Assembly (NCBI GenBank): GCA_018650445.1
Contig: JABIFX010000208.1
Coordinates: forward strand, 62,001-126,000
Source: Fidelibacterota bacterium
GTDB taxonomy: Bacteria; Fidelibacterota; UBA8477; JABMPR01
Direction of reading: 5' to 3'
DNA: 64,000 nucleotides
Shown: positions 1-64,000 of the stretch, one piece after another
How positions within the stretch are numbered: position 1 is the first letter of the stretch
Layout of the letters: every line of letters begins with the position of its first letter
Notes under the pieces: generated by a model
The model's input: only the letters and a program-made list of their open reading frames with translations
What the model was told of the DNA's origin: nothing
Database searches by the model: none
Translations under genes and position numbers: made by a program

Positions 1-275
1 TTGGCTTATCAAAAATCCCCAGAATCATTGAGATGTACTCTCGCCGGCTTCAAATTCAGGAGCGTATCACTCACCAGGTGGCAGAAGCATTGAATAAATT
101 ATTAGACCCTGCTGGTGTGGCGGTGGTCTTAGAAGGTCGTCACCTCTGCATGCAGATGCGAGGCGTGGAAAAGCAGAATTCTTTTGCCACTACTTCAGCC
201 ATGTTAGGTGAATTTCACGATGAAGCTGAAACAAGAGCCGAATTTCTAAGTATTATAAGCCTGAGAAATCTTTAA
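1..275 (+). CDS. folE: GTP cyclohydrolase I, C-terminal fragment (start lies upstream of the window)
   Basis: The reading frame is open from base 3 (Gly-Leu-Ser-Lys-Ile-Pro-Arg) and stops at 273-275. FolE converts GTP to 7,8-dihydroneopterin triphosphate, the first step of folate and pterin synthesis, in the cytoplasm. The segment GLSKIPRI followed by [11 protein letters not shown], then the Cys-containing [12 protein letters not shown] block and a SAMLGEF motif, is the conserved end of the family. The Cys in this block is one of the usual zinc ligands. The product ends in EFLSII plus a few residues, as in full-length family members, so only the N-terminal part is missing. An 18-base gap separates it from the next gene, which suggests co-transcription. 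Confidence 0.93.
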
Positions 276-293
276 TAACTCAAAGAGAAAGCT

Positions 294-1712
294 ATGCCTG
301 GAAAACTAAAAAAGCTATTTGAAGATCACTTTAAGGAAGATGTCGTAAACCTGAGTCCACTGCCAGCCCATGGATCCAATCGCGAATACTTTCGCCTGAG
401 TAATGACAAACGCTCTGTGATTGGTGCAAAAAATCTGGACCGACTTGAAAACGATGCATTTATTACCTTTTCCAGACACTTTCTCGCAAAAGATCTTACC
501 GTACCAGAAATTTATGCCGAAGATCTGGACCAGGATATTTATCTCCAGGAGGATCTCGGTGATGTCACGCTTTTTGATTTTCTTCTGAAAGTACGCGATG
601 GTCGTAAAGAGTTTCCGGAAAGCCTGTTTAAAACCTACGAACAGGTTGTAGAATTATTGCCTCAGTTTCAGATCAAAGGCGGTCAGGGTTTGGATTACAG
701 TAAGTCCTATCCCCACCACAGTTTTGATCGTCAGTCCATGATGTGGGACCTGAATTATTTTAAATATTATTTTCTCAAATTAGCCCATATCCGCTTTAAT
801 GAACAAAAGTTAGAGCAGGATTTTCAGACCTTCACCGACTTTCTGCTTGAGGCCGATGGAAACCACTTTCTATATCGTGATTTTCAATCCAGAAACATCA
901 TGCTCAAGGATGATAAACCCTGGTTTATTGATTATCAGGGAGGTCGCAAGGGTGCCCTTCAATATGATATCGCCTCACTGCTTTTTGATGCCAAGGCCGA
1001 TTTACCTTTTGAAGTGAGAGAGCAACTGCTGGATCACTATTTGAATGCTGTGGCAGAGCTAATTCCCATAGACCGGGAAGCCTTCACCAAACATTACTAT
1101 GCTTTCGTATTTATCCGCATTATGCAGGCCATGGGAGCCTATGGCTATCGGGGATTTTATGAACGCAAAACCCACTTCCTTCAGAGCATTCCCTATGCTA
1201 TCAGAAATCTTGAATATCTGGTTCGTAAAGTAGACCTTCCTATTGAAATTCCAGTCATGATGGATGTCTTTCAACAGCTTATTCAATCCTCAGCCCTGAG
1301 AGAATTCGGTAAAGCAAACTTGCGGCTCAAAGTACGCATCTCCAGTTTTTCATACAAAAATGGGGTTCCTGTTGACGATCGTGGTCATGGGGGCGGCTTT
1401 GTTTTTGACTGTCGTTTTCTACCCAATCCAGGACGGGAAATAGCGTATAAAAAGTTGTCTGCCAATGACCAGGAAGTCGTTGAGTGGTTTTCAGATAAGC
1501 CCGACATGGATCGCTGGTTGAAACGCATGTTTACCATGGTGGATGCCGCCGTTACCAGCTATGAAGAGCAGAATTTTACAGACCTGATGATTTCATTTGG
1601 CTGTACAGGAGGACAACATAGATCCGTGCATTCAGCCAACAGACTGGCTGCCCACCTCAAAGAGACCCATGATATTGATGTGGTGCTCCATCACCGTGAA
1701 CTGGAAGGTTAA
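294..1712 (+). CDS. Sugar kinase (AmgK-like aminoglycoside-phosphotransferase fold) fused to a RapZ C-terminal domain
   Basis: The protein has 472 residues and two modules. Residues about 1-325 have the APH/choline kinase fold, with the catalytic loop YRDFQSRN (Asp196, Asn201) and the metal-binding Asp213 in FIDYQGG. The closest role is AmgK, which phosphorylates the anomeric position of MurNAc or GlcNAc during cell-wall recycling. Residues about 345-472 match the RapZ C-terminal domain, with an FLPNPG motif near 375 and FGCTGGQHRS at 435-444. In enterobacterial RapZ this domain senses glucosamine-6-phosphate. The MurU-like gene starts 5 bases downstream, which supports a muramyl-sugar role. 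Substrate and any RNA or GlmS link are inferred. The fusion itself is visible as one uninterrupted frame. Confidence 0.85.
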   Translation: MPGKLKKLFEDHFKEDVVNLSPLPAHGSNREYFRLSNDKRSVIGAKNLDRLENDAFITFSRHFLAKDLTVPEIYAEDLDQDIYLQEDLGDVTLFDFLLKVRDGRKEFPESLFKTYEQVVELLPQFQIKGGQGLDYSKSYPHHSFDRQSMMWDLNYFKYYFLKLAHIRFNEQKLEQDFQTFTDFLLEADGNHFLYRDFQSRNIMLKDDKPWFIDYQGGRKGALQYDIASLLFDAKADLPFEVREQLLDHYLNAVAELIPIDREAFTKHYYAFVFIRIMQAMGAYGYRGFYERKTHFLQSIPYAIRNLEYLVRKVDLPIEIPVMMDVFQQLIQSSALREFGKANLRLKVRISSFSYKNGVPVDDRGHGGGFVFDCRFLPNPGREIAYKKLSANDQEVVEWFSDKPDMDRWLKRMFTMVDAAVTSYEEQNFTDLMISFGCTGGQHRSVHSANRLAAHLKETHDIDVVLHHRELEG

Positions 1713-1717
1713 CCCCT

Positions 1718-2434
1718 TTGAAGGCCATGCTTTTTGCTGCCGGCCAGGGCACCCGCCTGGCACCCCTCACCGATAGACACCCCAAATGTCTGGTTACCGC
1801 CGGCAACAAACCCCTTTTAGAGCATAACATCAACAAGCTCAAAGCAGCCGGTGTTGAAACACTGGTGATTAATGTTCATCATTTTGCTGAGCAGGTTATC
1901 GAATTTATCCAATCCAAGGACTTTGGTTTAACCATCCATATCTCTGAAGAACAAGACCTGCTGGGGCAGGGTGGAGGATTACTTTTTGCCAGTAAATACT
2001 TTCAGGGAGAAGACGCTTTTCTCGTCTGTAATAGTGATGTCTATACCGATCTGGATTTGAGGGCTTTGATATCTGCCCACAATGATTCTCAGGGTCTGGC
2101 CACGTTGGCTGTCGCCAACCGTGAAACCTCACGCTATTTAAGATTTGATCAAAGCAATAATTTGTGTGGCTGGGAAAACCGGAAAACCGGCGAGAACATC
2201 TCATGGAGCTCCAACAGTTATGAGGAATGGGCCTTCAATGGGATTCAGGTCATCTCGTCTGGATTTTTTAACTATATGGATGATCTGGGGACCTCTTTCT
2301 CCACGATTCCAGTCTATCTAAAAGCAGCCCAGGCTGGTGAAAAAATTAAGGCCTTTCCTATGGATCAGTCCTACTGGATTGACATTGGAACCGTTAAAAA
2401 ACTGGAAGCATTAAGGCAGTATTTAAGCAAATAA
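1718..2434 (+). CDS. murU: Nucleotidyltransferase, MurU-like (N-acetylmuramate-1-phosphate uridylyltransferase)
   Basis: The N-terminus MKAMLFAAGQGTRLAPLT is the nucleotide-binding loop of the NTP-transferase family (G-x-G-T-R-x-x-P-L-T), followed by PKCLVTAGNKPLLEH. A CNSDVY segment near residue 105 supplies the metal-binding Asp. At 238 residues it has the size of MurU rather than the longer GlmU or RfbA enzymes. MurU converts MurNAc-1-phosphate to UDP-MurNAc, bypassing de novo synthesis. The TTG start at 1718 is preferred to the ATG at 1727 because GGAAGG lies about 10 bases upstream and the first residues match the family. It follows the AmgK-like gene directly. A related sugar-1-phosphate nucleotidyltransferase is the alternative. 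Confidence 0.82.
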   Translation: MKAMLFAAGQGTRLAPLTDRHPKCLVTAGNKPLLEHNINKLKAAGVETLVINVHHFAEQVIEFIQSKDFGLTIHISEEQDLLGQGGGLLFASKYFQGEDAFLVCNSDVYTDLDLRALISAHNDSQGLATLAVANRETSRYLRFDQSNNLCGWENRKTGENISWSSNSYEEWAFNGIQVISSGFFNYMDDLGTSFSTIPVYLKAAQAGEKIKAFPMDQSYWIDIGTVKKLEALRQYLSK

Positions 2435-2471
2435 CCCTACGAAGGTTAATAAGAAGGAAAAAGGAATTACA

Positions 2472-3860
2472 GTGAGTTCAACACAATATGATATAGCAAT
2501 CATCGGCGGTGGACCAGGTGGATATGTCGCTGCAATTCGGGCTTCCCAACTTGGCAAAAAAACAGTGCTTATTGAACGTGCGGATCTTGGCGGGGTGTGT
2601 CTGAACTGGGGCTGTATTCCCACCAAGGCGCTTTTAAAAAGTGCTGAAGTATTGCGATCCGCCCAGAAGGCCAAAAAATTTGGTGTGATGGTGGGTGATG
2701 TTGATGTGGATTTTCCTTCAGTGATTAAGCGCTCACGACAGGTCGCTGGCTCCCTTTCAAAAGGGGTTGATTTCCTCATGAAGAAAAACGAGGTGGATGT
2801 CATCCATGGCTCAGCCAGGCTATTGGGGGGAAACCAGATACTTATCAATGAAGACCAGCAAGTGAGTGCTAATAATATTATCGTGGCTACGGGAGCCCGT
2901 CCTCGTCCCATGCCCGGTGTTGCCTATGATGGTGAAACCATTATCTCCTCCAAAGAAGCCATGAATCTGGATACCATCCCTCAAAAACTGGTGGTGGTCG
3001 GCGCTGGAGCTATTGGTGTTGAATTTGCCGATTTCTATGCAGCCATGGGTAGTCAGGTGACTATTGTTGAAATGCTGCCACATCTGCTTCCCATTGAGGA
3101 CGAAGAGGTTTCAGTTGAGCTGCAAAAAATGTTCAAACGCAAAAAGATCAAGACCCACACCGAGTCCATGGTCGAAGCCATTTCTGTCTCAGCAGGACAG
3201 GCGCTTGTCAAAGTAAAAACCAAGAGTGGTGATGTTCTGGAGTTGGAAGCCGATAAGGTTTTGATTGCCATAGGAGTTCAAGGCAATACAGAGGAATTGG
3301 GACTGGAAGCTGCCAAAGTCCAGCTTGAAAAAGGTTGGATTAAAACAAATGGATATATGCAAACCAGCGCCGCTGGTGTTTATGCCATTGGTGATGTGGC
3401 GGGTCCGCCCTGGCTAGCCCACGTGGCTTCTCATGAAGGAATCACAGCGGTAGAACATATCGCTGCATTGAATGTGAAACCCATGCGATATGACAATGTG
3501 CCGGGTTGCACATATTGCACGCCCCAGGTTGCCTCTATAGGACTTACAGAAAAGGCAGCTCGAGAAGCAGGCTATGAAATAAAGATTGGAAAATTTCCTT
3601 ATCGTGTTTCTGGAAAAGCCATGGCTGCTGGAGAAACTGATGGATTTACGAAGCTTATCTATGACGCTAAATATGGAGAACTCCTTGGCGCACATATCAT
3701 AGGTGCCGAGGCAACCGAGCTTATCGCAGAGATCGGTATTGCTCGATCTCTGGAAGCAACCCATGAAGCCGTGCTTGAAACCATTCACGCTCACCCCACT
3801 TTATCCGAAATGATTATGGAGGCTTCAGGTCTGGCCCTGGATCGTGGTATTCATCTCTAA
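2472..3860 (+). CDS. lpdA: Dihydrolipoamide dehydrogenase (E3)
   Basis: This flavoenzyme reoxidises dihydrolipoamide in 2-oxoacid dehydrogenase complexes, passing electrons to NAD+. Its 462 residues are the normal size. FAD binding is shown by IIGGGPGGYVAA near the N-terminus, the redox-active disulfide by GGVCLNWGCIPTKAL (Cys43 and Cys48), NAD binding by VVGAGAIGVEFADFY, a second FAD site by YAIGDVAG, and the catalytic dyad by HAHPTLSE (His441, Glu446). The start is GTG, with AAGGAA about 8 bases upstream. It belongs with the E1, E2, lipA and lipB genes downstream, although a gap of some 350 bases and a hairpin follow it. Confidence 0.96.
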   Translation: MSSTQYDIAIIGGGPGGYVAAIRASQLGKKTVLIERADLGGVCLNWGCIPTKALLKSAEVLRSAQKAKKFGVMVGDVDVDFPSVIKRSRQVAGSLSKGVDFLMKKNEVDVIHGSARLLGGNQILINEDQQVSANNIIVATGARPRPMPGVAYDGETIISSKEAMNLDTIPQKLVVVGAGAIGVEFADFYAAMGSQVTIVEMLPHLLPIEDEEVSVELQKMFKRKKIKTHTESMVEAISVSAGQALVKVKTKSGDVLELEADKVLIAIGVQGNTEELGLEAAKVQLEKGWIKTNGYMQTSAAGVYAIGDVAGPPWLAHVASHEGITAVEHIAALNVKPMRYDNVPGCTYCTPQVASIGLTEKAAREAGYEIKIGKFPYRVSGKAMAAGETDGFTKLIYDAKYGELLGAHIIGAEATELIAEIGIARSLEATHEAVLETIHAHPTLSEMIMEASGLALDRGIHL

Positions 3861-3871
3861 AAGGTGATGGG

Positions 3872-3897
3872 GTCTATCCCATTAAAATGGGATAGAC
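3872..3897. terminator. Perfect hairpin after lpdA, terminator-like
   Basis: An 11-base stem GTCTATCCCAT pairs exactly with ATGGGATAGAC across a TAAA loop, 11 bases after the lpdA stop. There is no U-run behind it, so it is not a textbook Rho-independent terminator. It may instead protect the 3' end of the transcript. Confidence 0.5.
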
Positions 3898-4216
3898 ACA
3901 ATATGTTGATAAAAACCAACAACCGCCCCCTATAAATGGTGCCTTGAACACTTCCCTAATAATTGGGATATTTGATTTTGTAACACGAGGTCAGTCATGA
4001 TCCAAAAGGGAACCTCCTAGATTTGAGACTTCAAATCGCCAGGAATGAGCGCTGAATAAGGTCCACCCCTATGCTCAATAAATCGATGGTTGAGTGTGGG
4101 TTTAACTCCAGGATTTTAGATCCCTTGCGGACCTCATGGAGACAGTCATGTGTTAAGTTGTGCCCCGCCTTTTACAGGATGTTCCACTTGCTGAGTCTGT
4201 CGAAGTATAGCACATT
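3898..4216. other. Intergenic stretch with no gene seen
   Basis: About 320 bases between the lpdA hairpin and the GAF-domain gene have no convincing frame on either strand. Near the right end (about 4192-4206) lies GAGTCTGTCGAAG, a fragment of the TTCGACA-CTCAG repeat family that recurs in this window. The stretch probably holds the promoter of the following gene, but no clear -35/-10 pair was found. Confidence 0.5.
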
Positions 4217-4225
4217 GTGCGCACT

Positions 4226-4705
4226 ATGAACCCAACAAGCCAAATACCATTTCCAAACATATCAGCCCTTCTCGATTCTGTGGATTCGATAATCTCCAGG
4301 TCAAAAACCAGGGACGATTCTCTACAGAAGGTCTCCGAGCTATTGTCCAGCAGTGTTGACCACTACAACTGGGTCGGTTTCTATATCGTTGATGACTCTG
4401 GCACCAATCTCATTCTAGGTCCCTACGTAGGCGCAGCCACAGATCATGTGAAAATTGCCTTTGGTAAGGGGATTTGTGGCCAGGTCGCAGTCTCTGAAAT
4501 GAGTCGCATCATTCAGGATGTGTCTCTGGAGGACAATTATCTGTCTTGCAGTTCAAATGTTCAGTCCGAGGTGGTTTTCCCTGTTATGAAGGATGGTAAA
4601 TTTATTGCAGAATTGGATATTGATTCCCATGCAACCTCACCTTTTACGGCCCGGGACACAGAATTGCTTGAAGCCATCTGTGAAAAACTGGCGAGTCTAT
4701 TTTAA
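4226..4705 (+). CDS. msrC: Free methionine-(R)-sulfoxide reductase, GAF-domain (fRMsr family)
   Basis: fRMsr reduces free L-methionine-(R)-sulfoxide with electrons from thioredoxin in the cytoplasm. A single GAF domain fills the protein, with WVGFYIVDD, LGPYVG, FGKGICGQ, SEVVFPV and LDIDSH in family order. The Cys of GKGIC and the Cys 24 residues further on correspond to two of the three conserved cysteines. The third, normally 10 residues before the first, is a His here. ATG at 4226 was chosen over an in-frame GTG at 4217, and neither has a strong ribosome site. The neighbours are energy-metabolism genes. A general GAF signalling role is less likely given the paired Cys and family motifs. 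Confidence 0.85.
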   Translation: MNPTSQIPFPNISALLDSVDSIISRSKTRDDSLQKVSELLSSSVDHYNWVGFYIVDDSGTNLILGPYVGAATDHVKIAFGKGICGQVAVSEMSRIIQDVSLEDNYLSCSSNVQSEVVFPVMKDGKFIAELDIDSHATSPFTARDTELLEAICEKLASLF

Positions 4706-4735
4706 GCAATATGAAGAAAATGAAACAGACTTTCT

Positions 4736-5368
4736 GTGGCTAATCTACAGATCATAAAAAAGGGCCTGGTCCCCTACGAGGAAGCCTGGGAATACCAGCG
4801 GCAGACCCATGCTATGAGACTGGGCGGTGAGATACCTGACACCCTGATTCTTCTGGAGCATCCTCCCGTTTACACCTTTGGTAAAAATTCTGATCAAGCA
4901 AACCTCATTGATGCTCGTGATGCCCAGGTCATTAGAAGTGACCGTGGAGGGGATATTACCTGGCACGGTCCAGGCCAACTGGTTGGGTACCCCATTCTCA
5001 ATCTGGAGGACCACAAAAAAAGTGTCAGTTGGTATATGCGGAATCTGGAAGAAGTGATTATCCAAACCCTCCAGCACTTTGATATCAAGGGAGAGCGTAT
5101 CTCTGGAATGACAGGAGTATGGGTCGGAAATCAGAAGGTTTGTGCGATGGGGGTAAGGCTTTCCCGCTGGGTAACCATGCATGGATTTGCCTTGAATGTG
5201 AGACCGGATATGTCATATTTCAACGGCATGATCCCCTGTGGTATCAAGGGGAAGGGGGTTGTGAGTATGCAGGATTTGCTTGGTGTTGAGATTATGATTG
5301 AAGAGGTTTCTCAGCCGTTGATTCAGGCTTTCCAGTCAGTATTTGATTTCGATAAAATTTTAAGATAA
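4736..5368 (+). CDS. lipB: Octanoyl-[acyl carrier protein]:protein N-octanoyltransferase
   Basis: LipB moves octanoate from acyl carrier protein to the lipoyl-domain lysine, the first step of lipoate assembly. Diagnostic motifs are RGGDITWHGPGQLVGYP (residues 70-86), the catalytic Lys134 in GNQKVCAMGVR and the acyl-accepting Cys168 in MIPCGIKGKGV. Length (210 residues) is standard. The start is GTG at 4736, which gives the expected short N-terminus. It sits 15 bases before the fused E1 gene, so the transferase and its target complex are likely co-transcribed. Confidence 0.95.
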   Translation: MANLQIIKKGLVPYEEAWEYQRQTHAMRLGGEIPDTLILLEHPPVYTFGKNSDQANLIDARDAQVIRSDRGGDITWHGPGQLVGYPILNLEDHKKSVSWYMRNLEEVIIQTLQHFDIKGERISGMTGVWVGNQKVCAMGVRLSRWVTMHGFALNVRPDMSYFNGMIPCGIKGKGVVSMQDLLGVEIMIEEVSQPLIQAFQSVFDFDKILR

Positions 5369-5383
5369 CAGTGGAGTTTTTGC

Positions 5384-7399
5384 GTGTCAGCAAGTCTTAA
5401 AGGATTTCAAAAAGAAGAGCTGCTCAGTATTTTCAAAACCATGGCGACCTCGCGTCGGACTGATGAAAAAATGCTCACGCTTTTGAGACAGGGAAAATCT
5501 TTCTTTCATATTGGTGCCTCTGGACACGAAGGCGCTCAACTGGCCTGCGCCATGCAAATGAACTCGAAGCAGGATTGGTCCTATCCCTACTATCGTGACC
5601 AGACCATGGTCATGGGTCTGGGAATGACCACAGAAGAGCTCTTCCTTGGCTTTTTGGCAAAAGCTGATGACCCCGGTTCAGGTGGTCGTCAATTGCCACA
5701 ACATTATGGGCAAAAAGAGTTGAATATTGTTTCCCAATCCAGCCCAACCGGTACTCAGTATCTCCAGGCTGTGGGAACTGCCATGGCCGCCCAACAGACA
5801 GATAAAAAAGCTCTTGTATACGTGTCATCTGGAGAGGGAACCACCAGCCAGGGTGAATTTCATGAAGCCCTTAACTGGGCTGGTAGAGAAAAACTGCCCG
5901 TCCTTTTCCATATAGAGGACAATGGGTTTGCCATCTCCGTACCCAAGGCATCTCAGACAGCTGAAGGCTCGGTTTATGGTATGGTCGGGGGTTATGGTAA
6001 CCTGAATAGATTTGAAACAGATGGAACCGATTTCTTTGAATCCTACGCAACTTTCAAGGAAGCTATTTCAAGTATTCGGGCTGGAAAAGGTCCAGCCATT
6101 GTGGTTTCAAATGTAGTGCGTCTTTTACCCCACTCTTCTTCTGATGATCATCGCAAATACAGAGACGCCGACGAATTATCCGCAGAACAAAAGCGTGACC
6201 CCATTGAAAAATTCAGAGCACAGTGCGAGCAAGACGGCATTGTCAGTTCAGAGGAATTCCAGCAAGTGTGGGATGAAGTGCTGCAAGAGGTAGATCAAGC
6301 AGCCGAAAAAGCACTCTCGGCGCCCTATCCTGAGAAATCGGATGCAGATACCCATGTCGTGGATGAATCAGCCATAGCCATTCCTCATTTAAATCCTGTC
6401 ACCACTGGAGATGAAATCGTCATCGTCGATGCTGTTAATCATGCCCTCCATGAGGAAATGAGACATAATGACAAGATGATCATTTATGGGCAGGATGTTG
6501 CTGATGGAAAGGGTGGTGTTTTTACTGCCACCAAGGGACTCTCCACAGAATTTGGAGACAGGCGTGTATTTAATTCCCCTCTGGCCGAAGCATCTATTGT
6601 AGGAACTGCAGTGGGAGCCGCAGTTGCCGGTTTGAAACCAGTGGTTGAAATTCAATTCGCCGATTATATCTGGACTGCCATGATGCAGATCAGAAATGAA
6701 GTCGCCACCATCCGCTATCGTAGCAATAACTCCTATTCCTGTCCCATCGTCATTCGAACCCCGGTAGGTGGCTATATTCACGGTGGTTTGTGTCACAGTC
6801 AGAGCATTGAAGGCTTCTTCATGCACCTCCCCGGCATTCATATTGTTTATCCATCCAATGCGGCTGACGCAAAAGGACTACTCAAGTATGCCTGTCGTAT
6901 TGATGATCCTGTACTTTTCCTGGAGCACAAGGGTATGTATCGCCAGGGTTTTGCCAAGCGCGCAGAACCCGATGAGGATTATCTCTTGCCCTTTGGTCAG
7001 GCTGCTGTTGTTCGTGAAGGTCGAGACCTCACCATTGTCACTTACGGTTTGATGGTATATAAAGCTATAGAAGCGGCCAAGTATCTGGAAAAAAGCACAG
7101 GAGCCTCCATTGAGGTAATTGACCTGAGAACACTCAGCCCCCTTGACAAGATTACCATTGGACAATCCCTGCAGAAGACCAGCAAAGCGCTGGTGGTTTA
7201 TGAGGATACTCTGACGGCTGGTCCTGGTGCTGAAATTGCAGCCATTATTGCTGAGGAATTCTTTGAGTATCTGGATGGACCCGTATTGCGTGTGGCCGCC
7301 AAAGATGCTCCCGTACCTTTCAATTGGGACATGGAAGATGAAATATTGCCCCAGACAGAAGACATCCGCCAGGCAGCAGAAAGACTGTTGGCGTATTGA
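5384..7399 (+). CDS. 2-oxoacid dehydrogenase E1, alpha and beta subunits fused in one chain
   Basis: This thiamine-diphosphate enzyme decarboxylates a 2-oxoacid (pyruvate or a branched-chain keto acid) and passes the acyl group to lipoyl-E2. Residues 1 to about 330 form the alpha part, with YPYYRDQ, SSGEGTTSQGEFHEALNWA (the ThDP/metal motif, with GEG where many have GDG) and EDNGFAIS. Residues about 345-671 form the beta part, starting IVIVDAVNHALHEEM and including YGQDVADGKGGVF, SPLAEASIVG and PVGGYIHGGLCHSQS. The GTG start has GGAG 9 bases before it. Many bacteria use two genes, while fused forms of this size are known in Bacteroidetes. Substrate cannot be fixed from sequence, and branched-chain oxoacids or pyruvate are both possible. 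Confidence 0.93.
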   Translation: MSASLKGFQKEELLSIFKTMATSRRTDEKMLTLLRQGKSFFHIGASGHEGAQLACAMQMNSKQDWSYPYYRDQTMVMGLGMTTEELFLGFLAKADDPGSGGRQLPQHYGQKELNIVSQSSPTGTQYLQAVGTAMAAQQTDKKALVYVSSGEGTTSQGEFHEALNWAGREKLPVLFHIEDNGFAISVPKASQTAEGSVYGMVGGYGNLNRFETDGTDFFESYATFKEAISSIRAGKGPAIVVSNVVRLLPHSSSDDHRKYRDADELSAEQKRDPIEKFRAQCEQDGIVSSEEFQQVWDEVLQEVDQAAEKALSAPYPEKSDADTHVVDESAIAIPHLNPVTTGDEIVIVDAVNHALHEEMRHNDKMIIYGQDVADGKGGVFTATKGLSTEFGDRRVFNSPLAEASIVGTAVGAAVAGLKPVVEIQFADYIWTAMMQIRNEVATIRYRSNNSYSCPIVIRTPVGGYIHGGLCHSQSIEGFFMHLPGIHIVYPSNAADAKGLLKYACRIDDPVLFLEHKGMYRQGFAKRAEPDEDYLLPFGQAAVVREGRDLTIVTYGLMVYKAIEAAKYLEKSTGASIEVIDLRTLSPLDKITIGQSLQKTSKALVVYEDTLTAGPGAEIAAIIAEEFFEYLDGPVLRVAAKDAPVPFNWDMEDEILPQTEDIRQAAERLLAY

Positions 7400-7440
7400 A
7401 TGAGTACAAAACTTTTGAGTGTTAAACAACATCGCTTGTC

Positions 7441-7459
7441 CTTCGACAGGCTCAGGAAG
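7441..7459. repeat. Single TTCGACA-CTCAG repeat fragment between E1 and E2 genes
   Basis: CTTCGACAGGCTCAGGAAG lies in the 98-base gap between two functionally linked genes. The same core (TTCGAC, 2-4 bases, GCTCAG) recurs at 34071, 36411, 36585, 38630, 39101 and 51736, so this looks like one unit of the dispersed repeat family. It could mark a transcript-processing point inside the operon. Confidence 0.65.
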
Positions 7460-7497
7460 CCAGCAATGTTTGTCCAAATGCATAATAAGGTGATCAA

Positions 7498-8772
7498 ATG
7501 ATATTCGATATCGTCATGCCCAAGATGGGTGAATCCTTGACTGAAGGAACCGTTCTTGAGTGGAAGAAGGATGTTGGAGAGACCATCGATAAGGATGAGA
7601 CCCTTCTGGAAATTGCTACAGACAAAGTTGATGCAGAAATTCCCTGTCCTGTTTCAGGGACGCTGGTAGAAATCATCGGTGAAGTCAATCAGACCTATGA
7701 TATCGATACCATCATTGCCCGGGTAGAAACATCAGATTCTGTTGAGGCCAGCCCGGCAAAAACGGGCTCTACCCATGAAAAGCAAGCAGCTGACAAATTA
7801 TCGGGCAGCTCCAGACCCACCATATCAATTCAAGCGCCTGTAACATTTGATGACAACCGTGTTTACTCACCTCTGGTAAGAAGTATCGCCACCCAGGAAG
7901 GGATAACCCCAGCTGAGCTGCAACAGATTCCAGGTAGTGGATTTCGTGGTCGAGTATCCAAAAAAGATGTGCTTTTCTATCTTGAGACCCGTGGCTCGGG
8001 TGGGAAAACACCAATCCCGATAAGCGGACTGGAAGAAACAGGCCTGGCTGATAGAGTGTCTCCAGACGATGTTGAAATTATCGATATGGACAGTATGCGT
8101 AAAAGCATCGCCAAGCATATGCGGAAAAGTGTTGACACCTCAGCCCATGTTTACTCAGTTAGTGAAGCTGACATGACGGACATCATGAACTTCATTTCAG
8201 AGAACAATGATGACTTTAAAGCCAAACATGGCCACTCCCTCACAGTAACCCACTTTATCACCACAGCGGTGCGTGATGCGCTCTTGAGCTTTCCCATGAT
8301 CAACACGTCCCTGGATGGCACCAGGATTATACGACACAAACATCTGAATATTGGTATTGCAGTTGCAGTGGGTGATGGATTGGTCGTTCCCCCGGTTAGA
8401 AATGCCGAGGGGAAGTCACTCAAAGAAATTTCCGATGATATTTCCAGCATCGTCAGCAAGGCACGAGATAAGAAGTTGACCCTTGAAGACCTTGAAGGAG
8501 CTACTTTTTCCATTACCAATTTTGGCGTGTTTGGTAATCTGGCAGGTTTCCCAATTATCAATCAGCCCAATGTGGCAATTCTGGGGGTAGGGGTCATAAA
8601 AAAAAGACCCGTCGTTATTGAAGCTAAAGCTGGTGACGAAATCGCCATTCGTCAGATGTGTGTCTTCACCCTGGGCTTTGATCATCGTCTGGTCGATGGC
8701 GCCATGGGTGGACAGTTTATTGAACATATCATGCGAAATCTGGAAAGCTTCGATTTTAATGCGCTGGCATAA
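7498..8772 (+). CDS. 2-oxoacid dehydrogenase E2, dihydrolipoamide acyltransferase
   Basis: E2 is the core of the complex: it carries the acyl group on lipoate and transfers it to CoA. An N-terminal lipoyl domain (residues 1-77) has the attachment Lys43 in EIATDKVDAEIP. A peripheral-subunit-binding domain follows (about 121-158, VYSPLVRSIA to GRVSKKDVLFYLE) after a short linker. The catalytic domain occupies about 185-424 and ends in FDHRLVDG, with His396 and Asp400 in the active site. There is one lipoyl domain only. The start has AAGGTG 7 bases upstream. The fused E1 immediately before it is its partner. Acyl specificity is not decided by the sequence. Confidence 0.94.
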   Translation: MIFDIVMPKMGESLTEGTVLEWKKDVGETIDKDETLLEIATDKVDAEIPCPVSGTLVEIIGEVNQTYDIDTIIARVETSDSVEASPAKTGSTHEKQAADKLSGSSRPTISIQAPVTFDDNRVYSPLVRSIATQEGITPAELQQIPGSGFRGRVSKKDVLFYLETRGSGGKTPIPISGLEETGLADRVSPDDVEIIDMDSMRKSIAKHMRKSVDTSAHVYSVSEADMTDIMNFISENNDDFKAKHGHSLTVTHFITTAVRDALLSFPMINTSLDGTRIIRHKHLNIGIAVAVGDGLVVPPVRNAEGKSLKEISDDISSIVSKARDKKLTLEDLEGATFSITNFGVFGNLAGFPIINQPNVAILGVGVIKKRPVVIEAKAGDEIAIRQMCVFTLGFDHRLVDGAMGGQFIEHIMRNLESFDFNALA

Positions 8773-8799
8773 AGTCTTATTCCCACACGAGGAGTACTG

Positions 8800-9516
8800 A
8801 TGGAAGGAAATAAAACGTTTCGAACCCGATTGGTTTTTGAAGGACTGGTGATTGTGGTCAGTATTCTTATCGCTTTCGGTCTGGACACCTGGTGGGATGA
8901 TGTTAAAGAGCGCCGTGAAGAACATCAGACATTATTAGCCTTACAGCAGGAGTTTATCAGCGCAAGGGATAATGTCATTTTTTATCAATCCCTGAACCAG
9001 CGTGTCCTGAACAGTACAGCCCTGATAGTCGAGGCCTTGGATCAAGCTCTGGAGTCAGGTGAACTGATGACCATTATTCCGGATTCAGCGCTGGCGATTA
9101 CATTGATCCCACCTACAACAAGCGTAAATCTGGGAACACTTTCCGGGCTCATCAGTTCAGGTCGCCTGGGAATCATCCAAAATCTTGATCTTAGGGGTCA
9201 GCTAGGCTCCTGGGGTGTTACCCTGGAAGAGCTTGGCGAAGAAGAAATTGCTTCCCGACGCTTGGTCAACGAGGAACTTTTTCAAGCACTAAGCGCCAAG
9301 ATAAATATCCACGGCATTTGGGATCAAGTGAACGCTTTAATCGGAATGTCTCCAGGTCAGGTTGACCCGCCTTCATCCATTAACCTGCCTGTTGATAAAG
9401 AGCTTATGGGTCTTTATGAACTCCGTTGGAATATTCTCAGACACACACGGATAGAGTTCGGGCATTTGCTTGTTTCCATCGACGCAATCATTCAAGAACT
9501 TGAGAAGACGCTATAG
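8800..9516 (+). CDS. Membrane-anchored protein of unknown function (DUF6090-like)
   Basis: One membrane helix (residues about 12-28, LVFEGLVIVVSILIAFGLDTWWDD) is followed by a charged, helix-rich region of some 200 residues, with predicted coiled-coil character around ERREEHQTLLALQQEF. The Trp-rich helix end followed by a Glu/Arg-rich stretch resembles proteins grouped as DUF6090 in Bacteroidetes; this assignment is tentative. No catalytic motif was seen. GAGGAG lies about 6 bases before the ATG. It sits 27 bases after E2 but no functional link to lipoate metabolism can be shown. Confidence 0.7.
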   Translation: MEGNKTFRTRLVFEGLVIVVSILIAFGLDTWWDDVKERREEHQTLLALQQEFISARDNVIFYQSLNQRVLNSTALIVEALDQALESGELMTIIPDSALAITLIPPTTSVNLGTLSGLISSGRLGIIQNLDLRGQLGSWGVTLEELGEEEIASRRLVNEELFQALSAKINIHGIWDQVNALIGMSPGQVDPPSSINLPVDKELMGLYELRWNILRHTRIEFGHLLVSIDAIIQELEKTL

Positions 9517-9628
9517 AGCATTCCAGGTAGTTTCAACCCATTCGAAATGGAATCATCCGGCCGGAGGAAGTCTCTCGAATAGCCGCTATCCTTTATTTTA
9601 GAAACGCAGCCCCCGTCTATATTAAAGC

Positions 9629-10525
9629 GTGAAAAAGACACAAACAAAACCGCCCTGGTTGAAGACCAAACTCCGTAGTGGTCCTAATTTTCAAGACCTG
9701 AAGAGCATTGTCTCCAGTAATAAAGTTCACACGGTATGTCAGGAAGCCATGTGCCCCAATATCAGCGAATGTTGGGAACGCCGTGCTGCTACTATTATGA
9801 TTCTGGGTGACACCTGTACCCGCTCCTGTGCCTTTTGTGCCATAAAAACGGGTCGACCTTCGGCTGTTGACATGGATGAGCCCAGAAGGACCGCTGAGGC
9901 TGTTAAAAAGATGGGTCTGCACCATTGTGTCATTACCTCGGTTGATCGAGATGAGCTGGACGATGGTGGTGCTGGAATCTGGGCCGAAACTATTCGTCAG
10001 ATTCATGCTGAAGTCCCAGGCTGTTCCATAGAGGTGCTCACACCAGATTTTCAGGGCAATCCTGAAAGCATCAAGACGGTTCTGGATGCCAGGCCTGAGA
10101 TTATGAGCCATAATATGGAAACCGTGGAACGACTCCATCGCAGAATTAGACCCCAGGCAGAATATCAACGCTCGTTGGATGTACTCCGACAATCTGTAGT
10201 TGAGGGTTTGCAGACGAAGACTTCCATCATGGTGGGTATTGGCGAAGAGAAGAACGAAGTCTTTGCACTCATGGATGATGTGAGAGCAACAGGCTGTCAG
10301 ATCTTTTCCCTCGGACAATATTTGCAACCCACCAAGAAGCACGAGCCTGTCCATCGTTACGTTCATCCCGATGAATTTGCTGAGTATAAAGAATATGGGA
10401 TGAAAATTGGTTTTAATTATGTAGAGTCCGGACCACTGGTGCGCTCCTCCTATCATGCTGATGAGCAAGTTCTGCATAACGAAATTTTACATCCCCCTGA
10501 AAAACCAGAGCCTATCCTGGGATAG
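9629..10525 (+). CDS. lipA: Lipoyl synthase (radical SAM)
   Basis: LipA inserts two sulfurs into octanoylated lipoyl domains. Both iron-sulfur sites are intact. The auxiliary cluster is bound by Cys37, Cys42 and Cys48 (C-x4-C-x5-C), and the SAM cluster by Cys63, Cys67 and Cys70 (C-x3-C-x2-C). The RSSY motif at 272-275 supplies the Ser ligand of the auxiliary cluster. At 298 residues it is of normal size. The start is GTG with no strong ribosome site. With lipB, E1, E2 and lpdA nearby the window encodes endogenous lipoylation plus its target complex. The next gene starts at the base after its stop. Confidence 0.96.
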   Translation: MKKTQTKPPWLKTKLRSGPNFQDLKSIVSSNKVHTVCQEAMCPNISECWERRAATIMILGDTCTRSCAFCAIKTGRPSAVDMDEPRRTAEAVKKMGLHHCVITSVDRDELDDGGAGIWAETIRQIHAEVPGCSIEVLTPDFQGNPESIKTVLDARPEIMSHNMETVERLHRRIRPQAEYQRSLDVLRQSVVEGLQTKTSIMVGIGEEKNEVFALMDDVRATGCQIFSLGQYLQPTKKHEPVHRYVHPDEFAEYKEYGMKIGFNYVESGPLVRSSYHADEQVLHNEILHPPEKPEPILG

Positions 10526-10960
10526 ATGGTAACGGCGGTCAAATATCGTGAAATGATCCCTGGTGATCATCAGACGCTTCATAAAATCTGGAAAAATACT
10601 GCAGGATTGACTATCAGAAAGGCAGACTCTTTTGAAGGGTTTACTGCTTTCTTAAAGCGAAATCCCGGCCTTAGTTTTGTGGTTGAATCCCAAGACCGAA
10701 TACTGGGCGGAATATTGGGTGGTCATGACGGCCGTTTTGGCTCTATTCACCACTTAGTCGTCTTGCCTGAGTTCCGTAATCAGGGAATCGGAAAAAAACT
10801 TGTTTCTCTAAGTCTGGAAAGAATTGAATCCGCAGGAATAGAAAAATGCCACATCTTTATAAATAAGGATAATCGTGCTGGCGTCAATTTCTGGAAGAAC
10901 CTTGATTGGGTTGAACGTATCGAACTTACCATGGCATCCTATATCTTCGATGTAAATTGA
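10526..10960 (+). CDS. GNAT-family N-acetyltransferase
   Basis: A 144-residue acetyl-CoA-dependent acyltransferase of the RimI/YpeA type. The acetyl-CoA loop is seen in RNQGIGKKLV (Q/R-x-x-G-x-G/A), preceded by the beta strand IHHLVVLPEF and followed by a C-terminal NKDNRAGVNFWKNLDW segment typical of the fold. Its ATG abuts the lipA stop codon, so it is probably translated from the same message. The acceptor substrate is unknown. Confidence 0.85.
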   Translation: MVTAVKYREMIPGDHQTLHKIWKNTAGLTIRKADSFEGFTAFLKRNPGLSFVVESQDRILGGILGGHDGRFGSIHHLVVLPEFRNQGIGKKLVSLSLERIESAGIEKCHIFINKDNRAGVNFWKNLDWVERIELTMASYIFDVN

Positions 10961-11132
10961 TTTTAAACCTTCGCAAGCCTTATGCATCTGAGCATGGTTC
11001 TTGACAAACAATACGGCACTCAATCTTCTACAGAGATGTTTTAACATTGTAAATAATGATTCATGCAAGTAAACTGATCCCGCATTACGATACCTTTTAG
11101 ACAACAACGGTAAAAAAACAGGATGGTACTAT

Positions 11133-12548
11133 ATGAACTTTCCATGGAATATGTTTCTGGATCTTGGCGTTATTTCAATAGCCTTGCTATTGGCAACCTT
11201 TCTCAGGGCACGTATTAATTTCTTTCAAAAATATCTCATCCCCAATGCCTTGACAGCAGGATTCATACTCCTCCCCTTTTACAACTTTCTAGCCCCTGTT
11301 GTAGGCATGTCAGAAATTGGCCTGGGGGCCATTGTGTATCATCTTTTGAGTATTTCATTTATCTCCATGAGTCTTCGTAAACCAGCCTATACCAAGCGCA
11401 AGGGAGACAAAAGTGTCTTTGGTACCTCCGTTTCCATTATCTCTCAGTATTCTTTGCAATCCCTGATTGGTCTGATGTTCACATTTTTCTTTATGAGCAC
11501 ATTTATTAAGTCTCTCTATCCGACCTTTGGCTTTTTCCTGCCCCTGGGTTTTGCCTTAGGACCAGGCCAGGCTTATGCCATTGGTGAAGGTTGGGTCAGT
11601 ATGGGTTTTGAAGGTGCACCAGATGTGGGTCTCACCTTTGCTGCCGTGGGTTATATGTGGGCCTGTTTTGGTGGTGTCATTTTGATAAATATGGGTATCA
11701 AGCGGGGCTGGCTTGGCAAGGAGCAGGTTGAAAAAATCCGCGCAAGCCGTTTTCGTACAGGTGTCATGGGTCGTAATGAAAAGCTCCAGGTGGGATCCAA
11801 ACTGACCACAGAATCTGAAGCCATTGATTCTGCCAGCTATAATATGGCGGTGGTTCTTATGGTCTATCTCTTTACCTTTTTGATGCTCAAGGGTCTGGCG
11901 GGTTTGCTTTCATTTGCTGGAAACCTGGGAAATGATCTGGCGGTAAATCTCTGGGGAATCAGTTTTGTTTTTGCTGCCATGGTGGCTCTCATTGTAAAAA
12001 CCATCATGATTAAACTTAAACTTGAGCACACCCTGGACAATGGCGCTCTGACGCGCATCGCAGGCAACAGTGTTGATATTATGGTGGCTGCAGCAGTAGG
12101 TGCCATTTCATTGACAGTCGTTGTCCAATACTGGTTACCGATTCTGGCTATCTCGGTGACGGGTGGATTTGTCACCTTTATCACCGTTATCTGGATCAGC
12201 TCACGAATATTTGAAGATTATCAGTTTCATCGTGCCCTGATCATTTATGGTGCCTGTACAGGTACCATGCCCACCGGTCTGGCACTATTGCGTGTAATCG
12301 ATCCGGATTTTGAAACCCCGGTTGCAACTGACTATATGTATTCAGCGGCCTTTACATTTTTTCTGATGATCCCGTTTATACTATCCATCAATCTTCCGGC
12401 ATATAGCACAACCAAAGGCAATCCACTTTATTTTTGGGCTGCTGTTGGTGTCGCTATCGCGTATGCCATTTTTTCATTGATATCTCAGCGAGCGTTAGGT
12501 GGCAAACGGGCATTTGCCAAAATTTCTACATTATGGTATGAGAAATAA
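11133..12548 (+). CDS. gltS: Sodium/glutamate symporter, GltS family
   Basis: An integral membrane transporter of 471 residues with about 11-12 hydrophobic segments. GltS carriers import glutamate with Na+. The family signature is seen in the glycine-rich re-entrant segment LGPGQAYAIGEGW near residue 145 and in a second, related region ACTGTMPTGLALLRV near 375. These reflect the inverted repeat of the fold. AGGATGG lies 6 bases before the ATG. The gene stands alone on this strand and converges with the next gene only two bases away. Some relatives may carry other organic anions. Confidence 0.87.
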   Translation: MNFPWNMFLDLGVISIALLLATFLRARINFFQKYLIPNALTAGFILLPFYNFLAPVVGMSEIGLGAIVYHLLSISFISMSLRKPAYTKRKGDKSVFGTSVSIISQYSLQSLIGLMFTFFFMSTFIKSLYPTFGFFLPLGFALGPGQAYAIGEGWVSMGFEGAPDVGLTFAAVGYMWACFGGVILINMGIKRGWLGKEQVEKIRASRFRTGVMGRNEKLQVGSKLTTESEAIDSASYNMAVVLMVYLFTFLMLKGLAGLLSFAGNLGNDLAVNLWGISFVFAAMVALIVKTIMIKLKLEHTLDNGALTRIAGNSVDIMVAAAVGAISLTVVVQYWLPILAISVTGGFVTFITVIWISSRIFEDYQFHRALIIYGACTGTMPTGLALLRVIDPDFETPVATDYMYSAAFTFFLMIPFILSINLPAYSTTKGNPLYFWAAVGVAIAYAIFSLISQRALGGKRAFAKISTLWYEK

Positions 12549-12550
12549 AA

Positions 12551-13180
12551 TCAGGGACGCCACCACTCGTCTACTGGACCAGTAAAGCCAAAACCGAGGG
12601 AATAAAATATATTGCCTGGGTCAGACTCATCCCGGTGCAGACCAAAGAGTGGTGTAAAAATATAATCATTTTCTTTCATGGGGAAATGATGGCCCAACAG
12701 CAGGTCTTCGGTTCTTAAAAGGCGGGCGCTGGAGCGGACATTATTATACTGTAACACGCCAAAAAGCTTCCCGTTTCCTACAATGAGAGCTGGGTGATAT
12801 CCCACAGAAGCCAGAATATCAATGTTAGTCCAATAGGACAGACCTAAATCCACCGCGACCATGAGGGGCTCTTGAACGATCTGCCATTTTACATCTGTCA
12901 AAACTGCTCCACGAGACCAGGGACGTCCGACAAACTTGATACCGATTTCTGTGTTATGTGCAAAGCCTCTTCGAAACAGGACGCTAGCATCTGCCATAAA
13001 AGCCTTTTCATTACCGGTGCTGGAATCCTGCAGAGAAATAATGTTGGTCATCCCACTCAACCCTATTCCCATGGTTTCCGTTCCCATAGGCAGAATTTCT
13101 GGTCCCTGGAAAGTTCCAAGTGGATAACATGACATGAGTAAGACAACTGATAACGACAGAAAGAGTGATTTTTTAAACAT
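12551..13180 (-). CDS. Predicted outer-membrane lipoprotein of unknown function
   Basis: The N-terminus is a lipoprotein signal peptide ending in LLMSC, so cleavage would leave a lipidated Cys at residue 18. The remaining 190 residues alternate hydrophobic and polar residues, with several aromatic strand ends, and finish in LGFGFTGPVDEWW, which looks like an outer-membrane beta structure. No known domain was recognised. Its ribosome site CGGGGAC lies inside a hairpin upstream of the ATG. It converges with gltS and is divergent from the dehydrogenase gene. Confidence 0.75.
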   Translation of the reverse strand: MFKKSLFLSLSVVLLMSCYPLGTFQGPEILPMGTETMGIGLSGMTNIISLQDSSTGNEKAFMADASVLFRRGFAHNTEIGIKFVGRPWSRGAVLTDVKWQIVQEPLMVAVDLGLSYWTNIDILASVGYHPALIVGNGKLFGVLQYNNVRSSARLLRTEDLLLGHHFPMKENDYIFTPLFGLHRDESDPGNIFYSLGFGFTGPVDEWWRP

Positions 13181-13185
13181 TTTGT

Positions 13186-13202
13186 CCCCGTATTAGCCGG
13201 GG
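13186..13202 (-). promoter_or_regulatory. Hairpin covering the ribosome-binding site of the lipoprotein gene
   Basis: CCCCG (13186-13190) pairs with CGGGG (13198-13202) around a 7-base loop. On the minus strand the GGGG half is the purine-rich sequence about 6 bases before the ATG at 13180. Pairing would therefore hide the ribosome site. A role in translational control is inferred. Confidence 0.45.
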
Positions 13203-13282
13203 AAAGTTATTTTTTGTCTGATTCAGATGAAATGGAAAACTAACCAGGAGTATATAATTATCCAGCAGGATGGGGAAAAACA

Positions 13283-14317
13283 ATGATCGGAATCCAGTTC
13301 TCAAAGCACGGTCTCAGTGATGTACTAGATGTTTCCACAATGGATAAACCAGGTGCTGATGATAACCAGGTGCTGGTTGAAATAAAAGCAGCCAGCCTCA
13401 ACCATCTAGATCTATGGCTACGACGAGGATTACCGGGGTTAAATATTCCGCTACCCCATATCCCGGGGAGCGATGCCTCTGGTGTGATTGCCGAGGTGGG
13501 CTCTAAAGTGAAGGACTGGCACATCGGGGACGAAGTGCTTATTCAACCTGGCACCTTTTGTGGTGAATGCGATCAGTGTCAGGCTGGTCGAGAAGATTTG
13601 TGTGCCTCCTATGGGATACTGGGTGAAACACAAGGCGGGGTTCAGCGACAATACATGTGTCTGTCTCCGGCGAATATTGGACCTAAACCGAAGAACCTCA
13701 GTTTTGTTGAAGCAGCCGCTCTGCCCCTGGCCTCTCTCACAGCGTGGAATATGTTGAAAAACAGAGCACGGCTTCGTTCTGGAGAGACACTCCTGGTTCT
13801 AGGAGCCGGCTCAGGTGTGGGCAGCATGGCTGTTCAAATCGGTCGCCATATGGGTGCTCGAGTGATTGCCACGGGTGGCTCGGAAGAGAAGCAGAAACTG
13901 GCGTTCTCTCTGGGAGCTGATGAAGTCTTAAATCATCGACAGACAGGTTTTTCAAAACAGGTCAGGGTATTGACAAATGGTCGAGGTGCCGATGTGGTGT
14001 TTGAGCATATTGGTGCAAGCACCTGGGCGGATTCAATGAAATCTCTGGCTGTGGGAGGTCGGATAGTGACCTGTGGAGCCACCACTGGAGTTAAGGGAGG
14101 GATAAACCTCAGGCATTTATTTTATAAGCGTCAAACTATTCTGGGATCCACCATGGGCTCGGTTTCTGATTTTTATGAATGCATTCACCTTGCTGAGCAA
14201 AAAGCCCTGGTTCCGGTAATAGACAAGACCTTTGCTTTTCAGGATATTCGCGGAGCACATGATCATCTTGAATTTGAACATGCCTTCGGGAAAGTAGTTC
14301 TGGAGGGGTGGGATTAA
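13283..14317 (+). CDS. Zinc-type alcohol dehydrogenase-like oxidoreductase (MDR superfamily)
   Basis: A 344-residue medium-chain dehydrogenase/reductase that would use NAD(P)H. The structural-zinc lobe is complete: CGECDQCQAGREDLC near 92-106 gives the four Cys. The Rossmann motif is LVLGAGSGVGSMAVQIG near 172. The catalytic-zinc site is altered, with ASLNHLDLWLRRG in place of a C-H/T-D pattern and HIPGSDASG in place of GHE. That points to the quinone-oxidoreductase-like Zn_ADH subgroup and not to classical alcohol dehydrogenases. The ATG at 13283 lies about 10 bases after GGGG. Substrate is not predictable. Confidence 0.88.
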   Translation: MIGIQFSKHGLSDVLDVSTMDKPGADDNQVLVEIKAASLNHLDLWLRRGLPGLNIPLPHIPGSDASGVIAEVGSKVKDWHIGDEVLIQPGTFCGECDQCQAGREDLCASYGILGETQGGVQRQYMCLSPANIGPKPKNLSFVEAAALPLASLTAWNMLKNRARLRSGETLLVLGAGSGVGSMAVQIGRHMGARVIATGGSEEKQKLAFSLGADEVLNHRQTGFSKQVRVLTNGRGADVVFEHIGASTWADSMKSLAVGGRIVTCGATTGVKGGINLRHLFYKRQTILGSTMGSVSDFYECIHLAEQKALVPVIDKTFAFQDIRGAHDHLEFEHAFGKVVLEGWD

Positions 14318-14341
14318 TTTGAATCAGGAGAGAGGAAGCGT

Positions 14342-14557
14342 TCAGTCCTTATCTTCATCGCCAGGTTCTTGATTATCTTCATTTTCATGCTTTTCCTTGT
14401 GGTATGAATCCAGAGCAGCACCGATAGCCAGACCCACAGCAATCCCAACTGCGATATTGTCCAAGGCAACTCCAACGCCTACACCAATAGCCAACCCGGC
14501 ACCGAGATAGTGTGGAGGACGTTTCCCCTTTTTTTCTTTTTCTTGATCTGTACTCAT
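14342..14557 (-). CDS. Small glycine-zipper-like membrane protein
   Basis: A 71-residue product with a basic N-terminus, a central Gly/Ala/Val-rich segment (LGAGLAIGVGVGVALDNIAVG, then a second AVGLAIGAALD) and an acidic C-terminal tail rich in Glu and Asp. The GxxxG-like spacing suggests tightly packed membrane helices. It resembles the protein at 28546-28872 in overall plan. It starts 14 bases after the acetoacetyl-CoA synthetase stop and is probably co-transcribed with it. Function unknown. Confidence 0.7.
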   Translation of the reverse strand: MSTDQEKEKKGKRPPHYLGAGLAIGVGVGVALDNIAVGIAVGLAIGAALDSYHKEKHENEDNQEPGDEDKD

Positions 14558-14571
14558 ACGTACTCTCCAGA

Positions 14572-16521
14572 TTACGGTTTAAGACTTTCCAGGTTTTTGA
14601 ATAATTCAAGTGATTCTGGATTCGCTAGTGCTGACTGATTCTGAACCTCTTTACCCCCAATGATTTTCTTGACGGCAATCTCTACTTTTTTGCCATTAAT
14701 GGTATAGGGAATGTCAGCCGTCTCAAGAATAAGTGCCGGCACATGTCGTGGACTGCAATTTTTCCGAATAACCGTCTTTAACTTTTTCACGAGAGCTTCA
14801 TCCAGGACGCCACCTTCTGGCAACTTGACAAAAAGTATCACTCGCTCATCATCCTGCCAGGACTGACCCACAACGAGACTATCTGCTATTTCAGGCAGGT
14901 TCTCCACTACCGTATAGATTTCTGCAGTACCAATACGTACACCACCAGGATTCAGGGTCGCATCTGAACGACCATAAATGCGAACACCGCCGTGGTCATT
15001 GATCTCAATAAAGTCCCCATGACGCCAGATTCCAGGATAGTCGGCGAAGTAGGCGTTGTGGTACTTTTGGCCATCCCCATCGTTCCAGAAAAAGACCGGC
15101 ATGGATGGAAAGGCCTGGGTGCAGACCAGCTCGCCATTTTCATTGAAGACGCCTGTTCCAGAATCGTTAAAGGCCTCCACCTTCATTCCCAGACCACGAC
15201 ACTGTAATTCTCCGCGGTGGACTGGCAGGGCTGGATTGCCCAGAACAAAACAGGAAACAATATCCGTTCCGCCTGAAATTGAAGCCAGGAGGACATCCTG
15301 CTTGATGTCGCGATATACAAAATCAAAACTTTCCTCTGAGAGCGGCGACCCTGTAGATAGGACTGCCCGTAAAGCAGACAGACCAAAATCATGGCCTGGT
15401 TTAGAGCCAGCTGACTCCAGGGCATCCAGGTATTTGGCACTGGTACCAAAAACGGAGATATCAAGCTCCTCAGCCATTTTCCAGAGACCCTCTGGTCCAG
15501 GGTGAAATGGATTTCCATCATACAGCACCAGGGTTGCCCCCACCGCCAGACTACTTACCAGCCAGTTCCACATCATCCAGCCACAAGTCGTAAAATAAAA
15601 GATGGTGTCCTCGCGCTTCAAATCACAATGGAGCATCAATTCTTTCACATGCTGGACCAAGGTACCACCGGCTGAATGAACAATGGATTTTGGAAGTCCT
15701 GTTGTACCAGATGAATACATGATATAGAGGGGATGATCAAAAGGCAGCGGTGTGAAACTTACTTCGGTAGCAGGGTTATCGATGAAGTCTTCCCAGTGTA
15801 TGCTGTTGGGAACACCAGAAATATCCGGTGTCTGTGTATAACTGATAACCACCACTTTTTCCACCGAAGGTAATTCATGCAATATGTTCTGAAGTTTCTC
15901 CAGCGAATCAAAACGCTTACCCCCGTAGAAGTATCCATCCGCTGCAAAAATGATTTTTGGTTCAATCTGGGAGAAACGATCAAGAACGCCCTTGATACCA
16001 AAATCTGGCGATGAAGATGACCAGATCGCTCCCAGGCTGGACGCTGCCAACATGGCAATAACAGTTTCAGGCAGATTGGGAATAAACCCGGCCACCCGAT
16101 CACCCCTGCTAACACCGGCATCCTTCATAGCTTGAGCCGTCCTGGCAACCTGTGCATAAAGCTGGCTGTATGTCAAAGATCGTTTCACCTGGTCTTCACC
16201 ACGAAAATGAATGGCAGTACGCTCATCGCGATAACGCAGAAGATTTTCAGCATAATTCAGACGAGCACCCTGAAACCACTTGGCGCCAGGCATTTTGCTC
16301 AGATCATCCACAACCTCGTCTGCCTCCGTACTGGAAATGATCCCGCCAAACTTCCAGATCTCAGACCAGAATTCAGCGGCATGATCCAGTGACCATTGAT
16401 AAAGATCATCATAGGAGTTCAGATTCAGTCCATATATGGAATTCATATCTAGACGAAATTCAGTTATCTGCGCCTGGTTCAGCTGATCGTGACCAGGTGT
16501 CCACATCACCTTATTTGTCAT
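14572..16521 (-). CDS. aacS: Acetoacetyl-CoA synthetase (acetoacetate-CoA ligase)
   Basis: An adenylate-forming enzyme that makes acetoacetyl-CoA from acetoacetate, ATP and CoA, feeding ketone bodies into lipid or energy metabolism. The 649-residue length and the N-terminal region (FWSEIWKF, MPGAKWFQGARLNYAENLL) are characteristic of AacS as opposed to acetyl-CoA synthetase. The AMP-binding P-loop is MYSSGTTGLPKSIVHSAGG, followed by YFTTCGWMMWNWL, YGRSDATLNPGGVRIG and the C-terminal Lys in YTINGKKVE that acts in adenylation. GGGAGAGCC precedes the ATG. It heads a minus-strand group with the small membrane protein, and lies after arfB and the FAH-like gene. Confidence 0.93.
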   Translation of the reverse strand: MTNKVMWTPGHDQLNQAQITEFRLDMNSIYGLNLNSYDDLYQWSLDHAAEFWSEIWKFGGIISSTEADEVVDDLSKMPGAKWFQGARLNYAENLLRYRDERTAIHFRGEDQVKRSLTYSQLYAQVARTAQAMKDAGVSRGDRVAGFIPNLPETVIAMLAASSLGAIWSSSSPDFGIKGVLDRFSQIEPKIIFAADGYFYGGKRFDSLEKLQNILHELPSVEKVVVISYTQTPDISGVPNSIHWEDFIDNPATEVSFTPLPFDHPLYIMYSSGTTGLPKSIVHSAGGTLVQHVKELMLHCDLKREDTIFYFTTCGWMMWNWLVSSLAVGATLVLYDGNPFHPGPEGLWKMAEELDISVFGTSAKYLDALESAGSKPGHDFGLSALRAVLSTGSPLSEESFDFVYRDIKQDVLLASISGGTDIVSCFVLGNPALPVHRGELQCRGLGMKVEAFNDSGTGVFNENGELVCTQAFPSMPVFFWNDGDGQKYHNAYFADYPGIWRHGDFIEINDHGGVRIYGRSDATLNPGGVRIGTAEIYTVVENLPEIADSLVVGQSWQDDERVILFVKLPEGGVLDEALVKKLKTVIRKNCSPRHVPALILETADIPYTINGKKVEIAVKKIIGGKEVQNQSALANPESLELFKNLESLKP

Positions 16522-16533
16522 GCCTGGCTCTCC

Positions 16534-16944
16534 CTATTCATCATCTGGTTTTACTCGTGTACGAAGTTGCTTTACGCGACTGCGCTTGGTCTTGGTTTCT
16601 AGTCGTTTTTGAACAGAGGCCCGTGTCGGCCTGGTAGCTTTGCGTTTCTTGGGCTCTATTTCAGCCTTTTGAATAATTTTTTCCAGCCGCTCCATGGCAG
16701 CCTGACGGTTGGCTTCCTGATTACGGAATTGCCGGGCAGTAATGGTAATAACACCCTCTGCATTGATGCGCTGATCGCGCATTTTTAACAGGCGCTCCTT
16801 GATATGATCTGGAAGGCTGGAGTTTTGACTGTCAAAACGGAGTTGAATGGCCGTGGCCACCTTATTGACATTTTGCCCACCAGGTCCGCCTGAGCGGATG
16901 GCTTTGAGCTCAAGTTCACTTTCTGGAATTCTTAGGGGAGACAA
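16534..16944 (-). CDS. arfB: Alternative ribosome-rescue factor, ICT1/YaeJ family
   Basis: ArfB hydrolyses peptidyl-tRNA on ribosomes stalled at the end of broken messages. The GGQ motif is at residues 22-24 within RSGGPGGQNVNKVATA, and the basic C-terminal tail (from about 100, rich in Lys and Arg, ending KQLRTRVKPDDE) is the part that enters the empty mRNA channel. At 136 residues it lacks the domains of RF1/RF2. It sits 6 bases downstream of the FAH-like gene and 12 bases upstream of aacS, so these form one transcript. Confidence 0.93.
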   Translation of the reverse strand: MSPLRIPESELELKAIRSGGPGGQNVNKVATAIQLRFDSQNSSLPDHIKERLLKMRDQRINAEGVITITARQFRNQEANRQAAMERLEKIIQKAEIEPKKRKATRPTRASVQKRLETKTKRSRVKQLRTRVKPDDE

Positions 16945-16950
16945 TTTGCT

Positions 16951-17808
16951 TTACACCACCGAGGTCGCGAGTGTACCCAGAGCCTGAATCTCAATGTCAA
17001 TTTTTTGTCCCCCACTCAAAACCAGATCCCTTTTGGAGGGACTGCCAGAACAAAAAATATCACCAGCTCCCACATGACTTGACCTGGAGCATTCAAGCAT
17101 ATCAGCAAAACTAAAATTCATCTCTTTTAAGCGGGTGTCCACTTCGGTTTGACCATTAAGGCCGATTTGCATATCCATGTTGAAGCCATTTCCAATTTTA
17201 AAGGGATCAACTTGATCAGCAGTGACGAGATATGGCCCCAATGTGGTGGCCTGGCCTAAGGCTAAACCAGTTTTACCGGAAGCCTTCTCCTGGGCAGCGG
17301 TCCAATTGTTCACAATGGTGTATCCGGCAACTTCGGGGTTCTCAGAGTTTTTACTGACTGCTATGATGGCGGCGATTTCCCCCCGAGGAGCCAACCCTGC
17401 AGCTGAAAACTCCTGTCTGTGACCAAGAAGCGTCTGGGTTTGTCCAAAATCAAAAGTATCTGCGGATTGATCCGTAAAAGCTTTGAAAAACCGAATACTT
17501 GAGGGGTCAGGAATTGGAGCGAAAAACACAATATCATCTTCAGCCAATGCCACTGGTCGGGAATGGATTGAAAGACCTGAGGTATCAATATTTTGGAACG
17601 CTTCTTCCAGTTGAGTCAGCAGTGAGAACGAGTGCTGCCAGGTTTCCAGCGTCAGCTTCATGGATGAAGCCAGATTTAAAAATTCCTGAGCATTACGGTC
17701 TTCCTTCATCCACAGAGAGGCCCGCATGACGTCAACAGCCTGTCCTCCAAGAGAAATGGCCAGCCGGGGTTCCATGCGATAATCCAGTGCATAGGAGAGT
17801 AGTTTCAT
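16951..17808 (-). CDS. Fumarylacetoacetate hydrolase (FAH) family protein with altered metal ligands
   Basis: The fold is recognisable from IPDPSSIRFFKAF (99-111), PRGEIAAIIA (141-150), AGYTIVNNWTAAQ (161-173), LGQATTLGPYLVT (184-196) and a C-terminal GDIFCSGSPS segment. FAH-family enzymes hydrolyse or decarboxylate diketo acids with a divalent metal held by acidic residues. Here the E-x-E pair is R142-G-E144, and the later Asp of the usual N-D-W motif is Asn168. Catalysis by the usual mechanism is therefore doubtful. It may be a degenerate or repurposed member. It heads the run into arfB and aacS and is divergent from the isochorismatase-like gene. Confidence 0.83.
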   Translation of the reverse strand: MKLLSYALDYRMEPRLAISLGGQAVDVMRASLWMKEDRNAQEFLNLASSMKLTLETWQHSFSLLTQLEEAFQNIDTSGLSIHSRPVALAEDDIVFFAPIPDPSSIRFFKAFTDQSADTFDFGQTQTLLGHRQEFSAAGLAPRGEIAAIIAVSKNSENPEVAGYTIVNNWTAAQEKASGKTGLALGQATTLGPYLVTADQVDPFKIGNGFNMDMQIGLNGQTEVDTRLKEMNFSFADMLECSRSSHVGAGDIFCSGSPSKRDLVLSGGQKIDIEIQALGTLATSVV

Positions 17809-18000
17809 AAAAATATCCTGTCTTAAATGGTCGTAAAAGATGCACCGCAGGGCGGGAGGCTGAAAGAATTTTTAACATAATTATTTGTCTCAGCCCACTT
17901 TAAAAGACATGTTAATCCGAAGCTGCTAAAAGTATCTTTTTCGACATTTACCGCGACAAATTAACTGCGGTGAATTCAACAATTACGATGATGAGGAAGT

Positions 18001-18558
18001 ATGCATAAACCAGCCCTATTACTCATAGATGTGCAAAAAGGTTTTGATAGTCCTGCCTGGGGCCAACGGAACAATCCAGATGCGGAGTCCAACATAAAAA
18101 GACTTCTGGACGCGTGGCGCAAACATGATAGACCAATCATCCATGTTAAGCATTGTTCTGTTTCTCCAAAATCCCCGCTTCATCCAGATCAACCGGGGAA
18201 TGATTTTAAAGACGAGGCCTCCCCTCTCAGTGGCGAACCAGAATTCTCTAAAACGGTGAACAGCGCTTTTATTGGAACCGGTCTTGAAGACTATCTACGT
18301 GAGAAAGATTTGAACGCCCTGGTTATTGTCGGTCTCACTACCGATCATTGTGTATCTACCTCGACCCGAATGGCAGGTAATCTGGGTTTTGATGTGACCC
18401 TGGTTTCCGACGCCACAGCAACCTTTGAGCGAACAGATACCGATGGCGTACATATCAGTGCTGAAGAGATGCACCGGGTGAATCTGGCCAGCTTGAATGG
18501 CGAGTTTTGTGTGGTAAAATCTACTACGGAAACGCTAGAGCTGCTGGATGAGAAATAA
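18001..18558 (+). CDS. Isochorismatase-like cysteine hydrolase
   Basis: A 185-residue member of the family that includes nicotinamidase, N-carbamoylsarcosine amidase and isochorismatase. The catalytic triad is visible: Asp10 in LLLIDVQ, Lys84 in FSKTVNSAFIGT, and Cys117 in GLTTDHCVST, preceded by the cis-peptide region. Metal-binding residues of true nicotinamidases are not evident, so an amide or ester hydrolase of unknown substrate is the safe call. The next gene begins at the base after its stop, indicating an operon. Confidence 0.87.
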   Translation: MHKPALLLIDVQKGFDSPAWGQRNNPDAESNIKRLLDAWRKHDRPIIHVKHCSVSPKSPLHPDQPGNDFKDEASPLSGEPEFSKTVNSAFIGTGLEDYLREKDLNALVIVGLTTDHCVSTSTRMAGNLGFDVTLVSDATATFERTDTDGVHISAEEMHRVNLASLNGEFCVVKSTTETLELLDEK

Positions 18559-19062
18559 ATGCCTTCCAGGGATACAAAAATCAGAATTGCTGAGCCCGCA
18601 GACCTGCCCGCTCTGGTAGATATTTATAATCAGGCTGTTTCTGCACAAGCGACAGCTGCTCTGGAGCTGGTTAGGATTGAGGATAGACGACGTTGGTTTG
18701 AGGAACATGGACAGGATAAATATCCAATCCTCGTGGCTGAATACGAAAAAGCCATCTGGGGATATGTATATCTTAGCCCCTATCGTCCCGGGCGCTCAGC
18801 TTTGAGGCAAACTGCTGAAGTAAGTTATTTTGTGGATTATAATCATCACAATCAAGGGGTGGCATCAACACTTCTGGACGCTTGCATACAGATGTGTCCC
18901 AAGCTTAAAATAAAAAGGCTGTTTGCCATTCTTCTGGAAACCAACGTTTCCAGTATCGCAACATTGAAAAAGTTTGATTTTGAGCAATGGGCGCATCTCC
19001 CTGATGTGGCGGAGATAGATGGCGTAGAAGTGAGTCAGGTTTATTTTGGTCGTAAGGTTTAG
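18559..19062 (+). CDS. GNAT acetyltransferase, phosphinothricin acetyltransferase-like
   Basis: This 167-residue protein has the order typical of the Pat/YncA group: IRIAEPADLPALVDIYNQAV at the start, RRRWFEEHG, then VYLSPYRPGRSALRQTAEVSYFVD, and the acetyl-CoA loop HHNQGVASTLLDA. Relatives acetylate amino-acid-like compounds (phosphinothricin, methionine sulfone). The conserved C-terminal region is shifted slightly (VAEIDGVEVSQVYFGRKV). Its ATG directly follows the stop of the hydrolase gene. Confidence 0.86.
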   Translation: MPSRDTKIRIAEPADLPALVDIYNQAVSAQATAALELVRIEDRRRWFEEHGQDKYPILVAEYEKAIWGYVYLSPYRPGRSALRQTAEVSYFVDYNHHNQGVASTLLDACIQMCPKLKIKRLFAILLETNVSSIATLKKFDFEQWAHLPDVAEIDGVEVSQVYFGRKV

Positions 19063-19111
19063 CCGAAGAAGAAAACGAGGAAAGCGTAGAACGCGTAGAA
19101 GGAGTCATTCT

Positions 19112-19627
19112 ATGAGAAAAATTCTTGTGTTGATACTCGCTATATTTTTTGTGAATAGCTGTGTAAAAGTTCCAGAATGGGTTACCCCTGTAAAAAACTT
19201 TAAAGTGAAGCGCTATATGGGTAAGTGGTATGAGATTGCCCGGCTGGATCACAACTTTGAGATCGGCCTGAATAGCGTCAGTGCCGACTACACCTTGAGG
19301 CCAGATGGCGGAATTACTATTTCAAACAACGGCTATATGGTGAGACGGGAAGAGTGGCGATATGCTGAAGGCAGAGCCTCCTTTGTGGATGATGAAAATG
19401 TTGGTCTTCTGAAGGTATCCTTTATGCGTCCCTTCTATGGGGCCTATGTGATCTTCAAGTTGGATCCAGATTATGAGTATGCTTATGTGTGTGGGGAAGA
19501 CAGGTCCTTTCTCTGGCTGCTTTCCAGAACAGAATATGTGGACCAGGATATCATCGATGATTTTGAAACCGAAGCTAGAAAGCTTGGGTTTGACACCTCT
19601 CAACTGATTTATGTACAGCATATGTAG
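19112..19627 (+). CDS. blc: Outer-membrane lipocalin (Blc-like lipoprotein)
   Basis: Lipocalins of this type bind lipids or hydrophobic molecules at the outer membrane. The start at 19112 gives MRKILVLILAIFFVNSC, a lipoprotein signal with lipobox VNSC, and has GGAG 9 bases upstream. An in-frame upstream start would add an implausible Arg-rich stretch overlapping the previous gene. The lipocalin signature is YMGKWYEIARLDHNFE near the mature N-terminus, with YVCGEDRSFLWLLSRT further on, as in bacterial Blc. Length after processing is about 155 residues, normal for the family. Confidence 0.92.
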   Translation: MRKILVLILAIFFVNSCVKVPEWVTPVKNFKVKRYMGKWYEIARLDHNFEIGLNSVSADYTLRPDGGITISNNGYMVRREEWRYAEGRASFVDDENVGLLKVSFMRPFYGAYVIFKLDPDYEYAYVCGEDRSFLWLLSRTEYVDQDIIDDFETEARKLGFDTSQLIYVQHM

Positions 19628-19670
19628 CGCGTTTACCCCGAGGCTTTTGTGGGGATACCATGGAACATTA

Positions 19671-19702
19671 CCCAGGCGTTTGAATTGAACTCAAACCCTG
19701 GG
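19671..19702. terminator. Imperfect hairpin between lipocalin and peroxiredoxin genes
   Basis: CCCAGGCGTTTGA pairs with TCAAACCCTGGG across ATTGAAC, with a one-base bulge. No T-run follows. It could end the lipocalin transcript or be an element in the leader of the peroxiredoxin gene about 50 bases further on. Confidence 0.4.
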
Positions 19703-19752
19703 CGGATATTTGGATGCCATGTTAAAAAACTAATGATTAGGGGGAAAATGAA

Positions 19753-20268
19753 ATGACTCAAATATTAATAGCCGGCTTCATGCTTTTTGGCGTGGCGCTA
19801 GGTGCCAAGGCAAATGCAATAGTGGGTGAGGTGGCTCCAGATTTCACCATGTTTGACCAGGATGGGAAACCACACACACTCTCTGAGTATAGGGGTCAGC
19901 AGGTTGTGGTGTATTTTTACCCCAAGGACGATACCCCGGGATGTACCAAAGAAGCCTGTTCAATTCGAGATGACTATACTGTGTTTGAGAAGAATGGTAT
20001 CGAGGTCTTTGGTGTGAGTTATGACGATAGGCAAAGTCATAAAAAATTTGCTGAGAAGTATGACATTCCTTTTTTCCTGCTCAGCGATTCAGACAAATCA
20101 GTTTCTAAGGCGTATGGCGCCAGTGGTTTTTTCTTCCCATCCAGGAAAACTTATCTCATCAGTGAAGCTGGTATTCTGGTAAAGATCTATGAAAATGTAG
20201 ATGTCACCACCCATGGAGCCCAGATTTTGGAAGACTTCAAGCTCATGGCCGCCCCCGTCAAGGATTGA
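19753..20268 (+). CDS. bcp: Exported thiol peroxidase, BCP/PrxQ type
   Basis: Peroxiredoxins of the PrxQ/BCP class reduce hydroperoxides using thioredoxin-like donors. The peroxidatic Cys64 and resolving Cys69 lie in PKDDTPGCTKEACS, the classical C-x4-C arrangement. An N-terminal hydrophobic segment (ILIAGFMLFGVALGAKANA, residues 4-22) looks like a signal peptide, so the enzyme probably acts in the periplasm, unlike the usual cytoplasmic form. GGGGGAAA lies upstream of the ATG. The following gene also encodes an exported protein. Confidence 0.9.
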   Translation: MTQILIAGFMLFGVALGAKANAIVGEVAPDFTMFDQDGKPHTLSEYRGQQVVVYFYPKDDTPGCTKEACSIRDDYTVFEKNGIEVFGVSYDDRQSHKKFAEKYDIPFFLLSDSDKSVSKAYGASGFFFPSRKTYLISEAGILVKIYENVDVTTHGAQILEDFKLMAAPVKD

Positions 20269-20337
20269 GACCATATTATCATAACACCCGACTTAAGTTG
20301 AGTGCTTGATAGAAATCCAAAAAATGGAATAAAAACA

Positions 20338-20976
20338 GTGAATAAATCCGTACAAATTATATCAGTAGCCTTTATAACCCTGGTCCTGTCCCTGTCGGCT
20401 TTCGCCAGTACATCAATTGACGTGAAAAAGAGCAGTGTGGAATGGCTGGGGAAAAAGGTGACCGGAGAGCACAGCGGTTCTCTTGATCTCATAAATGGCG
20501 TGGTGACCATTGAAAAAGGTGAGATAAAAAGTGGTCGCTTTGTTCTTGATATGACCAGTATCAAAGTTTTGGACATCAAAGATGAAAAATGGAACAAAAA
20601 GTTAGAGAAACACCTCAAGGATGATGACTTTTTTGGTGTGAATTATTACCCCAAAGCCGTATTTGAGTTCAATGTGGCGGCTCCTCTAGAAAATGTAAAA
20701 GAGGGGGAACCAAACTATCATTTCAAAGGCGACTTAACCCTCAAAGGCATTACCCACGCGTTGGAATTTGATGCGTTTGTCGAGCTAAACAAAACCAGGG
20801 CACGTGCTTCTGGTCAAATCATTGTTGATAGAACCAAATACAACCTTCGCTATAAATCGAACAAGTTTTTCGATGGTCTGGGTGATAAAGCAATCTATGA
20901 TGAATTTTTTATCACCTTTAGCGTTCAGACCAGGAAGATATCCGAAGCACCAAACACAGAAAACCCCTCCAAATAG
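20338..20976 (+). CDS. Exported YceI-family protein
   Basis: YceI proteins are periplasmic lipocalin-like barrels that bind polyprenyl or other lipids. The domain is seen in SSVEWLGKKVTGEHSGSLDLINGVVTIE, IKSGRFVLDMTSI, FFGVNYYPKAVFEF, FKGDLTLKGITHAL and the C-terminal barrel strands. GTG at 20338 is chosen because GGAA lies about 8 bases before it and it begins a signal peptide (NKSVQIISVAFITLVLSLSAFA). A GTG at 20302 would add a charged extension. The precise ligand is unknown. It may be read with the peroxiredoxin gene 69 bases upstream. Confidence 0.9.
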   Translation: MNKSVQIISVAFITLVLSLSAFASTSIDVKKSSVEWLGKKVTGEHSGSLDLINGVVTIEKGEIKSGRFVLDMTSIKVLDIKDEKWNKKLEKHLKDDDFFGVNYYPKAVFEFNVAAPLENVKEGEPNYHFKGDLTLKGITHALEFDAFVELNKTRARASGQIIVDRTKYNLRYKSNKFFDGLGDKAIYDEFFITFSVQTRKISEAPNTENPSK

Positions 20977-21014
20977 ATAGCACCTTTCGCTGGCAGAATG
21001 TATCTTTGCCTCGC

Positions 21015-21036
21015 TCAATTGTGGTTGTACAATTGA
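21015..21036. promoter_or_regulatory. Perfect inverted repeat before the acyl-CoA dehydrogenase gene
   Basis: TCAATTG (21015-21021) and CAATTGA (21030-21036) are exact inverted copies 8 bases apart, centred about 53 bases before the GTG start. Size and place fit a regulator-binding site, but no regulator gene is adjacent. Confidence 0.4.
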
Positions 21037-21078
21037 AACGTTGATAAAAGTAGTTTATTATTCCAAAAGGGGGAAATC

Positions 21079-22773
21079 GTGCTACTCAATCCGACTATTT
21101 ACTCGCCAAGACACCAGGACCAGAACTTCCAGGAAATCATCGACAAAACCATCCAGTTTTTTGAAACCAAAGGACTGCAAAAAGTAAAAGATGATGACAC
21201 CAACCAGGTTTGGTATGCTGATTTTCTAGACTTTATTAAAAAGGAGAAGATATTTGCTGCCCTGCTGACTCCACCTGCTTATGGTAAGGATAATTATCGC
21301 TGGGATACCTGGCGTATCGCTCACTTCAACGAAATACTTGGCTTTTATGGTCTGGCTTACTGGTACACCTGGCAGGTTTCCATTCTTGGCCTGGGCCCCA
21401 TCTGGATGTCTGAAAACGAAGCCTTAAAACAACGGGCCGCCAGATTGCTTGAAGAGGGTGAGGTCTTTGCCTTTGGTTTATCCGAGAAAGATCATGGTGC
21501 AGATATCTACTCAACTGAAATGTCTCTAACCCCCCAAAAAGCGGGTCAATATCTGGCGAATGGATCCAAATACTATATCGGTAATGGGAACATAGCTAAA
21601 ATGGTCTCCACCTTTGGTAAGATGTCTGATTCTGGAGATTATGTTGTTTTTATTGCCAATTATCAGCATGAAAAATATAATTGTGTTCAGAATGTGGTGA
21701 ACAGTCAGAGCTATGTGGCTGAGTACACACTGGATGACTATCCAATATCCGAAGAAGATATCCTCCATAAAAATAGCGAGGCCTGGGATGCTGTCCTTAA
21801 TACGGTAAATATTGGAAAATACAACCTGGGGTGGGCTTCCATTGGGATGTGTACCCATGCTTTATATGAGGCGCTCAGCCATGCATCTCAAAGAAGGCTC
21901 TATGATATGTATGTCACCGATTTTTCCCATGTCCGGCAAATGTTTGTAGATGGTTATAGCAGGCTGGTGGCCATGAAACTGGTGGCTTTGCGAGCCGCAG
22001 ACTATATGCGGGTTGCCTCCAGTGAGGACAAAAGATATCTGCTATATAATCCTGTGGTAAAAATGAAGGTAACAACCCAGGGAGAAACTGTGATTGATCT
22101 ACTCTGGGATGTGATTGCGGCCAAGGGCTTTGAGAAGAACACCTTTTTTGAAATGGCTTCTCGCGATATTCGAGCCCTCCCCAAGCTGGAGGGTACGGTT
22201 CACGTAAATATTGCCCTGATCCTCAAGTTCATGGCGAGTTATTTCTTTCGGCCTAAAGACTATCCTGAAGTGGAGCAACAATCACAAACCACTCATGATG
22301 ATTATTTGTTTAACCAGGGGCCTACACGAGGACTGGGGAGAATACAATTTCATGATTACCGTAAGGTTTATGCCTCTGTTCAGCTTCCTAATGTTAAGAT
22401 TTTCAAACAACAGATTCGTCTACTGAAAACCCTCTTGATGCTGGCCAAACCGAATAAGGAACAGCGTAAGGATATCGACTTTCTCATGGCTCTGGGTGAG
22501 TTGTTTACTCTGGTTGTTTATGGACAGTTGATTCTTGAGAATGCCAAGATATATGGTATTAGTGATGATCTTGTCGATCAAATGTTCGACTTTTTAGTGA
22601 GAGATTTTTCCAGCCATGCCACCCAACTGTACTCAAAGACCAGCACCACCAAGGCTCAATCAAGGCTATGTCTACTGATGATTAGTAAACCAGTCGTTAA
22701 CCGGGCACGCTTTAACAGGCTTTGGTCTGATCAAATCTATCCCTTAAAAGATAGATACATCATGAAACCATAG
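21079..22773 (+). CDS. Acyl-CoA dehydrogenase family protein
   Basis: This 564-residue flavoprotein resembles acyl-CoA dehydrogenases. Support comes from FAFGLSEKDHGADIYSTEMSL near residue 135 (the FAD/substrate loop, usually LTEPxxGSD), a following beta domain with GSKYYIGNGNIA, and a helical C-terminal half with SHVRQMFVDGYSRLVAMKLVALRAADYM. The usual catalytic Glu position was not identified with certainty. The chain is longer than classical members, with about 120 extra C-terminal residues. It would oxidise an acyl-CoA or act on a modified fatty acid. It is transcribed alone, with an inverted repeat upstream. Confidence 0.82.
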   Translation: MLLNPTIYSPRHQDQNFQEIIDKTIQFFETKGLQKVKDDDTNQVWYADFLDFIKKEKIFAALLTPPAYGKDNYRWDTWRIAHFNEILGFYGLAYWYTWQVSILGLGPIWMSENEALKQRAARLLEEGEVFAFGLSEKDHGADIYSTEMSLTPQKAGQYLANGSKYYIGNGNIAKMVSTFGKMSDSGDYVVFIANYQHEKYNCVQNVVNSQSYVAEYTLDDYPISEEDILHKNSEAWDAVLNTVNIGKYNLGWASIGMCTHALYEALSHASQRRLYDMYVTDFSHVRQMFVDGYSRLVAMKLVALRAADYMRVASSEDKRYLLYNPVVKMKVTTQGETVIDLLWDVIAAKGFEKNTFFEMASRDIRALPKLEGTVHVNIALILKFMASYFFRPKDYPEVEQQSQTTHDDYLFNQGPTRGLGRIQFHDYRKVYASVQLPNVKIFKQQIRLLKTLLMLAKPNKEQRKDIDFLMALGELFTLVVYGQLILENAKIYGISDDLVDQMFDFLVRDFSSHATQLYSKTSTTKAQSRLCLLMISKPVVNRARFNRLWSDQIYPLKDRYIMKP

Positions 22774-22780
22774 CGCTTTT

Positions 22781-22816
22781 GCCAGCAACTGGTGAAGCTG
22801 GCAGGTTGTGGTTTTT
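22781..22816 (+). terminator. Possible weak terminator after the acyl-CoA dehydrogenase gene
   Basis: GCCAGC (22781-22786) pairs with GCTGGC (22797-22802) around a 10-base loop. A run of five T's follows 8 bases later. The spacing is loose for a Rho-independent terminator. Confidence 0.4.
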
Positions 22817-22906
22817 GGAAATAGTGTATCCATTCCCGGTTTATCTGGTTAATATCAGACGTTTCCACTCGTTTTAGCCTATGAAAAACTATACTGGAGG
22901 TGCGTT

Positions 22907-23674
22907 ATGGATTTAAACATAGCAGTATTGATTGATGGTGATAATATTCCATCTGCCCATGTAAAAGAGATGATGGAAGAAATTGCCAAGTATGGTAATC
23001 CCACCATCAAGCGCATTTATGGAGATTGGACCAAACCCAACCTCTCTAAATGGAAGAACCTCCTTCTGGAAAATGCCATCACGCCGATTCAGCAGTATGG
23101 CTATACCACGGGAAAAAATGCCACAGATTCCGCCATGATTATTGATGCCATGGATATCCTGTATTCAGAAAAAGTAAATGGGTTTTGCCTGGTCTCCAGT
23201 GACAGTGATTTTACCCGGCTGGCCACCCGACTCCGGGAGGCTGGCATGAAGGTCTTCGGGATTGGTGAGAAGAAAACCCCACAACCCTTTATCGTAGCAT
23301 GTGATAAATTTATCTATATCGAAATATTGAAGAATCTCGCCAAGGGAACGGAATCAGAGGCTACTGAGGACAAGCAACCAGCCCCTGAAAATGTTGACAA
23401 GATTACTCCGGGAGTGATTCGTTTAATTGCGACCACGGTTTCTGACCTGGCCGATGAGGATGGTTGGGCCTTTTTGGGGGATGTGGGAAATCTACTTCAG
23501 AAAAAACAACCCAATTTTGATTCCAGAAATTATGGCTTTCTCAAGCTGACGCCTCTCATCAAATCAACCCAGAAGTTTGAAATTGAGAGCCGTGAAAGCC
23601 CCACAGGACGATTCAAGCTTATTTATGTAAAGAACAAGGTTTCAAAAAACACAAACCGTAGAGGGAAATCATGA
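22907..23674 (+). CDS. NYN (PIN-like) nuclease domain protein with a LOTUS/OST-HTH domain
   Basis: Residues 1 to about 145 form a LabA/DUF88 NYN domain, a metal-dependent RNase fold. Acidic residues are in place in IAVLIDGDNIPS (Asp10, Asp12), NATDSAMIIDAMD and LVSSDSDFTRLATRLRE. Residues about 165-250 (TPGVIRLIATTVSDL through NFDSRNYGFLKLTPLIKS) match the OST-HTH/LOTUS domain, thought to bind RNA. The pairing is common in bacteria and suggests an RNA-processing factor. GGAGG lies before the ATG. The following lipoprotein gene overlaps its end by 4 bases. Confidence 0.92.
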   Translation: MDLNIAVLIDGDNIPSAHVKEMMEEIAKYGNPTIKRIYGDWTKPNLSKWKNLLLENAITPIQQYGYTTGKNATDSAMIIDAMDILYSEKVNGFCLVSSDSDFTRLATRLREAGMKVFGIGEKKTPQPFIVACDKFIYIEILKNLAKGTESEATEDKQPAPENVDKITPGVIRLIATTVSDLADEDGWAFLGDVGNLLQKKQPNFDSRNYGFLKLTPLIKSTQKFEIESRESPTGRFKLIYVKNKVSKNTNRRGKS

Positions 23675-24306
23675 GAGCCAAGCTAGCACTCATCCTAACA
23701 CTTATCCTCCTGGTGGGATGCAGTAAAAAATTCAAGGAATACGAGTATTTATTAGATCCTCAAATCAGTGATAAAGCACCTCAGAAAATGTTGGTGTACG
23801 AGGTGACAGGTAATCCCAATGAAGTAGGCGGGGAAGCCTTTGGTGCCTTATTCTCAACCTTTTTTAAGCTCAAGAAAGAACATGGAATGGAGATGGCGGT
23901 TCCCAGGGCTCGATGGCCCAAACCCCTGGAAACACCGAAAGAGGAATGGCTGGGAATATATGCCATGCCTGTGAGTGATTCTGTCATGGAGCTACCTGAG
24001 AAAATCCGTGAGGAATATCCTAAACTTAGGCTTGAAACCTGGGAATATGGTATGACAGCAGAAATCCTGCATATTGGCTCATATCTCTCAGAACCCCCGA
24101 CAGTTGCGAAGCTTCATGAGTTAATTGCAGAAGAGGGTTATGAAATTTCTGGACCTCATGAAGAAGAATATCTCAAGGGTCCCGGGATGTTTGGAGCAGG
24201 CAATCCTGATAAATATTATACCATTATTAGATATCCCGTGGCCAAAGTCATGCCTCTCCAGGAATCTACCCCCATATCCCCTGATGAAGATTTGCCCATG
24301 GAATAA
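23671..24306 (+). CDS. Lipoprotein with a GyrI-like small-molecule-binding domain
   Basis: The signal peptide MRAKLALILTLILLVGC ends in a lipobox. The mature part has the SHS2-type GyrI-like/SOUL-like order: EVTGNPNEVGGEAFGALFSTFF, WLGIYAMPV, YGMTAEILHIGSYLSEPPTVAKLHELIAEEGYE, then HEEEYL and YYTIIRYPV. Such domains bind small ligands. It overlaps the NYN gene by ATGA, so the two are translationally coupled, although one product is exported and the other cytoplasmic. Ligand unknown. Confidence 0.85.
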   Translation: MRAKLALILTLILLVGCSKKFKEYEYLLDPQISDKAPQKMLVYEVTGNPNEVGGEAFGALFSTFFKLKKEHGMEMAVPRARWPKPLETPKEEWLGIYAMPVSDSVMELPEKIREEYPKLRLETWEYGMTAEILHIGSYLSEPPTVAKLHELIAEEGYEISGPHEEEYLKGPGMFGAGNPDKYYTIIRYPVAKVMPLQESTPISPDEDLPME

Positions 24307-24310
24307 TACA

Positions 24311-24343
24311 CTCGGCGGCTTAGTACAAGTGGCCTCAATGTCC
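24311..24343. repeat. Partial copy of palindromic repeat A
   Basis: The stretch ending GGCCTCAATGTCC resembles the right two thirds of the 49-base unit at 36399-36447 (GGCTCAGTACAAGTTTCCTC then AATGTCC), with a few changes. The left end with GGACATT is missing. It lies directly after the GyrI-like gene. Confidence 0.65.
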
Positions 24344-24369
24344 AGGTTCAGACTTACAGTTTTCGAAAG

Positions 24370-24843
24370 CTATCTGGAGATATAGTCCAACTTCTGGTTG
24401 CTGTCTACATACTCCTGAAAGCTGGGATCGTAGTTTTGCTTCCGCAGGTTCCAGATGTGCTGAAAAGATGAAGCCCCCATTGGCTGGGTATAATCTCTGG
24501 ACAACGCTGTCCAAACATCCTCATCCAGGAAGCCATCTCGGTTCTCTAAGAAAGCACTTTCCCATGCCCGAAACAGGTTTGTTACCAAAACGATGAGTTG
24601 AACCGATTCTGCCTCAGAAATGGAATTGTAATCCTGGTTTGCCCGCACAAAAATATCGCTGATGCTCGCATTGGCAAACATGGCCGTTGTACTCCGGTGT
24701 TCCCGGGACATTGCATGCAATGCAGACAGCTTGGCCTGCGAATTCTGAGACCGAATTTGTAATGCCAGATATATCAAAGAAATAACCACGGCAATAGCCC
24801 CGATGATTTCACCAATGGCCCCAACTGCATCCCAATCAATCAT
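24370..24843 (-). CDS. Small protein with one N-terminal membrane helix, unknown function
   Basis: The 157-residue protein begins with AVGAIGEIIGAIAVVISLIYLALQIR, a Gly-rich membrane helix, followed by a soluble helical region with conserved-looking Trp and Arg positions (LFRAWESAFLENRDGFLDEDVW). Proteins of this plan are common in marine bacteria and have no assigned role. AAGGAAT precedes the ATG. It is 57 bases downstream of the methyltransferase gene on the same strand. Confidence 0.7.
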   Translation of the reverse strand: MIDWDAVGAIGEIIGAIAVVISLIYLALQIRSQNSQAKLSALHAMSREHRSTTAMFANASISDIFVRANQDYNSISEAESVQLIVLVTNLFRAWESAFLENRDGFLDEDVWTALSRDYTQPMGASSFQHIWNLRKQNYDPSFQEYVDSNQKLDYISR

Positions 24844-24900
24844 ATCTTTTCATTCCTTTCTTTTCTACACGAAGTCGCTAAAGACACATCACAACCCCTG

Positions 24901-25728
24901 TTAGCTGGCGGTTACAACGACAGCGCTGATCTTTCCGCTGATTTCCCCCTGGCCAAACCGTGTTTTGATAGAATCCGTAACCACCTCAGTCACTCTTGCA
25001 AGTCCACCGGGCTCTCGCTCTTCAATTTCGACTCTCAGCGGTGTGCCATGACAATATGCTATAACCGGTACTGTTGCGTCCTTGGCGTGACTGAAAGCAT
25101 CTTTCTGGATAATTTCACATTTGCTAAAACCAGCGGCCTCCAGATCACTTTTAATTTCATCTGGATGTCCATGTCCATGAGGCGTTCGAGCCAGGAACAG
25201 GGGTGGGTTTTCGGGGTATCGCAACGTTAAGCATTCAGTGATCTCATGAGCAAAATGATTTTCCTCAATCCTGTTCCAGACATTAAACATGAACTTCCCA
25301 CCTGGCTTCAGGACCCTTTGGATTTCCTTGTAAGCAGCAACACGATCTGGAAAAAACATGACGCTGAATTGACACAAGACCAGATCGAAAGATTCACTTT
25401 CATATGGTAATTTCATCACATCAGCCTGAGCCCAGTCAACCTCTCTACCTGCACCCAGTTTTTCAGCATGTCTAACCATGGCATCGTTTAGATCCGTGGC
25501 TGTAATCAAGCAATCATCAGGTAAAACTTTAGACAATGCTCGCGTTACAACTCCAGTCCCACAAGCCACCTCCAGAATAGATTTTGAAGGGATATTACTA
25601 GCCCTGATCGCAAGATCATGGGCATAAGTTTCAAAAATAAGTGGCACAAGAGTAGATTCGTAAAACCGGGCAACTTCCGCGGTAAAAGCTGTGTCGACTA
25701 AGGGTTTTGCTGGTTTTGAGTTACTCAC
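24901..25728 (-). CDS. SAM-dependent class I methyltransferase
   Basis: A 275-residue cytoplasmic methyltransferase of the UbiE/Methyltransf_11 type. Motif I is ILEVACGTGVVTRAL, the acidic motif II is ITATDLNDAM, the next block is WAQADVMKLPYESESFDLVLCQFSVMFF, and motif III is RVLKPGGKFMFNVWN. The start is GTG at 25728. The substrate is unknown. The gene lies in a run of unrelated short minus-strand genes that looks like accessory DNA. Confidence 0.88.
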   Translation of the reverse strand: MSNSKPAKPLVDTAFTAEVARFYESTLVPLIFETYAHDLAIRASNIPSKSILEVACGTGVVTRALSKVLPDDCLITATDLNDAMVRHAEKLGAGREVDWAQADVMKLPYESESFDLVLCQFSVMFFPDRVAAYKEIQRVLKPGGKFMFNVWNRIEENHFAHEITECLTLRYPENPPLFLARTPHGHGHPDEIKSDLEAAGFSKCEIIQKDAFSHAKDATVPVIAYCHGTPLRVEIEEREPGGLARVTEVVTDSIKTRFGQGEISGKISAVVVTAS

Positions 25729-25776
25729 AGATTGAAACTATACTGTAAACATGACAAAACAAGCCACATTTAGATT

Positions 25777-25859
25777 GCCTAACGCCTCAGGCTTTCCAAT
25801 TCAGCGACCCTCATGAATCTTGATGCTGTCTGAGGTGCCGTAAATTTGTAGTGTTAAGC
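25777..25859 (-). other. attC-like imperfect palindrome after the HD-domain gene
   Basis: Read on the minus strand, the 83-base stretch opens with GCTTAAC (consensus RYYYAAC) and closes with GTTAGGC (consensus GTTRRRY), and holds an inner pair CCTCAG/CTGAGG. The TAA stop of the HD gene lies inside the first box, as is frequent in integron gene cassettes. The spacing between box and inner pair is uneven, so the match is imperfect. No integrase gene is in the window. Confidence 0.45.
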
Positions 25860-26429
25860 GTCTCGCACTGAGGTAGCTACAACCTCCACCACGGAGCAGC
25901 CAATCTCCGCATCGAGCTCAGCGAGAAACGATGTCGCCTCGCCTTGAGCACGGTGGAGCATCTCGAGAAACGAGTCATTGCCGGTATTGCGTTTTCGCAG
26001 CGAAGTGAATCTGGACTCTAGCGTGGTGGGTTGCTCACCCTCGAGAAGGAAATCGACCAGCGGTACAATCCGTTCCAGGCGGGTTCGCGGTACGAAGTCT
26101 TGAGCTGGAAGACCATACTGTGCAGCCTCGGCCGCGAGCAGACCGAAACCTATATGAGATGCGCAAACAAAGGCCGCCTCCTCGTGACAGAGGTCCATGA
26201 GCAGCTTGTAGCCTTCAACGCCATGCAGTATCGGATCGTGGGTCACGTATCTGCCAATGTCATGAAGAAGCGCCACTGACCACAGAGAGTCCACATCGAT
26301 GGCACGTTGATCCGTGAGAAGTTCTCCAACTGCCTGGGCGGCATCAGCAACAGCGTGGCAGTGTCGAGTCCATGGTAATCCCTGGCCGTATTCGACCATC
26401 AGTGTGGTGGCATTATGGCGTGAGAGCAT
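25854..26429 (-). CDS. HD-domain metal-dependent phosphohydrolase, probably acquired
   Basis: A 191-residue HD-domain protein. Metal ligands are seen in WTRHCHAVADAA (His), ALLHDIGRY (His-Asp) and the later His of CASHIGFG and Asp of PLVDFLLEGE. Such enzymes hydrolyse nucleotides or phosphate esters, and the substrate is not predictable. Two 60-base lines counted by hand (from 25921 and 26041) have 57 percent GC, higher than the neighbourhood. It is flanked on both sides by related attC-like sequences and shares the repeat TCCAATTCA on each side (25795 and 26460). Integron cassette origin is inferred. Confidence 0.83.
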   Translation of the reverse strand: MLSRHNATTLMVEYGQGLPWTRHCHAVADAAQAVGELLTDQRAIDVDSLWSVALLHDIGRYVTHDPILHGVEGYKLLMDLCHEEAAFVCASHIGFGLLAAEAAQYGLPAQDFVPRTRLERIVPLVDFLLEGEQPTTLESRFTSLRKRNTGNDSFLEMLHRAQGEATSFLAELDAEIGCSVVEVVATSVRDA

Positions 26430-26442
26430 CGTCGCAGTTACC

Positions 26443-26510
26443 CCTAAAGCTTTTTGCTGTCCAATTCAAAGGCTCCCTGTGAATCACGACGATGCCAGGG
26501 TGCATTGAAC
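26443..26510 (-). other. Second attC-like sequence, upstream of the HD-domain gene
   Basis: This stretch aligns with the site at 25777-25859: on the minus strand both run GATTCA, GGG, TGAATTGGA, AGC and then TTAGG in the same order. Its end boxes (GTTCAAT and TTTAGGG) match RYYYAAC and GTTRRRY less well. It overlaps the end of the saccharopine dehydrogenase-like gene. Confidence 0.4.
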
Positions 26511-27614
26511 CCCACGTGCTTCTAAATATTGCTCAACGCGTTTCCAACAGCCTTCCTCGGCGCCTACGAACTCAGGAGGACTGATCCCTGTTCGAGAATA
26601 ATGACCTTCAAGCACCAATCGGGTAACTGCTGTACAGGTATACCCCGTTGTTTTTGCCATTGAAAGCGTATCTGTGGTGGGATTGTATTCGTCACACATG
26701 TCGTAGGTGTATGTCACGGGCTTCCCGTCTTCCACACCAGAAATTATCAACCGCATGACAGTAAGATCAGCCACACCGGGCTCGTATTTCCACAGTGGGG
26801 AAAGCAAGGCTGCCGTCATATCTATGGGTCGCACAGCGGCGCCCTCTAACTGGATAGGGGTCATGTTGAGAAATCCGGTATCCTTGAAAATGCGCATGAA
26901 TTCCACGTGTCCGGGATAGCGCAGGGTCTTCTCAAACATATCCGGAATATCCATGGTGGAGATCAGCGTTCTGAGTCCATCAGAGTTGAGACAGGCCAGG
27001 GTGCCCACACCATCGATATCAATTGTTTTGGTTTCAGAGAGCATGGGTTTGACGAGAACTTTTCCCTGTTCAACCAGCCGGCCTGAGCCAGTGTACTCCT
27101 CCAGAACCTCGAGTACGGGAAAGGGAGACAGGTATTCTAAGGGTGTATCCCTCGACTTTGGAATACCACCAACGTAGCATTCATAGCGGTCAACTTTCAT
27201 TTTGCGGGTGTGATATCCCAGAATGATATTGGCCATACCTGGTACCACGCCGCAGTCCACCACAGCGGTGACGCCATGGGCCTGGGCCAGTTTATCCAGC
27301 CCGAAAGGGTCTTCCATGAAATACGAGATATCGACGATATTTTTACCGGCGCGAATGACCGTTTCGAGCATGCTGTAGCCTATGGAGTAGGGCACTGAAC
27401 CGATGACGATATCCGCATCAGCAATGGCACGAGTGACACCTTCCTGTGTGGAAAGGTCTGCGACACGGATCTGGATGGGATGTTCTTTTGCCAGATCTTC
27501 CAGGACCTGCTGGTTGACATCTACCGAGATGACCTCAAGGTCAGAATCCTGGCAAAGATCTATAGCCATGTGTCTTCCCACGGCTCCACAGCCCAGAATG
27601 ACGATTCTGCTCAA
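26484..27614 (-). CDS. Saccharopine dehydrogenase-family oxidoreductase (lysine 6-dehydrogenase-like)
   Basis: A 376-residue NAD(P)-dependent enzyme with the Rossmann start IVILGCGAVGRHMAIDL, an acidic strand end VISVDVN, and the GSVPYSIGYSMLETVIRAGKNIVDISYF block of the Sacchrp_dh_NADP family. CGVVPGMANIILGY and YVGGIPKS match the catalytic-domain region of lysine 6-dehydrogenase and related enzymes. The start is TTG at 27614 (SRIVIL follows). The end overlaps the attC-like stretch. The substrate (a lysine-derived or other amino compound) is inferred from family only. Confidence 0.85.
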   Translation of the reverse strand: MSRIVILGCGAVGRHMAIDLCQDSDLEVISVDVNQQVLEDLAKEHPIQIRVADLSTQEGVTRAIADADIVIGSVPYSIGYSMLETVIRAGKNIVDISYFMEDPFGLDKLAQAHGVTAVVDCGVVPGMANIILGYHTRKMKVDRYECYVGGIPKSRDTPLEYLSPFPVLEVLEEYTGSGRLVEQGKVLVKPMLSETKTIDIDGVGTLACLNSDGLRTLISTMDIPDMFEKTLRYPGHVEFMRIFKDTGFLNMTPIQLEGAAVRPIDMTAALLSPLWKYEPGVADLTVMRLIISGVEDGKPVTYTYDMCDEYNPTTDTLSMAKTTGYTCTAVTRLVLEGHYSRTGISPPEFVGAEEGCWKRVEQYLEARGVQCTLASS

Positions 27615-27639
27615 ATTGGTATCACTTTCTTTTTATGGC

Positions 27640-27835
27640 TGCATCCCGCCCACGGCAGTGACCGCCAGGCGGGACAAGTTTACCAGAACGTACCCTGAAC
27701 TTGTCGAAGTGCAAAGCTCACCGTCTTCCTGAGGCTCTCGAAGGAGGCGGGTGAAGCGTAGACTAGTGCTCGTCATCCTGAGGTCGACGTAGTCGAGAAC
27801 TCGAAGGACGACGTGCTGTCGAAGGGTCAATCTGG
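27640..27835. repeat. Cluster of short palindromic repeats
   Basis: The interval holds a CCCGCC-to-GGCGGG inverted pair (about 27646-27673), an AACTTGTCGAAG unit, TCTTCCTGAGG with CTCTCGAAGGA, and TCATCCTGAGG with CTCGAAGGACGACGTGCT. These are parts of the same units seen near recG and the GIY-YIG gene. No coding frame is convincing. It separates two minus-strand genes. Confidence 0.7.
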
Positions 27836-27858
27836 TTTTTACTAACCTGGTTACCCGA

Positions 27859-28458
27859 TTAGAAGTTATACCTGTAGGATAGACCCAGGGCTTTTCTTTC
27901 ATAATTCATATTCAGACCAAGATTATGTTTACTTGGTTCTCCTTCAGGGCTTGTCCATTTATAGGCATTCCAGGCGATAAGCGAAAAACCAACGATCTCT
28001 GCTCCGGCCATAATCATATAATGCGGGTCTGTTGATCCTCCACCCACAACAGCCAGGGTCATCAAACCGGCGGCGATCATATTTGCTCTACGATTGGCTT
28101 TATAGGGCAGCACTTTGGACAGGAAGACCATTGAAATGGGAATCTGATACATGACTGCGGCCGCTGTCATTAACTCGGCTTCTTTTCCATCTGCAAAATC
28201 AGTGTACTCATCCATGCCTTCCGGGATATACAGTGAGAGTACATCTGCAGCGATCATATTCAGGGTTACTGCTGTCCAGATTGTAGACAGTTTTGACTTT
28301 ACCATTGCATCATGATGAAGATTAAGCTCGGGGACAAATTCTGTTGTCGCGCTTGATTCTAAAAATGCTTCAGTTTGAGCTGGACCCTCTATTGTCTGTG
28401 GAAAAACAGCCACTACCATAGCAACGCACAGCATACATATTACCAACAATCTCTTCAT
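27859..28458 (-). CDS. Membrane protein of unknown function (DUF6326-like)
   Basis: The likely start at 28458 gives a signal-like N-terminus (MKRLLVICMLCVAMVVAVFP). An in-frame ATG at 28494 with AGGG upstream is an alternative. Four hydrophobic segments follow, including SKLSTIWTAVTLNMIAADVLSLYIP, which resembles DUF6326 proteins, and AAVMYQIPISMVFLSKVLPY. The last residues LGLNMNYERKALGLSYRYNF look like a terminal beta strand, an unusual end for a helical membrane protein. Function unknown. Confidence 0.7.
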   Translation of the reverse strand: MKRLLVICMLCVAMVVAVFPQTIEGPAQTEAFLESSATTEFVPELNLHHDAMVKSKLSTIWTAVTLNMIAADVLSLYIPEGMDEYTDFADGKEAELMTAAAVMYQIPISMVFLSKVLPYKANRRANMIAAGLMTLAVVGGGSTDPHYMIMAGAEIVGFSLIAWNAYKWTSPEGEPSKHNLGLNMNYERKALGLSYRYNF

Positions 28459-28545
28459 TGTAATACCCTTCAGGTTTTGTTTTCGATTTGACATTTCAAC
28501 CCTACAGCTTCTGCAGGCAAAATAAATATTTTCATTTTCCAGGTC

Positions 28546-28872
28546 TTATGCTCTGAGAAAAAAGATGAATGTAAACACAATAACTCCCAGTGTAAGTATA
28601 GCCACCCCGGCCAGGGTGGTCTTTTTCTTGTGCTTTTTTTCAGCATCGGTAAGCGGTCTTAGGCGGCCTTCTTTTTTATACTTGTTTTCAATGCCCTGAC
28701 CAATTGATAATCCAACTGCAACACCCAGCGCAGGACCGATTCCTATAAAGGCAAAATTACTTGTAATGATACTCAAGGGAATACCCAGACCGGCAAATAT
28801 GGCAATTCCGATACCCATCCACTTAGCAATTATTTGTCCTTCGGGGATCTTCAGGTCGTCATTTTTAGTCAT
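28546..28872 (-). CDS. Small membrane protein with glycine-rich segment
   Basis: ATG at 28872 is chosen because AGGAG lies 6 bases upstream; longer in-frame starts lack this. The 108-residue product has two N-terminal hydrophobic segments (WMGIGIAIFAGLGIPLSII and FAFIGIGPALGVAVGLSIG), a Lys-rich loop (KKHKKKTT) and a C-terminal helix (LAGVAILTLGVIVFTFIFFL). Plan and composition recall the 71-residue protein at 14342-14557. Function unknown. Confidence 0.72.
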   Translation of the reverse strand: MTKNDDLKIPEGQIIAKWMGIGIAIFAGLGIPLSIITSNFAFIGIGPALGVAVGLSIGQGIENKYKKEGRLRPLTDAEKKHKKKTTLAGVAILTLGVIVFTFIFFLRA

Positions 28873-29123
28873 GATATCTCCTGCTATTTTGAATGCTGCT
28901 AAAGTATACGTACACATAACGTGCCAGCCACAATTACTTCACCTGTTCGACAATAGGAAAATGTTGAGTTTACCCAGGTAAAGCCAGGGAGGCTTGTCTA
29001 TATCTAAACGAGGTAAAAGGGGTCGAACCCCATAGGGCGCACTCTGGTTATCTGTTTGCTAAGAGGTCGTAAGATGCACTATTACGTTGTACAGAGTCTC
29101 CTTCGGTTGAACCGAACGCAAAA

Positions 29124-30182
29124 TTAATTTTCCACCCAGGATTGCGTCTTGAGATCCATCCGGTATTTATATCGTCTCCGGCAGTGATCTCTCGTTTCTA
29201 AGTGACTATACTTCGGGTTTACTTTTTTCCATGACTGGCGGTGATCGATGAAATCGAGCCTCTGTTTTGGTATAATCTTTTGCATATGCTCTTTTAGTTT
29301 TTGATCTAGAATGATTGATGATTCATCATCGGGATTATCAACAGAGCAAACCGTAGCCTCTTTTTTATTCTCTATCCATTTTCTTAGATGGATGCCATCT
29401 ACAATCTCCGCTCTCGCTTGAAAGGACTCTCTATATCTATGTCCATTCACCATATAAATATCCCAACAACAAGCAGCGAGCGTTACAATCCTACTGCCAG
29501 GAGGGTGGGTAGGAGAAGGAGGAACTTCGATAGTCTCCCGCGGAGCTTTGTTTGCTTCTCTTTTTTCTCTACAAGTATCGCATTGAAAGTAGATAGGCAT
29601 ACCCTCAATGAGGAAACTTGATACAATCGATGAGGCTGGGATAACATTAGCATGTTCCCATGTACTCAGGTATTCTGATGCTTTTAGTTCTATAGTGGGA
29701 AGATTTAACTTTTGAAGATAGTCCCATTTCCCGGGTCCTATCCCATGGGTATGTGTAATTTCAATACACGCTATAGCCTCGCCTCCTTTAAGTAGTGCTA
29801 TATCTGGCCTGATATCGCCGAGAATGAATTCAGCTCTTACTTCATCCCATCCACTAATGATGAGTTTATCTCGTACACTTCCACAACGATCCTTACATGC
29901 TACTCTGTAGCTAAGCTTATCAACTTTTGATAATAGCTTCACTAGATTCATTTTCGTATTCAGATGCAAGGCAGTTTCACTGCACCAGCTCCCTGGCATA
30001 TGAGCATAATGAGCTGGATTGATCTTCCCTATTTTCATGATAACGTCTTCCTGACAACCAGGACATTGTACAACGGGACGATCCTTCGGCTTAATGCCCT
30101 CGAAAGCTATAACAGGTGTGATTTCTCCCTTGTGCAGCACCCATGCTGGGAGAGTTGAACGATCCCTCCCCATGATACTCAA
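29124..30182 (-). CDS. CoiA-like nuclease (competence protein CoiA family)
   Basis: The 352-residue protein starts with a zinc-finger-like module: Cys40-x2-Cys43, His58-x2-His61 (AHYAH), then WCSE and HLNTKMNLVKLL, an arrangement seen in CoiA-like proteins. The nuclease core is IRPDIALL (Asp127) followed by AIACIEITHTH (Glu141), a restriction-fold D...E-x-T version in which Thr replaces the usual Lys. Four more Cys (Cys-x2-Cys near 201, a CC pair near 235) may bind metal. It overlaps the HNH gene by ATGA and so is translationally coupled to it. CoiA acts in processing incoming DNA during competence. In this island a defence role is more likely, but inferred. Confidence 0.72.
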   Translation of the reverse strand: MSIMGRDRSTLPAWVLHKGEITPVIAFEGIKPKDRPVVQCPGCQEDVIMKIGKINPAHYAHMPGSWCSETALHLNTKMNLVKLLSKVDKLSYRVACKDRCGSVRDKLIISGWDEVRAEFILGDIRPDIALLKGGEAIACIEITHTHGIGPGKWDYLQKLNLPTIELKASEYLSTWEHANVIPASSIVSSFLIEGMPIYFQCDTCREKREANKAPRETIEVPPSPTHPPGSRIVTLAACCWDIYMVNGHRYRESFQARAEIVDGIHLRKWIENKKEATVCSVDNPDDESSIILDQKLKEHMQKIIPKQRLDFIDHRQSWKKVNPKYSHLETRDHCRRRYKYRMDLKTQSWVEN

Positions 30183-31000
30183 CTATTCGTCTTAATCGAT
30201 TTTTTAAGTTGAGCAATAGAGAGAGTGGTGTCTTTTCTTCTATGAATTATGGAATGACAATTTTCGCATAAAGGAATTAGGTCATTCTCGGCACTTACCT
30301 CCACCTCGCCCCCCCTCTTCGATATGGGTACTTTATGATGGATGTGAATGTATCCTTCTCCAATTTTACCATATACCGATTTAAAATCGAAGCCACATAC
30401 TTTGCATTTAGACCCATGAATTTCGATTGCTTTTTGTCGTAGCTTTGGCTTACGCTCATACCTAAATGTGAAATGTTTGGTTTTGCTTCCTTCTAGGGCC
30501 GATTCATGGCCTTGTGAGTCATGCCCACCAACGACTGGCGCATTTGTTTTTGAAGATCTTCCGATTTTTGGAATCTTCACATATTTGCTAGTCCCTATGA
30601 TTTTTTGATAGTTAGATTTTGTTAATTCCCGTACTCCATCTCTCCAATAATTAGATTTTCTATTTGTAGGAATAGACTCAAGATACTTATCGCCGACCTT
30701 GAAAATCACGGGATCTTTGAATTCTTGGTAGTCTAATATCTGAGCAAAGTACTCATTTTTCTTAGTTGAAGTATCTGGGAAAATTTCTCCAATGGTGCAA
30801 ATACCAAAATAATGTGGCTCAGTGGCTAACCGTTTGGTTTTATACGCAGTGTTTTTAAGTTTTCCTTTGTAGTATATAGCTTTTGCACCCGGTTTGAGAA
30901 GGTTGATATACTTACTAGGAAAATTATAGAGAAGACCTGTTTGGTCATCCCATTGTGATTCATCATTCTCAGTGATAATTATGTACATTGTCTCCCCCAT
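30179..31000 (-). CDS. EVE/PUA-like domain fused to an HNH endonuclease
   Basis: Residues about 5-140 resemble EVE-type (PUA-fold) domains: a FPSKYINLLKPGAKAIYYKG block, HYFGICTIGEI, EYFAQILDYQEF and a C-terminal NYQKII. EVE and related domains can read modified bases. Residues 190-258 are a zinc-HNH nuclease: Cys199-x2-Cys202, IHIHHKVP (His219-222), Asn239, Cys245-x2-Cys248, and His253. EVE-HNH proteins such as VcaM4I are modification-dependent endonucleases, so this is probably a type IV-like restriction enzyme. An internal ATG at 30988 is another possible start. The upstream NTPase gene ends 108 bases before it. Confidence 0.82.
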   Translation of the reverse strand: MGETMYIIITENDESQWDDQTGLLYNFPSKYINLLKPGAKAIYYKGKLKNTAYKTKRLATEPHYFGICTIGEIFPDTSTKKNEYFAQILDYQEFKDPVIFKVGDKYLESIPTNRKSNYWRDGVRELTKSNYQKIIGTSKYVKIPKIGRSSKTNAPVVGGHDSQGHESALEGSKTKHFTFRYERKPKLRQKAIEIHGSKCKVCGFDFKSVYGKIGEGYIHIHHKVPISKRGGEVEVSAENDLIPLCENCHSIIHRRKDTTLSIAQLKKSIKTNS

Positions 31001-31108
31001 TTCATGCTTGAATTAATGAGAATATTATTCTTCGGTTTTTGTGTCAGCTCTAAGTTTACCAGTCGTAGTTCCAGAGGAACGAAGACTGGCCTTTGTTAGA
31101 TGCAAATA

Positions 31109-33154
31109 TTAGCCTAAGAACGATTTAATTTGGCTTTCGACTCTTCTAGCCGATAGTCTGAATACTGCGAATTCCTCATCCATAATATCTTTTGCATGAG
31201 CATCAATTCGGAAAGTATTGATTGTCTGCATATCTGAGAGGAATTGATCCTTGTTTGGTCCAAATATATTCTTAAAACACTCCCAATTTTTAGAAAGAAT
31301 TTTAGACAAATCAGAAAAAAGTAGCCCCGATTTATTGCCACTCATAATTTCTCTTAAACTATAGCTAGCATTTTTTGTTTTTCTTGGGTTGCCCAATAAA
31401 GACAATACACCTGCTTTGGCAGTTGTTTCACCAACCTGAGCCAGTAACTGCATATTACATAATTTTCGTAGCTTTTCTTCTAAATCATTTCTACGCTCAG
31501 ATATTTCTGTTCTTTTTTGCTCAATCGTGAGATTTAGCCGTTTGTATTTTTCTTTTGAGCGCAAATATTTTTTGATAACCTCTATCCTAAAATCGAATCT
31601 TTGCTCAACCTCCTGCAAAACGCCATAACCAAGAAGATGGTTTGTGTATAAAGGACTTAACTCAGCAAATTCCTGAAAAGTTTTTAGATCCCCTCTAGAT
31701 ATCATTCGTAACATTTCGTATTCATCATTAAAATATTCTCGTAAGACACTTAGTATCATTTCAAGAAATTGACTATAATCACGGATAAAGGTTTCAACTG
31801 CCTTTGAATATCTTGTTTTATCAACTCTTACGGGACGTTCTACAGGTGCTGTTTTGTGAATTATGCTACATATGTGACGCATTAAGTATGGGTGCCCTCC
31901 ACAGTCGTCTGTCAATCGGCTGTAGATAATTTCATCAAATTTTAACCCCATTATTCTCCCCAACTTTCTCACCATTTCTCTAGTCTGGGGTACATCAAAT
32001 CCGGGTATATACTCTATTGGAACCTGAGCAAATAGTGGATTATCCACCCTTCCAATTGTCGGTAGCTCCACACATAGAGGATTTGTTCCTACCAACAGAT
32101 AGGAAAACAGATTTGTCGAGGATTGGAACAATGAGCGAATTGTTTGCCAGAATAGTACAAAATCTTGCCCATCTTTCCAGTGTTTGGTAGGTGATACAGT
32201 CGGAGTAATGTTCTCGACTTCATCGAAAATTATCATGATTTTCTTACTACCCAACTTGTGGGATATTTTAGTTAAGTATTTTTCAAAGAGGCTAGGAGCA
32301 TCCTTAGCCGTATACGAACTCATATCACCTATTCGCACTTTTGAATTATTTTGCTTGTTGATTGCATCTAGAACGAAATGTAGGGCAAAATGCCACCTGA
32401 GTTGATGAAACGCCGGAGTCTGGCAGTCAACAAATGCAGAAACACCTGATATCTTCAATAGTCCGCGCTGGACTCCAAAAATCACAGATGTTTTACCCGT
32501 TTTACGAAGACCAAAAAGACCAGATACTTGATTTGATCGATGTCGATTTACTAATGAATGAACTAGGTCAGTTCTTCCAAAGAAATATAAGTCCTTTCTC
32601 AGTGGACTTTCCGAAGCGAAAAGGTCCCTGGCATAGAAATGCTCGATAAATCTATTTCGAAAGAAATATGGACCTTTCTTTGTCTCGCAAAGTTCTTGAT
32701 AGGTAAATGGTACTACAATTTGAGCTTCTTGATCATTTTTAAGTAATTCTCGAAGCTTAATCACAATGCCCTCGTCCTTGCTAACAAGCATACTGCAAAT
32801 TCGTTCTATTCGAAGAGTTTGATGCAAATCTGCAGCAGCGGACAGGGCAGTTAATGAGCGTGGCTCAAATACCTCATAAGGGCTAAATATTAAAATGATT
32901 TCCCTATCCAAGTTGAACATTTCTTTGAATAGATCCGTTGGTTTCACTAAAACATAGCGATAGCGGCTGGTAGGACCGAGCTGGATTTCTTTCCCACCAT
33001 TGGTAACATACCAATCACGTCCAACCCGTTTGATTATCTTCTGTTCCTCGGGAGTGAAGTGAGTCATAACAAGCTGCGGATTTACACCAGGGTCTACCCT
33101 ACCTTGATTTCCATTTTCATCCATCATTTGATTCCTGTCTTCATTATTTTGCAT
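31109..33154 (-). CDS. STAND-type P-loop NTPase with C-terminal HEPN-like region
   Basis: A 681-residue protein. Residues 85-155 form an alpha/beta region of unknown type, followed by FIEHFYARDLFASESPLRKD and YFFGR, a link seen in conflict-type NTPases. The ATPase has Walker A GLRKTGKTS (215-223) and Walker B IMIIFDEVEN (Asp311, Glu312). A winged-helix-like stretch and a coiled coil (about 535-575) follow. The last 40 residues hold FRIDAHAKDI with Arg649-x3-His653, like the RNase motif of HEPN domains, though one residue shorter than Rx4-6H. A sensor-ATPase that releases an RNase toxin is inferred. GC is low (40 and 32 percent in the 60-base lines at 31141 and 31501). Confidence 0.78.
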   Translation of the reverse strand: MQNNEDRNQMMDENGNQGRVDPGVNPQLVMTHFTPEEQKIIKRVGRDWYVTNGGKEIQLGPTSRYRYVLVKPTDLFKEMFNLDREIILIFSPYEVFEPRSLTALSAAADLHQTLRIERICSMLVSKDEGIVIKLRELLKNDQEAQIVVPFTYQELCETKKGPYFFRNRFIEHFYARDLFASESPLRKDLYFFGRTDLVHSLVNRHRSNQVSGLFGLRKTGKTSVIFGVQRGLLKISGVSAFVDCQTPAFHQLRWHFALHFVLDAINKQNNSKVRIGDMSSYTAKDAPSLFEKYLTKISHKLGSKKIMIIFDEVENITPTVSPTKHWKDGQDFVLFWQTIRSLFQSSTNLFSYLLVGTNPLCVELPTIGRVDNPLFAQVPIEYIPGFDVPQTREMVRKLGRIMGLKFDEIIYSRLTDDCGGHPYLMRHICSIIHKTAPVERPVRVDKTRYSKAVETFIRDYSQFLEMILSVLREYFNDEYEMLRMISRGDLKTFQEFAELSPLYTNHLLGYGVLQEVEQRFDFRIEVIKKYLRSKEKYKRLNLTIEQKRTEISERRNDLEEKLRKLCNMQLLAQVGETTAKAGVLSLLGNPRKTKNASYSLREIMSGNKSGLLFSDLSKILSKNWECFKNIFGPNKDQFLSDMQTINTFRIDAHAKDIMDEEFAVFRLSARRVESQIKSFLG

Positions 33155-33453
33155 CTAACATAGATTTAGACAGCTCCGGCTCAGTCCGCCTGGGTGGTAA
33201 TATTGCATTATTGGACATCTATAATTGTACGACATGTCACCAACAGACAGGCTCAAACACTACGAAGCGATAGAGCCGTTGGGTCCTAGACAGACCAATC
33301 ATTAATGAAGTGTACATTCTGCTCCCCCACGAAGCTTTTAAATTTTGCTTGAATCTAGGTTTTTTGTCTATTTATACAAGCCCTCAAGCAGAGGCTTTCC
33401 CGGTTTGGGACTTACAATTCAGCTTCATCTGTGCCCTAATATGTGATTATTAG
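33155..33453. other. Intergenic stretch upstream of the NTPase gene
   Basis: About 300 bases with no gene seen. It must hold the promoter for the island. There is an imperfect hairpin at 33378-33397 (AAGCCCTC / GAGGCTT, one bulged C) that could end the next minus-strand gene's upstream transcript or belong to the island border. An ACAGGCTCA fragment near 33248 recalls the dispersed repeat family. Confidence 0.45.
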
Positions 33454-33933
33454 TTAGGGCATTAAATGATTTCCTATGAGGGGATAGGCCAGGCCCAGAT
33501 ATCCCCCCACAAAAGTCGGGATTTCATCTTTAACCACCCTCAGAGGAGTCTCATAGGTAAGGCCAGCCATGAAAAAGCCGCCATAGATTTTAGCCCTTAA
33601 TGAGCCCCCGGAATCTGAAAATGATTTACCAACTCCAACTCCAGCCCAGGCACCATTAAAATAAGTCAATTGCAGATCAGAGTAATAATAGGACAGCCCT
33701 AGCGAAAACGACTTCCTGAACCCAAAAGCAATACCTGGAAATAAATAGGGACCCACACCGGGATCACCAACCGATGACACAGCGACGCCATAAGACATCT
33801 GGGCACCCACTGTTTTATCCGTTCCAAAGTGAACCCCGAAACCGATATACCCACCAGGGTATTCTGCGTAAACTTGTGTCCAGCCACACATAAAAAGTAA
33901 TGTAACAAAGTATAGCTTGATTCGTCGATTCAT
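33454..33933 (-). CDS. Exported beta-rich protein of unknown function
   Basis: The N-terminus (MNRRIKLYFVTLLFMCGWTQVYA) is a signal peptide cleaved after Ala23. The rest, about 136 residues, is Gly-, Tyr- and Phe-rich with alternating strands (GYIGFGVHFG, FSLGLSYYYSDLQLTYF, WAGVGVGKSF, KIYGGFFMAGLTYETPL), typical of small outer-membrane beta barrels. No domain recognised. It stands between the defence-like island and a repeat cluster. Confidence 0.7.
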   Translation of the reverse strand: MNRRIKLYFVTLLFMCGWTQVYAEYPGGYIGFGVHFGTDKTVGAQMSYGVAVSSVGDPGVGPYLFPGIAFGFRKSFSLGLSYYYSDLQLTYFNGAWAGVGVGKSFSDSGGSLRAKIYGGFFMAGLTYETPLRVVKDEIPTFVGGYLGLAYPLIGNHLMP

Positions 33934-34051
33934 GATGTCTCTGCCTTATATGAATAACGTTTTCTATGTTTATTCCAACCTCGGAAACACAGTAATCTAG
34001 CGTTTTAGCTTATTTTTTACAAGGACGTATCCCCCTTGGAGTTCTCGTCTG

Positions 34052-34197
34052 TTGTCCTTCGCACATCGCACTTCGACAAGCTCAGTGTGACACCTCAGGA
34101 TGACGCGCTCCAGTCTACGCTCTGCCCGCCTCCTTCGAGACTGCCCTTCGGGCACCTCAGGAAGACGTGCTCAGTGTGACACCCCAGGAAGACGAAC
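34052..34197. repeat. Palindromic repeat cluster upstream of recG
   Basis: The cluster contains CTTCGACAAGCTCAGTGTGA, CACCTCAGGATGACG, CCTTCGAGACTGCCC, then CTTCGGGCACCTCAGGAAGA and CGTGCTCAGTGTGACACC. The middle part equals the inner half of repeat B at 36616-36740 and 38538-38606. CTGCCCTTCGGGCA is a small hairpin by itself. The remaining bases of the 33934-34309 gap show no gene. Confidence 0.8.
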
Positions 34198-34309
34198 CTT
34201 AGGCAAATTTCAAGCCTGCCCATCGAAGCTACTTTGCCGTTGAAAAAAATTTTAAAAAGTTAGCGTAGATGGGTTTCGAAAGACCTGCCTCCGCTTAAAT
34301 TGATTTTCT

Positions 34310-36388
34310 ATGCGACATGATGCCCTCATAAGTACCCTCAAAGGCGTTGGCTCCCGGAAAGTTGAAGCCCTGAATGAAGCCGGTCTGTTTTCAGTAAGTG
34401 ATCTCCTCGAGCATTTCCCCCGGCGCTATCTCGATCGCTCTACAGTTTCCTATACCACCGAACTGCAAAAAGACAAGCAAGCCACAATAGTTGGTAAAGT
34501 GACTGGCTGCCAGATGCGACGCGGTCGTAAACGCTCCTATTTTGAAATGGTTGTGGCCGATGAACGTGGCTTTCTTAAATGTCGCTGGTTTAATGGGGCG
34601 AACTGGATTCAGAAACGCTTTAAAAAAGGCGATATGGTGGCCGTCAGTGGTAAAATTGACTTCTACGGCGGCTTTCAGATGGTTCATCCTGATTTTGATA
34701 TCCTTAATGAAGAAGGTACCAACCCCATCAATACCGGGATTGTGGTACCGCTATACCCCTCCGGCCAGAAGCTGCAAGCCGTGGGTCTGGATAGTCGCGG
34801 TTTCAGACGGCTCCTGCGACCCCTGGTTGAAGGTATCGAATCCAGAATTATGGATTTTCTACCCCAGGACATGCGCCAGGAAAATGAACTCATGGATCTG
34901 GGTGATGCCATCCGGGATATTCACTTCCCCGAGGATATGGAATCGCTAAAACGAGCCCAGCACCGCTTAAAATTTAATGAGCTGTTTCTCATGCAGCTCT
35001 TTCTGGCCATCCGTCGCCAGAGCATCGTTGAAAAGGTGAAAGAAAATCGCTTTGAAGGCTTTGGCGCCTATCTGGAACCCCAGTATAAAAAACTACCCTA
35101 CGAACTCACTGGTGCCCAGAAACGGGTCATGAACGAAATATGGGAAGATCTAAAATCAGCCCATCCCATGAACCGTCTGCTCCAGGGAGACGTGGGCTCA
35201 GGAAAAACGGTTATCGCTCTCCTGGCCGCGGCCATTACCGCCGGCAATGGCTATCAATCCGCCATCATGGCGCCCACAGAAATTCTGGCAGAGCAGCACT
35301 ATAAAAATGCAGTCAACTTCTTTGAGGGAACCCCCATCAGGGTGGTCCTGCTCACTGGCTCACAGACTGCGGCTCAAAAACGGGATTTACGCAAGGCCTT
35401 GAAAGAAGGTTATTACCATGTCGCCATTGGTACCCATGCCTTGATCCAGGGTAAGGTTCACTTCAAAAACCTGCAGCTCGTGGTCATTGATGAACAACAC
35501 CGTTTTGGTGTGCTGCAGCGTGGAGAACTCCTGGAAAAAGCGGCCGAGGCAGATGTGCTGGTGATGACAGCTACACCTATCCCCCGCACCCTGTCCATGA
35601 CATTGTTTGGTGATCTGGCGGTTTCAATTATAGATGAATTGCCAGCGGGTCGGCAAAAAATAATTACCCGCAAGGTTGATGTACATGCCCTGCCCAAAGT
35701 CTACGGCTTTATAGAAGATGAACTCAAAGCCGGGCGCCAGGCCTTTGTGGTTTTCCCCTTGATTGAGGAATCTGAAAAAATTGATCTGGAAGCCGCAACC
35801 CAGGGATTTGAGAAATTGCAGGATCGTTTTAAGGGGTTCAAGGCTGCTCTTTTGCATGGGAGAATGAAAGCCGATGAAAAAGATAGCATCATGCAGGCCT
35901 TCTCGCGGAATGACATTCAGCTGCTGGTCAGCACCACCGTGATTGAAGTAGGTATTGATATTCCCAATGCTACCGTGATGATGATCGAAAACGCCGAGCG
36001 TTTTGGTCTGGCACAATTGCATCAGCTGAGAGGTCGTATTGGACGTGGGGAGCATCGCGGGGTTTGTGTGTTGGTACATCGCAATATGAATACGGACTCC
36101 CTGGATCGTCTGGCCATCATGGTAGAGACCACAGATGGGTTTAAGATCGCGGAGGAAGATTTACGTCTGCGTGGATCCGGTGATATTTTTGGAACGAGGC
36201 AATCGGGGCTCCCGGCACTTAAAATTGCCAACATTCTCTGGGATGGTGATATTTTGAAACAGGCCAGGAAAGCGGCTTTTGCTTTGATCGGAGATGATCC
36301 GCATTTGAGAAAAGGTCCCCATGATGATCTACGCAATATTGTCCGTGATCGTTTTGCTGAACTTTCAAGTCTGGCTGGTATCGGGTAG
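34310..36388 (+). CDS. recG: ATP-dependent DNA helicase RecG
   Basis: RecG reverses stalled replication forks and processes branched DNA. At 692 residues it is standard. The N-terminal wedge/OB domain (TIVGKVTGCQMRRGRKRSYFE, WIQKRFKKGDMVAVSGKI) precedes the helicase core: Walker A LLQGDVGSGKTVIALL, DEQHRFGV (motif II, DEQH), MTATPIPRTL (motif III), TTVIEVGIDIPNA (motif V) and QLRGRIGRGEHRG (motif VI). The C-terminal RLRGSGDIFGTRQSGLP is the RecG-specific TRG region. No strong ribosome site is seen before the ATG. Repeat clusters lie on both sides. Confidence 0.97.
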   Translation: MRHDALISTLKGVGSRKVEALNEAGLFSVSDLLEHFPRRYLDRSTVSYTTELQKDKQATIVGKVTGCQMRRGRKRSYFEMVVADERGFLKCRWFNGANWIQKRFKKGDMVAVSGKIDFYGGFQMVHPDFDILNEEGTNPINTGIVVPLYPSGQKLQAVGLDSRGFRRLLRPLVEGIESRIMDFLPQDMRQENELMDLGDAIRDIHFPEDMESLKRAQHRLKFNELFLMQLFLAIRRQSIVEKVKENRFEGFGAYLEPQYKKLPYELTGAQKRVMNEIWEDLKSAHPMNRLLQGDVGSGKTVIALLAAAITAGNGYQSAIMAPTEILAEQHYKNAVNFFEGTPIRVVLLTGSQTAAQKRDLRKALKEGYYHVAIGTHALIQGKVHFKNLQLVVIDEQHRFGVLQRGELLEKAAEADVLVMTATPIPRTLSMTLFGDLAVSIIDELPAGRQKIITRKVDVHALPKVYGFIEDELKAGRQAFVVFPLIEESEKIDLEAATQGFEKLQDRFKGFKAALLHGRMKADEKDSIMQAFSRNDIQLLVSTTVIEVGIDIPNATVMMIENAERFGLAQLHQLRGRIGRGEHRGVCVLVHRNMNTDSLDRLAIMVETTDGFKIAEEDLRLRGSGDIFGTRQSGLPALKIANILWDGDILKQARKAAFALIGDDPHLRKGPHDDLRNIVRDRFAELSSLAGIG

Positions 36389-36398
36389 GTCTGGGGGT

Positions 36399-36447
36399 GG
36401 ACATTTCGATACTTCGACTCGGCTCAGTACAAGTTTCCTCAATGTCC
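36399..36447 (+). repeat. Repeat A, 49 bases with terminal inverted ends
   Basis: The unit begins GGACATT and ends AATGTCC, a 7-base terminal inverted repeat, with the core ACTTCGACTCGGCTCAGTAC inside. An inverted copy at 38709-38757 matches at 47 of 49 positions by hand alignment. Partial copies are at 24311-24343 and 51733-51760. It resembles a REP or mini-transposon unit. Confidence 0.85.
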
Positions 36448-36493
36448 AGACTCCACGATCTGGCGGGCAGGATGACGTGCTTGGTGTGACAGG

Positions 36494-36541
36494 GACAGGC
36501 TGAAGCTGGTCCTTGAGCTTGTCGAAAGGCGCGAAGACTGC
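36494..36541 (+). repeat. Repeat C, 48 bases
   Basis: The unit runs from GACAGGCTGAAG through CCTTGAGCTTGTCGAAAGGC to GAAGACTGC. Its inverted copy at 39086-39133 matches at 46 of 48 positions. Between repeats A and C lies CTCCACGATCTGGCGGGCAG, possibly another broken unit. Confidence 0.85.
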
Positions 36542-36615
36542 TCGAGTCATAATTGGTTTTGCTCCTGAGACCGGCGGCTGAGCCTGTCGAAGCCAAAGCT
36601 TACTTTATCAAATCA

Positions 36616-36740
36616 GGACATTTCGAGAGCACATCGTCCTTCCTGCCTGCGCTTCACCCGCTGTCGTTGGCGGGGCTCAGCTTCGGCGAAGGCAGGCGAG
36701 ACTGCCCTTCGGGCACCTCAGGAAGACGTGCTCAATGTTC
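36616..36740 (+). repeat. Repeat B interrupted by a nested 55-base palindromic insert
   Basis: The outer unit begins GGACATTTCGA and ends GTGCTCAATGTTC. Compared with the uninterrupted inverted copy at 38538-38606, bases 36643-36697 are extra. The insert begins CTGCCTGCGCTTC and ends GGCGAAGGCAGGC, so it has inverted ends itself. This shows one repeat inserted into another. Confidence 0.82.
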
Positions 36741-36839
36741 GATGATGTGATTGACGCGTATCACTCCAATACATGACAAAGTTGGTATTTTAGGTTGTCA
36801 GGTTTATCTTTTTTGGAATTGATTCAAAAAGGGGATACA

Positions 36840-38498
36840 GTGTTTAAGTGGACCAGCGACATGTCTATTGATAATGGTTTTCTTTCTGGCGTATTTGTGC
36901 AGAAGCGACTGGAGATTTTTGTTTCCAGTCTGATTGTTTTCGGACTGATTTTTGGTGGATATAAATTATTCATTTCCGGGGGTAATTTCCTGCTCAGACA
37001 GGGAGAATTGGGCGGGGTATTCCTGGATCGACTGTTTTACCTGGGCTGGTCCATTATTTTTTATCTGCTGGTTTTATCAAATCTGGTGACGGGCTTTTCA
37101 ACCTTTTATCGATCCCCTGAAGTGGCTTTTCTTATGACTCTGCCAGTGGATAACAAACAAATATTCAGAGTTAAATTTATCGAAAATCTGGTCTATAGTT
37201 CCTGGGCTATTCTGATTTTGGGGATTCCTCTCACACTGGGATATGGTGCGCTTCAGGGTTTAACTATCTGGCAATATTTCCTGGTCTTTATTAGCGGGAT
37301 TCTGCCATTTCTATTTATTGCAACCGTTTCTGCCAGCCTACTGCTGATGCTGCTAGTCTTTCTCAGTCGCTTCTTTAAGATGCGCACCGTCTTCATTTTT
37401 CTCGGTGTCATTTTCACCGGTGTTTTTTATCTGTATTTCAGCGTAAGTCAGCAGGATACCCTGTTGAATGGTAATATGGGCAACTTTCGTGCTTTGGGTC
37501 GCTATCTGGCCAACCTGTCCAATACCTCCTTCCCCTTTATACCCAGCTATTGGCTGAGTCGTTTATTTATGGATAGCGAGACGCTGGTTTTGCTTGAGCG
37601 ACTTTTCTTCGCGGCCCTGTTTGTAACCACAGCCGCTGTGGGCTGGGAGGTCATCAACTGGTCTGCGGAGCGTTTCTATTTTCATACCTATCAGGTTATG
37701 GAAGGTCAGGGGCAGAAAACAAAACGGGTCGCCTTGAGTAAAATATTCAAGTTTCCCTGGGCAGGTCTACGTCCTCCAGTAAAAGCCATGGTTTCCAAGG
37801 ATCTTGTTCAGTTTTTGCGAACCCCTCAACAATGGGTTCAGTTTTTACTCCTGGGGTTCTTTATTGCGGTTTATTTGATCAATTTATCCAGGGGACATTT
37901 ACACTTTGATGAGCTTTCCTCCTTCTGGCGCACCACCATTTACATCTTTAATTTTGGATTTACCGGCTTCATTCTGGCAGCACTCACCGCACGCTTTGTT
38001 TATCCCATGATCAGTATGGAGGGTCGCAGTTTGTGGATTCTACAGATGGCGCCCTTCTCCATGAAAAGGGTCTTTGTTGAGAAGTTCTGGTTTGCCTTTT
38101 TTGTGCTCTTTACGATGACAGAGGTCGTGGCGCTCATTTCAAATTTCTTTCTGGGGCAACGCCTGGAAGTATCTCTTCTTGCCAGTGGTTTTCTGCTGCT
38201 CACCAGTTTAGCTCTGATCAGTTTATCGCTTGGCCTGGGAGCAGTATATGCTCAGTTTAACGAGACCAACCCCATGAAAATCAGTAGTGGCTATGGTGGG
38301 ATTATCACGGTAGTCCTGAGCCTTATCTATGTGGCTTTTTCGGTGACATCGCTGGTCCTGGTGATCAACCTGTATCAAAATCAGGGATCAGGTCTGGTGA
38401 TTGGAATCATTATTAGCTTTGTTCTGATATTGACAGGCCTGTATACCTGGCTGCCTTTAAAGTGGGGTATTCGAGCGATCAGTTCTTACGAACGGTAG
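36840..38498 (+). CDS. Membrane protein, putative ABC exporter permease
   Basis: A protein of about 552 residues with 10-12 hydrophobic segments arranged in two halves. FYRSPEVAFLMTLPVDNKQIF, with KFIENLVYSSWA, and MVSKDLVQFLRTPQQWVQFLLLG in the middle are typical of the putative ABC-exporter family (PF16949). GTG at 36840 is preferred because AAGGGGATACA precedes it; an in-frame TTG at 36795 would add 15 residues. No ATP-binding subunit gene is adjacent, so it is an orphan permease here. Substrate unknown. The gene lies between inverted copies of repeats A, B and C. Confidence 0.8.
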   Translation: MFKWTSDMSIDNGFLSGVFVQKRLEIFVSSLIVFGLIFGGYKLFISGGNFLLRQGELGGVFLDRLFYLGWSIIFYLLVLSNLVTGFSTFYRSPEVAFLMTLPVDNKQIFRVKFIENLVYSSWAILILGIPLTLGYGALQGLTIWQYFLVFISGILPFLFIATVSASLLLMLLVFLSRFFKMRTVFIFLGVIFTGVFYLYFSVSQQDTLLNGNMGNFRALGRYLANLSNTSFPFIPSYWLSRLFMDSETLVLLERLFFAALFVTTAAVGWEVINWSAERFYFHTYQVMEGQGQKTKRVALSKIFKFPWAGLRPPVKAMVSKDLVQFLRTPQQWVQFLLLGFFIAVYLINLSRGHLHFDELSSFWRTTIYIFNFGFTGFILAALTARFVYPMISMEGRSLWILQMAPFSMKRVFVEKFWFAFFVLFTMTEVVALISNFFLGQRLEVSLLASGFLLLTSLALISLSLGLGAVYAQFNETNPMKISSGYGGIITVVLSLIYVAFSVTSLVLVINLYQNQGSGLVIGIIISFVLILTGLYTWLPLKWGIRAISSYER

Positions 38499-38537
38499 AT
38501 CCCTTCACCGGAGCTCCGGACCTGGAAATTGATGTGC

Positions 38538-38606
38538 CACATTGAGCACGTCATCCTGAGGTGCCCGAAGGGCAGTCTCGAAGGACGAAGTGCTATCGAA
38601 ATGTCC
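38538..38606 (-). repeat. Repeat B, uninterrupted copy in inverted orientation
   Basis: On the minus strand it reads GGACATTTCGATAGCACTTC and ends GTGCTCAATGTGG, with the CTGCCCTTCGGGCA hairpin in the middle. It serves as the empty-site reference for the nested insert at 36643-36697. Confidence 0.82.
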
Positions 38607-38708
38607 GATTACCGTATGAACCTATCACTTCGACGAGCTCAGGGGCCGGCTCTCCCTGAACATTGTCTGCCAGCTAAGCTCAGCCGCCATAGCTTCGAAC
38701 CCGGACCC

Positions 38709-38757
38709 GGACATTGAGGAAACTTGTACTGAGCTAAGTCGAAGTATCGAAATGTCC
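38709..38757 (-). repeat. Repeat A, inverted copy
   Basis: The reverse complement differs from 36399-36447 only at two adjacent positions (TA for CG in the centre). It ends 32 bases before the GIY-YIG start codon. Confidence 0.85.
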
Positions 38758-38789
38758 ACAATTACTCAAACACGAAGTGAAGCATTAAT

Positions 38790-39080
38790 ATGTCAATAGG
38801 ATATCTATATATACTCAAGTGTGTAGATGGCACATATTACACAGGAAGCACGAAAGATATCGAGCTTAGATTCCAACAACATCAAGCTGGCGAAGGATCG
38901 TCATATACAAAAAGACGCTTACCTGTAAAGCTTATCTATGTTGAAGAGTTCCCCCGGGTTGATGAAGCCTTTTATCGTGAAAAACAAGTTCAGGACTGGA
39001 GCAGGAAGAAGAAAGAAGCCTTGATTGACGGTAAGCTACATGATCTGCCAGGATTATCTCAAAAACGACCTAACTCATAA
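38790..39080 (+). CDS. Small GIY-YIG nuclease-domain protein, YhbQ-like
   Basis: A 96-residue single-domain GIY-YIG protein. The motif is in the variant form GYLYILKCVDGTYYTGSTKDIELR (Y-x-Y ... Y-T-G), with the catalytic Arg in the DIELRFQQH helix and Glu in EAFYREKQVQDW near residue 65. Such proteins cut DNA or RNA, and many have no proven role. It is embedded in repeat DNA: repeat A ends just before it, repeat C starts 6 bases after its stop, and the 20-base sequence GCCAGCTAAGCTCAGCCGCC occurs at 38669-38688 and, with two changes, at 39131-39150. Mobility is inferred. Confidence 0.87.
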   Translation: MSIGYLYILKCVDGTYYTGSTKDIELRFQQHQAGEGSSYTKRRLPVKLIYVEEFPRVDEAFYREKQVQDWSRKKKEALIDGKLHDLPGLSQKRPNS

Positions 39081-39085
39081 TTCGG

Positions 39086-39150
39086 GCAGTCTTCGCGCCT
39101 TTCGACAAGCTCAAGGACCGGCTTCAGCCTGCCAGTTAAGCTCAGCCACC
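39086..39150 (-). repeat. Repeat C, inverted copy, plus direct-repeat end
   Basis: Bases 39086-39133 are repeat C inverted. Bases 39131-39150 repeat the sequence at 38669-38688 with 18 of 20 identities in direct orientation, so the GIY-YIG gene is bracketed. Confidence 0.82.
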
Positions 39151-39172
39151 GGAATTACGCCCGATTAAGTCT

Positions 39173-39634
39173 TTACTTCAGGGCCTTCCCCGTAATACGA
39201 TCAATTGAAATAGAAAAGACGCGGGTCTCGCTGCCTGATGACTGGATTGATTTTTGACCCACTTCGGTATGCTTTGGTGCATATTTTTCCACCAGGGCCG
39301 TCAGCGATTCAGTTTTGCCTGTTCCAACTCTCTCTGAGATACTCCCAAAAACAATGATGCTTTCATAGCGGGTCGTTAATTTTTCTGGTATGACTTCGGT
39401 TTCTCCAACCACACAAAAAGACACAAGACCGCTGTTTTGAAAGTTGTCGATCTTGTGTCCTTCAGTTGCAGAATGGAAATCAATACAGCCCTTTTTGAGC
39501 ACGTAGTTAACAGGCACACCATAGGGTTGCCCAGCGGCATCAACAGTAGAAACAATTCCATACTCTCCCCCCTCAAGCAGTTGCAGGGCTTCCTGTGGGG
39601 ATAATTGCCGATCTTGACGACGCAATGGTTTCAT
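39173..39634 (-). CDS. Pyridoxamine 5'-phosphate oxidase-like flavin-binding protein (NimA-like)
   Basis: A 153-residue split-barrel protein. The start MKPLRRQDRQLSPQEALQLL, then GEYGIVSTVDAAGQPYGVPVNYVLKKGCIDFHSATEGHKIDN, is the pattern of the 5-nitroimidazole reductase (NimA-like) branch, where FMN binds between subunits. A later ESIIVFGSISE and C-terminal TRVFSISIDRITGKALK complete the domain. It likely acts as an FMN or heme-binding oxidoreductase in the cytoplasm. The ATG has GGAAGAG upstream. Confidence 0.86.
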   Translation of the reverse strand: MKPLRRQDRQLSPQEALQLLEGGEYGIVSTVDAAGQPYGVPVNYVLKKGCIDFHSATEGHKIDNFQNSGLVSFCVVGETEVIPEKLTTRYESIIVFGSISERVGTGKTESLTALVEKYAPKHTEVGQKSIQSSGSETRVFSISIDRITGKALK

Positions 39635-39679
39635 ATTCGGGGCTCTTCCAGGTTTGTGAATTGAAGGCTTCGGGTAAGC

Positions 39680-40162
39680 CTAGCCTTCGGTGACAACCAC
39701 CTTTTCCATGACATCACCCTGCTGGATGCTATTCAAGACATCAACACCCTCAACGAGCTTGCCAAAAACGGTGTGACGACCATCCAGGTGCGGCTGGGAA
39801 TCATGGGTGATAAAGAACTGGCTGCCATTGGTTCCGGGACCGGCATTGGCCATGGAGATCACATTGTCGATATGACGATTGGGATTGTTGGTGAATTCAT
39901 CTTCAAACTGATAGCCGGGACCTCCCATGCCTGTCCCCGTGGGATCGCCACCCTGAACCATGAAGTTGGGAATGACTCTGTGAAAAGCGATGCCATCATA
40001 GTAGCCTTCTCTGGCAAGAAAGGTAAAATTGTTGACTGTTTTTGGGGCATGAGCTGGATATAGGTCCAGTTTCATACTGCCTTTATTGGTTACTATTTCG
40101 ACGGAGTAGCTTTTGGCTGTATCGATTTGAAGCTCTGGTGGGGTGTCCCATTGTTGTGACAT
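39680..40162 (-). CDS. ppiB: Peptidyl-prolyl cis-trans isomerase, cyclophilin type
   Basis: Cyclophilins speed up proline isomerisation during protein folding. Active-site motifs are [42 protein letters not shown] and [15 protein letters not shown]. The 160-residue length and absence of a signal peptide point to a cytoplasmic enzyme. It ends 45 bases before the NimA-like gene and probably shares its transcript. Confidence 0.95.
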
Positions 40163-40351
40163 GTCTTTGTATCCTTATTTATTTTTATGCAAAATTGTCT
40201 GCCCACAAAATATATCCTGCAAGCTATTCCCCAACTAAATAAGCAGCGTTGTGATAACCCGCCCTGGGTATCATCTGCTTTTATGTTGCCGTGCAGAAAT
40301 TATATTTCAGTGCTAACTATTTACAAAATCAGGTATGCGAAGGGATGATTA

Positions 40352-41071
40352 ATGGCAGATTCGTTTGTGTTGTTCGAGTTTGATCATTTGATGGCATTGG
40401 TGGTCATCTTAACCATGGCTGTTGGACCACCCCTCATTCTGAGATCAATTAACAACAGAGAACTGAATCAAGTTTTTGCCACATGGTTGGGCTGGATCAT
40501 GTTGGTATATTTTGTATTTAAACACCTCTATGGCCCCTTTGGATTAGGTGAGGCCTGGCAGATCTGGCTGCCCCTGCATATGTGTCAACTTGGGCACATG
40601 CTCATTGTTTATTGTTTATTGACAGGTAAGCGGGGACTCTATGTTTCCATTTTATATTTTTGGACCTTCGCAGGTGCGTCGATGGCCCTCATTACCCCCG
40701 ATCTGCTTTACGGCTGGCCTGATCCCAACTATATCATGTATATGGTAACTCATGGCCTGCTGTTGTTGGGGGCTTTGTATTTTACGGTGGTAGAGGGTTT
40801 ACGACCGACAGTAGCATCTATCTGGAAGGTGTCCAAAATTTCCATCTATGTTATGGTTATCATTTTTCCACTGAATTATATCATCGGTGGACAGGCCAAC
40901 TATCTATATCTGCGTTTTCCGCCGGTGGTGGGTTCGCTCATGGACTTTTTACCAGCACCTCCCCTGCATATTCCCTTCTTCGTGCTGTTGGCTTACATCG
41001 CTTTCTGGTTGGTGTATCTACCGTATTTTTTAAAGGATATACTGGTTAGAAACACTGCTGAAGCCAACTAA
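40352..41071 (+). CDS. TIGR02206/YwaF-like integral membrane protein
   Basis: A 239-residue protein with six or seven hydrophobic helices. LPLHMCQLGHMLIVYCLLTGKRGLY, FWTFAGASMALITPDLLYGWPD and FPLNYIIGGQANYLYLRFPP match the conserved blocks of the TIGR02206 family, whose role is unknown. AAGGG lies before the ATG. Its stop overlaps the end of the convergent LtaS-like gene by 4 bases. Confidence 0.85.
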   Translation: MADSFVLFEFDHLMALVVILTMAVGPPLILRSINNRELNQVFATWLGWIMLVYFVFKHLYGPFGLGEAWQIWLPLHMCQLGHMLIVYCLLTGKRGLYVSILYFWTFAGASMALITPDLLYGWPDPNYIMYMVTHGLLLLGALYFTVVEGLRPTVASIWKVSKISIYVMVIIFPLNYIIGGQANYLYLRFPPVVGSLMDFLPAPPLHIPFFVLLAYIAFWLVYLPYFLKDILVRNTAEAN

Positions 41072-43053
41072 TGTTTTTCATTCCCGAAGGTTTTAAACTG
41101 AGTGGATGCAGTTTGGAGATATGAGCGAAAATTTTTCTGATAATGATTAAAAAGCTGCGGATCCGAAACGGGCTCAAAGACCGCATCCTCAACGGGAGAC
41201 TGTATCTTGTATAGCGCTGTTTCCTGACCGAACCGTTCGAAATAAAAATAATCATCCTGTACCCAGAAGGCCTCATTAGCGATAACCTTGCAAGCCAAAC
41301 CGGATTTTTTTGAGAGTGTGTTTTGTCCAAAAAAAGTGAAGGTTCGGGGATAATCTATCAAACCCAGTAAAGTGGGTGCAACATCTACCTGGCTCACTGG
41401 TTGGTCAATGGTCTGAGGTTCCAGAGAGAGACCGGGAGCATAAATGACAAAGGGTATATGGGCATTCTGAATTTTTGCGAAAGTTGATTTGTAAACATTG
41501 AGTCCATGATCAGCGATGAAGACAAAGATACTATTGTCATACCAATCATGTTGTGAGGCTTCTTCCATAAATTCACCCAGAGCATGGTCAACATAAGCCA
41601 TGCTGCGATGCACCTTTCCCTGGCGAAACAAGCTGTCAGGAAATGCAGGAATTATAGACTCATATTCCGGTGGAATTTCCCAGGGTTGATGGTTTGTAGT
41701 GGTGAAAAGTGTCAGCAAGGTAGGCTTGGAAGCTTTGTCCAACTCCTCCAGGCTACGACGGAATACGGAATGATCAAAAATGCCCCAGCTCGTGCCTGAC
41801 AGTTCAGGATCAAAATCACTTCTTTCGATGATCCGGTCATAACCGTGGATGGCTAAAAAGCCATTCATGTTGTCAAACTGTGCGTCCCCCCCATACATAA
41901 AAACAGTACTATACCCGACAGCTTTTAAGGCGCTGCCCAGGCTGGGAACCTGGTTGATGGACTCGGTTCGAGAAATAAGTGGTAACCCTGGTAGAGTGGG
42001 CCAGGACATAATAATTGAGCTTATACCTTGAGCTGAGCGAATACCGTTGGCAAAGCAGTTGGTGAAGGAAATGCCCTGTCTGGCCATGCGATCCAGGTTT
42101 GGTGTAGCTGAAGGCTGGTCAGTGTGGAGGTAGCCCGTAAAGGCAGCCGAGTGTGACTCAAGCATAATTAAAATGATATTGTAATCCTTGGCTGAGGCAG
42201 AGTCAATATGTCTGGTCATGGAGACCTCATCCACAAACTTCATTCGTGGATCTTCCAGCAGCTCACGGCTTGTGTGTAAAGCTTCTTTCGTATCATAATA
42301 CTGGGTGAGTTCATCGGCTTTGCCCTCCGATGAAAACTGGACAACACTTCGCCCCAAAAAGAAGAGCGAATTCAGGGCTGTCTGATTAGCAATAAAGTCA
42401 GGACTAAACATGGCATGACCCCAATCAATGGGTCTTTCTTGCAGGCCTCCTCGAATGGATAATCCCAGGATGATAATTGAAGCAATCAGATATTGAATTC
42501 GAACAAGGGCTGATCCAGTGCCCCCTTTAATGTGCTTGCTGATCTGCCAGAAAAGGGTGAACACTCCCCCTGAGAATAGCAGCAGACCACCTATTGCAGG
42601 CCAAACAGGGTATTCCTCAAAGATGAAAGACATACTGTCTTTCTGCCACAGATAGGACTTTAGTGTAAGAAAATTCAAGTGTGTGTCAAATTCCAGGAAA
42701 ACAAAAATATCTACGATATTAACCAGTGAGATAAGCAGAGTAAGGAGAGAAAAGTATGCATTCAAGCTGTATCTAAAGATGCTCTTTTTGGGCTTAATGA
42801 GCTGAACGATTAAGGCAGCCCCCAGAGGTAGCATTAAATACGATGCTACCACGGCATCAAGCCTTATTCCGATGAGGAAGGATTTGAGGTAAATATCCCA
42901 CTTTGAAGCAATAAGAAATTCATGCTGAGAGATGAGAAAGGCCAGTCGCCAAAAATTCATAAGGGTGATCAAAAAGAGAAAACCCCACCAAAAACGAATC
43001 AAATCAACAGGCGGCGCAATTCCTTTGCTAAAGTGTATCTGGCGGTATGACAT
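41068..43053 (-). CDS. LtaS-like sulfatase-fold phosphotransferase, membrane anchored
   Basis: The N-terminal third has five membrane helices (about residues 15-210). The extracytoplasmic domain has the alkaline phosphatase/sulfatase fold: NIILIMLESHSAAFTGYL, TPNLDRMARQGISFTNCFANGIRSAQGISS (nucleophile region), YSTVFMYGGDAQFDNM, and FVFIADHGLN (metal-binding Asp-His). Family members transfer phosphoglycerol or phosphoethanolamine from lipids to envelope polymers. Substrate is unknown. ATG at 43053 was chosen; a TTG at 43074 would add seven residues. It lies 61 bases downstream of the RND gene. Confidence 0.86.
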   Translation of the reverse strand: MSYRQIHFSKGIAPPVDLIRFWWGFLFLITLMNFWRLAFLISQHEFLIASKWDIYLKSFLIGIRLDAVVASYLMLPLGAALIVQLIKPKKSIFRYSLNAYFSLLTLLISLVNIVDIFVFLEFDTHLNFLTLKSYLWQKDSMSFIFEEYPVWPAIGGLLLFSGGVFTLFWQISKHIKGGTGSALVRIQYLIASIIILGLSIRGGLQERPIDWGHAMFSPDFIANQTALNSLFFLGRSVVQFSSEGKADELTQYYDTKEALHTSRELLEDPRMKFVDEVSMTRHIDSASAKDYNIILIMLESHSAAFTGYLHTDQPSATPNLDRMARQGISFTNCFANGIRSAQGISSIIMSWPTLPGLPLISRTESINQVPSLGSALKAVGYSTVFMYGGDAQFDNMNGFLAIHGYDRIIERSDFDPELSGTSWGIFDHSVFRRSLEELDKASKPTLLTLFTTTNHQPWEIPPEYESIIPAFPDSLFRQGKVHRSMAYVDHALGEFMEEASQHDWYDNSIFVFIADHGLNVYKSTFAKIQNAHIPFVIYAPGLSLEPQTIDQPVSQVDVAPTLLGLIDYPRTFTFFGQNTLSKKSGLACKVIANEAFWVQDDYFYFERFGQETALYKIQSPVEDAVFEPVSDPQLFNHYQKNFRSYLQTASTQFKTFGNEKH

Positions 43054-43113
43054 GGTCAAATTCTGGCCCTGCAAAGAACTGTGCGTTGCTCTCCACAGGG
43101 CCTTAAGAAGAAC

Positions 43114-45843
43114 TTACTTTCGTTTATCTATCAAACCCATAAAGGCAGGTAAAATGATCATGGTGGTTAAAAAACAGGCTCCAACACCAAAGATAAGTGC
43201 CCAGGATAAACTGGCGTATCCGCGAAATGGTGAGAACATCATGGACCCGAAGGCCAGGATGGTTGTCAGGGACGTTAGAAAGACAGCCTTGCCAGTACTG
43301 GAAAGCACAATAAAAGCTGAACGCGGTCCCTCCAGACGCCAGCGATGGACGACATGAACCCCATCATCGATACCAATTCCAAGAATCAAGGGCAACGCCA
43401 TGACATTCATCATATCCAACTGAAACCCAAAGACTTGCATGAGGCCGATCATCCAGACTGCTCCAGCTGCCAGGGGTAGCATGGCAATGAGGGCATACTT
43501 GAAGCTTCTGAAGTCAAAAAGAAGGATGAGGTAAATCAACACCAGGGTTAGCATGGCAGCATTTCGACCATCCCGACCGATGATATCAAAAAGGGCACGC
43601 ATGATAACAGGCATCCCTGTGGAGCGATCACTTACCTCTTCAAGCTCTATCGAAAATTGCTCCATGAAGGCTTTGTCCTGCCAGATATTCCCAGAGGGCA
43701 ATACCGTCGTGAGAAACAACGATCTGTCTTTGCTGGCATAGCGATCTACAATCGATTCTGGAAGGATTTCCAGACTAAGCGGGGAGGTGTTGGCCATTTT
43801 CAATACGCTAGAAGTGAAGTAATCAGCATAGCTGTCCTGGAACACACCGAGCTTCGATGTTAAAACACTGGGGCCTTGATCATAGAGGCCATATAATTGT
43901 GTAAAAATGGTGTTGTCAGGCGGTTCTTCTGCACTGCCAACGATTTCTGTACAGCGGTTGTAAACCTTATCCTGTCCCCCGAGAAAAGCCATGGACTGAA
44001 ACTCCATAACATTCATTTCAAGTCGTTCTATTTCCAGGAGAATTAACTCAAGATCTTTAGCGCCTATGGGAGTTATGCTGGCTTGTTCCATGAGTGCGTG
44101 AATCTCTTTGATGTGTGGCGCCCGCTTGTTCTGTTCTTCTGCCGAAGGCAGGTAGGTAGAGATATCATCTACAGATGCAACGGAGGGTAATTCCTTGGCT
44201 TGCTTTCGGAGTTCGCGAGATTCATCCACACTCTCTGAAACCAGATAAGCGAAATCCATACTCAGGTCAAATTTGTCCTGGACGGTGTCCTGGAGCATTA
44301 TGCTGGGCAGGCCCTCGGCTTCAAGATCCATCATGTTATGATTAAAGGTGATTTCTCTGGCGGAGAAAGCCAGGAGGACAGTCACGATCACTACGGCGCC
44401 CAGGCTAACCCAGGGGTTTCTCTGTATCAGTTGCCCTGCTTGTCCCAGTGAACCAAAAGCGAGATCTCGGGCTTCTGTTTTAAGGGGCAGACCCTTTTTA
44501 GCCCGGCGTTTTTCCTTACGACGTTCTCGGACAACCATAAAGACAGGCAGGACTACAAAACTTGAAACCATGACGGCCAGTAAACCAATTGCCGTAACCA
44601 AGCCCAGTTCGCTCATGGCTCTTGAGTCTCCGATCATCAACGCCAGAAAAGCAACTGAGGTGGTAATGGCACCAGTGGATACACCCTTACCGCTTTTTTC
44701 CAGACCAGCCAGAGTGGCTTCCTCAAGGGGTAGCCCTTTGGCTCGCATCTCAGTAAAAGTTGAGATGACGTGAATGGAAAAATCTATACCCAGTCCAATC
44801 AGTATGACCATGAACATGGCAGTCATGATGTTGAGGACAGGAACCACAACGGCAACAATCCCGGCGGCCCAGATAATTCCAATGATGAGATTTGCCAGAG
44901 CCATGACCGGCGCAGAAGCCATTTTAAAGGCCATAAATAAAAGAGCTCCAATGGCGAACATGGAAAGCAGCATGGAGATTTCAAGTCCCTGAGAGCTGTA
45001 GTACATTTCATCCCGACCTACGGCAATGGCTCCAGAGAGTCCGGCCTGTACATTTGGATGATCTTTAAGCACCTCATTGAGAACACCCTGAACCGCATCA
45101 GTACCATCTACGATCAAATAGGCATCCATCATGCTGAAAGTGGGAATCAGATTCATGATAAGCGCTTCTCTGTCATAGGAGAGGAAGTAGGGCTCCCCCA
45201 GTAAAAGTTTGTCCACTGCTGCTTCAGCAGTTGGTGTTGAGATGCTTCCTGTCTTCAAGGTTTGTTCCAGCGCTCCCAGCCAGCTGTTGATACCGTTGAG
45301 AAAGATCAGGGCGCCATCTTCTTCTTCGCGGGTAGACATGGATTCTTCGGGTTGAATAAACTCTTTTTCAAAAGAGTTGTTTATGTTGGTGAGAAGCCCA
45401 GTCAGACCGGGTTCCTGGAAAATGTCCTTCAAGTTTTTCAGGTCATCTTCCTTCATGAGCATAAAGCCATGCTCTTTCATAAAATCAAGATCGGCTTTGT
45501 AATCAACGCGACGCACATAGACTGCCGGTTCCGTATCCTTGCCTGGAATGGTCAGGGAGTCCAGCACACGGGGAGCCAGATCGTTGGCGAAGGCCTTGAT
45601 GTCGGCTTCGTTACCCTGAGCCACCACAATAATACTGGAAGCAGATTGGAATTCTTCCAGGATGCGGTCAAATTCAATGGTGCGTTTGTCACCTTCAGGG
45701 AGCATATCCGACCACTTGGGCGTCATGGACATTCCACCTGACAGGATGATGGTTATAACCGTGACACCTGCAATTATCCAAAGCATGAGTTTGGTTTTAT
45801 TTACGGCCAGGTCAGCTAGTTTTTTGATCAATTGTTCTCTCAT
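43114..45843 (-). CDS. RND-superfamily (MMPL type) exporter
   Basis: A 909-residue inner-membrane transporter with duplicated halves, each starting with a helix, a large periplasmic loop and a five-helix bundle. Signature segments are VILIGLGIDFSIHVISTFTEM in the first half and LPLILGIGIDDGVHVVHRW in the second, with Asp residues that can carry protons. MMPL and hopanoid-type (HpnN) members move lipids or hydrophobic compounds outward. It is the last gene in the TetR - LolA-like - outer-membrane protein - RND series, which suggests a regulated lipid-transport or efflux unit. No membrane-fusion protein gene is present. Confidence 0.9.
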   Translation of the reverse strand: MREQLIKKLADLAVNKTKLMLWIIAGVTVITIILSGGMSMTPKWSDMLPEGDKRTIEFDRILEEFQSASSIIVVAQGNEADIKAFANDLAPRVLDSLTIPGKDTEPAVYVRRVDYKADLDFMKEHGFMLMKEDDLKNLKDIFQEPGLTGLLTNINNSFEKEFIQPEESMSTREEEDGALIFLNGINSWLGALEQTLKTGSISTPTAEAAVDKLLLGEPYFLSYDREALIMNLIPTFSMMDAYLIVDGTDAVQGVLNEVLKDHPNVQAGLSGAIAVGRDEMYYSSQGLEISMLLSMFAIGALLFMAFKMASAPVMALANLIIGIIWAAGIVAVVVPVLNIMTAMFMVILIGLGIDFSIHVISTFTEMRAKGLPLEEATLAGLEKSGKGVSTGAITTSVAFLALMIGDSRAMSELGLVTAIGLLAVMVSSFVVLPVFMVVRERRKEKRRAKKGLPLKTEARDLAFGSLGQAGQLIQRNPWVSLGAVVIVTVLLAFSAREITFNHNMMDLEAEGLPSIMLQDTVQDKFDLSMDFAYLVSESVDESRELRKQAKELPSVASVDDISTYLPSAEEQNKRAPHIKEIHALMEQASITPIGAKDLELILLEIERLEMNVMEFQSMAFLGGQDKVYNRCTEIVGSAEEPPDNTIFTQLYGLYDQGPSVLTSKLGVFQDSYADYFTSSVLKMANTSPLSLEILPESIVDRYASKDRSLFLTTVLPSGNIWQDKAFMEQFSIELEEVSDRSTGMPVIMRALFDIIGRDGRNAAMLTLVLIYLILLFDFRSFKYALIAMLPLAAGAVWMIGLMQVFGFQLDMMNVMALPLILGIGIDDGVHVVHRWRLEGPRSAFIVLSSTGKAVFLTSLTTILAFGSMMFSPFRGYASLSWALIFGVGACFLTTMIILPAFMGLIDKRK

Positions 45844-45871
45844 GATCTAGGTCCTTTTTAAAATCAATTTA

Positions 45872-47056
45872 TTAAAAGCTACTGGTAGCAGTTAGAGTTA
45901 AGCCCCAGTCTTGCAGGCCAAATTCCGTATCATCTTCACCCCAGAAAAAACTTCCTTGAACGGACAGGTTTGCATCCTGTAAAATATTCCAATCTACAAT
46001 TGGACTAAAGGCACCACTGTTATCATTGAAGTTTGTAAAGGCAATGGCGCTCAGAGTTACAAAGTCAAAGGTGGGGTGCATGGCATAGAAGAAGGCATAG
46101 TCCTGCATGAGGCTGTGGGATGCTCCGTCAAGCGCTCCGAGGTAATCCCAAAGCGTAAGTTCGCTCTTGTCGGCGACACCAAGATCATTGTGAAGATATT
46201 CGCCTAGAATGTATAGCGAGTTTTCAAAGGTATAGTCTACCCCCACTATGAATTCCTTCCATTCCTCGTCACCGCCTGTGGCGAGAGGGCTATCGGTTTG
46301 GAAGGAACTTCCTTCAAACCAGGTACCGAAACCTAAGACTTCGCCAACCACAGAGGCTCCCAGGAGGGAACGGTTTTGAAGATAGGGTCCTGTTAAAAAT
46401 GTTGGGTAGCCCCAATTATGTGAAGCTTTGGTTAGCTCAATATCAAACGAGCCAAGATTAACCTTTAGCCAACCTTGTTTGGCGCTTTGCTCCCATTCCT
46501 GCTCGGGTTGTATGAAGACAGACACGCTTGCTGTATAGGCTAAGGTATAGTCAAAACGTAACCCTTCAACCCCGGTTTGCTCATAGCTGGGGTCAAGCAG
46601 GCTCTTGGAGTTAAATATGTCCGTGGGATTCCAGGCATAACCAACCCCCTTTGAGATTTGCTGCCTACCGACGGTAACATCTAAACTAGACAGGCTTATT
46701 TTCATATACACGTTATCTAGAAATAACGTGTCTGGAATTGTAATCGGGAAAGCAGGGCTATATGCCTGGCTGGATAGAGGGTCAGGCGGGAAGAACGGTG
46801 TCCAAATTTCCTCTGGGATGAAATCCAGCATGTTCCAGGTTGTTTGTCCCCAGTATTGCTGGGCAGTTATATTGGCTCCAATGAGTATATGATCATTGGG
46901 TCGCGCCTCGACATCAAGACGAAATTTGTTAAAGCCATAGTTGTAATTACTGGTACCGATCTGCATGGTGCTGGCTTCTGATTCGAAGTAGCCAAAAAAC
47001 TCTGGCTGCGCTAGCAGTAGACAGGGTAACAGTATGAAAAGCCCCCAATATTTCAT
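45872..47056 (-). CDS. Outer-membrane beta-barrel protein (DUF1302-like)
   Basis: The signal peptide is MKYWGLFILLPCLLLAQ. About 375 residues of alternating strands follow, with FRLDVEARPNDHILIGANI, VYMKISLSSLDVTVGRQQISKGVGYAWNPTD (a motif typical of DUF1302/porin-like proteins, where a G-R-Q-x-I-x-W/K segment recurs) and a C-terminal strand ending WGLTLTATSSF with a final Phe. That end suits barrel insertion by the BAM machinery. It overlaps the LolA-like gene by 4 bases and precedes the RND gene by 28 bases, so all are one operon. Confidence 0.83.
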   Translation of the reverse strand: MKYWGLFILLPCLLLAQPEFFGYFESEASTMQIGTSNYNYGFNKFRLDVEARPNDHILIGANITAQQYWGQTTWNMLDFIPEEIWTPFFPPDPLSSQAYSPAFPITIPDTLFLDNVYMKISLSSLDVTVGRQQISKGVGYAWNPTDIFNSKSLLDPSYEQTGVEGLRFDYTLAYTASVSVFIQPEQEWEQSAKQGWLKVNLGSFDIELTKASHNWGYPTFLTGPYLQNRSLLGASVVGEVLGFGTWFEGSSFQTDSPLATGGDEEWKEFIVGVDYTFENSLYILGEYLHNDLGVADKSELTLWDYLGALDGASHSLMQDYAFFYAMHPTFDFVTLSAIAFTNFNDNSGAFSPIVDWNILQDANLSVQGSFFWGEDDTEFGLQDWGLTLTATSSF

Positions 47057-47802
47057 TTCTTTAAATTCCTCTCCGAGAAGAAGCCCTTGGGTGGTTGCCA
47101 GGCATAAGTGATTTCAAGGGTCCGCATGGTGGTGCTAGAGCGCTCCTTGTTGTCCGTCATCACCATGGTCATGGCTGTGGGGTAATCTTCGATTATCTGT
47201 ATATCAGACATAACAAGGGATTTGGTGTTAAAGTCTTTGTCATTATAGTAATCCAGCGCAAGTGGATAATAGTCTGACTGACGAACCCACATGATGATCT
47301 TAGGGTAAGGAGGTTCCTGGTCAGGAATACCTATCATCTCGATCTTCCAGACCAGCTCTTCATTCCTGGTTTCCTCGAGAAGAATGCTTGATACAAATTT
47401 TTTCTGAAAGACATCACCCCCACCCATATCCTCATAGGTAAAATCAGAACCCTGCATTTTCTGTTTTTTGGCATGTGAAGCAAGCTTGCGAACGCGTTTG
47501 GTGCGCGGGAAGTAGCTCCATATATCGTCTGCATTGTTCAGCATGAGGAAGGCTTGTCCACGTATAGCGGCTGGTTTAGAGTAGCGTGTAAGTGAGCTTT
47601 TGCCTTTTTCGGCAGCCCATGATTCAAATTGAAATACGCGTTCCTTGCCTGAGCTGGTGATGATGGTTTGGCTTCCTTTTGAATAGCTGCTCTCCGGGGA
47701 CATGATTGTAGTGACCCGATCAACGATTTGTTCTGCTGTGGGTGTCTGTCCGGATAGTAAGGAGATGCTGGCGATAACCATTATGAAGAGTTTTACTTTC
47801 AT
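47053..47802 (-). CDS. LolA-like outer-membrane lipoprotein-sorting protein
   Basis: A 249-residue exported protein: the signal peptide ends near LLSG, and the body matches the LolA-like family associated with RND transporters (PF17131). Features are a region of SKGSQTIITSSGKERVFQFESWA, FLMLNNADDIWSYFPRTKRVRKLASHAKKQ, SDFTYEDM and a C-terminal PPKGFFSERNL. Members are thought to carry lipids or lipoproteins between the RND pump and the outer membrane. Overlaps of 4 bases with both neighbours (tetR before, barrel after) show tight coupling. Confidence 0.87.
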   Translation of the reverse strand: MKVKLFIMVIASISLLSGQTPTAEQIVDRVTTIMSPESSYSKGSQTIITSSGKERVFQFESWAAEKGKSSLTRYSKPAAIRGQAFLMLNNADDIWSYFPRTKRVRKLASHAKKQKMQGSDFTYEDMGGGDVFQKKFVSSILLEETRNEELVWKIEMIGIPDQEPPYPKIIMWVRQSDYYPLALDYYNDKDFNTKSLVMSDIQIIEDYPTAMTMVMTDNKERSSTTMRTLEITYAWQPPKGFFSERNLKK

Positions 47803-48404
47803 CTTTCCAATCCTTTCATAAAACTTTCAATGCCTTCGACAAGGGCTCTGTCAAAAGCAGCTCTATCTGAAGAGACCATGAACTGCCAGACGAAGCCATC
47901 TATGAATGCTAGTGCAAGAGTGGCCACCCCGTCATAATTCATATCGCGAAACTCCTGGGCCATGACACCGGCCTTGAGAATGTTGATTACCAGCTGTTTC
48001 ATTTCTCGGGAGGCCTTGTAGAGGGTGGAGTTGGGCTGATCACCGTGCTTGATGGCTCGAGCGCCCTGGGCCCAGATCTCAGTCATAATGAGCATGGCAT
48101 CTTCCATCTCAAAGATGATCTCAATATTCATACGCATAAAGGTTCTTAGCTTGTCATAGGGGCTGAGATCCATGGAATACAGTTTTTCTGAAGCATCGAT
48201 CATATCTGTCATGATAGTATCAGCCATGGCTTGAAAAATTTCATCCTTGCTTCTAAAGTATTCATAAACAGTACCTTTGCCGATACCAGCTTCAGTGGCA
48301 ATATCGGCGATCTTGCCTTTATCAAGTCCGTCACGAGCAAAAACATGGATAGCGGAGCGGATAATAGCCTCTGCTTTGGCGGGATCTTTTTGTAGGGGAC
48401 TCAT
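47799..48404 (-). CDS. TetR-family transcriptional regulator
   Basis: The N-terminal helix-turn-helix is clear: AEAIIRSAIHVFARDGLDKGKIADIATEAGIGKGTVYEYFRSKDEIF (residues 10-55). The C-terminal 145 residues form the ligand and dimer domain. A perfect palindrome lies 39-56 bases upstream of its start and is probably its own operator. As the first gene of the four-gene unit with LolA-like, barrel and RND proteins, it likely represses the unit until a lipid or toxic compound binds. GGAGG stands 10 bases before the ATG. Confidence 0.93.
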   Translation of the reverse strand: MSPLQKDPAKAEAIIRSAIHVFARDGLDKGKIADIATEAGIGKGTVYEYFRSKDEIFQAMADTIMTDMIDASEKLYSMDLSPYDKLRTFMRMNIEIIFEMEDAMLIMTEIWAQGARAIKHGDQPNSTLYKASREMKQLVINILKAGVMAQEFRDMNYDGVATLALAFIDGFVWQFMVSSDRAAFDRALVEGIESFMKGLER

Positions 48405-48442
48405 GTTGGAATACCTCCTTAGGTTGAGTGGGAGATAAAATA

Positions 48443-48460
48443 TGACCGAACAGTCGGTCA
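48443..48460 (-). promoter_or_regulatory. TetR operator palindrome
   Basis: TGACCGA and TCGGTCA are perfect inverted copies separated by ACAG. This half-site type (TGACCGA/TCGGTCA) is well known for TetR regulators of efflux genes. It lies 39 bases before the tetR start codon, where a promoter is expected. Confidence 0.8.
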
Positions 48461-48576
48461 GGCAAGTATTTTTTGGTGTTCTAACATAGTTTTTCCATAG
48501 AAGTCAATCTTGTATATCTTAAACCACTGTCGAAGGCAATTGATATCACTAAAGTACGGAAAGAAAACGATGAGAC

Positions 48577-50184
48577 ATGTTGGAGCACAGGATTAACCGT
48601 CTTGAGGTCCTGGTGCACAAAATAGCACCTATGGCGCTGGTTGCCTTCATTTTGCTGGGTCTTGGGTCCTGTTGTCCGGAAGATCCTTATGCTGATTACC
48701 TCAATTTGATTATAACTACCGAGCCTAAGTCTCTTGATCCGGCATTTTCCACTGATATAACTACGGGAGTTATAACTGCGCTCATGTATGACAACCTCGT
48801 TCGCTTTGGGGTGGGTAGTGAAATCCTTCCGAGCCTGGCAACGTCATGGGAAATATCTGATGACGGCATGAGTTATAGGTTTCACCTGCGGGATGATGTC
48901 ACATTTTGGAATGGAGCCGTATTGACAGCAGCAGATGTGAGGTATTCATTCGAGCGAGTGTTGCATGCTGAGACGACTTCACCCCAGACCTGGCTATTAA
49001 CACCAATTCAGGGTTCCGGTGCTTATATGCAGGGAAAAGCAGACAGTCTGAGCGGTATAGGCATCGTAAATGACTTTGAAATTGTGATAACACTTACCTC
49101 TCCCTTTGCCCCCTTTCTTGGGTTTATGGGTGCACCGGCTACCGCCATCGTACAAAAAAGCCACCCTGACAGTGCCAGAATTGATTTAAAAATTAATCCA
49201 TCCGGGACGGGTCCATGGATGTTTGAAACGTGGCAGGCTGACAGACAAATCCGTATGTCAAGGAATGAAAACTACTTCGCTGGTCCCGCAAAACTAAAAG
49301 GCATATTATTAAATAACATGCCTGAAGTATTAACTTCTGCTATTGAGTTTGAGGCAGGAAATTTAGATGTAATGGCCATCCCAAATTCAGAATTCAAGTA
49401 TTGGACACGCAGTGAAATGTGGAAACCCTATATTCATAAGCTAGATGAATTAGGTATGTACTATATAGCCATGAATGTTCAACGGAAGCCCTTTGATGAC
49501 AAGCGTGTAAGACAGGCTGTGACCCTTGCAATTGATAGAGAAAAGATCATTTACCGCATACTACACAATAGTTCAACACTGGCTAAAGGCCCTATACCGC
49601 CCGGTTTAGAGGGTTATGACTCTACAAGAGTAGATACTCCATATGATCCTGAAGCAGCCCGTCACCTGTTAAAAGAGGTTGGCTATTCTGACGGTTGTGA
49701 ATTCGATCTCTGGGTAGATCCTGGTGCGGCAGTTTCACAGACCCTTGAAGCAATACAACACTATCTTAATGAAGCAGGGTTTAAAGTACATCTTGTACGT
49801 AATGACTGGAACATGATGCGTGATGCTATGCGTAAGGGTGAAACAGATGCTTATTGGGGTAACTGGTGGGCGGACTATGCCGATGCTGAAAACTTCCTGG
49901 CGCCCCTGTTTCATTCCCATAACTCAGCACGTCGAAATCGATACTCTAATCCTGACGTGGATCGTTCCATCGAAAAACTGCAACAAAGCCTGGATCCTCA
50001 AGAAAGAAAATTATTGGCCATGGAAATTGAGAGTGTCCTGATAGAGGAAGCGCCCTATGCCTTTATGTGGTACCCGACATCTTATACGGTTGTGCAGCCA
50101 AACTTAAAGGGCTACGTACCATACCTCATGCCAAATGCCAATAAATATACTGATGTATATTTCGAAGAGGAGGACACACCATGA
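48577..50184 (+). CDS. ABC-transporter substrate-binding lipoprotein, peptide family (SBP_bac_5)
   Basis: A 535-residue extracytoplasmic solute-binding protein of the oligopeptide/dipeptide family. N-terminal sequence MALVAFILLGLGSC gives a lipoprotein signal; the upstream ATG used here adds an 18-residue lead, and an ATG at 48631 is also possible. The family signature is IITTEPKSLDPAFSTDITTG, NLVRF, PSLATSWEISDDGMSYRFHLRDDVTFWNGAVLTAADVRYSFER. No permease or ATPase genes adjoin it; the next two genes encode small and large membrane proteins. Ligands are probably peptides or similar, not proven. Confidence 0.9.
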   Translation: MLEHRINRLEVLVHKIAPMALVAFILLGLGSCCPEDPYADYLNLIITTEPKSLDPAFSTDITTGVITALMYDNLVRFGVGSEILPSLATSWEISDDGMSYRFHLRDDVTFWNGAVLTAADVRYSFERVLHAETTSPQTWLLTPIQGSGAYMQGKADSLSGIGIVNDFEIVITLTSPFAPFLGFMGAPATAIVQKSHPDSARIDLKINPSGTGPWMFETWQADRQIRMSRNENYFAGPAKLKGILLNNMPEVLTSAIEFEAGNLDVMAIPNSEFKYWTRSEMWKPYIHKLDELGMYYIAMNVQRKPFDDKRVRQAVTLAIDREKIIYRILHNSSTLAKGPIPPGLEGYDSTRVDTPYDPEAARHLLKEVGYSDGCEFDLWVDPGAAVSQTLEAIQHYLNEAGFKVHLVRNDWNMMRDAMRKGETDAYWGNWWADYADAENFLAPLFHSHNSARRNRYSNPDVDRSIEKLQQSLDPQERKLLAMEIESVLIEEAPYAFMWYPTSYTVVQPNLKGYVPYLMPNANKYTDVYFEEEDTP

Positions 50185-50492
50185 GCAAAATCGATTCACA
50201 TCCTATTTTAGGACAGCTAAATGACACCCAGAGACGGTTGACTGATGTGGCAGAAATTCAGGAAGCTCTGGCAGAACGAAGACGCGTCATGGAACGTGAT
50301 GGGAAATACACTACTGTCGTGGCCGGGGTGATAGGTATAACAGGCTTATTCTTTATGAAGCCCCTGCCCTTTTATCTTGTCCTTGGTCTGCTGGTCGTTG
50401 GTCTGCCACTGGTCTGGCGCCACCTTGTTAAAGAAGCCCGTGAATTCATCATGACAAACGAAGAGATTCAAACTACCCTCCAATCAAAATAG
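50181..50492 (+). CDS. Small two-helix membrane protein
   Basis: A 103-residue product overlapping the substrate-binding protein gene by 4 bases (ATGA). After a charged N-terminal region (RRLTDVAEIQEALAERRRVMERDG) it has a hydrophobic hairpin (TVVAGVIGITGLFFM, then FYLVLGLLVVGLPLVW) and a short cytoplasmic tail. Function unknown; tight coupling suggests a link with the neighbours. Confidence 0.75.
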   Translation: MSKIDSHPILGQLNDTQRRLTDVAEIQEALAERRRVMERDGKYTTVVAGVIGITGLFFMKPLPFYLVLGLLVVGLPLVWRHLVKEAREFIMTNEEIQTTLQSK

Positions 50493-50503
50493 AAGAACTT
50501 GAC

Positions 50504-51682
50504 ATGCCCCTAATTAATGACCCAACCGCCATCCTGGTTTATCTGATCTCTCTAATTGGTCTGATTTATTTTATCAGGCAACAGTCCTGGGCTTCGAAAA
50601 TATTCGACATTATCCCCCCTGTCATATGGGTCTATTTCTTGCCCATGATTTCCACCACACTTGGGATTACTCCGGAACAATCGGATTTGTATGGGTGGGT
50701 GAAAACATACCTCTTGCCAGCAGCTCTGGTATTATTGCTTCTATCTGCAGATGTTAAAGCCATTTCGAAACTTGGACCCAAAGCCCTGGGAACCATGCTG
50801 GCAGGAACCTTTGGAATTGTCCTCGGTGGTGTCATCAGTCTGGCCATCTTTGGTGGTTGGTTGCCTGAGGACGCCTGGCAGGGTATGGGCGCCTTATCTG
50901 GATCATGGATTGGCGGAAGCTCCAATATGGTTGCTGTGGGAACCTCCATTGGCGTCAGGGATGAGCTCTTTGGGGTGATGATTATTGTGGACACTGTCGT
51001 TGGGTATGGCTGGATGGGTATTGTGATATTTATTTCGGCATTCCAAACCAGGCTGGATAAATGGAATAAGGTTACTGACTCACCAGTGAATGACCTCAGT
51101 GATCACCTCGCAAATTCAGACCACCAAAAGAAGGAAGTGTTAACCTTTTCAGGCCTGATCTATATGCTGGTGATTGGACTAGGTCTCGGATTCTTATGTC
51201 TGTTGGCTGGTGAATATCTGCCCGATCTTGGTAAAGTTGTTACCAGTTTTGGCTGGACGGTGATCCTGGTTTCTATAGTTGGGCTGGGTCTCTCATTTAC
51301 ACCAGTTGCAAAACTTGAAAAACAGGGCGCCTCACATCTTGGGAATATCTTTCTGTACATTTTGCTGGCAACTATTGGCGCTAAGGCTGATTTAAGATCC
51401 ATTACGGAAGCGCCCATGTTTCTTATGGTGGGTGTCGTTTGGATAGCCATACATGCAACCGTCTTGTTCAGCGTGGGTCGACTGCTAAGGGCGCCCATGT
51501 TTCTCATCGCCACCAGCTCTCAGGCAAATATTGGTGGCGTGGTGAGTGCCCCCATTGTTGCCGCTGTTTACCAAAAAGGCATGGCCCCAGTTGGATTACT
51601 CATGGGTGTTCTGGGTAATATCCTTGGTTTGTATTTTGGTTTTCTTACTGCCCAGCTCATGGAGTGGGTGAGTAGGATTTAG
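50504..51682 (+). CDS. DUF819-family integral membrane protein (YjcL-like)
   Basis: A 392-residue protein with about ten hydrophobic helices. GSWIGGSSNMVAVG near residue 133 and the second, related SSQANIGGVVSAPIVAAVYQKG near 345 are conserved blocks of DUF819, a presumed transporter family. It starts 11 bases after the small membrane protein and so shares its message. Transport activity and substrate are not known for the family. Confidence 0.87.
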   Translation: MPLINDPTAILVYLISLIGLIYFIRQQSWASKIFDIIPPVIWVYFLPMISTTLGITPEQSDLYGWVKTYLLPAALVLLLLSADVKAISKLGPKALGTMLAGTFGIVLGGVISLAIFGGWLPEDAWQGMGALSGSWIGGSSNMVAVGTSIGVRDELFGVMIIVDTVVGYGWMGIVIFISAFQTRLDKWNKVTDSPVNDLSDHLANSDHQKKEVLTFSGLIYMLVIGLGLGFLCLLAGEYLPDLGKVVTSFGWTVILVSIVGLGLSFTPVAKLEKQGASHLGNIFLYILLATIGAKADLRSITEAPMFLMVGVVWIAIHATVLFSVGRLLRAPMFLIATSSQANIGGVVSAPIVAAVYQKGMAPVGLLMGVLGNILGLYFGFLTAQLMEWVSRI

Positions 51683-51732
51683 ATCAATTAAGGGCAGAGT
51701 AGCTACCGGCGACTGAGTTCACATGTGCTGAG

Positions 51733-51760
51733 CACTTCGACATGGCTCAGTATAAACTTT
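51733..51760. repeat. Partial copy of repeat A
   Basis: CACTTCGACATGGCTCAGTA followed by TAAACTTT resembles the middle of repeat A. The gap 51683-51896 contains this fragment and no gene. Confidence 0.55.
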
Positions 51761-51896
51761 GATAAAGTCTCGAAACCCAGGGCTGTTTTTCCGTGGAAAA
51801 AGACATGTCGAGAACCTCTATATCCAGAGCTTTAATTTTCCAATTTCATCACTCAACCGGGTCTTTCAAAACCCTTTAAAAATCTTATACTAATTC

Positions 51897-52808
51897 ATGA
51901 ATCAGTGGGATTATCAACAAGGCACGCCGCGTATGAAATTTGGCCCTAATAAAATGGGTGACGGAGTACGACAACTCCTGCTGGTCAATGTCGCAGTTTT
52001 CATGCTCAGCCAGATTATGGGCATGGGTATCATGGCTGGTTGGTTTGGGCTGAATCCCCACGATGTTATTTTTGGCTTCCGTATCTGGCAGCCCTTCACC
52101 TATATGTTTCTGCACGGTGGTTTCTGGCACATCGCCATCAATATGCTCATGTTATGGATGTTTGGTTCAGAGCTCGAGGGAATCTGGGGTCGTAAGGAAT
52201 TTATTAGATTCTATATCGTGACCGGTGCAGGCGCAGGAGTTTTTTCTCTGGTTCCATATTTTGTTGGCGTTCTCTCGGGATACAGGGGCACAATTCCTTC
52301 GATCATTGGTGCCAGCGGGGCTGTCTATGCCATCTTGTTGGCCTACGCCGTGACATATCCTGACCGCAAAGTCCTGGTCTATATGTTGGTTCCTATAAAA
52401 GTAAAATACCTCATGCTCATCATGGGCTTTATGACCTTTGCTTCTGTTGGCAATGGCGACGGAATCAGCCATATAACCCATCTGGGTGGCTTGGTTGTGG
52501 GCTGGTTTTATCTGAGAAGAAATGGTCGCTACCGTGGTCTAAATATTCCATGGAGACAATGGCTGGGAAGGTTTAACAGGATTCGCATTGTGAATAATGA
52601 TGCCCCGCGTCAGTCGCGACCTTCTACCTCAAAGCCACATCAAAAAGGCTGGCATCGCGTCAGGAGTGAAACCGAGTTACGAAAAGAGATGGATGCGCTC
52701 CTGGATAAAATCACCAGAGTCGGTTATGAAAATCTCAGCAACAGCGAAAAAGAACGCTTGCTGGAATTGTCTTCCAAGCTGTCCAACGATGGGGATCATC
52801 TGGACTAA
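51897..52808 (+). CDS. Rhomboid-family intramembrane serine protease
   Basis: Rhomboids cleave membrane proteins within the bilayer. Six helices are seen, with catalytic Ser140 in IIGASGAVYAI and catalytic His195 in ISHITHLGGLVVG. WQPFTYMFLHGGFWHIAINMLMLWMFG near 65-90 supplies the oxyanion-hole His/Asn. A C-terminal soluble tail of about 90 residues ends in a helical motif (ALLDKITRVGYENLSNSEKERLLELS) found behind rhomboids of the Bacteroidetes group. No ribosome site is obvious at the ATG. Substrates unknown. Confidence 0.93.
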   Translation: MNQWDYQQGTPRMKFGPNKMGDGVRQLLLVNVAVFMLSQIMGMGIMAGWFGLNPHDVIFGFRIWQPFTYMFLHGGFWHIAINMLMLWMFGSELEGIWGRKEFIRFYIVTGAGAGVFSLVPYFVGVLSGYRGTIPSIIGASGAVYAILLAYAVTYPDRKVLVYMLVPIKVKYLMLIMGFMTFASVGNGDGISHITHLGGLVVGWFYLRRNGRYRGLNIPWRQWLGRFNRIRIVNNDAPRQSRPSTSKPHQKGWHRVRSETELRKEMDALLDKITRVGYENLSNSEKERLLELSSKLSNDGDHLD

Positions 52809-52842
52809 TCCTGACGGCTTTCACCAGCCCCACTTCACCCTT

Positions 52843-54129
52843 TTATTGAACTATAATATCTATGAGTGCTATAACATCATTTACATTGACGTCAAAATCA
52901 TGATTGATATCTGATAGATAAAAGGTCACTGGGTCAGAAAATTCCATGTCAAGGATGCCTTCAATAAGCACAACCACATCAAGAATATTGACGGACTCAT
53001 CATCGTTGATATCTGGAGGTTCAGGCAGGGGAGCTGCATAAATAGGCTCAAAGATTACTTCACCTCCGCCTTCCTCATTGTCATAAAGAGTGGCGTCTAC
53101 TTCATTAAGTTCCAGGCCGAGCCAATAATTGTTCTGAGCCATAATGGGGGAGGAAGTACCATTCCAGATGTGCCAGGTCTGACCATCAAAGGTGTTGTCA
53201 TAGAATAGATTGAGACCATCATCACCGGGATAATCATTGACCATGTCACCCAGGTTGGGAGCGGCATTATTAATGATGGAAACCCCGTAATAATTACCAC
53301 CAATATAATTTCCCATGACAATACCCATGGATGATCCGTAGCCAGCATAAATGCCTGCGCCTGAATTAAAGTTGCCTTCTTGATAATTCGCCACAATGAT
53401 GTTATCCAGGATATAGGCCGGGGAATTCATAACGGTGATTCCTGTAAAATTACCTCGAATAAAATTGCCTCTAATTACAGGAGCAGCTATAGAGGTCAAG
53501 GTCCAGACACCCACGCCCTGACCATGATTATTATCGATGATATTATTCTCAATGATCTGAGGTGAACAGGAATCGATATACAAAGCTGGATGATATGGAG
53601 GGTTAAGATCATTCCTTGAATTTCCCGTGAGAAGGTTACCATAAATTTCCACTTCATCGGACTGAAGAATTTTTATTCCGTAATCACCACTATTAATTAT
53701 TTGTGTATTGCGGACATAAGAAGAGTCAACATTTGAAAAGGATATCCCTGTTTCGGCAGTCCTTTCAATACCACAAGCGTAAAGCATGGCTCTTCCGCTG
53801 ATTATTTTGATACCTCTCTCAAGTTCTGTGAAGCTACAGTTGTAGAAATCAAGCCAGCCATTGTCACCTCTGATTTCCCCGCCATTGTGAAAAACCACAC
53901 CACTGGCGGACAAAACGCCTTGAACTCTAAATTCAAAGCTTATACCCAGATCCACCCTAACACCATTTTCAATGACCAGCGTGTCTCCCATGCCAACAAC
54001 GATGTTCCCTGTGAGTTCATAAGGGCTTCCGCTCCTATCCCAAACACCACTCACGTTTCCAGTGATGCTGGTTTGGGCCATGAGGCTGTTGGTAACAAGC
54101 ATAATTATAAATACTATAATAGTGCGCAT
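52843..54129 (-). CDS. Secreted right-handed beta-helix protein with C-terminal dockerin-like repeat pair
   Basis: The start at 54129 gives a signal peptide (MRTIIVFIIMLVTNSLMA) and has AAGGA 9 bases upstream; a longer in-frame start at 54171 is less likely. The body (about residues 60-310) repeats short turns such as ILQSDEVEIYGNLLTGNS, PQIIENNIIDNN, PVIRGNFIRGN and AYILDNIIVAN, typical of NosD-like parallel beta helices. The end has two Ca-binding-loop units, DINDDESVNILDVVVLIEGI and DINHDFDVNVNDVIALIDII, arranged like dockerin type I. It may bind or modify polysaccharide outside the cell, with the tail as an anchor. Confidence 0.88.
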   Translation of the reverse strand: MRTIIVFIIMLVTNSLMAQTSITGNVSGVWDRSGSPYELTGNIVVGMGDTLVIENGVRVDLGISFEFRVQGVLSASGVVFHNGGEIRGDNGWLDFYNCSFTELERGIKIISGRAMLYACGIERTAETGISFSNVDSSYVRNTQIINSGDYGIKILQSDEVEIYGNLLTGNSRNDLNPPYHPALYIDSCSPQIIENNIIDNNHGQGVGVWTLTSIAAPVIRGNFIRGNFTGITVMNSPAYILDNIIVANYQEGNFNSGAGIYAGYGSSMGIVMGNYIGGNYYGVSIINNAAPNLGDMVNDYPGDDGLNLFYDNTFDGQTWHIWNGTSSPIMAQNNYWLGLELNEVDATLYDNEEGGGEVIFEPIYAAPLPEPPDINDDESVNILDVVVLIEGILDMEFSDPVTFYLSDINHDFDVNVNDVIALIDIIVQ

Positions 54130-54238
54130 GGGAAGTGTCCTTCGTTGTTGAGGGAAGATAAATGAATTCAAATGCTTTTAATCATGCAAATGGATAATAT
54201 TTTGAGCACATATAAGAATCCATAATACGGAGCAGTAC

Positions 54239-55030
54239 ATGGTTGATATTAGCTCAAAGATGCAGGACCAATATCGTCGGGATGGGTATATCCGGATCAC
54301 CAATGGGCTTGATGCGGAAATTCTTGAGCGGCTTGCCATTGAACTTCGTGATCTCATGGCCAAGCTGAATCCCAATTCTGAGCCCCTTGAATTACGGTCT
54401 ACCTATAAACGGGCTTTTACCCAGGTCACCAACCTGTGGCAAAAATCCCGGATTGTCAAAGACTTCGTTTTCCGAAGTGACCTGGCTGAAGTTGCCGCCA
54501 AAATTATGGGAGTTAAAGGCGTCCGGCTTTACCATGACCAGGCTTTGTTTAAAGAGGCTGGGGGAGGAGCAACACCCTGGCATGTCGATCAGGTTTATTG
54601 GCCTGTGGATACGGTAAAGACCTGCACCTTCTGGATCCCCCTCCAGAAAACTTCCTTAGAATTGGGCGCTCTGTCTTTTGCCAGGGGAAGTCACTTGAAA
54701 ACTGGTGGGAGAGAGATGGTCATCAGTGATGAGAGCGAAGCCTTCTTTTCTCAATATGTAAGGGATGCTGGTTTTGAGATAAGCGCAGATGAATTCGAAC
54801 TTGGTGATATCAGTATTCATTCAGGCTGGACAGTCCACCATGCTGGTCCAAATCTCACACATCAATCCAGGGAAGTCATGACCATCATCTATATGGCTGC
54901 TGATACCCGATTGTTGCAATCACTTAGTAAAACTCAACTGGTTGACAGGAATGCTTTCGCTCCGGAGATAAAACCCGGGGAAATGATTGACACCCACCTC
55001 AATCCTATTTTGCACTCTAAATCAGATTAA
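54239..55030 (+). CDS. Phytanoyl-CoA dioxygenase (PhyH) family oxygenase
   Basis: A 263-residue Fe(II)/2-oxoglutarate oxygenase. The facial triad is His115-x-Asp117 (PWHVDQVYWP) and a distal His near 200-201 (TVHHAGPN), with Arg211 (THQSR) to hold 2-oxoglutarate. The N-terminal YRRDGYIRITNGLD matches PhyH starts. Substrates in this family range from lipids to small metabolites and cannot be told here. CGGAG lies before the ATG. Confidence 0.9.
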   Translation: MVDISSKMQDQYRRDGYIRITNGLDAEILERLAIELRDLMAKLNPNSEPLELRSTYKRAFTQVTNLWQKSRIVKDFVFRSDLAEVAAKIMGVKGVRLYHDQALFKEAGGGATPWHVDQVYWPVDTVKTCTFWIPLQKTSLELGALSFARGSHLKTGGREMVISDESEAFFSQYVRDAGFEISADEFELGDISIHSGWTVHHAGPNLTHQSREVMTIIYMAADTRLLQSLSKTQLVDRNAFAPEIKPGEMIDTHLNPILHSKSD

Positions 55031-55155
55031 AGACTCAACCGAAATCTTAAATCGTACTTCATCCAGATAGCCCTCTTGGGCAGTTTAGACCAGTTTCTCT
55101 TGAAAGACCTGATCCCAAGTGAATCAGTATTTATGCAAAATGAAGAGGGGCGCTC

Positions 55156-55287
55156 TTACTCGGCTGAGGACCGGTTCTTTTTCTCTTTGGCTTTCTCTTT
55201 TTTGAGCTGTCGCTTTTCCTTGATAGAATGCTTCGCTTGCTTCTTAACTTTCTTTTCACCCTTATCTTTACTGCCTCTGTCGCCCAT
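55156..55287 (-). CDS. Lysine-rich 43-residue protein
   Basis: A very short gene with ATG at 55287 and stop at 55156-55158. The translation begins MGDRGSKDKGEKKVKKQAKH and continues as a basic helix (SIKEKRQLKKEKAKEKKNRSSAE). AAGGAG lies 8 bases upstream, which strongly supports translation. Similar tiny Lys/Glu-rich proteins starting MGD-x-GSKDK are, as far as I recall, widespread in Bacteroidetes and relatives. No function is known; nucleic-acid or ribosome binding is a guess from charge. It lies in an otherwise empty 400-base gap. Confidence 0.72.
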   Translation of the reverse strand: MGDRGSKDKGEKKVKKQAKHSIKEKRQLKKEKAKEKKNRSSAE

Positions 55288-55428
55288 GAAGATTACTCCT
55301 TATTAAAAATGACTCAGAATGAAACCCATTGTTGAGAAAAGTCGACCAGACAAACTGGGACCGTTCTTTTGCTATCGTTTTGCATCAATGTAAAATACTT
55401 AAAAATAATTTACTAGGACTGTCTATAT

Positions 55429-55755
55429 CTATTCATCTTTAAAATAATCTGGCAGGACAGGTTTATGCTTGGCTTGGAAAAAACCAATAAGGAAGCGTCC
55501 TGTGATTGCGAATATCACAAACATGGTCATAGCACCAAGAAGAATAGCATCATGTTTGATGGAGATGATGTCGTATTGATAATGATAGATTGCACCAGCC
55601 ACACCAATGTTCACCAGGGCATAAAGCAGATTCCCCACGGCAGAAAACCCGAATAAGCTTAAAAAGCGGAGTCGTATTATTCCAAAAATCAAATGGGGCA
55701 TGGCATTCATCAAAAAGAAGCCTGTCAGGAAATCTAATATATTTAGTTTCAGCAT
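55429..55755 (-). CDS. Small integral membrane protein, unknown function
   Basis: A 108-residue protein with three or four hydrophobic helices: ILDFLTGFFLMNAMPHLIFGI, FSAVGNLLYALVNIGVAGAIY and AILLGAMTMFVIFAITGRFLIGFF. It ends in a charged tail. No family recognised. A gene of unknown function on the same strand lies 19 bases upstream. Confidence 0.72.
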   Translation of the reverse strand: MLKLNILDFLTGFFLMNAMPHLIFGIIRLRFLSLFGFSAVGNLLYALVNIGVAGAIYHYQYDIISIKHDAILLGAMTMFVIFAITGRFLIGFFQAKHKPVLPDYFKDE

Positions 55756-55774
55756 GATCTCTCCGTTCAGTTCG

Positions 55775-56254
55775 TTATGATTTCAGGTCTTTGATCAACC
55801 CGCCGAGTATGTTTAAGCGCTCGCTGATGATCTCATCATCTTTGGCCAGGGTTGCTTCAAAGAGATCAAGATCATCTTCAATAAATTCATTGTCAGTGCA
55901 CACCTCCACATTCATGGCGTCCCCTTGAAGCCCGATACGATCCAGAGATGGATAGTTGGGATAATCCTTTTCGTTTTTGTGGTAGCGCTCACGGAATACT
56001 TTTTTGGCTTTTATGATGAGAATGGCCAGATCCAGAACGCGGTGCAGGGGCAGCTCTTCTGATTGCCGTGACCACTTACCCCCAGTATGACGCCATACTT
56101 TGGCGGAGATATCTACATTTCCCCGTTCATTCCATTGAGCCAGCCCCAGGGATAACCCCTTCGCGTCTGACTTGTGGGCTTTACGACCATCAATGCGATC
56201 ATAATCTTCAGATACTATGACGGGCTTATGTTTAAGATCACTGGGAATTTTCAT
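55775..56254 (-). CDS. Conserved cytoplasmic protein (DUF6530-like)
   Basis: A 159-residue soluble protein. PVIVSEDYDRIDGRKAHKSDAKGLSLGLAQWNERG and AKVWRHTGGKWSRQSEELPLHRVLDLAILI are strongly patterned and resemble proteins grouped as DUF6530; I am fairly, not fully, sure of that. Length and lack of signal suggest a cytoplasmic role. Function unknown. It precedes the small membrane protein gene by 19 bases. Confidence 0.75.
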   Translation of the reverse strand: MKIPSDLKHKPVIVSEDYDRIDGRKAHKSDAKGLSLGLAQWNERGNVDISAKVWRHTGGKWSRQSEELPLHRVLDLAILIIKAKKVFRERYHKNEKDYPNYPSLDRIGLQGDAMNVEVCTDNEFIEDDLDLFEATLAKDDEIISERLNILGGLIKDLKS

Positions 56255-56463
56255 TTCAACTTATCCTTTTTAAAATTACTAAATTACTACACCACTAGAT
56301 TAGTAAAATGTGGTGATGGAGTCAAGTCCTTCTTACAATATTCAAAGCACTGACAAGAGGCAGTTTAAGCTGCCGCATATCAGCGCCTCTATCATGAATG
56401 ATACCCTGGGATTTCTTAAACATATTCCTTCAAGTCTCGAGCTTTTGACTTAGTTTAGGGCGA

Positions 56464-57618
56464 ATGAAGATCATCCATAACATGATAGCCTGGGCGAAAA
56501 GACTCCGCGAAGAAGGTGTTCTAGACCTGCTCCTGATCCTCTGGGTCATTCTTTTTGTGGGGGGTATTGCTGTTTTCCTTCTGGATTACAGCTCCAATGA
56601 TCGCCTGATCACCAATCTATTTGATGCCTTTTACTGGGCCTGGGTAACCATGACCACCGTGGGTTTTGGTGATCTCACTCCGGTAACTCCGGCCGCCCGA
56701 ATTGCGGCATCCATCATGATGTTTTTCTCAATGGCATTGATCTCATTCTTTACGGCTACCATTTCATCCATCTTTGTAGCCAAGAAAATCAGAGAGGGTA
56801 AGGGTTTGGAAAAAATAAAGTATAGCGACCACTATATCATCTGCGGTTGGAATGATCTGGCAGATGAGTTATTGGAATCACTGCTCAAACAGGACAAAAA
56901 GGACAATACTCCCATTGTCCTGGTTAATGAATTGTCTGAAGAAGAGATTGACGCCTGGCGCGCCACACTCAATGCCAGTCACCTTGGATTTGTCAGAGGC
57001 GATTTTACACAGGACATTGTTCTGGCCAAAGCCAATGTCTCCAAAGCGAAGGCCGTCCTCATTTTACCCAACCTGATTAAAGCGGGTAAAGCAGAGGCTG
57101 ATGAAAAAACAGCATTGGCTACCTATTCTATCAAAGCGCTGGCACCCAAAACAAAAGTCTATGCCTATATCCTCCATTATGAAAACAAATCCAAACTTCG
57201 CCGCGCCAAAGCCGATGGGATTATAATAGCAGATGAATACGGTCCATATCTGGGCGCCAGTCAACTTCATAACCCCGGTATTCCAGCCTTTTTGTCAGAA
57301 GTTTTGAATACTGACCATTCACGCTTAGAGTCCAGAGAAGTTCCTGACCGTATGGTTGGGAAAACATACTCAGAATTATTCGCCCAAACATTTGAAGAGC
57401 ATAACAAGACCCTTCTCGGTGTGTATCAGGAGGAGGGGAGTGCCGGTATTGGAGATTTTCTCAGTGCCGATTCAGGTGATTATCTCGATCAATTTATTGC
57501 AGCCAAGCTCAAAGCGGCTGGACGTGGCGTCAATGAAGAGCAGAAAATTAAAGTTCGTATCAACCCGGAGAAAGATTATGTCCTGAAGTCCGGTGAACAG
57601 ATGATACTTCTTAAATAA
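56464..57618 (+). CDS. Potassium channel with RCK (TrkA-N) domain
   Basis: A 384-residue two-helix channel. The first helix is LDLLLILWVILFVGGIAVFLL, the pore has FYWAWVTMTTVGFGDLTPVTP (selectivity filter TVGFGD, residues 66-71), and the second helix is AASIMMFFSMALISFFTATISSIFV. The remaining 280 residues form a TrkA-N-like regulatory domain starting YIICGWNDLADELLESLL; the usual G-x-G-x-x-G loop is altered to G-W-N-D. The next gene encodes a lone cyclic-nucleotide-binding domain. Confidence 0.9.
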   Translation: MKIIHNMIAWAKRLREEGVLDLLLILWVILFVGGIAVFLLDYSSNDRLITNLFDAFYWAWVTMTTVGFGDLTPVTPAARIAASIMMFFSMALISFFTATISSIFVAKKIREGKGLEKIKYSDHYIICGWNDLADELLESLLKQDKKDNTPIVLVNELSEEEIDAWRATLNASHLGFVRGDFTQDIVLAKANVSKAKAVLILPNLIKAGKAEADEKTALATYSIKALAPKTKVYAYILHYENKSKLRRAKADGIIIADEYGPYLGASQLHNPGIPAFLSEVLNTDHSRLESREVPDRMVGKTYSELFAQTFEEHNKTLLGVYQEEGSAGIGDFLSADSGDYLDQFIAAKLKAAGRGVNEEQKIKVRINPEKDYVLKSGEQMILLK

Positions 57619-57683
57619 TAGAATGAATGTCATTGATTTAATTGTTCATGAGATCTAACTAATAACCAGAAACCGAGTAGCCT

Positions 57684-58187
57684 ATGCCTCATATACAACA
57701 TCTCAAGAATTGTCCCCTGTTTAAGGGCATGACCGAAGAGGATATTGCAGTCTATCGACCTGCTACCAGGCAGGTTTCCTTCAAGGCGGGTGAAGCCATC
57801 ATGTCTGAAGGAGAAACTGGAGATACTCTGGTTATTCTCATCAAGGGAGAGGTGACCATTAGTAAAAAACTAACACTCCTTGGTGATGAAGACGCTGATG
57901 CCAAAGACAAAACCTTTATCACACTCAACGATGAATTCAAACCCTTCTTTGGTGAGATGGCCATGCTTATGACAGATGCCATCCGCACGGCATCGGTAAT
58001 AGCATCTACGGATTGTGAAATAGTGATAATGGAGAAAAATGCTTTTCAAGAGGCCAGTGTAAAACACCCGGCAGTGGGTATACAGGTCATGGAAAATATT
58101 GCTCAAAAACTGGCTACCAATCTGGAACGCGAGAGTAAAAACGTATTGAAGCTGACCACAGCTTTTAGTCTGATACTAGAAGAATAA
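57684..58187 (+). CDS. Stand-alone cyclic-nucleotide-binding domain protein
   Basis: A 167-residue CNBD protein without DNA-binding or kinase domains. The binding pocket is intact: FFGEMAMLMTDAIRTASV (Gly90, Glu91 and Arg101) forms the phosphate cassette. The N-terminal helix (LKNCPLFKGMTEEDIAVY) and FKAGEAIMSEGETGDTLVILIKGEV fit CRP-like folds. It lies 65 bases after the K+ channel gene and may act with it. Otherwise it could be a free cAMP/cGMP sensor. Confidence 0.9.
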   Translation: MPHIQHLKNCPLFKGMTEEDIAVYRPATRQVSFKAGEAIMSEGETGDTLVILIKGEVTISKKLTLLGDEDADAKDKTFITLNDEFKPFFGEMAMLMTDAIRTASVIASTDCEIVIMEKNAFQEASVKHPAVGIQVMENIAQKLATNLERESKNVLKLTTAFSLILEE

Positions 58188-58204
58188 AAAGGAAAGAGTA
58201 AGAG

Positions 58205-58687
58205 ATGAACATTGAAAAAGATAAAGTAGTAAGTATTGATTATACCCTGACCAATGATCAAGGAGAAGTTTTGGATAGTAGTTCTGATCGTGAGCCCCTC
58301 GCATATTTGCATGGCAATGGTGGGCTCATTCCAGGTCTTGAAAAAGAACTTGAGGGTAAGGAAAAAGGCGACAAGCTGGTGGCCATTATTGCCCCTGATC
58401 AGGCTTATGGAGTACGTTCAGATGATCTGGTTCAGGAAATTCCACTGGAAAACTTTAATGATGCCAGTGAAGTAAAAATGGGTGCCCAGTTCCAGGTTAA
58501 GAATGGCGACCACACCCATATCGCTACGATTACAGCTATTGGTGATAAATCAGCCACCGTTGATATGAATCATCCCCTGGCCGATGAAACCCTGCATTTT
58601 GATGTAGAGATCATGGATGTTCGTGAACCCACCAAAGAAGAACTAGAGCATGGACATGTTCATGGCGCAGGCGGGCACCACCATTAA
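58205..58687 (+). CDS. slyD: FKBP-type peptidyl-prolyl isomerase, SlyD-like
   Basis: A 160-residue SlyD-type protein: the FKBP core (DYTLTNDQGEVLDSSS, YLHGNGGLIPGLEKELEGKEKGDKL) is interrupted by an insert-in-flap domain (AYGVRSDDLVQEIPLENF to HIATITAIGDKSATVDMNHPLA). A His-rich tail (GHVHGAGGHHH) could bind nickel or other metals, as in SlyD. It is a folding helper in the cytoplasm. It follows the CNBD gene by 17 bases and a strong terminator closes the unit. Confidence 0.94.
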   Translation: MNIEKDKVVSIDYTLTNDQGEVLDSSSDREPLAYLHGNGGLIPGLEKELEGKEKGDKLVAIIAPDQAYGVRSDDLVQEIPLENFNDASEVKMGAQFQVKNGDHTHIATITAIGDKSATVDMNHPLADETLHFDVEIMDVREPTKEELEHGHVHGAGGHHH

Positions 58688-58710
58688 GCAAAAAACCTCA
58701 TTGAGTATAT

Positions 58711-58742
58711 AAAAAGGGGCCGCTGAAAAGCGACCCCTTTTT
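58711..58742 (+). terminator. Strong Rho-independent terminator after slyD
   Basis: AAAAAGGGG and CCCCTTTTT flank an inner CGCT/AGCG stem with one mismatch on each side and a GAAA loop. The T-run is part of the hairpin's right arm. Because the A-run lies on the left, it may work in both directions and also end the convergent redoxin gene. Confidence 0.9.
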
Positions 58743-58781
58743 AATTCACTCAAATGGCGAGCTCAGCCGCCGGTATTCCCC

Positions 58782-59387
58782 CTAATATTTAACCGAACAC
58801 CCATATGGTTTCGAGATACTATTGCTGATCGGTTGACCCGCCAGTGCCTCATCCAGGGCAATGGAAACAAAATTCTTGGCTCTGGAAATGTCTTCAACTT
58901 TTGTCGAGCGGATGTTATCAATCCCACCGGCGTATACCAACACCCCTTGTGGATCAATGATAAACATATGCGGCGTGGTTTTAGCACCATAGGAGTGGCC
59001 AACCTGACCATCAGCATCAATGAGATAGGCAGAGAAAGCAGCACCATGTTCCTTGGCTCTACTCAGGATTTCATCCGGCGTAAAATTTCCCTGTTTTCCC
59101 GGTGCTGAAGAATTGATTGATAACCAGACGACATCAAGACCGGTATAGGTTGATTGAAGAGCTTGCATGTTGCCGCTGTTGTAATGCTTTTTCACAAAAG
59201 GACAGTCATAGTTGACCCACTCCAGCACCACATATTTCCCACGGTATTCTTGAAGCTTATGCTCTTTCCCGCCGGGATCTTTCAAAGAAAAGTCAGGAGC
59301 TGCTTTCCCAACCTTTAGATCCTGGCTAAAACCAGTGATGGCGATTAAAAGAGTGAGTCCTGAAATCATGATTTGCTTTAGACGCAT
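58782..59387 (-). CDS. Exported thioredoxin-fold redoxin (PRX-like1 type)
   Basis: ATG at 59387 with AAGGAG upstream gives a signal peptide (MRLKQIMISGLTLLIAITGFSQ). The fold is AhpC/TSA-like: KAAPDFSLKDPGGKEHKLQEYRGKYVVLEWVNYDCPFVKKHY, with Cys in N-Y-D-C-P-F-V-K, and C-terminal ISKPYGCSVKY. These two Cys regions match the cd02969 (PRX_like1) group. It presumably acts as a periplasmic thiol oxidoreductase or peroxidase. It follows the DsbD-alpha-like gene by 10 bases, which suits a redox pair. Confidence 0.87.
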   Translation of the reverse strand: MRLKQIMISGLTLLIAITGFSQDLKVGKAAPDFSLKDPGGKEHKLQEYRGKYVVLEWVNYDCPFVKKHYNSGNMQALQSTYTGLDVVWLSINSSAPGKQGNFTPDEILSRAKEHGAAFSAYLIDADGQVGHSYGAKTTPHMFIIDPQGVLVYAGGIDNIRSTKVEDISRAKNFVSIALDEALAGQPISNSISKPYGCSVKY

Positions 59388-59397
59388 GAGTGTCTCC

Positions 59398-60216
59398 TTA
59401 TGGTAATTGTTGATGGATAATTGAATGGGTGGTTGTGGGTCCCGTAGGTGAGGCGTTGATTTGAACAAGCACACCATGTAGAACTTCTGGGGTGATCTTC
59501 AAATCAATTTGTAAGGGAATGATTATATTGTCTCTAAAAAGACCACGCTTTACTTGAATAGATTTTCCAGAATCATAAATCATTTCATCAAAAGGGAAAA
59601 AGTCAGCACTGAGAAGTTTTTGGGCCCAAGAACTACGTTTTAGGGCCAGCTCGATGTGATCTCCCTTGTGAACAAGTCGACCCTTTATCTCTTGGACGGA
59701 CCGGGGAAAACGCGATTCAGCTCGCTCAATCAGAGTCGTCCATTCTGCCTTATCTGGTACCGGGGTCTCACTTGCCAGCAGAACAAATTGATGTCCTGAA
59801 GAGCCTGGCTGGCAAAGATCTTTACACTCAAGCCAGTTGATCTCCACCGTGAAGTGGTTACTGTCTGCCACTTCATCAGGTGCTTGAATGTCAAAAAGAT
59901 AAATGGCTTCCTCTTCGTGGATAAAAGTAGTGATTTCCTGGTCCACATGCCTTGTCGGTGTAGGCTCTCGCTGCCCGGTCAACTGGAAATTCTCCGGGAG
60001 ATTCCACTCAAAACTGGTCGGCATGCCTGCCTCACCTGGGTTTTGCCAGTAAGTGTGCCAGTCAGGTTCCATTGAAAATATCACCGCGATTTCAAAGCTC
60101 TCACCAGGTGAAACTCCGTGAGCAAGGGGGATGACCTCAACAGAAACCATGGCTTTATTGGCCGCACAGACCAGCGGGCTAAAAAGCAAAAGAATGGTTA
60201 ATAGTCGAGCAGAAAT
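59398..60216 (-). CDS. DsbD alpha-domain-like periplasmic protein, probable ATT start
   Basis: Residues after the signal (SARLLTILLLFSPLVCAA) form the N-terminal DsbC/DsbD domain: SVEVIPLAHGVSPGESFEIAVIF, WHTYWQNPGEAGMPTSFEWNLP and the redox pair in WLECKDLCQPGSS (Cys-x3-Cys). No membrane or thioredoxin domain of full DsbD follows, so it would accept or pass electrons in the periplasm. The only strong ribosome site (AAGGAGGA, on the minus strand at 60224-60231) is 7 bases before an ATT codon at 60216. A longer ATG start at 60327 lacks a site and adds an odd N-terminus. ATT is thus inferred. Confidence 0.78.
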   Translation of the reverse strand: MSARLLTILLLFSPLVCAANKAMVSVEVIPLAHGVSPGESFEIAVIFSMEPDWHTYWQNPGEAGMPTSFEWNLPENFQLTGQREPTPTRHVDQEITTFIHEEEAIYLFDIQAPDEVADSNHFTVEINWLECKDLCQPGSSGHQFVLLASETPVPDKAEWTTLIERAESRFPRSVQEIKGRLVHKGDHIELALKRSSWAQKLLSADFFPFDEMIYDSGKSIQVKRGLFRDNIIIPLQIDLKITPEVLHGVLVQINASPTGPTTTHSIIHQQLP

Positions 60217-60423
60217 GACAGGTTCCTCCTTGATGAAAAGGTAAATAGGTGACAACAAAAGTAACGATAGGTTCTGCCCCTTTGTTCCGCAAGACAAAGT
60301 TGAGAACGAACCAACCCTATTTTCCATCTCAAAACACCACGGAACATTAGCCCAAGGGGATGTCCTCCACTATATTGCCCCGAACCCAATGTTTTGGACC
60401 AAAAAATGCCAGGAAAACTTCTA

Positions 60424-61950
60424 ATGAAAATTCCGATGTTATCGATACTTATAGTTATCCTTCTTGCTGCCTGTGCGGCACCCCTGCCACCTGTTGTACC
60501 AGAGCCAATGGAGCCGCCAGTTGCTGAAACCAGGCCTGATTTTGATATCCCCCGCGAGTTTCGGGCTGCTTGGGTGGCCACCGTTGCCAATATTGACTGG
60601 CCCAGCAAGCCGGGTCTAAGTACCGCCGAACAAAAAACCGAAGCCATCAGTCTCCTGGATAGCGCCGTGATCCTTAACCTCAATGCCATTGTGTTCCAGG
60701 TGCGGCCTCAATGTGATGCCCTTTATCAAAGTGAACTGGAGCCCTGGTCCTACTTCCTTACCGGAGAGCAAGGTAAAGCCCCAGAACCTTTCTATGATCC
60801 CCTCACTTTCTGGGTAGAAGAAGCCCACAAACGTGGACTGGAACTCCATACCTGGTTTAACCCCTATCGTGCACATCATCCCAGCGGACAAAAAAATGAA
60901 ACATCCGTCATCTCTACCCGCCCAGAAATCGTTCGTGAAATTGATAAGGGATACTTCTGGTTGGATCCATCCATGCAAGCCACCCAGGATTACTCCTACG
61001 ATGTGGTTATGGATGTGGTCAAACGCTATGACATCGATGGCGTTCATTTTGACGACTACTTTTACCCTTATAGCAGCATTGAATTTCCCGATGATATCCC
61101 CTGGCAAGCCTATCGTGACAATGGAGGCAACCTGGAGCGTCATGACTGGCGCCGTGAAGCCGTAAATGTCTTTATCAAGCGGGTCTATGAAGGCATCAAA
61201 GCGGAAAAAAACTGGGTTAAATTTGGTCTCAGTCCCTTTGGAATCTGGAGACCAGGTAATCCGCCTTCAATCGAAGGGTATGACCAATACGATAAACTCT
61301 ACGCTGATGCAAAACTGTGGCTGAACGAAGGATGGGTAGATTATTGGACCCCTCAACTCTACTGGCCCACACGCACAATTCCCCAGAGCTATCCCGTGTT
61401 ACTAGGATGGTGGGTTGGCCAAAACACCCATAACAGAAATCTATGGCCCGGTCTTTTTACCAGCAAGATCAAAGATGAAGCTTCAGCCCTGGAAAATTTC
61501 AGCCAGATCATGATTACACGTGGAATGGTTCCCAATGCTCCTGGCAACGTGCACTTTTCCATGAAAGCGCTCCAGCGTAATTATGGAGGTATTTCAGATA
61601 TTCTCCTAAAAGGTCCCTACACTAAGCCCGCGCTAATTCCTCCATCACCCTGGCTGGACAATCAACCTCCTGCAGTTCCCCTGGTTGAAATTGATCCCAG
61701 AGAGGGAAAGCTCTATATCAACTGGCTCCATGAGGATGCGGCTGACGTCAACCAGTGGATCGTTTATTTCCAGAGAGGCAAGCAGTGGGATTACAAGATT
61801 TTGACCGCCGATAATGAAGCTTACGCCTTACCACTTGTCATCCGCTCTAAGGACGGCATGACCCCACCAAAAGTGTTGGATACTATTGCTGTGACATCAG
61901 TAGATCGTCTGGGTAATGAGAGCGAGAGAATAAATATTTCTGTAAGATAG
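60424..61950 (+). CDS. DigH-like glycosyl hydrolase lipoprotein (GHL10/DUF187)
   Basis: The start at 60424 gives a lipoprotein signal (MKIPMLSILIVILLAAC) with AGGA upstream; an ATG at 60394 is also in frame. The GHL10-type barrel covers about residues 45-400: REFRAAWVATVANIDWPSKPGLS, NAIVFQVRPQCDALYQSELEPWS, LELHTWFNPYRAHHP, DGVHFDDYFYPYSS (acidic active-site region) and YWTPQLYWP. A C-terminal fibronectin-like region follows. DigH of E. coli cleaves denuded peptidoglycan strands at the division site; a similar role in the outer membrane is inferred. Confidence 0.9.
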   Translation: MKIPMLSILIVILLAACAAPLPPVVPEPMEPPVAETRPDFDIPREFRAAWVATVANIDWPSKPGLSTAEQKTEAISLLDSAVILNLNAIVFQVRPQCDALYQSELEPWSYFLTGEQGKAPEPFYDPLTFWVEEAHKRGLELHTWFNPYRAHHPSGQKNETSVISTRPEIVREIDKGYFWLDPSMQATQDYSYDVVMDVVKRYDIDGVHFDDYFYPYSSIEFPDDIPWQAYRDNGGNLERHDWRREAVNVFIKRVYEGIKAEKNWVKFGLSPFGIWRPGNPPSIEGYDQYDKLYADAKLWLNEGWVDYWTPQLYWPTRTIPQSYPVLLGWWVGQNTHNRNLWPGLFTSKIKDEASALENFSQIMITRGMVPNAPGNVHFSMKALQRNYGGISDILLKGPYTKPALIPPSPWLDNQPPAVPLVEIDPREGKLYINWLHEDAADVNQWIVYFQRGKQWDYKILTADNEAYALPLVIRSKDGMTPPKVLDTIAVTSVDRLGNESERINISVR

Positions 61951-61988
61951 CGGAGTAAAACCTCCAGACAGATTGTCTAACGACTATA

Positions 61989-62020
61989 GAAGCCCCCAGT
62001 TGAACTGAGGGCTTCTTTTT
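61989..62020 (+). terminator. Rho-independent terminator after the DigH-like gene
   Basis: GAAGCCC pairs with GGGCTTC around a 15-base loop, followed by TTTTT. It closes the hydrolase gene before the next start at 62104. Confidence 0.88.
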
Positions 62021-62103
62021 GTATCCAACATTCCTTATCCGTTGTTCAGCACTTATATTTCTAGATAAAATTCTTATAAAATATTCAGCAAAGGGAATCC
62101 ACC

Positions 62104-64000
62104 ATGAAACACTGGCTCCTCATCGCAATAACAGCCCTCATTGTAAGAGGGGAGTGGTCCAATGATCCAGGTAGCCCTATCAGCCTGGGAACCGGTATTC
62201 AACCTCAAATTGTCAGTACCTCTGATGGTGGAGCGTTCGTGGCCTGGTTGACAAGTAGTAATTTTCATATTTATCTGCAACGACTTGATGTCAATGGTGA
62301 TCCCCAGTGGAACCCTGGCGGTGTGCTGGTAAGCGACGCCCCCAATAGCAGTTGGATCGCGGTTTATCATATGAACCTGGCTGTTGATGCGGCGGACAAT
62401 GCCATTATTTCAAGCGTGGATACCCGCACGGGTAACTGGGAAGTTCATGTTTACAAAATTGATACAGAAGGTAGCCATGTCTGGAATGAAGACGGCTTGG
62501 CACTTTCGGCCAATGGCAGACCCAATATTTCACCACGCTTGCTGGTAGAACCATCAGATAATTCTATTGTTGTGACATGGTGTGATGACTACGCCTCTCT
62601 CCGCCTGCAAAGAATCAGTTCAAATGGTCAGCTGTTGTGGGGTACCAATGGGATCGGTGTCTCCACCTTTAATGGAAGCCTGGTTAGTCCACAACCAGCG
62701 CTGAGCTCAGATGGCCATATTTTGGTGCAAGCCATCAAACAAACCGGAATAATTCCAGCCCTGAGTAGTCAGGTCATTTTACAGAAATATGCCCTTGACG
62801 GTACGACGCAATGGGCCTCCTGGATTCCCCTGGCCAGTAGTATCAGTTTTCCCATGGGCAATTGGCTACAGCATCTCCAGCCCGATCTTGATGGGGGGGC
62901 CTTCTCATCCTGGACCGAAATGACCACCCAAAATCAAACCGGTAAGATTCAATCGGTCAGCGCTGATGGCAGTCTTGAATGGACCAGTGCCGTGGAAGCC
63001 TCGACATCAGTCAATAATTTCAGGATAAGTCCCAGGCTGGCGCTGGCTAACGACAGTTCCGGTGTATATGTGGTCTGGGGTGAATCTGATGCTGCCCAGA
63101 TCAACCGGGGTATCCTGGCCCAAAAAATTGATCATACAGGAGCCCGCCTATGGGGCGATGGCGGTCTGTCTGTGGAGCCGATGGGTTCTTCATCTTTCCT
63201 GGATATTCATGCCAACGAGTGGGATAACGATCTGTTATTGGGCTATATCAAACAAAACAATTTTGGAACGATGGACATCTTTGCCAGCAAGCTGGATTCA
63301 GTGGGATCATTTGTCTGGGAACTAGAGAGGGTTCCCGTAACAAATTCAGCAGCTCAAAAATCTGATTTGTATGTAGCCAAAGGATTGGACTGTTCCTTTT
63401 TGACCTGGTCTGAGGCTGGTAGCATCAAAGCACACTGTTTGTTGGATGATGGAACGCTGGGAATTCCCGGAGAAACACATCAGGATACACTGAATTACTT
63501 CCCCATGGAAGTAGGGAAGCGATGGTCATATGCCAGTAATATTGACTCCATCTTTATTACCGTAGTGGATTCGCATCTAATAGGTGAGGAGCCATACTAT
63601 GAGTTTGATAACTGGTATCCTTTCGAAAATATCAACGCCTTTAGATATGATGTTGATCGAGTAATGGTTAATTCAGGTGCTGCTGATCAGCTGCTCTATG
63701 ATTTTGGGGCAGAATTAAATGATACCTGGAATTTTCAATTTCCTGGAACAGATAATTCAGAAATCACATTGATAAGTATAGGAGATACCATCATAACAGA
63801 GCTGGGCACCTATACTGATTGTATTGGATTCCACCGCTTTATTGGAGCTGATTATGAGTATTATGACTGGTTTGCACCTGATATTGGTCTGGTCCAGAGA
63901 GATGTTGTGACTATTGCAGGACCCCGCCGCTATATCCTTTTCGATATCGAGCATCAGGTTGTCAGTGTTGACGAAAGAGACCAGAACATTCCAGAGGCAT
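62104..64000 (+). CDS. Large secreted repeat protein, C-terminus beyond the window
   Basis: The frame from ATG 62104 stays open to the last base (over 630 codons). A short hydrophobic start (MKHWLLIAITALIV) may act as a signal, though it is weakly charged. The body repeats a 50-60-residue unit with W and G positions in order: QRLDVNGDPQWNPGGVLVS, YKIDTEGSHVWNEDGLALS, QRISSNGQLLWGTNGIGVST and QKIDHTGARLWGDGGLSVE, suggesting a beta-propeller-like fold. The last residues seen, VSVDERDQNIPEA, resemble the lead to a C-terminal YPNPFNP sorting domain of FCB-group secreted proteins; that is a prediction. Confidence 0.85.
   Translation, partial: MKHWLLIAITALIVRGEWSNDPGSPISLGTGIQPQIVSTSDGGAFVAWLTSSNFHIYLQRLDVNGDPQWNPGGVLVSDAPNSSWIAVYHMNLAVDAADNAIISSVDTRTGNWEVHVYKIDTEGSHVWNEDGLALSANGRPNISPRLLVEPSDNSIVVTWCDDYASLRLQRISSNGQLLWGTNGIGVSTFNGSLVSPQPALSSDGHILVQAIKQTGIIPALSSQVILQKYALDGTTQWASWIPLASSISFPMGNWLQHLQPDLDGGAFSSWTEMTTQNQTGKIQSVSADGSLEWTSAVEASTSVNNFRISPRLALANDSSGVYVVWGESDAAQINRGILAQKIDHTGARLWGDGGLSVEPMGSSSFLDIHANEWDNDLLLGYIKQNNFGTMDIFASKLDSVGSFVWELERVPVTNSAAQKSDLYVAKGLDCSFLTWSEAGSIKAHCLLDDGTLGIPGETHQDTLNYFPMEVGKRWSYASNIDSIFITVVDSHLIGEEPYYEFDNWYPFENINAFRYDVDRVMVNSGAADQLLYDFGAELNDTWNFQFPGTDNSEITLISIGDTIITELGTYTDCIGFHRFIGADYEYYDWFAPDIGLVQRDVVTIAGPRRYILFDIEHQVVSVDERDQNIPEA

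Follow-up and report, generated by a model that had tools for sequence, protein, structure and literature searches.

The locus raises the question of whether a GC-rich gene with integron-like boxes, lying where no integrase is nearby, is a gene cassette stranded outside an integron. The gene lies on the minus strand of the window, by which we mean the whole 64,000-nucleotide stretch of contig JABIFX010000208.1 analysed here. Read along that strand, it is the second of four genes.

26484-27614, minus strand: resident saccharopine-dehydrogenase-like gene (Pfam PF16653)
25854-26429, minus strand: HD-domain phosphohydrolase-like gene (HD gene), 191 aa, presumed cassette gene
24901-25728, minus strand: methyltransferase gene, 3' of the half-site described below, possible second cassette
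24370-24843, minus strand: 157-aa gene, in the same non-syntenic block as the HD and methyltransferase genes

The gene product matches Pfam HD with 30.3 bits (cut-off 22), as expected from the original prediction of an HD domain, and reaches 80 bits against TIGR00295, under the cut-off of 172. Its description as GC-rich also holds (about 55% G+C vs 43-47% in the left neighbours). The HD gene is accessory, because only 2 of 245 phylum genomes contain it and the other copy is at a different position in its genome. The homologue in genome G001 is 55% identical and adjoins a ribosomal protein L21-like gene, with no attC seen behind it. No relatives were found in GTDB contigs, viral contigs or plasmids, and the protein has no close relative by sequence in the PDB.

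We compared the gene order with that of relatives. Orthologs of the dehydrogenase in G009 and G011 are 81-82% identical and adjoin a nitroreductase-like gene. Synteny with G011 is kept on both sides of the block (window 16300-24244 and 26456-27630), where a single 306-aa gene replaces the 157-aa, methyltransferase and HD genes; on the 3' side of the dehydrogenase, G009 has different neighbours. The methyltransferase gene had no match at E 1e-20 among 19 other genomes. The syntenic contig of G011 also carries a decayed attC (L041 2363-2441) about 3 kb from the dehydrogenase ortholog.

Three short stretches flank the HD gene.

26446-26487, minus strand: upstream attC-like stretch, native dehydrogenase 3' tail plus about 25 bases, TGAATTGGACAGCAAAAAGCTTTAGG
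25853-25859, minus strand: R''-like box GCTTAAC, containing the TAA stop of the HD gene
25777-25795, minus strand: putative L'-R' half of a genus-type attC, AAAGCCTGAGGCGTTAGGC, 23.9 bits on the genus attC PWM

Behind the gene, both boxes are present as originally described: the stop codon lies inside GCTTAAC, and GTTAGGC closes an 83-base site (25859-25777) at 25777 on the minus strand. GCTTAAC pairs with the R' box at 7 of 7 positions when G-T is allowed, and the AACAA of the genus is AACAC here. Taken alone, the outer pair is no evidence for an integron, since such pairs occur 5 times in the window vs 4.8 expected by chance. The downstream stretch folds no better than shuffled sequences (z 0.18 and -0.42), and an Rfam scan over the whole window gave no match.

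The right half of the site can be judged separately. We built a PWM from 41 genus attC sites, taking the 19 bases at the end of each, and on it the final 19 bases of the downstream site score 23.9 bits vs a median of 23.0 for true sites; some members have low scores once excluded from the profile, which is therefore slightly diluted, to the disadvantage of the candidate. The chance expectation for such a right half is 0.0008, or about 0.001, per window (exact tail probability 6e-9 per position) at a length that was one among several tried, lengths from 16 to 20 giving at most 0.003 per window. No right half scored this high in 1.5 Mb of simulated sequence. When the 3.9-Mb assembly was searched with AAGCCTAAGGCGTTAGGC at up to 3 mismatches, three matches were obtained: the HD site (1 mismatch), C57 (2) and C258 (3). 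The HD half-site is the only one with fewer than 2 mismatches and, differing from the genus consensus at 1 of 18 bases, the best in the assembly, while the other two fall inside attC sites that the models detect. Across the surveyed loci there were 57 other strong right-half matches, each of them from a locus with attC sites or remnants. The downstream site has an R' core of the form GTTRRRY preceded by an attC-type L' arm. Used as a DNA query against its own genome, the site has no good second copy, and a weak match in C57 turned out to be an attC. Its identification as an attI was rejected, because the sequences that follow IntI in the genus do not resemble it.

The left half is missing. No L'' arm follows the R''-like box (-10 bits on the left-half PWM), and the best L''/L' stem scores 5.3 and is out of place, vs 7.5-13.9 in accepted sites. 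We applied two attC covariance models, R1 and R2. In a 1.1-kb search R1 scored the HD site at 6.3 bits (E 0.53), aligning the outer boxes alone; over the whole window it gave nothing below E 0.39, and its best match (61113) lies elsewhere. R2, a broader model spanning class 1 and genus attC sites, was built because R1 misses an 87-base attC in L076 at E 10. R2 finds that site, which was among its training rows, and recovers held-out class 1 attC sites (in L050, L052 and L053), but does not list the HD site. With neither a left half nor L''/L' pairing, the downstream site is, as judged from its sequence, half an attC and presumably a dead half-site.

Upstream of the gene (26510-26430), a second attC-like site had been predicted from blocks common to both flanks (GATTCA, GGG, TGAATTGGA, AGC and TTAGG). 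The shared blocks are present, and the flanks align with a score of 20 vs 8.4 +/- 1.6 for shuffles (0 of 2000 as good), but the upstream copy is mostly native gene tail and does not count as a separate site. In GATTCAC..GGG we recognise the dehydrogenase stop codon and 3' tail (GTGATTCACAGGG here, ATGATTCACAAGGGG in G011 and GTGATTTACTGGGGG in G009). Because these tails are alike and neither relative has the HD gene there, the first half of the supposed site is attributed to the dehydrogenase. The stretch has no GTT box, scores 0.5 bits on the 19-base PWM and 7.1 bits on a 13-base PWM (R13; p ~0.04 over the region), and was found by neither covariance model. No clear R' box and no evident GTT mark the 5' junction of the HD gene, so that of the two recombination points expected of a cassette the 3' one has support and the 5' one is not clear. 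The upstream stretch is not an attC, and of the two predicted flanking sites only the downstream one fits the genus attC, in its right half. Two short similarities were set aside. The 10-base CTTTAGGGGT is common to the upstream stretch and to L076, where it lies in the IntI stop region, and was taken as a coincidence; the 14-base GGACAGCAAAAAGC, shared with an attC at L076 10836-10922, is suggestive, of low complexity and not decisive.

The genus is rich in chromosomal integrons. A full-length integron integrase (TIGR02249) was found in 11 of 18 genus mates, and R1 detected attC sites in 18 of 19 genus genomes, including the genome of the window, whose 7 sites lie on other contigs. As predicted, no integrase occurs in the window, and its contig has no tyrosine recombinase match; the search that the prediction proposed for an integrase elsewhere in the genome also gave none above the TIGR02249 cut-off in the assembly (87% complete). 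In several genus mates intI lies close to a contig end, and arrays may therefore be cut off by assembly. In L076 and L080 cassettes follow intI, and their attC sites are about 85-130 bases long. For nine genus sites a fold was obtained in which R'' pairs with R' and L'' with L' and which has extrahelical bases, as in attC sites in general (PMC2727003). One chromosomal integron (L076 9240-17366) has intI facing its array; among its cassettes are an acetyltransferase-like gene and a pair of small genes resembling a toxin-antitoxin module.

A further candidate remnant was found 5 kb from the HD half-site on the same strand.

31109-33154, minus strand: 681-aa gene with cassette-like bounds, GTTAGATGCAAA at the start and TTTGCATCTAAC after the stop codon
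31037-31101, minus strand: second putative attC remnant, an R''-L'' half interrupted by a hairpin (about 34 bases), from left-half scans

Just behind the gene, ATCTAACAAAGG (E 0.035 per window) and CTTAGAGCTGACACAAAA (E 0.009) occur in order, 35 bases apart. ATCTAACAAAGG is followed by the hairpin and then by CTTAGAGCTGACACAAAAACCGAAG; a complete attC in L126 matches the latter with its L'' arm and the bases next to it. R1 made no call on this remnant (31101-31037). GTTAGATGCAAA and TTTGCATCTAAC form an exact 12-base inverted match at the two ends of the 681-aa gene, as expected for the two ends of a circularised cassette. The gene is absent from the other genus genomes, and neighbouring DUF6326 and HNH genes have distant relatives on attC-bearing contigs (L125 and L121).

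Taken together, the HD gene is most likely an old captured cassette that is predicted to be no longer mobile. We assign a probability of about 0.58 to its being what is left of an integron cassette, in a degraded deposit that lacks an integrase. On the best reading, the deposit occupies the minus strand from about 24.3 to 34 kb and is interrupted by the resident dehydrogenase gene. That the HD gene belongs to the half-site is somewhat favoured by position, because the two share a strand, the stop codon lies in the pairing box and the span is of normal length. The entry of the gene as a cassette and the order of events are inferred. An IntI of the genus type, in an ancestor or acting in trans, would have inserted promoterless cassettes; a later rearrangement would have removed the R''-L'' arm of the HD cassette attC, leaving the L'-R' arm (25795-25777). 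With no L'' arm, the strand would form no hairpin recognised by IntI, and the HD gene would be fixed in place.

Several findings argue against a cassette origin. Neutral decay should erode the two halves equally, yet the L'' arm is gone, and both covariance models miss the site although R2 finds held-out class 1 attC sites. The G001 homologue lacks an attC, the assembly has no IntI above the cut-off, and the 5' R' box is not clear. The main rival is a junction formed by deletion: the right half would be that of a true attC, and the HD gene, acquired by ordinary horizontal transfer, would have been joined to another cassette's remnant by deletion or recombination. We regard this as possible but clearly the less probable course. 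An intact L'-R' half beside a lost L'' arm suggests a junction and not point decay, the G001 relative does not adjoin an attC, and GCTTAAC could be a chance box (we estimate ~0.15 for a box in range pairing 7/7). A coincidence would then be needed for the stop codon to fall inside a box pairing 7/7 with R' at a span of 83 bases, in the range of true sites.

It is unlikely that the boxes and the 19-base match are all accidents in the intergenic tail of an ordinary gene. Box pairs at chance frequency and covariance scores at background would be expected in that case, but the right half is expected only ~0.001 times per window and its single mismatch in 18 bases is the best in 3.9 Mb. Less probable still is a duplication of the dehydrogenase tail during insertion of the HD gene by homologous or illegitimate recombination; the flanks do align over 62 columns into the dehydrogenase stop region, but at low identity, and their strongest part (AAGCCTGAGGCGTTAGGC) is attC-specific and absent from the dehydrogenase tail. 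The proposal of a stranded cassette therefore survives in part: a genus-type right half and integrons in the genus speak for it, whereas the lost L'' arm and the background covariance scores speak against it. The original prediction had named two observations that would count against it together. Both flanks do score as background in R1 and R2; relatives carrying the HD gene in the same place without boundary sequences were not found.

We compared the putative cassette remnant with known arrangements. The combination of intI and attI next to an array, as in a complete integron, was not found at the locus. In a secondary-site insertion the attC stays complete except for its last six bases. The HD gene resembles such an insertion as a lone cassette outside an integron, but the HD site has lost half of its attC and has no evident GTT at the 5' junction; an example of a lone cassette at a secondary site is aadB in RSF1010, cited in PMC10127599. 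The arrays of the genus (L076, L080, L123 and L127) share with the HD site the L'-R' sequence, the gene orientation and the accessory nature of the genes, but their sites are complete in both halves, with L'' pairing to L' and with extrahelical bases present. CALINs are defined in IntegronFinder as clusters of attC sites lacking an integron integrase (PMC9024848). Like a CALIN, the window combines accessory genes with sequences derived from attC on a single strand, and no intI is close by. A CALIN call needs at least 2 attC sites by covariance model, however, and the two remnants in the window are too damaged for calling.

The novelty of the locus is limited because CALINs and degraded integrons are already known (PMC9024848, PMC9668308). 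The locus shows how a cassette may lose its mobility and end as a chromosomal gene like any other. There are few records of this step, because damaged sites escape attC covariance models. Half-site profiles made for one genus can recover relics of cassettes that a general model overlooks. We give little credence to a broader idea, that cassettes repeatedly become fixed as solo L'-R' halves; removal of L'' by recombination would then lock useful cassettes beside resident genes, and many domesticated cassettes of the genus would be invisible to attC finders.

Further variation was observed among attC sites of the genus. Box-less copies lacking R''/R' occur in G012 (L130 283-382 and 1271-1366), matching the model from about position 11 to 112, and a similar match at L131 1233-1336 has its R'' side split by a hairpin. 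Hairpins of about 15-35 bases, sometimes in tandem, separate the R'' box from the L'' arm of attC sites in several genus genomes, in either orientation (window 31101-31055, minus strand; L041 1616-1690; L090 2976-3080; L125 2560-2640; L131 1205-1250). They resemble small hairpins, mobile or expanding, situated where the attC has its extrahelical bases. Short REP-like palindromes (CTTCGACAAGTTCAGG and CACTGAGCTTGTCGAAG) are clustered between genes at window 27640-27840 and 34030-34230.
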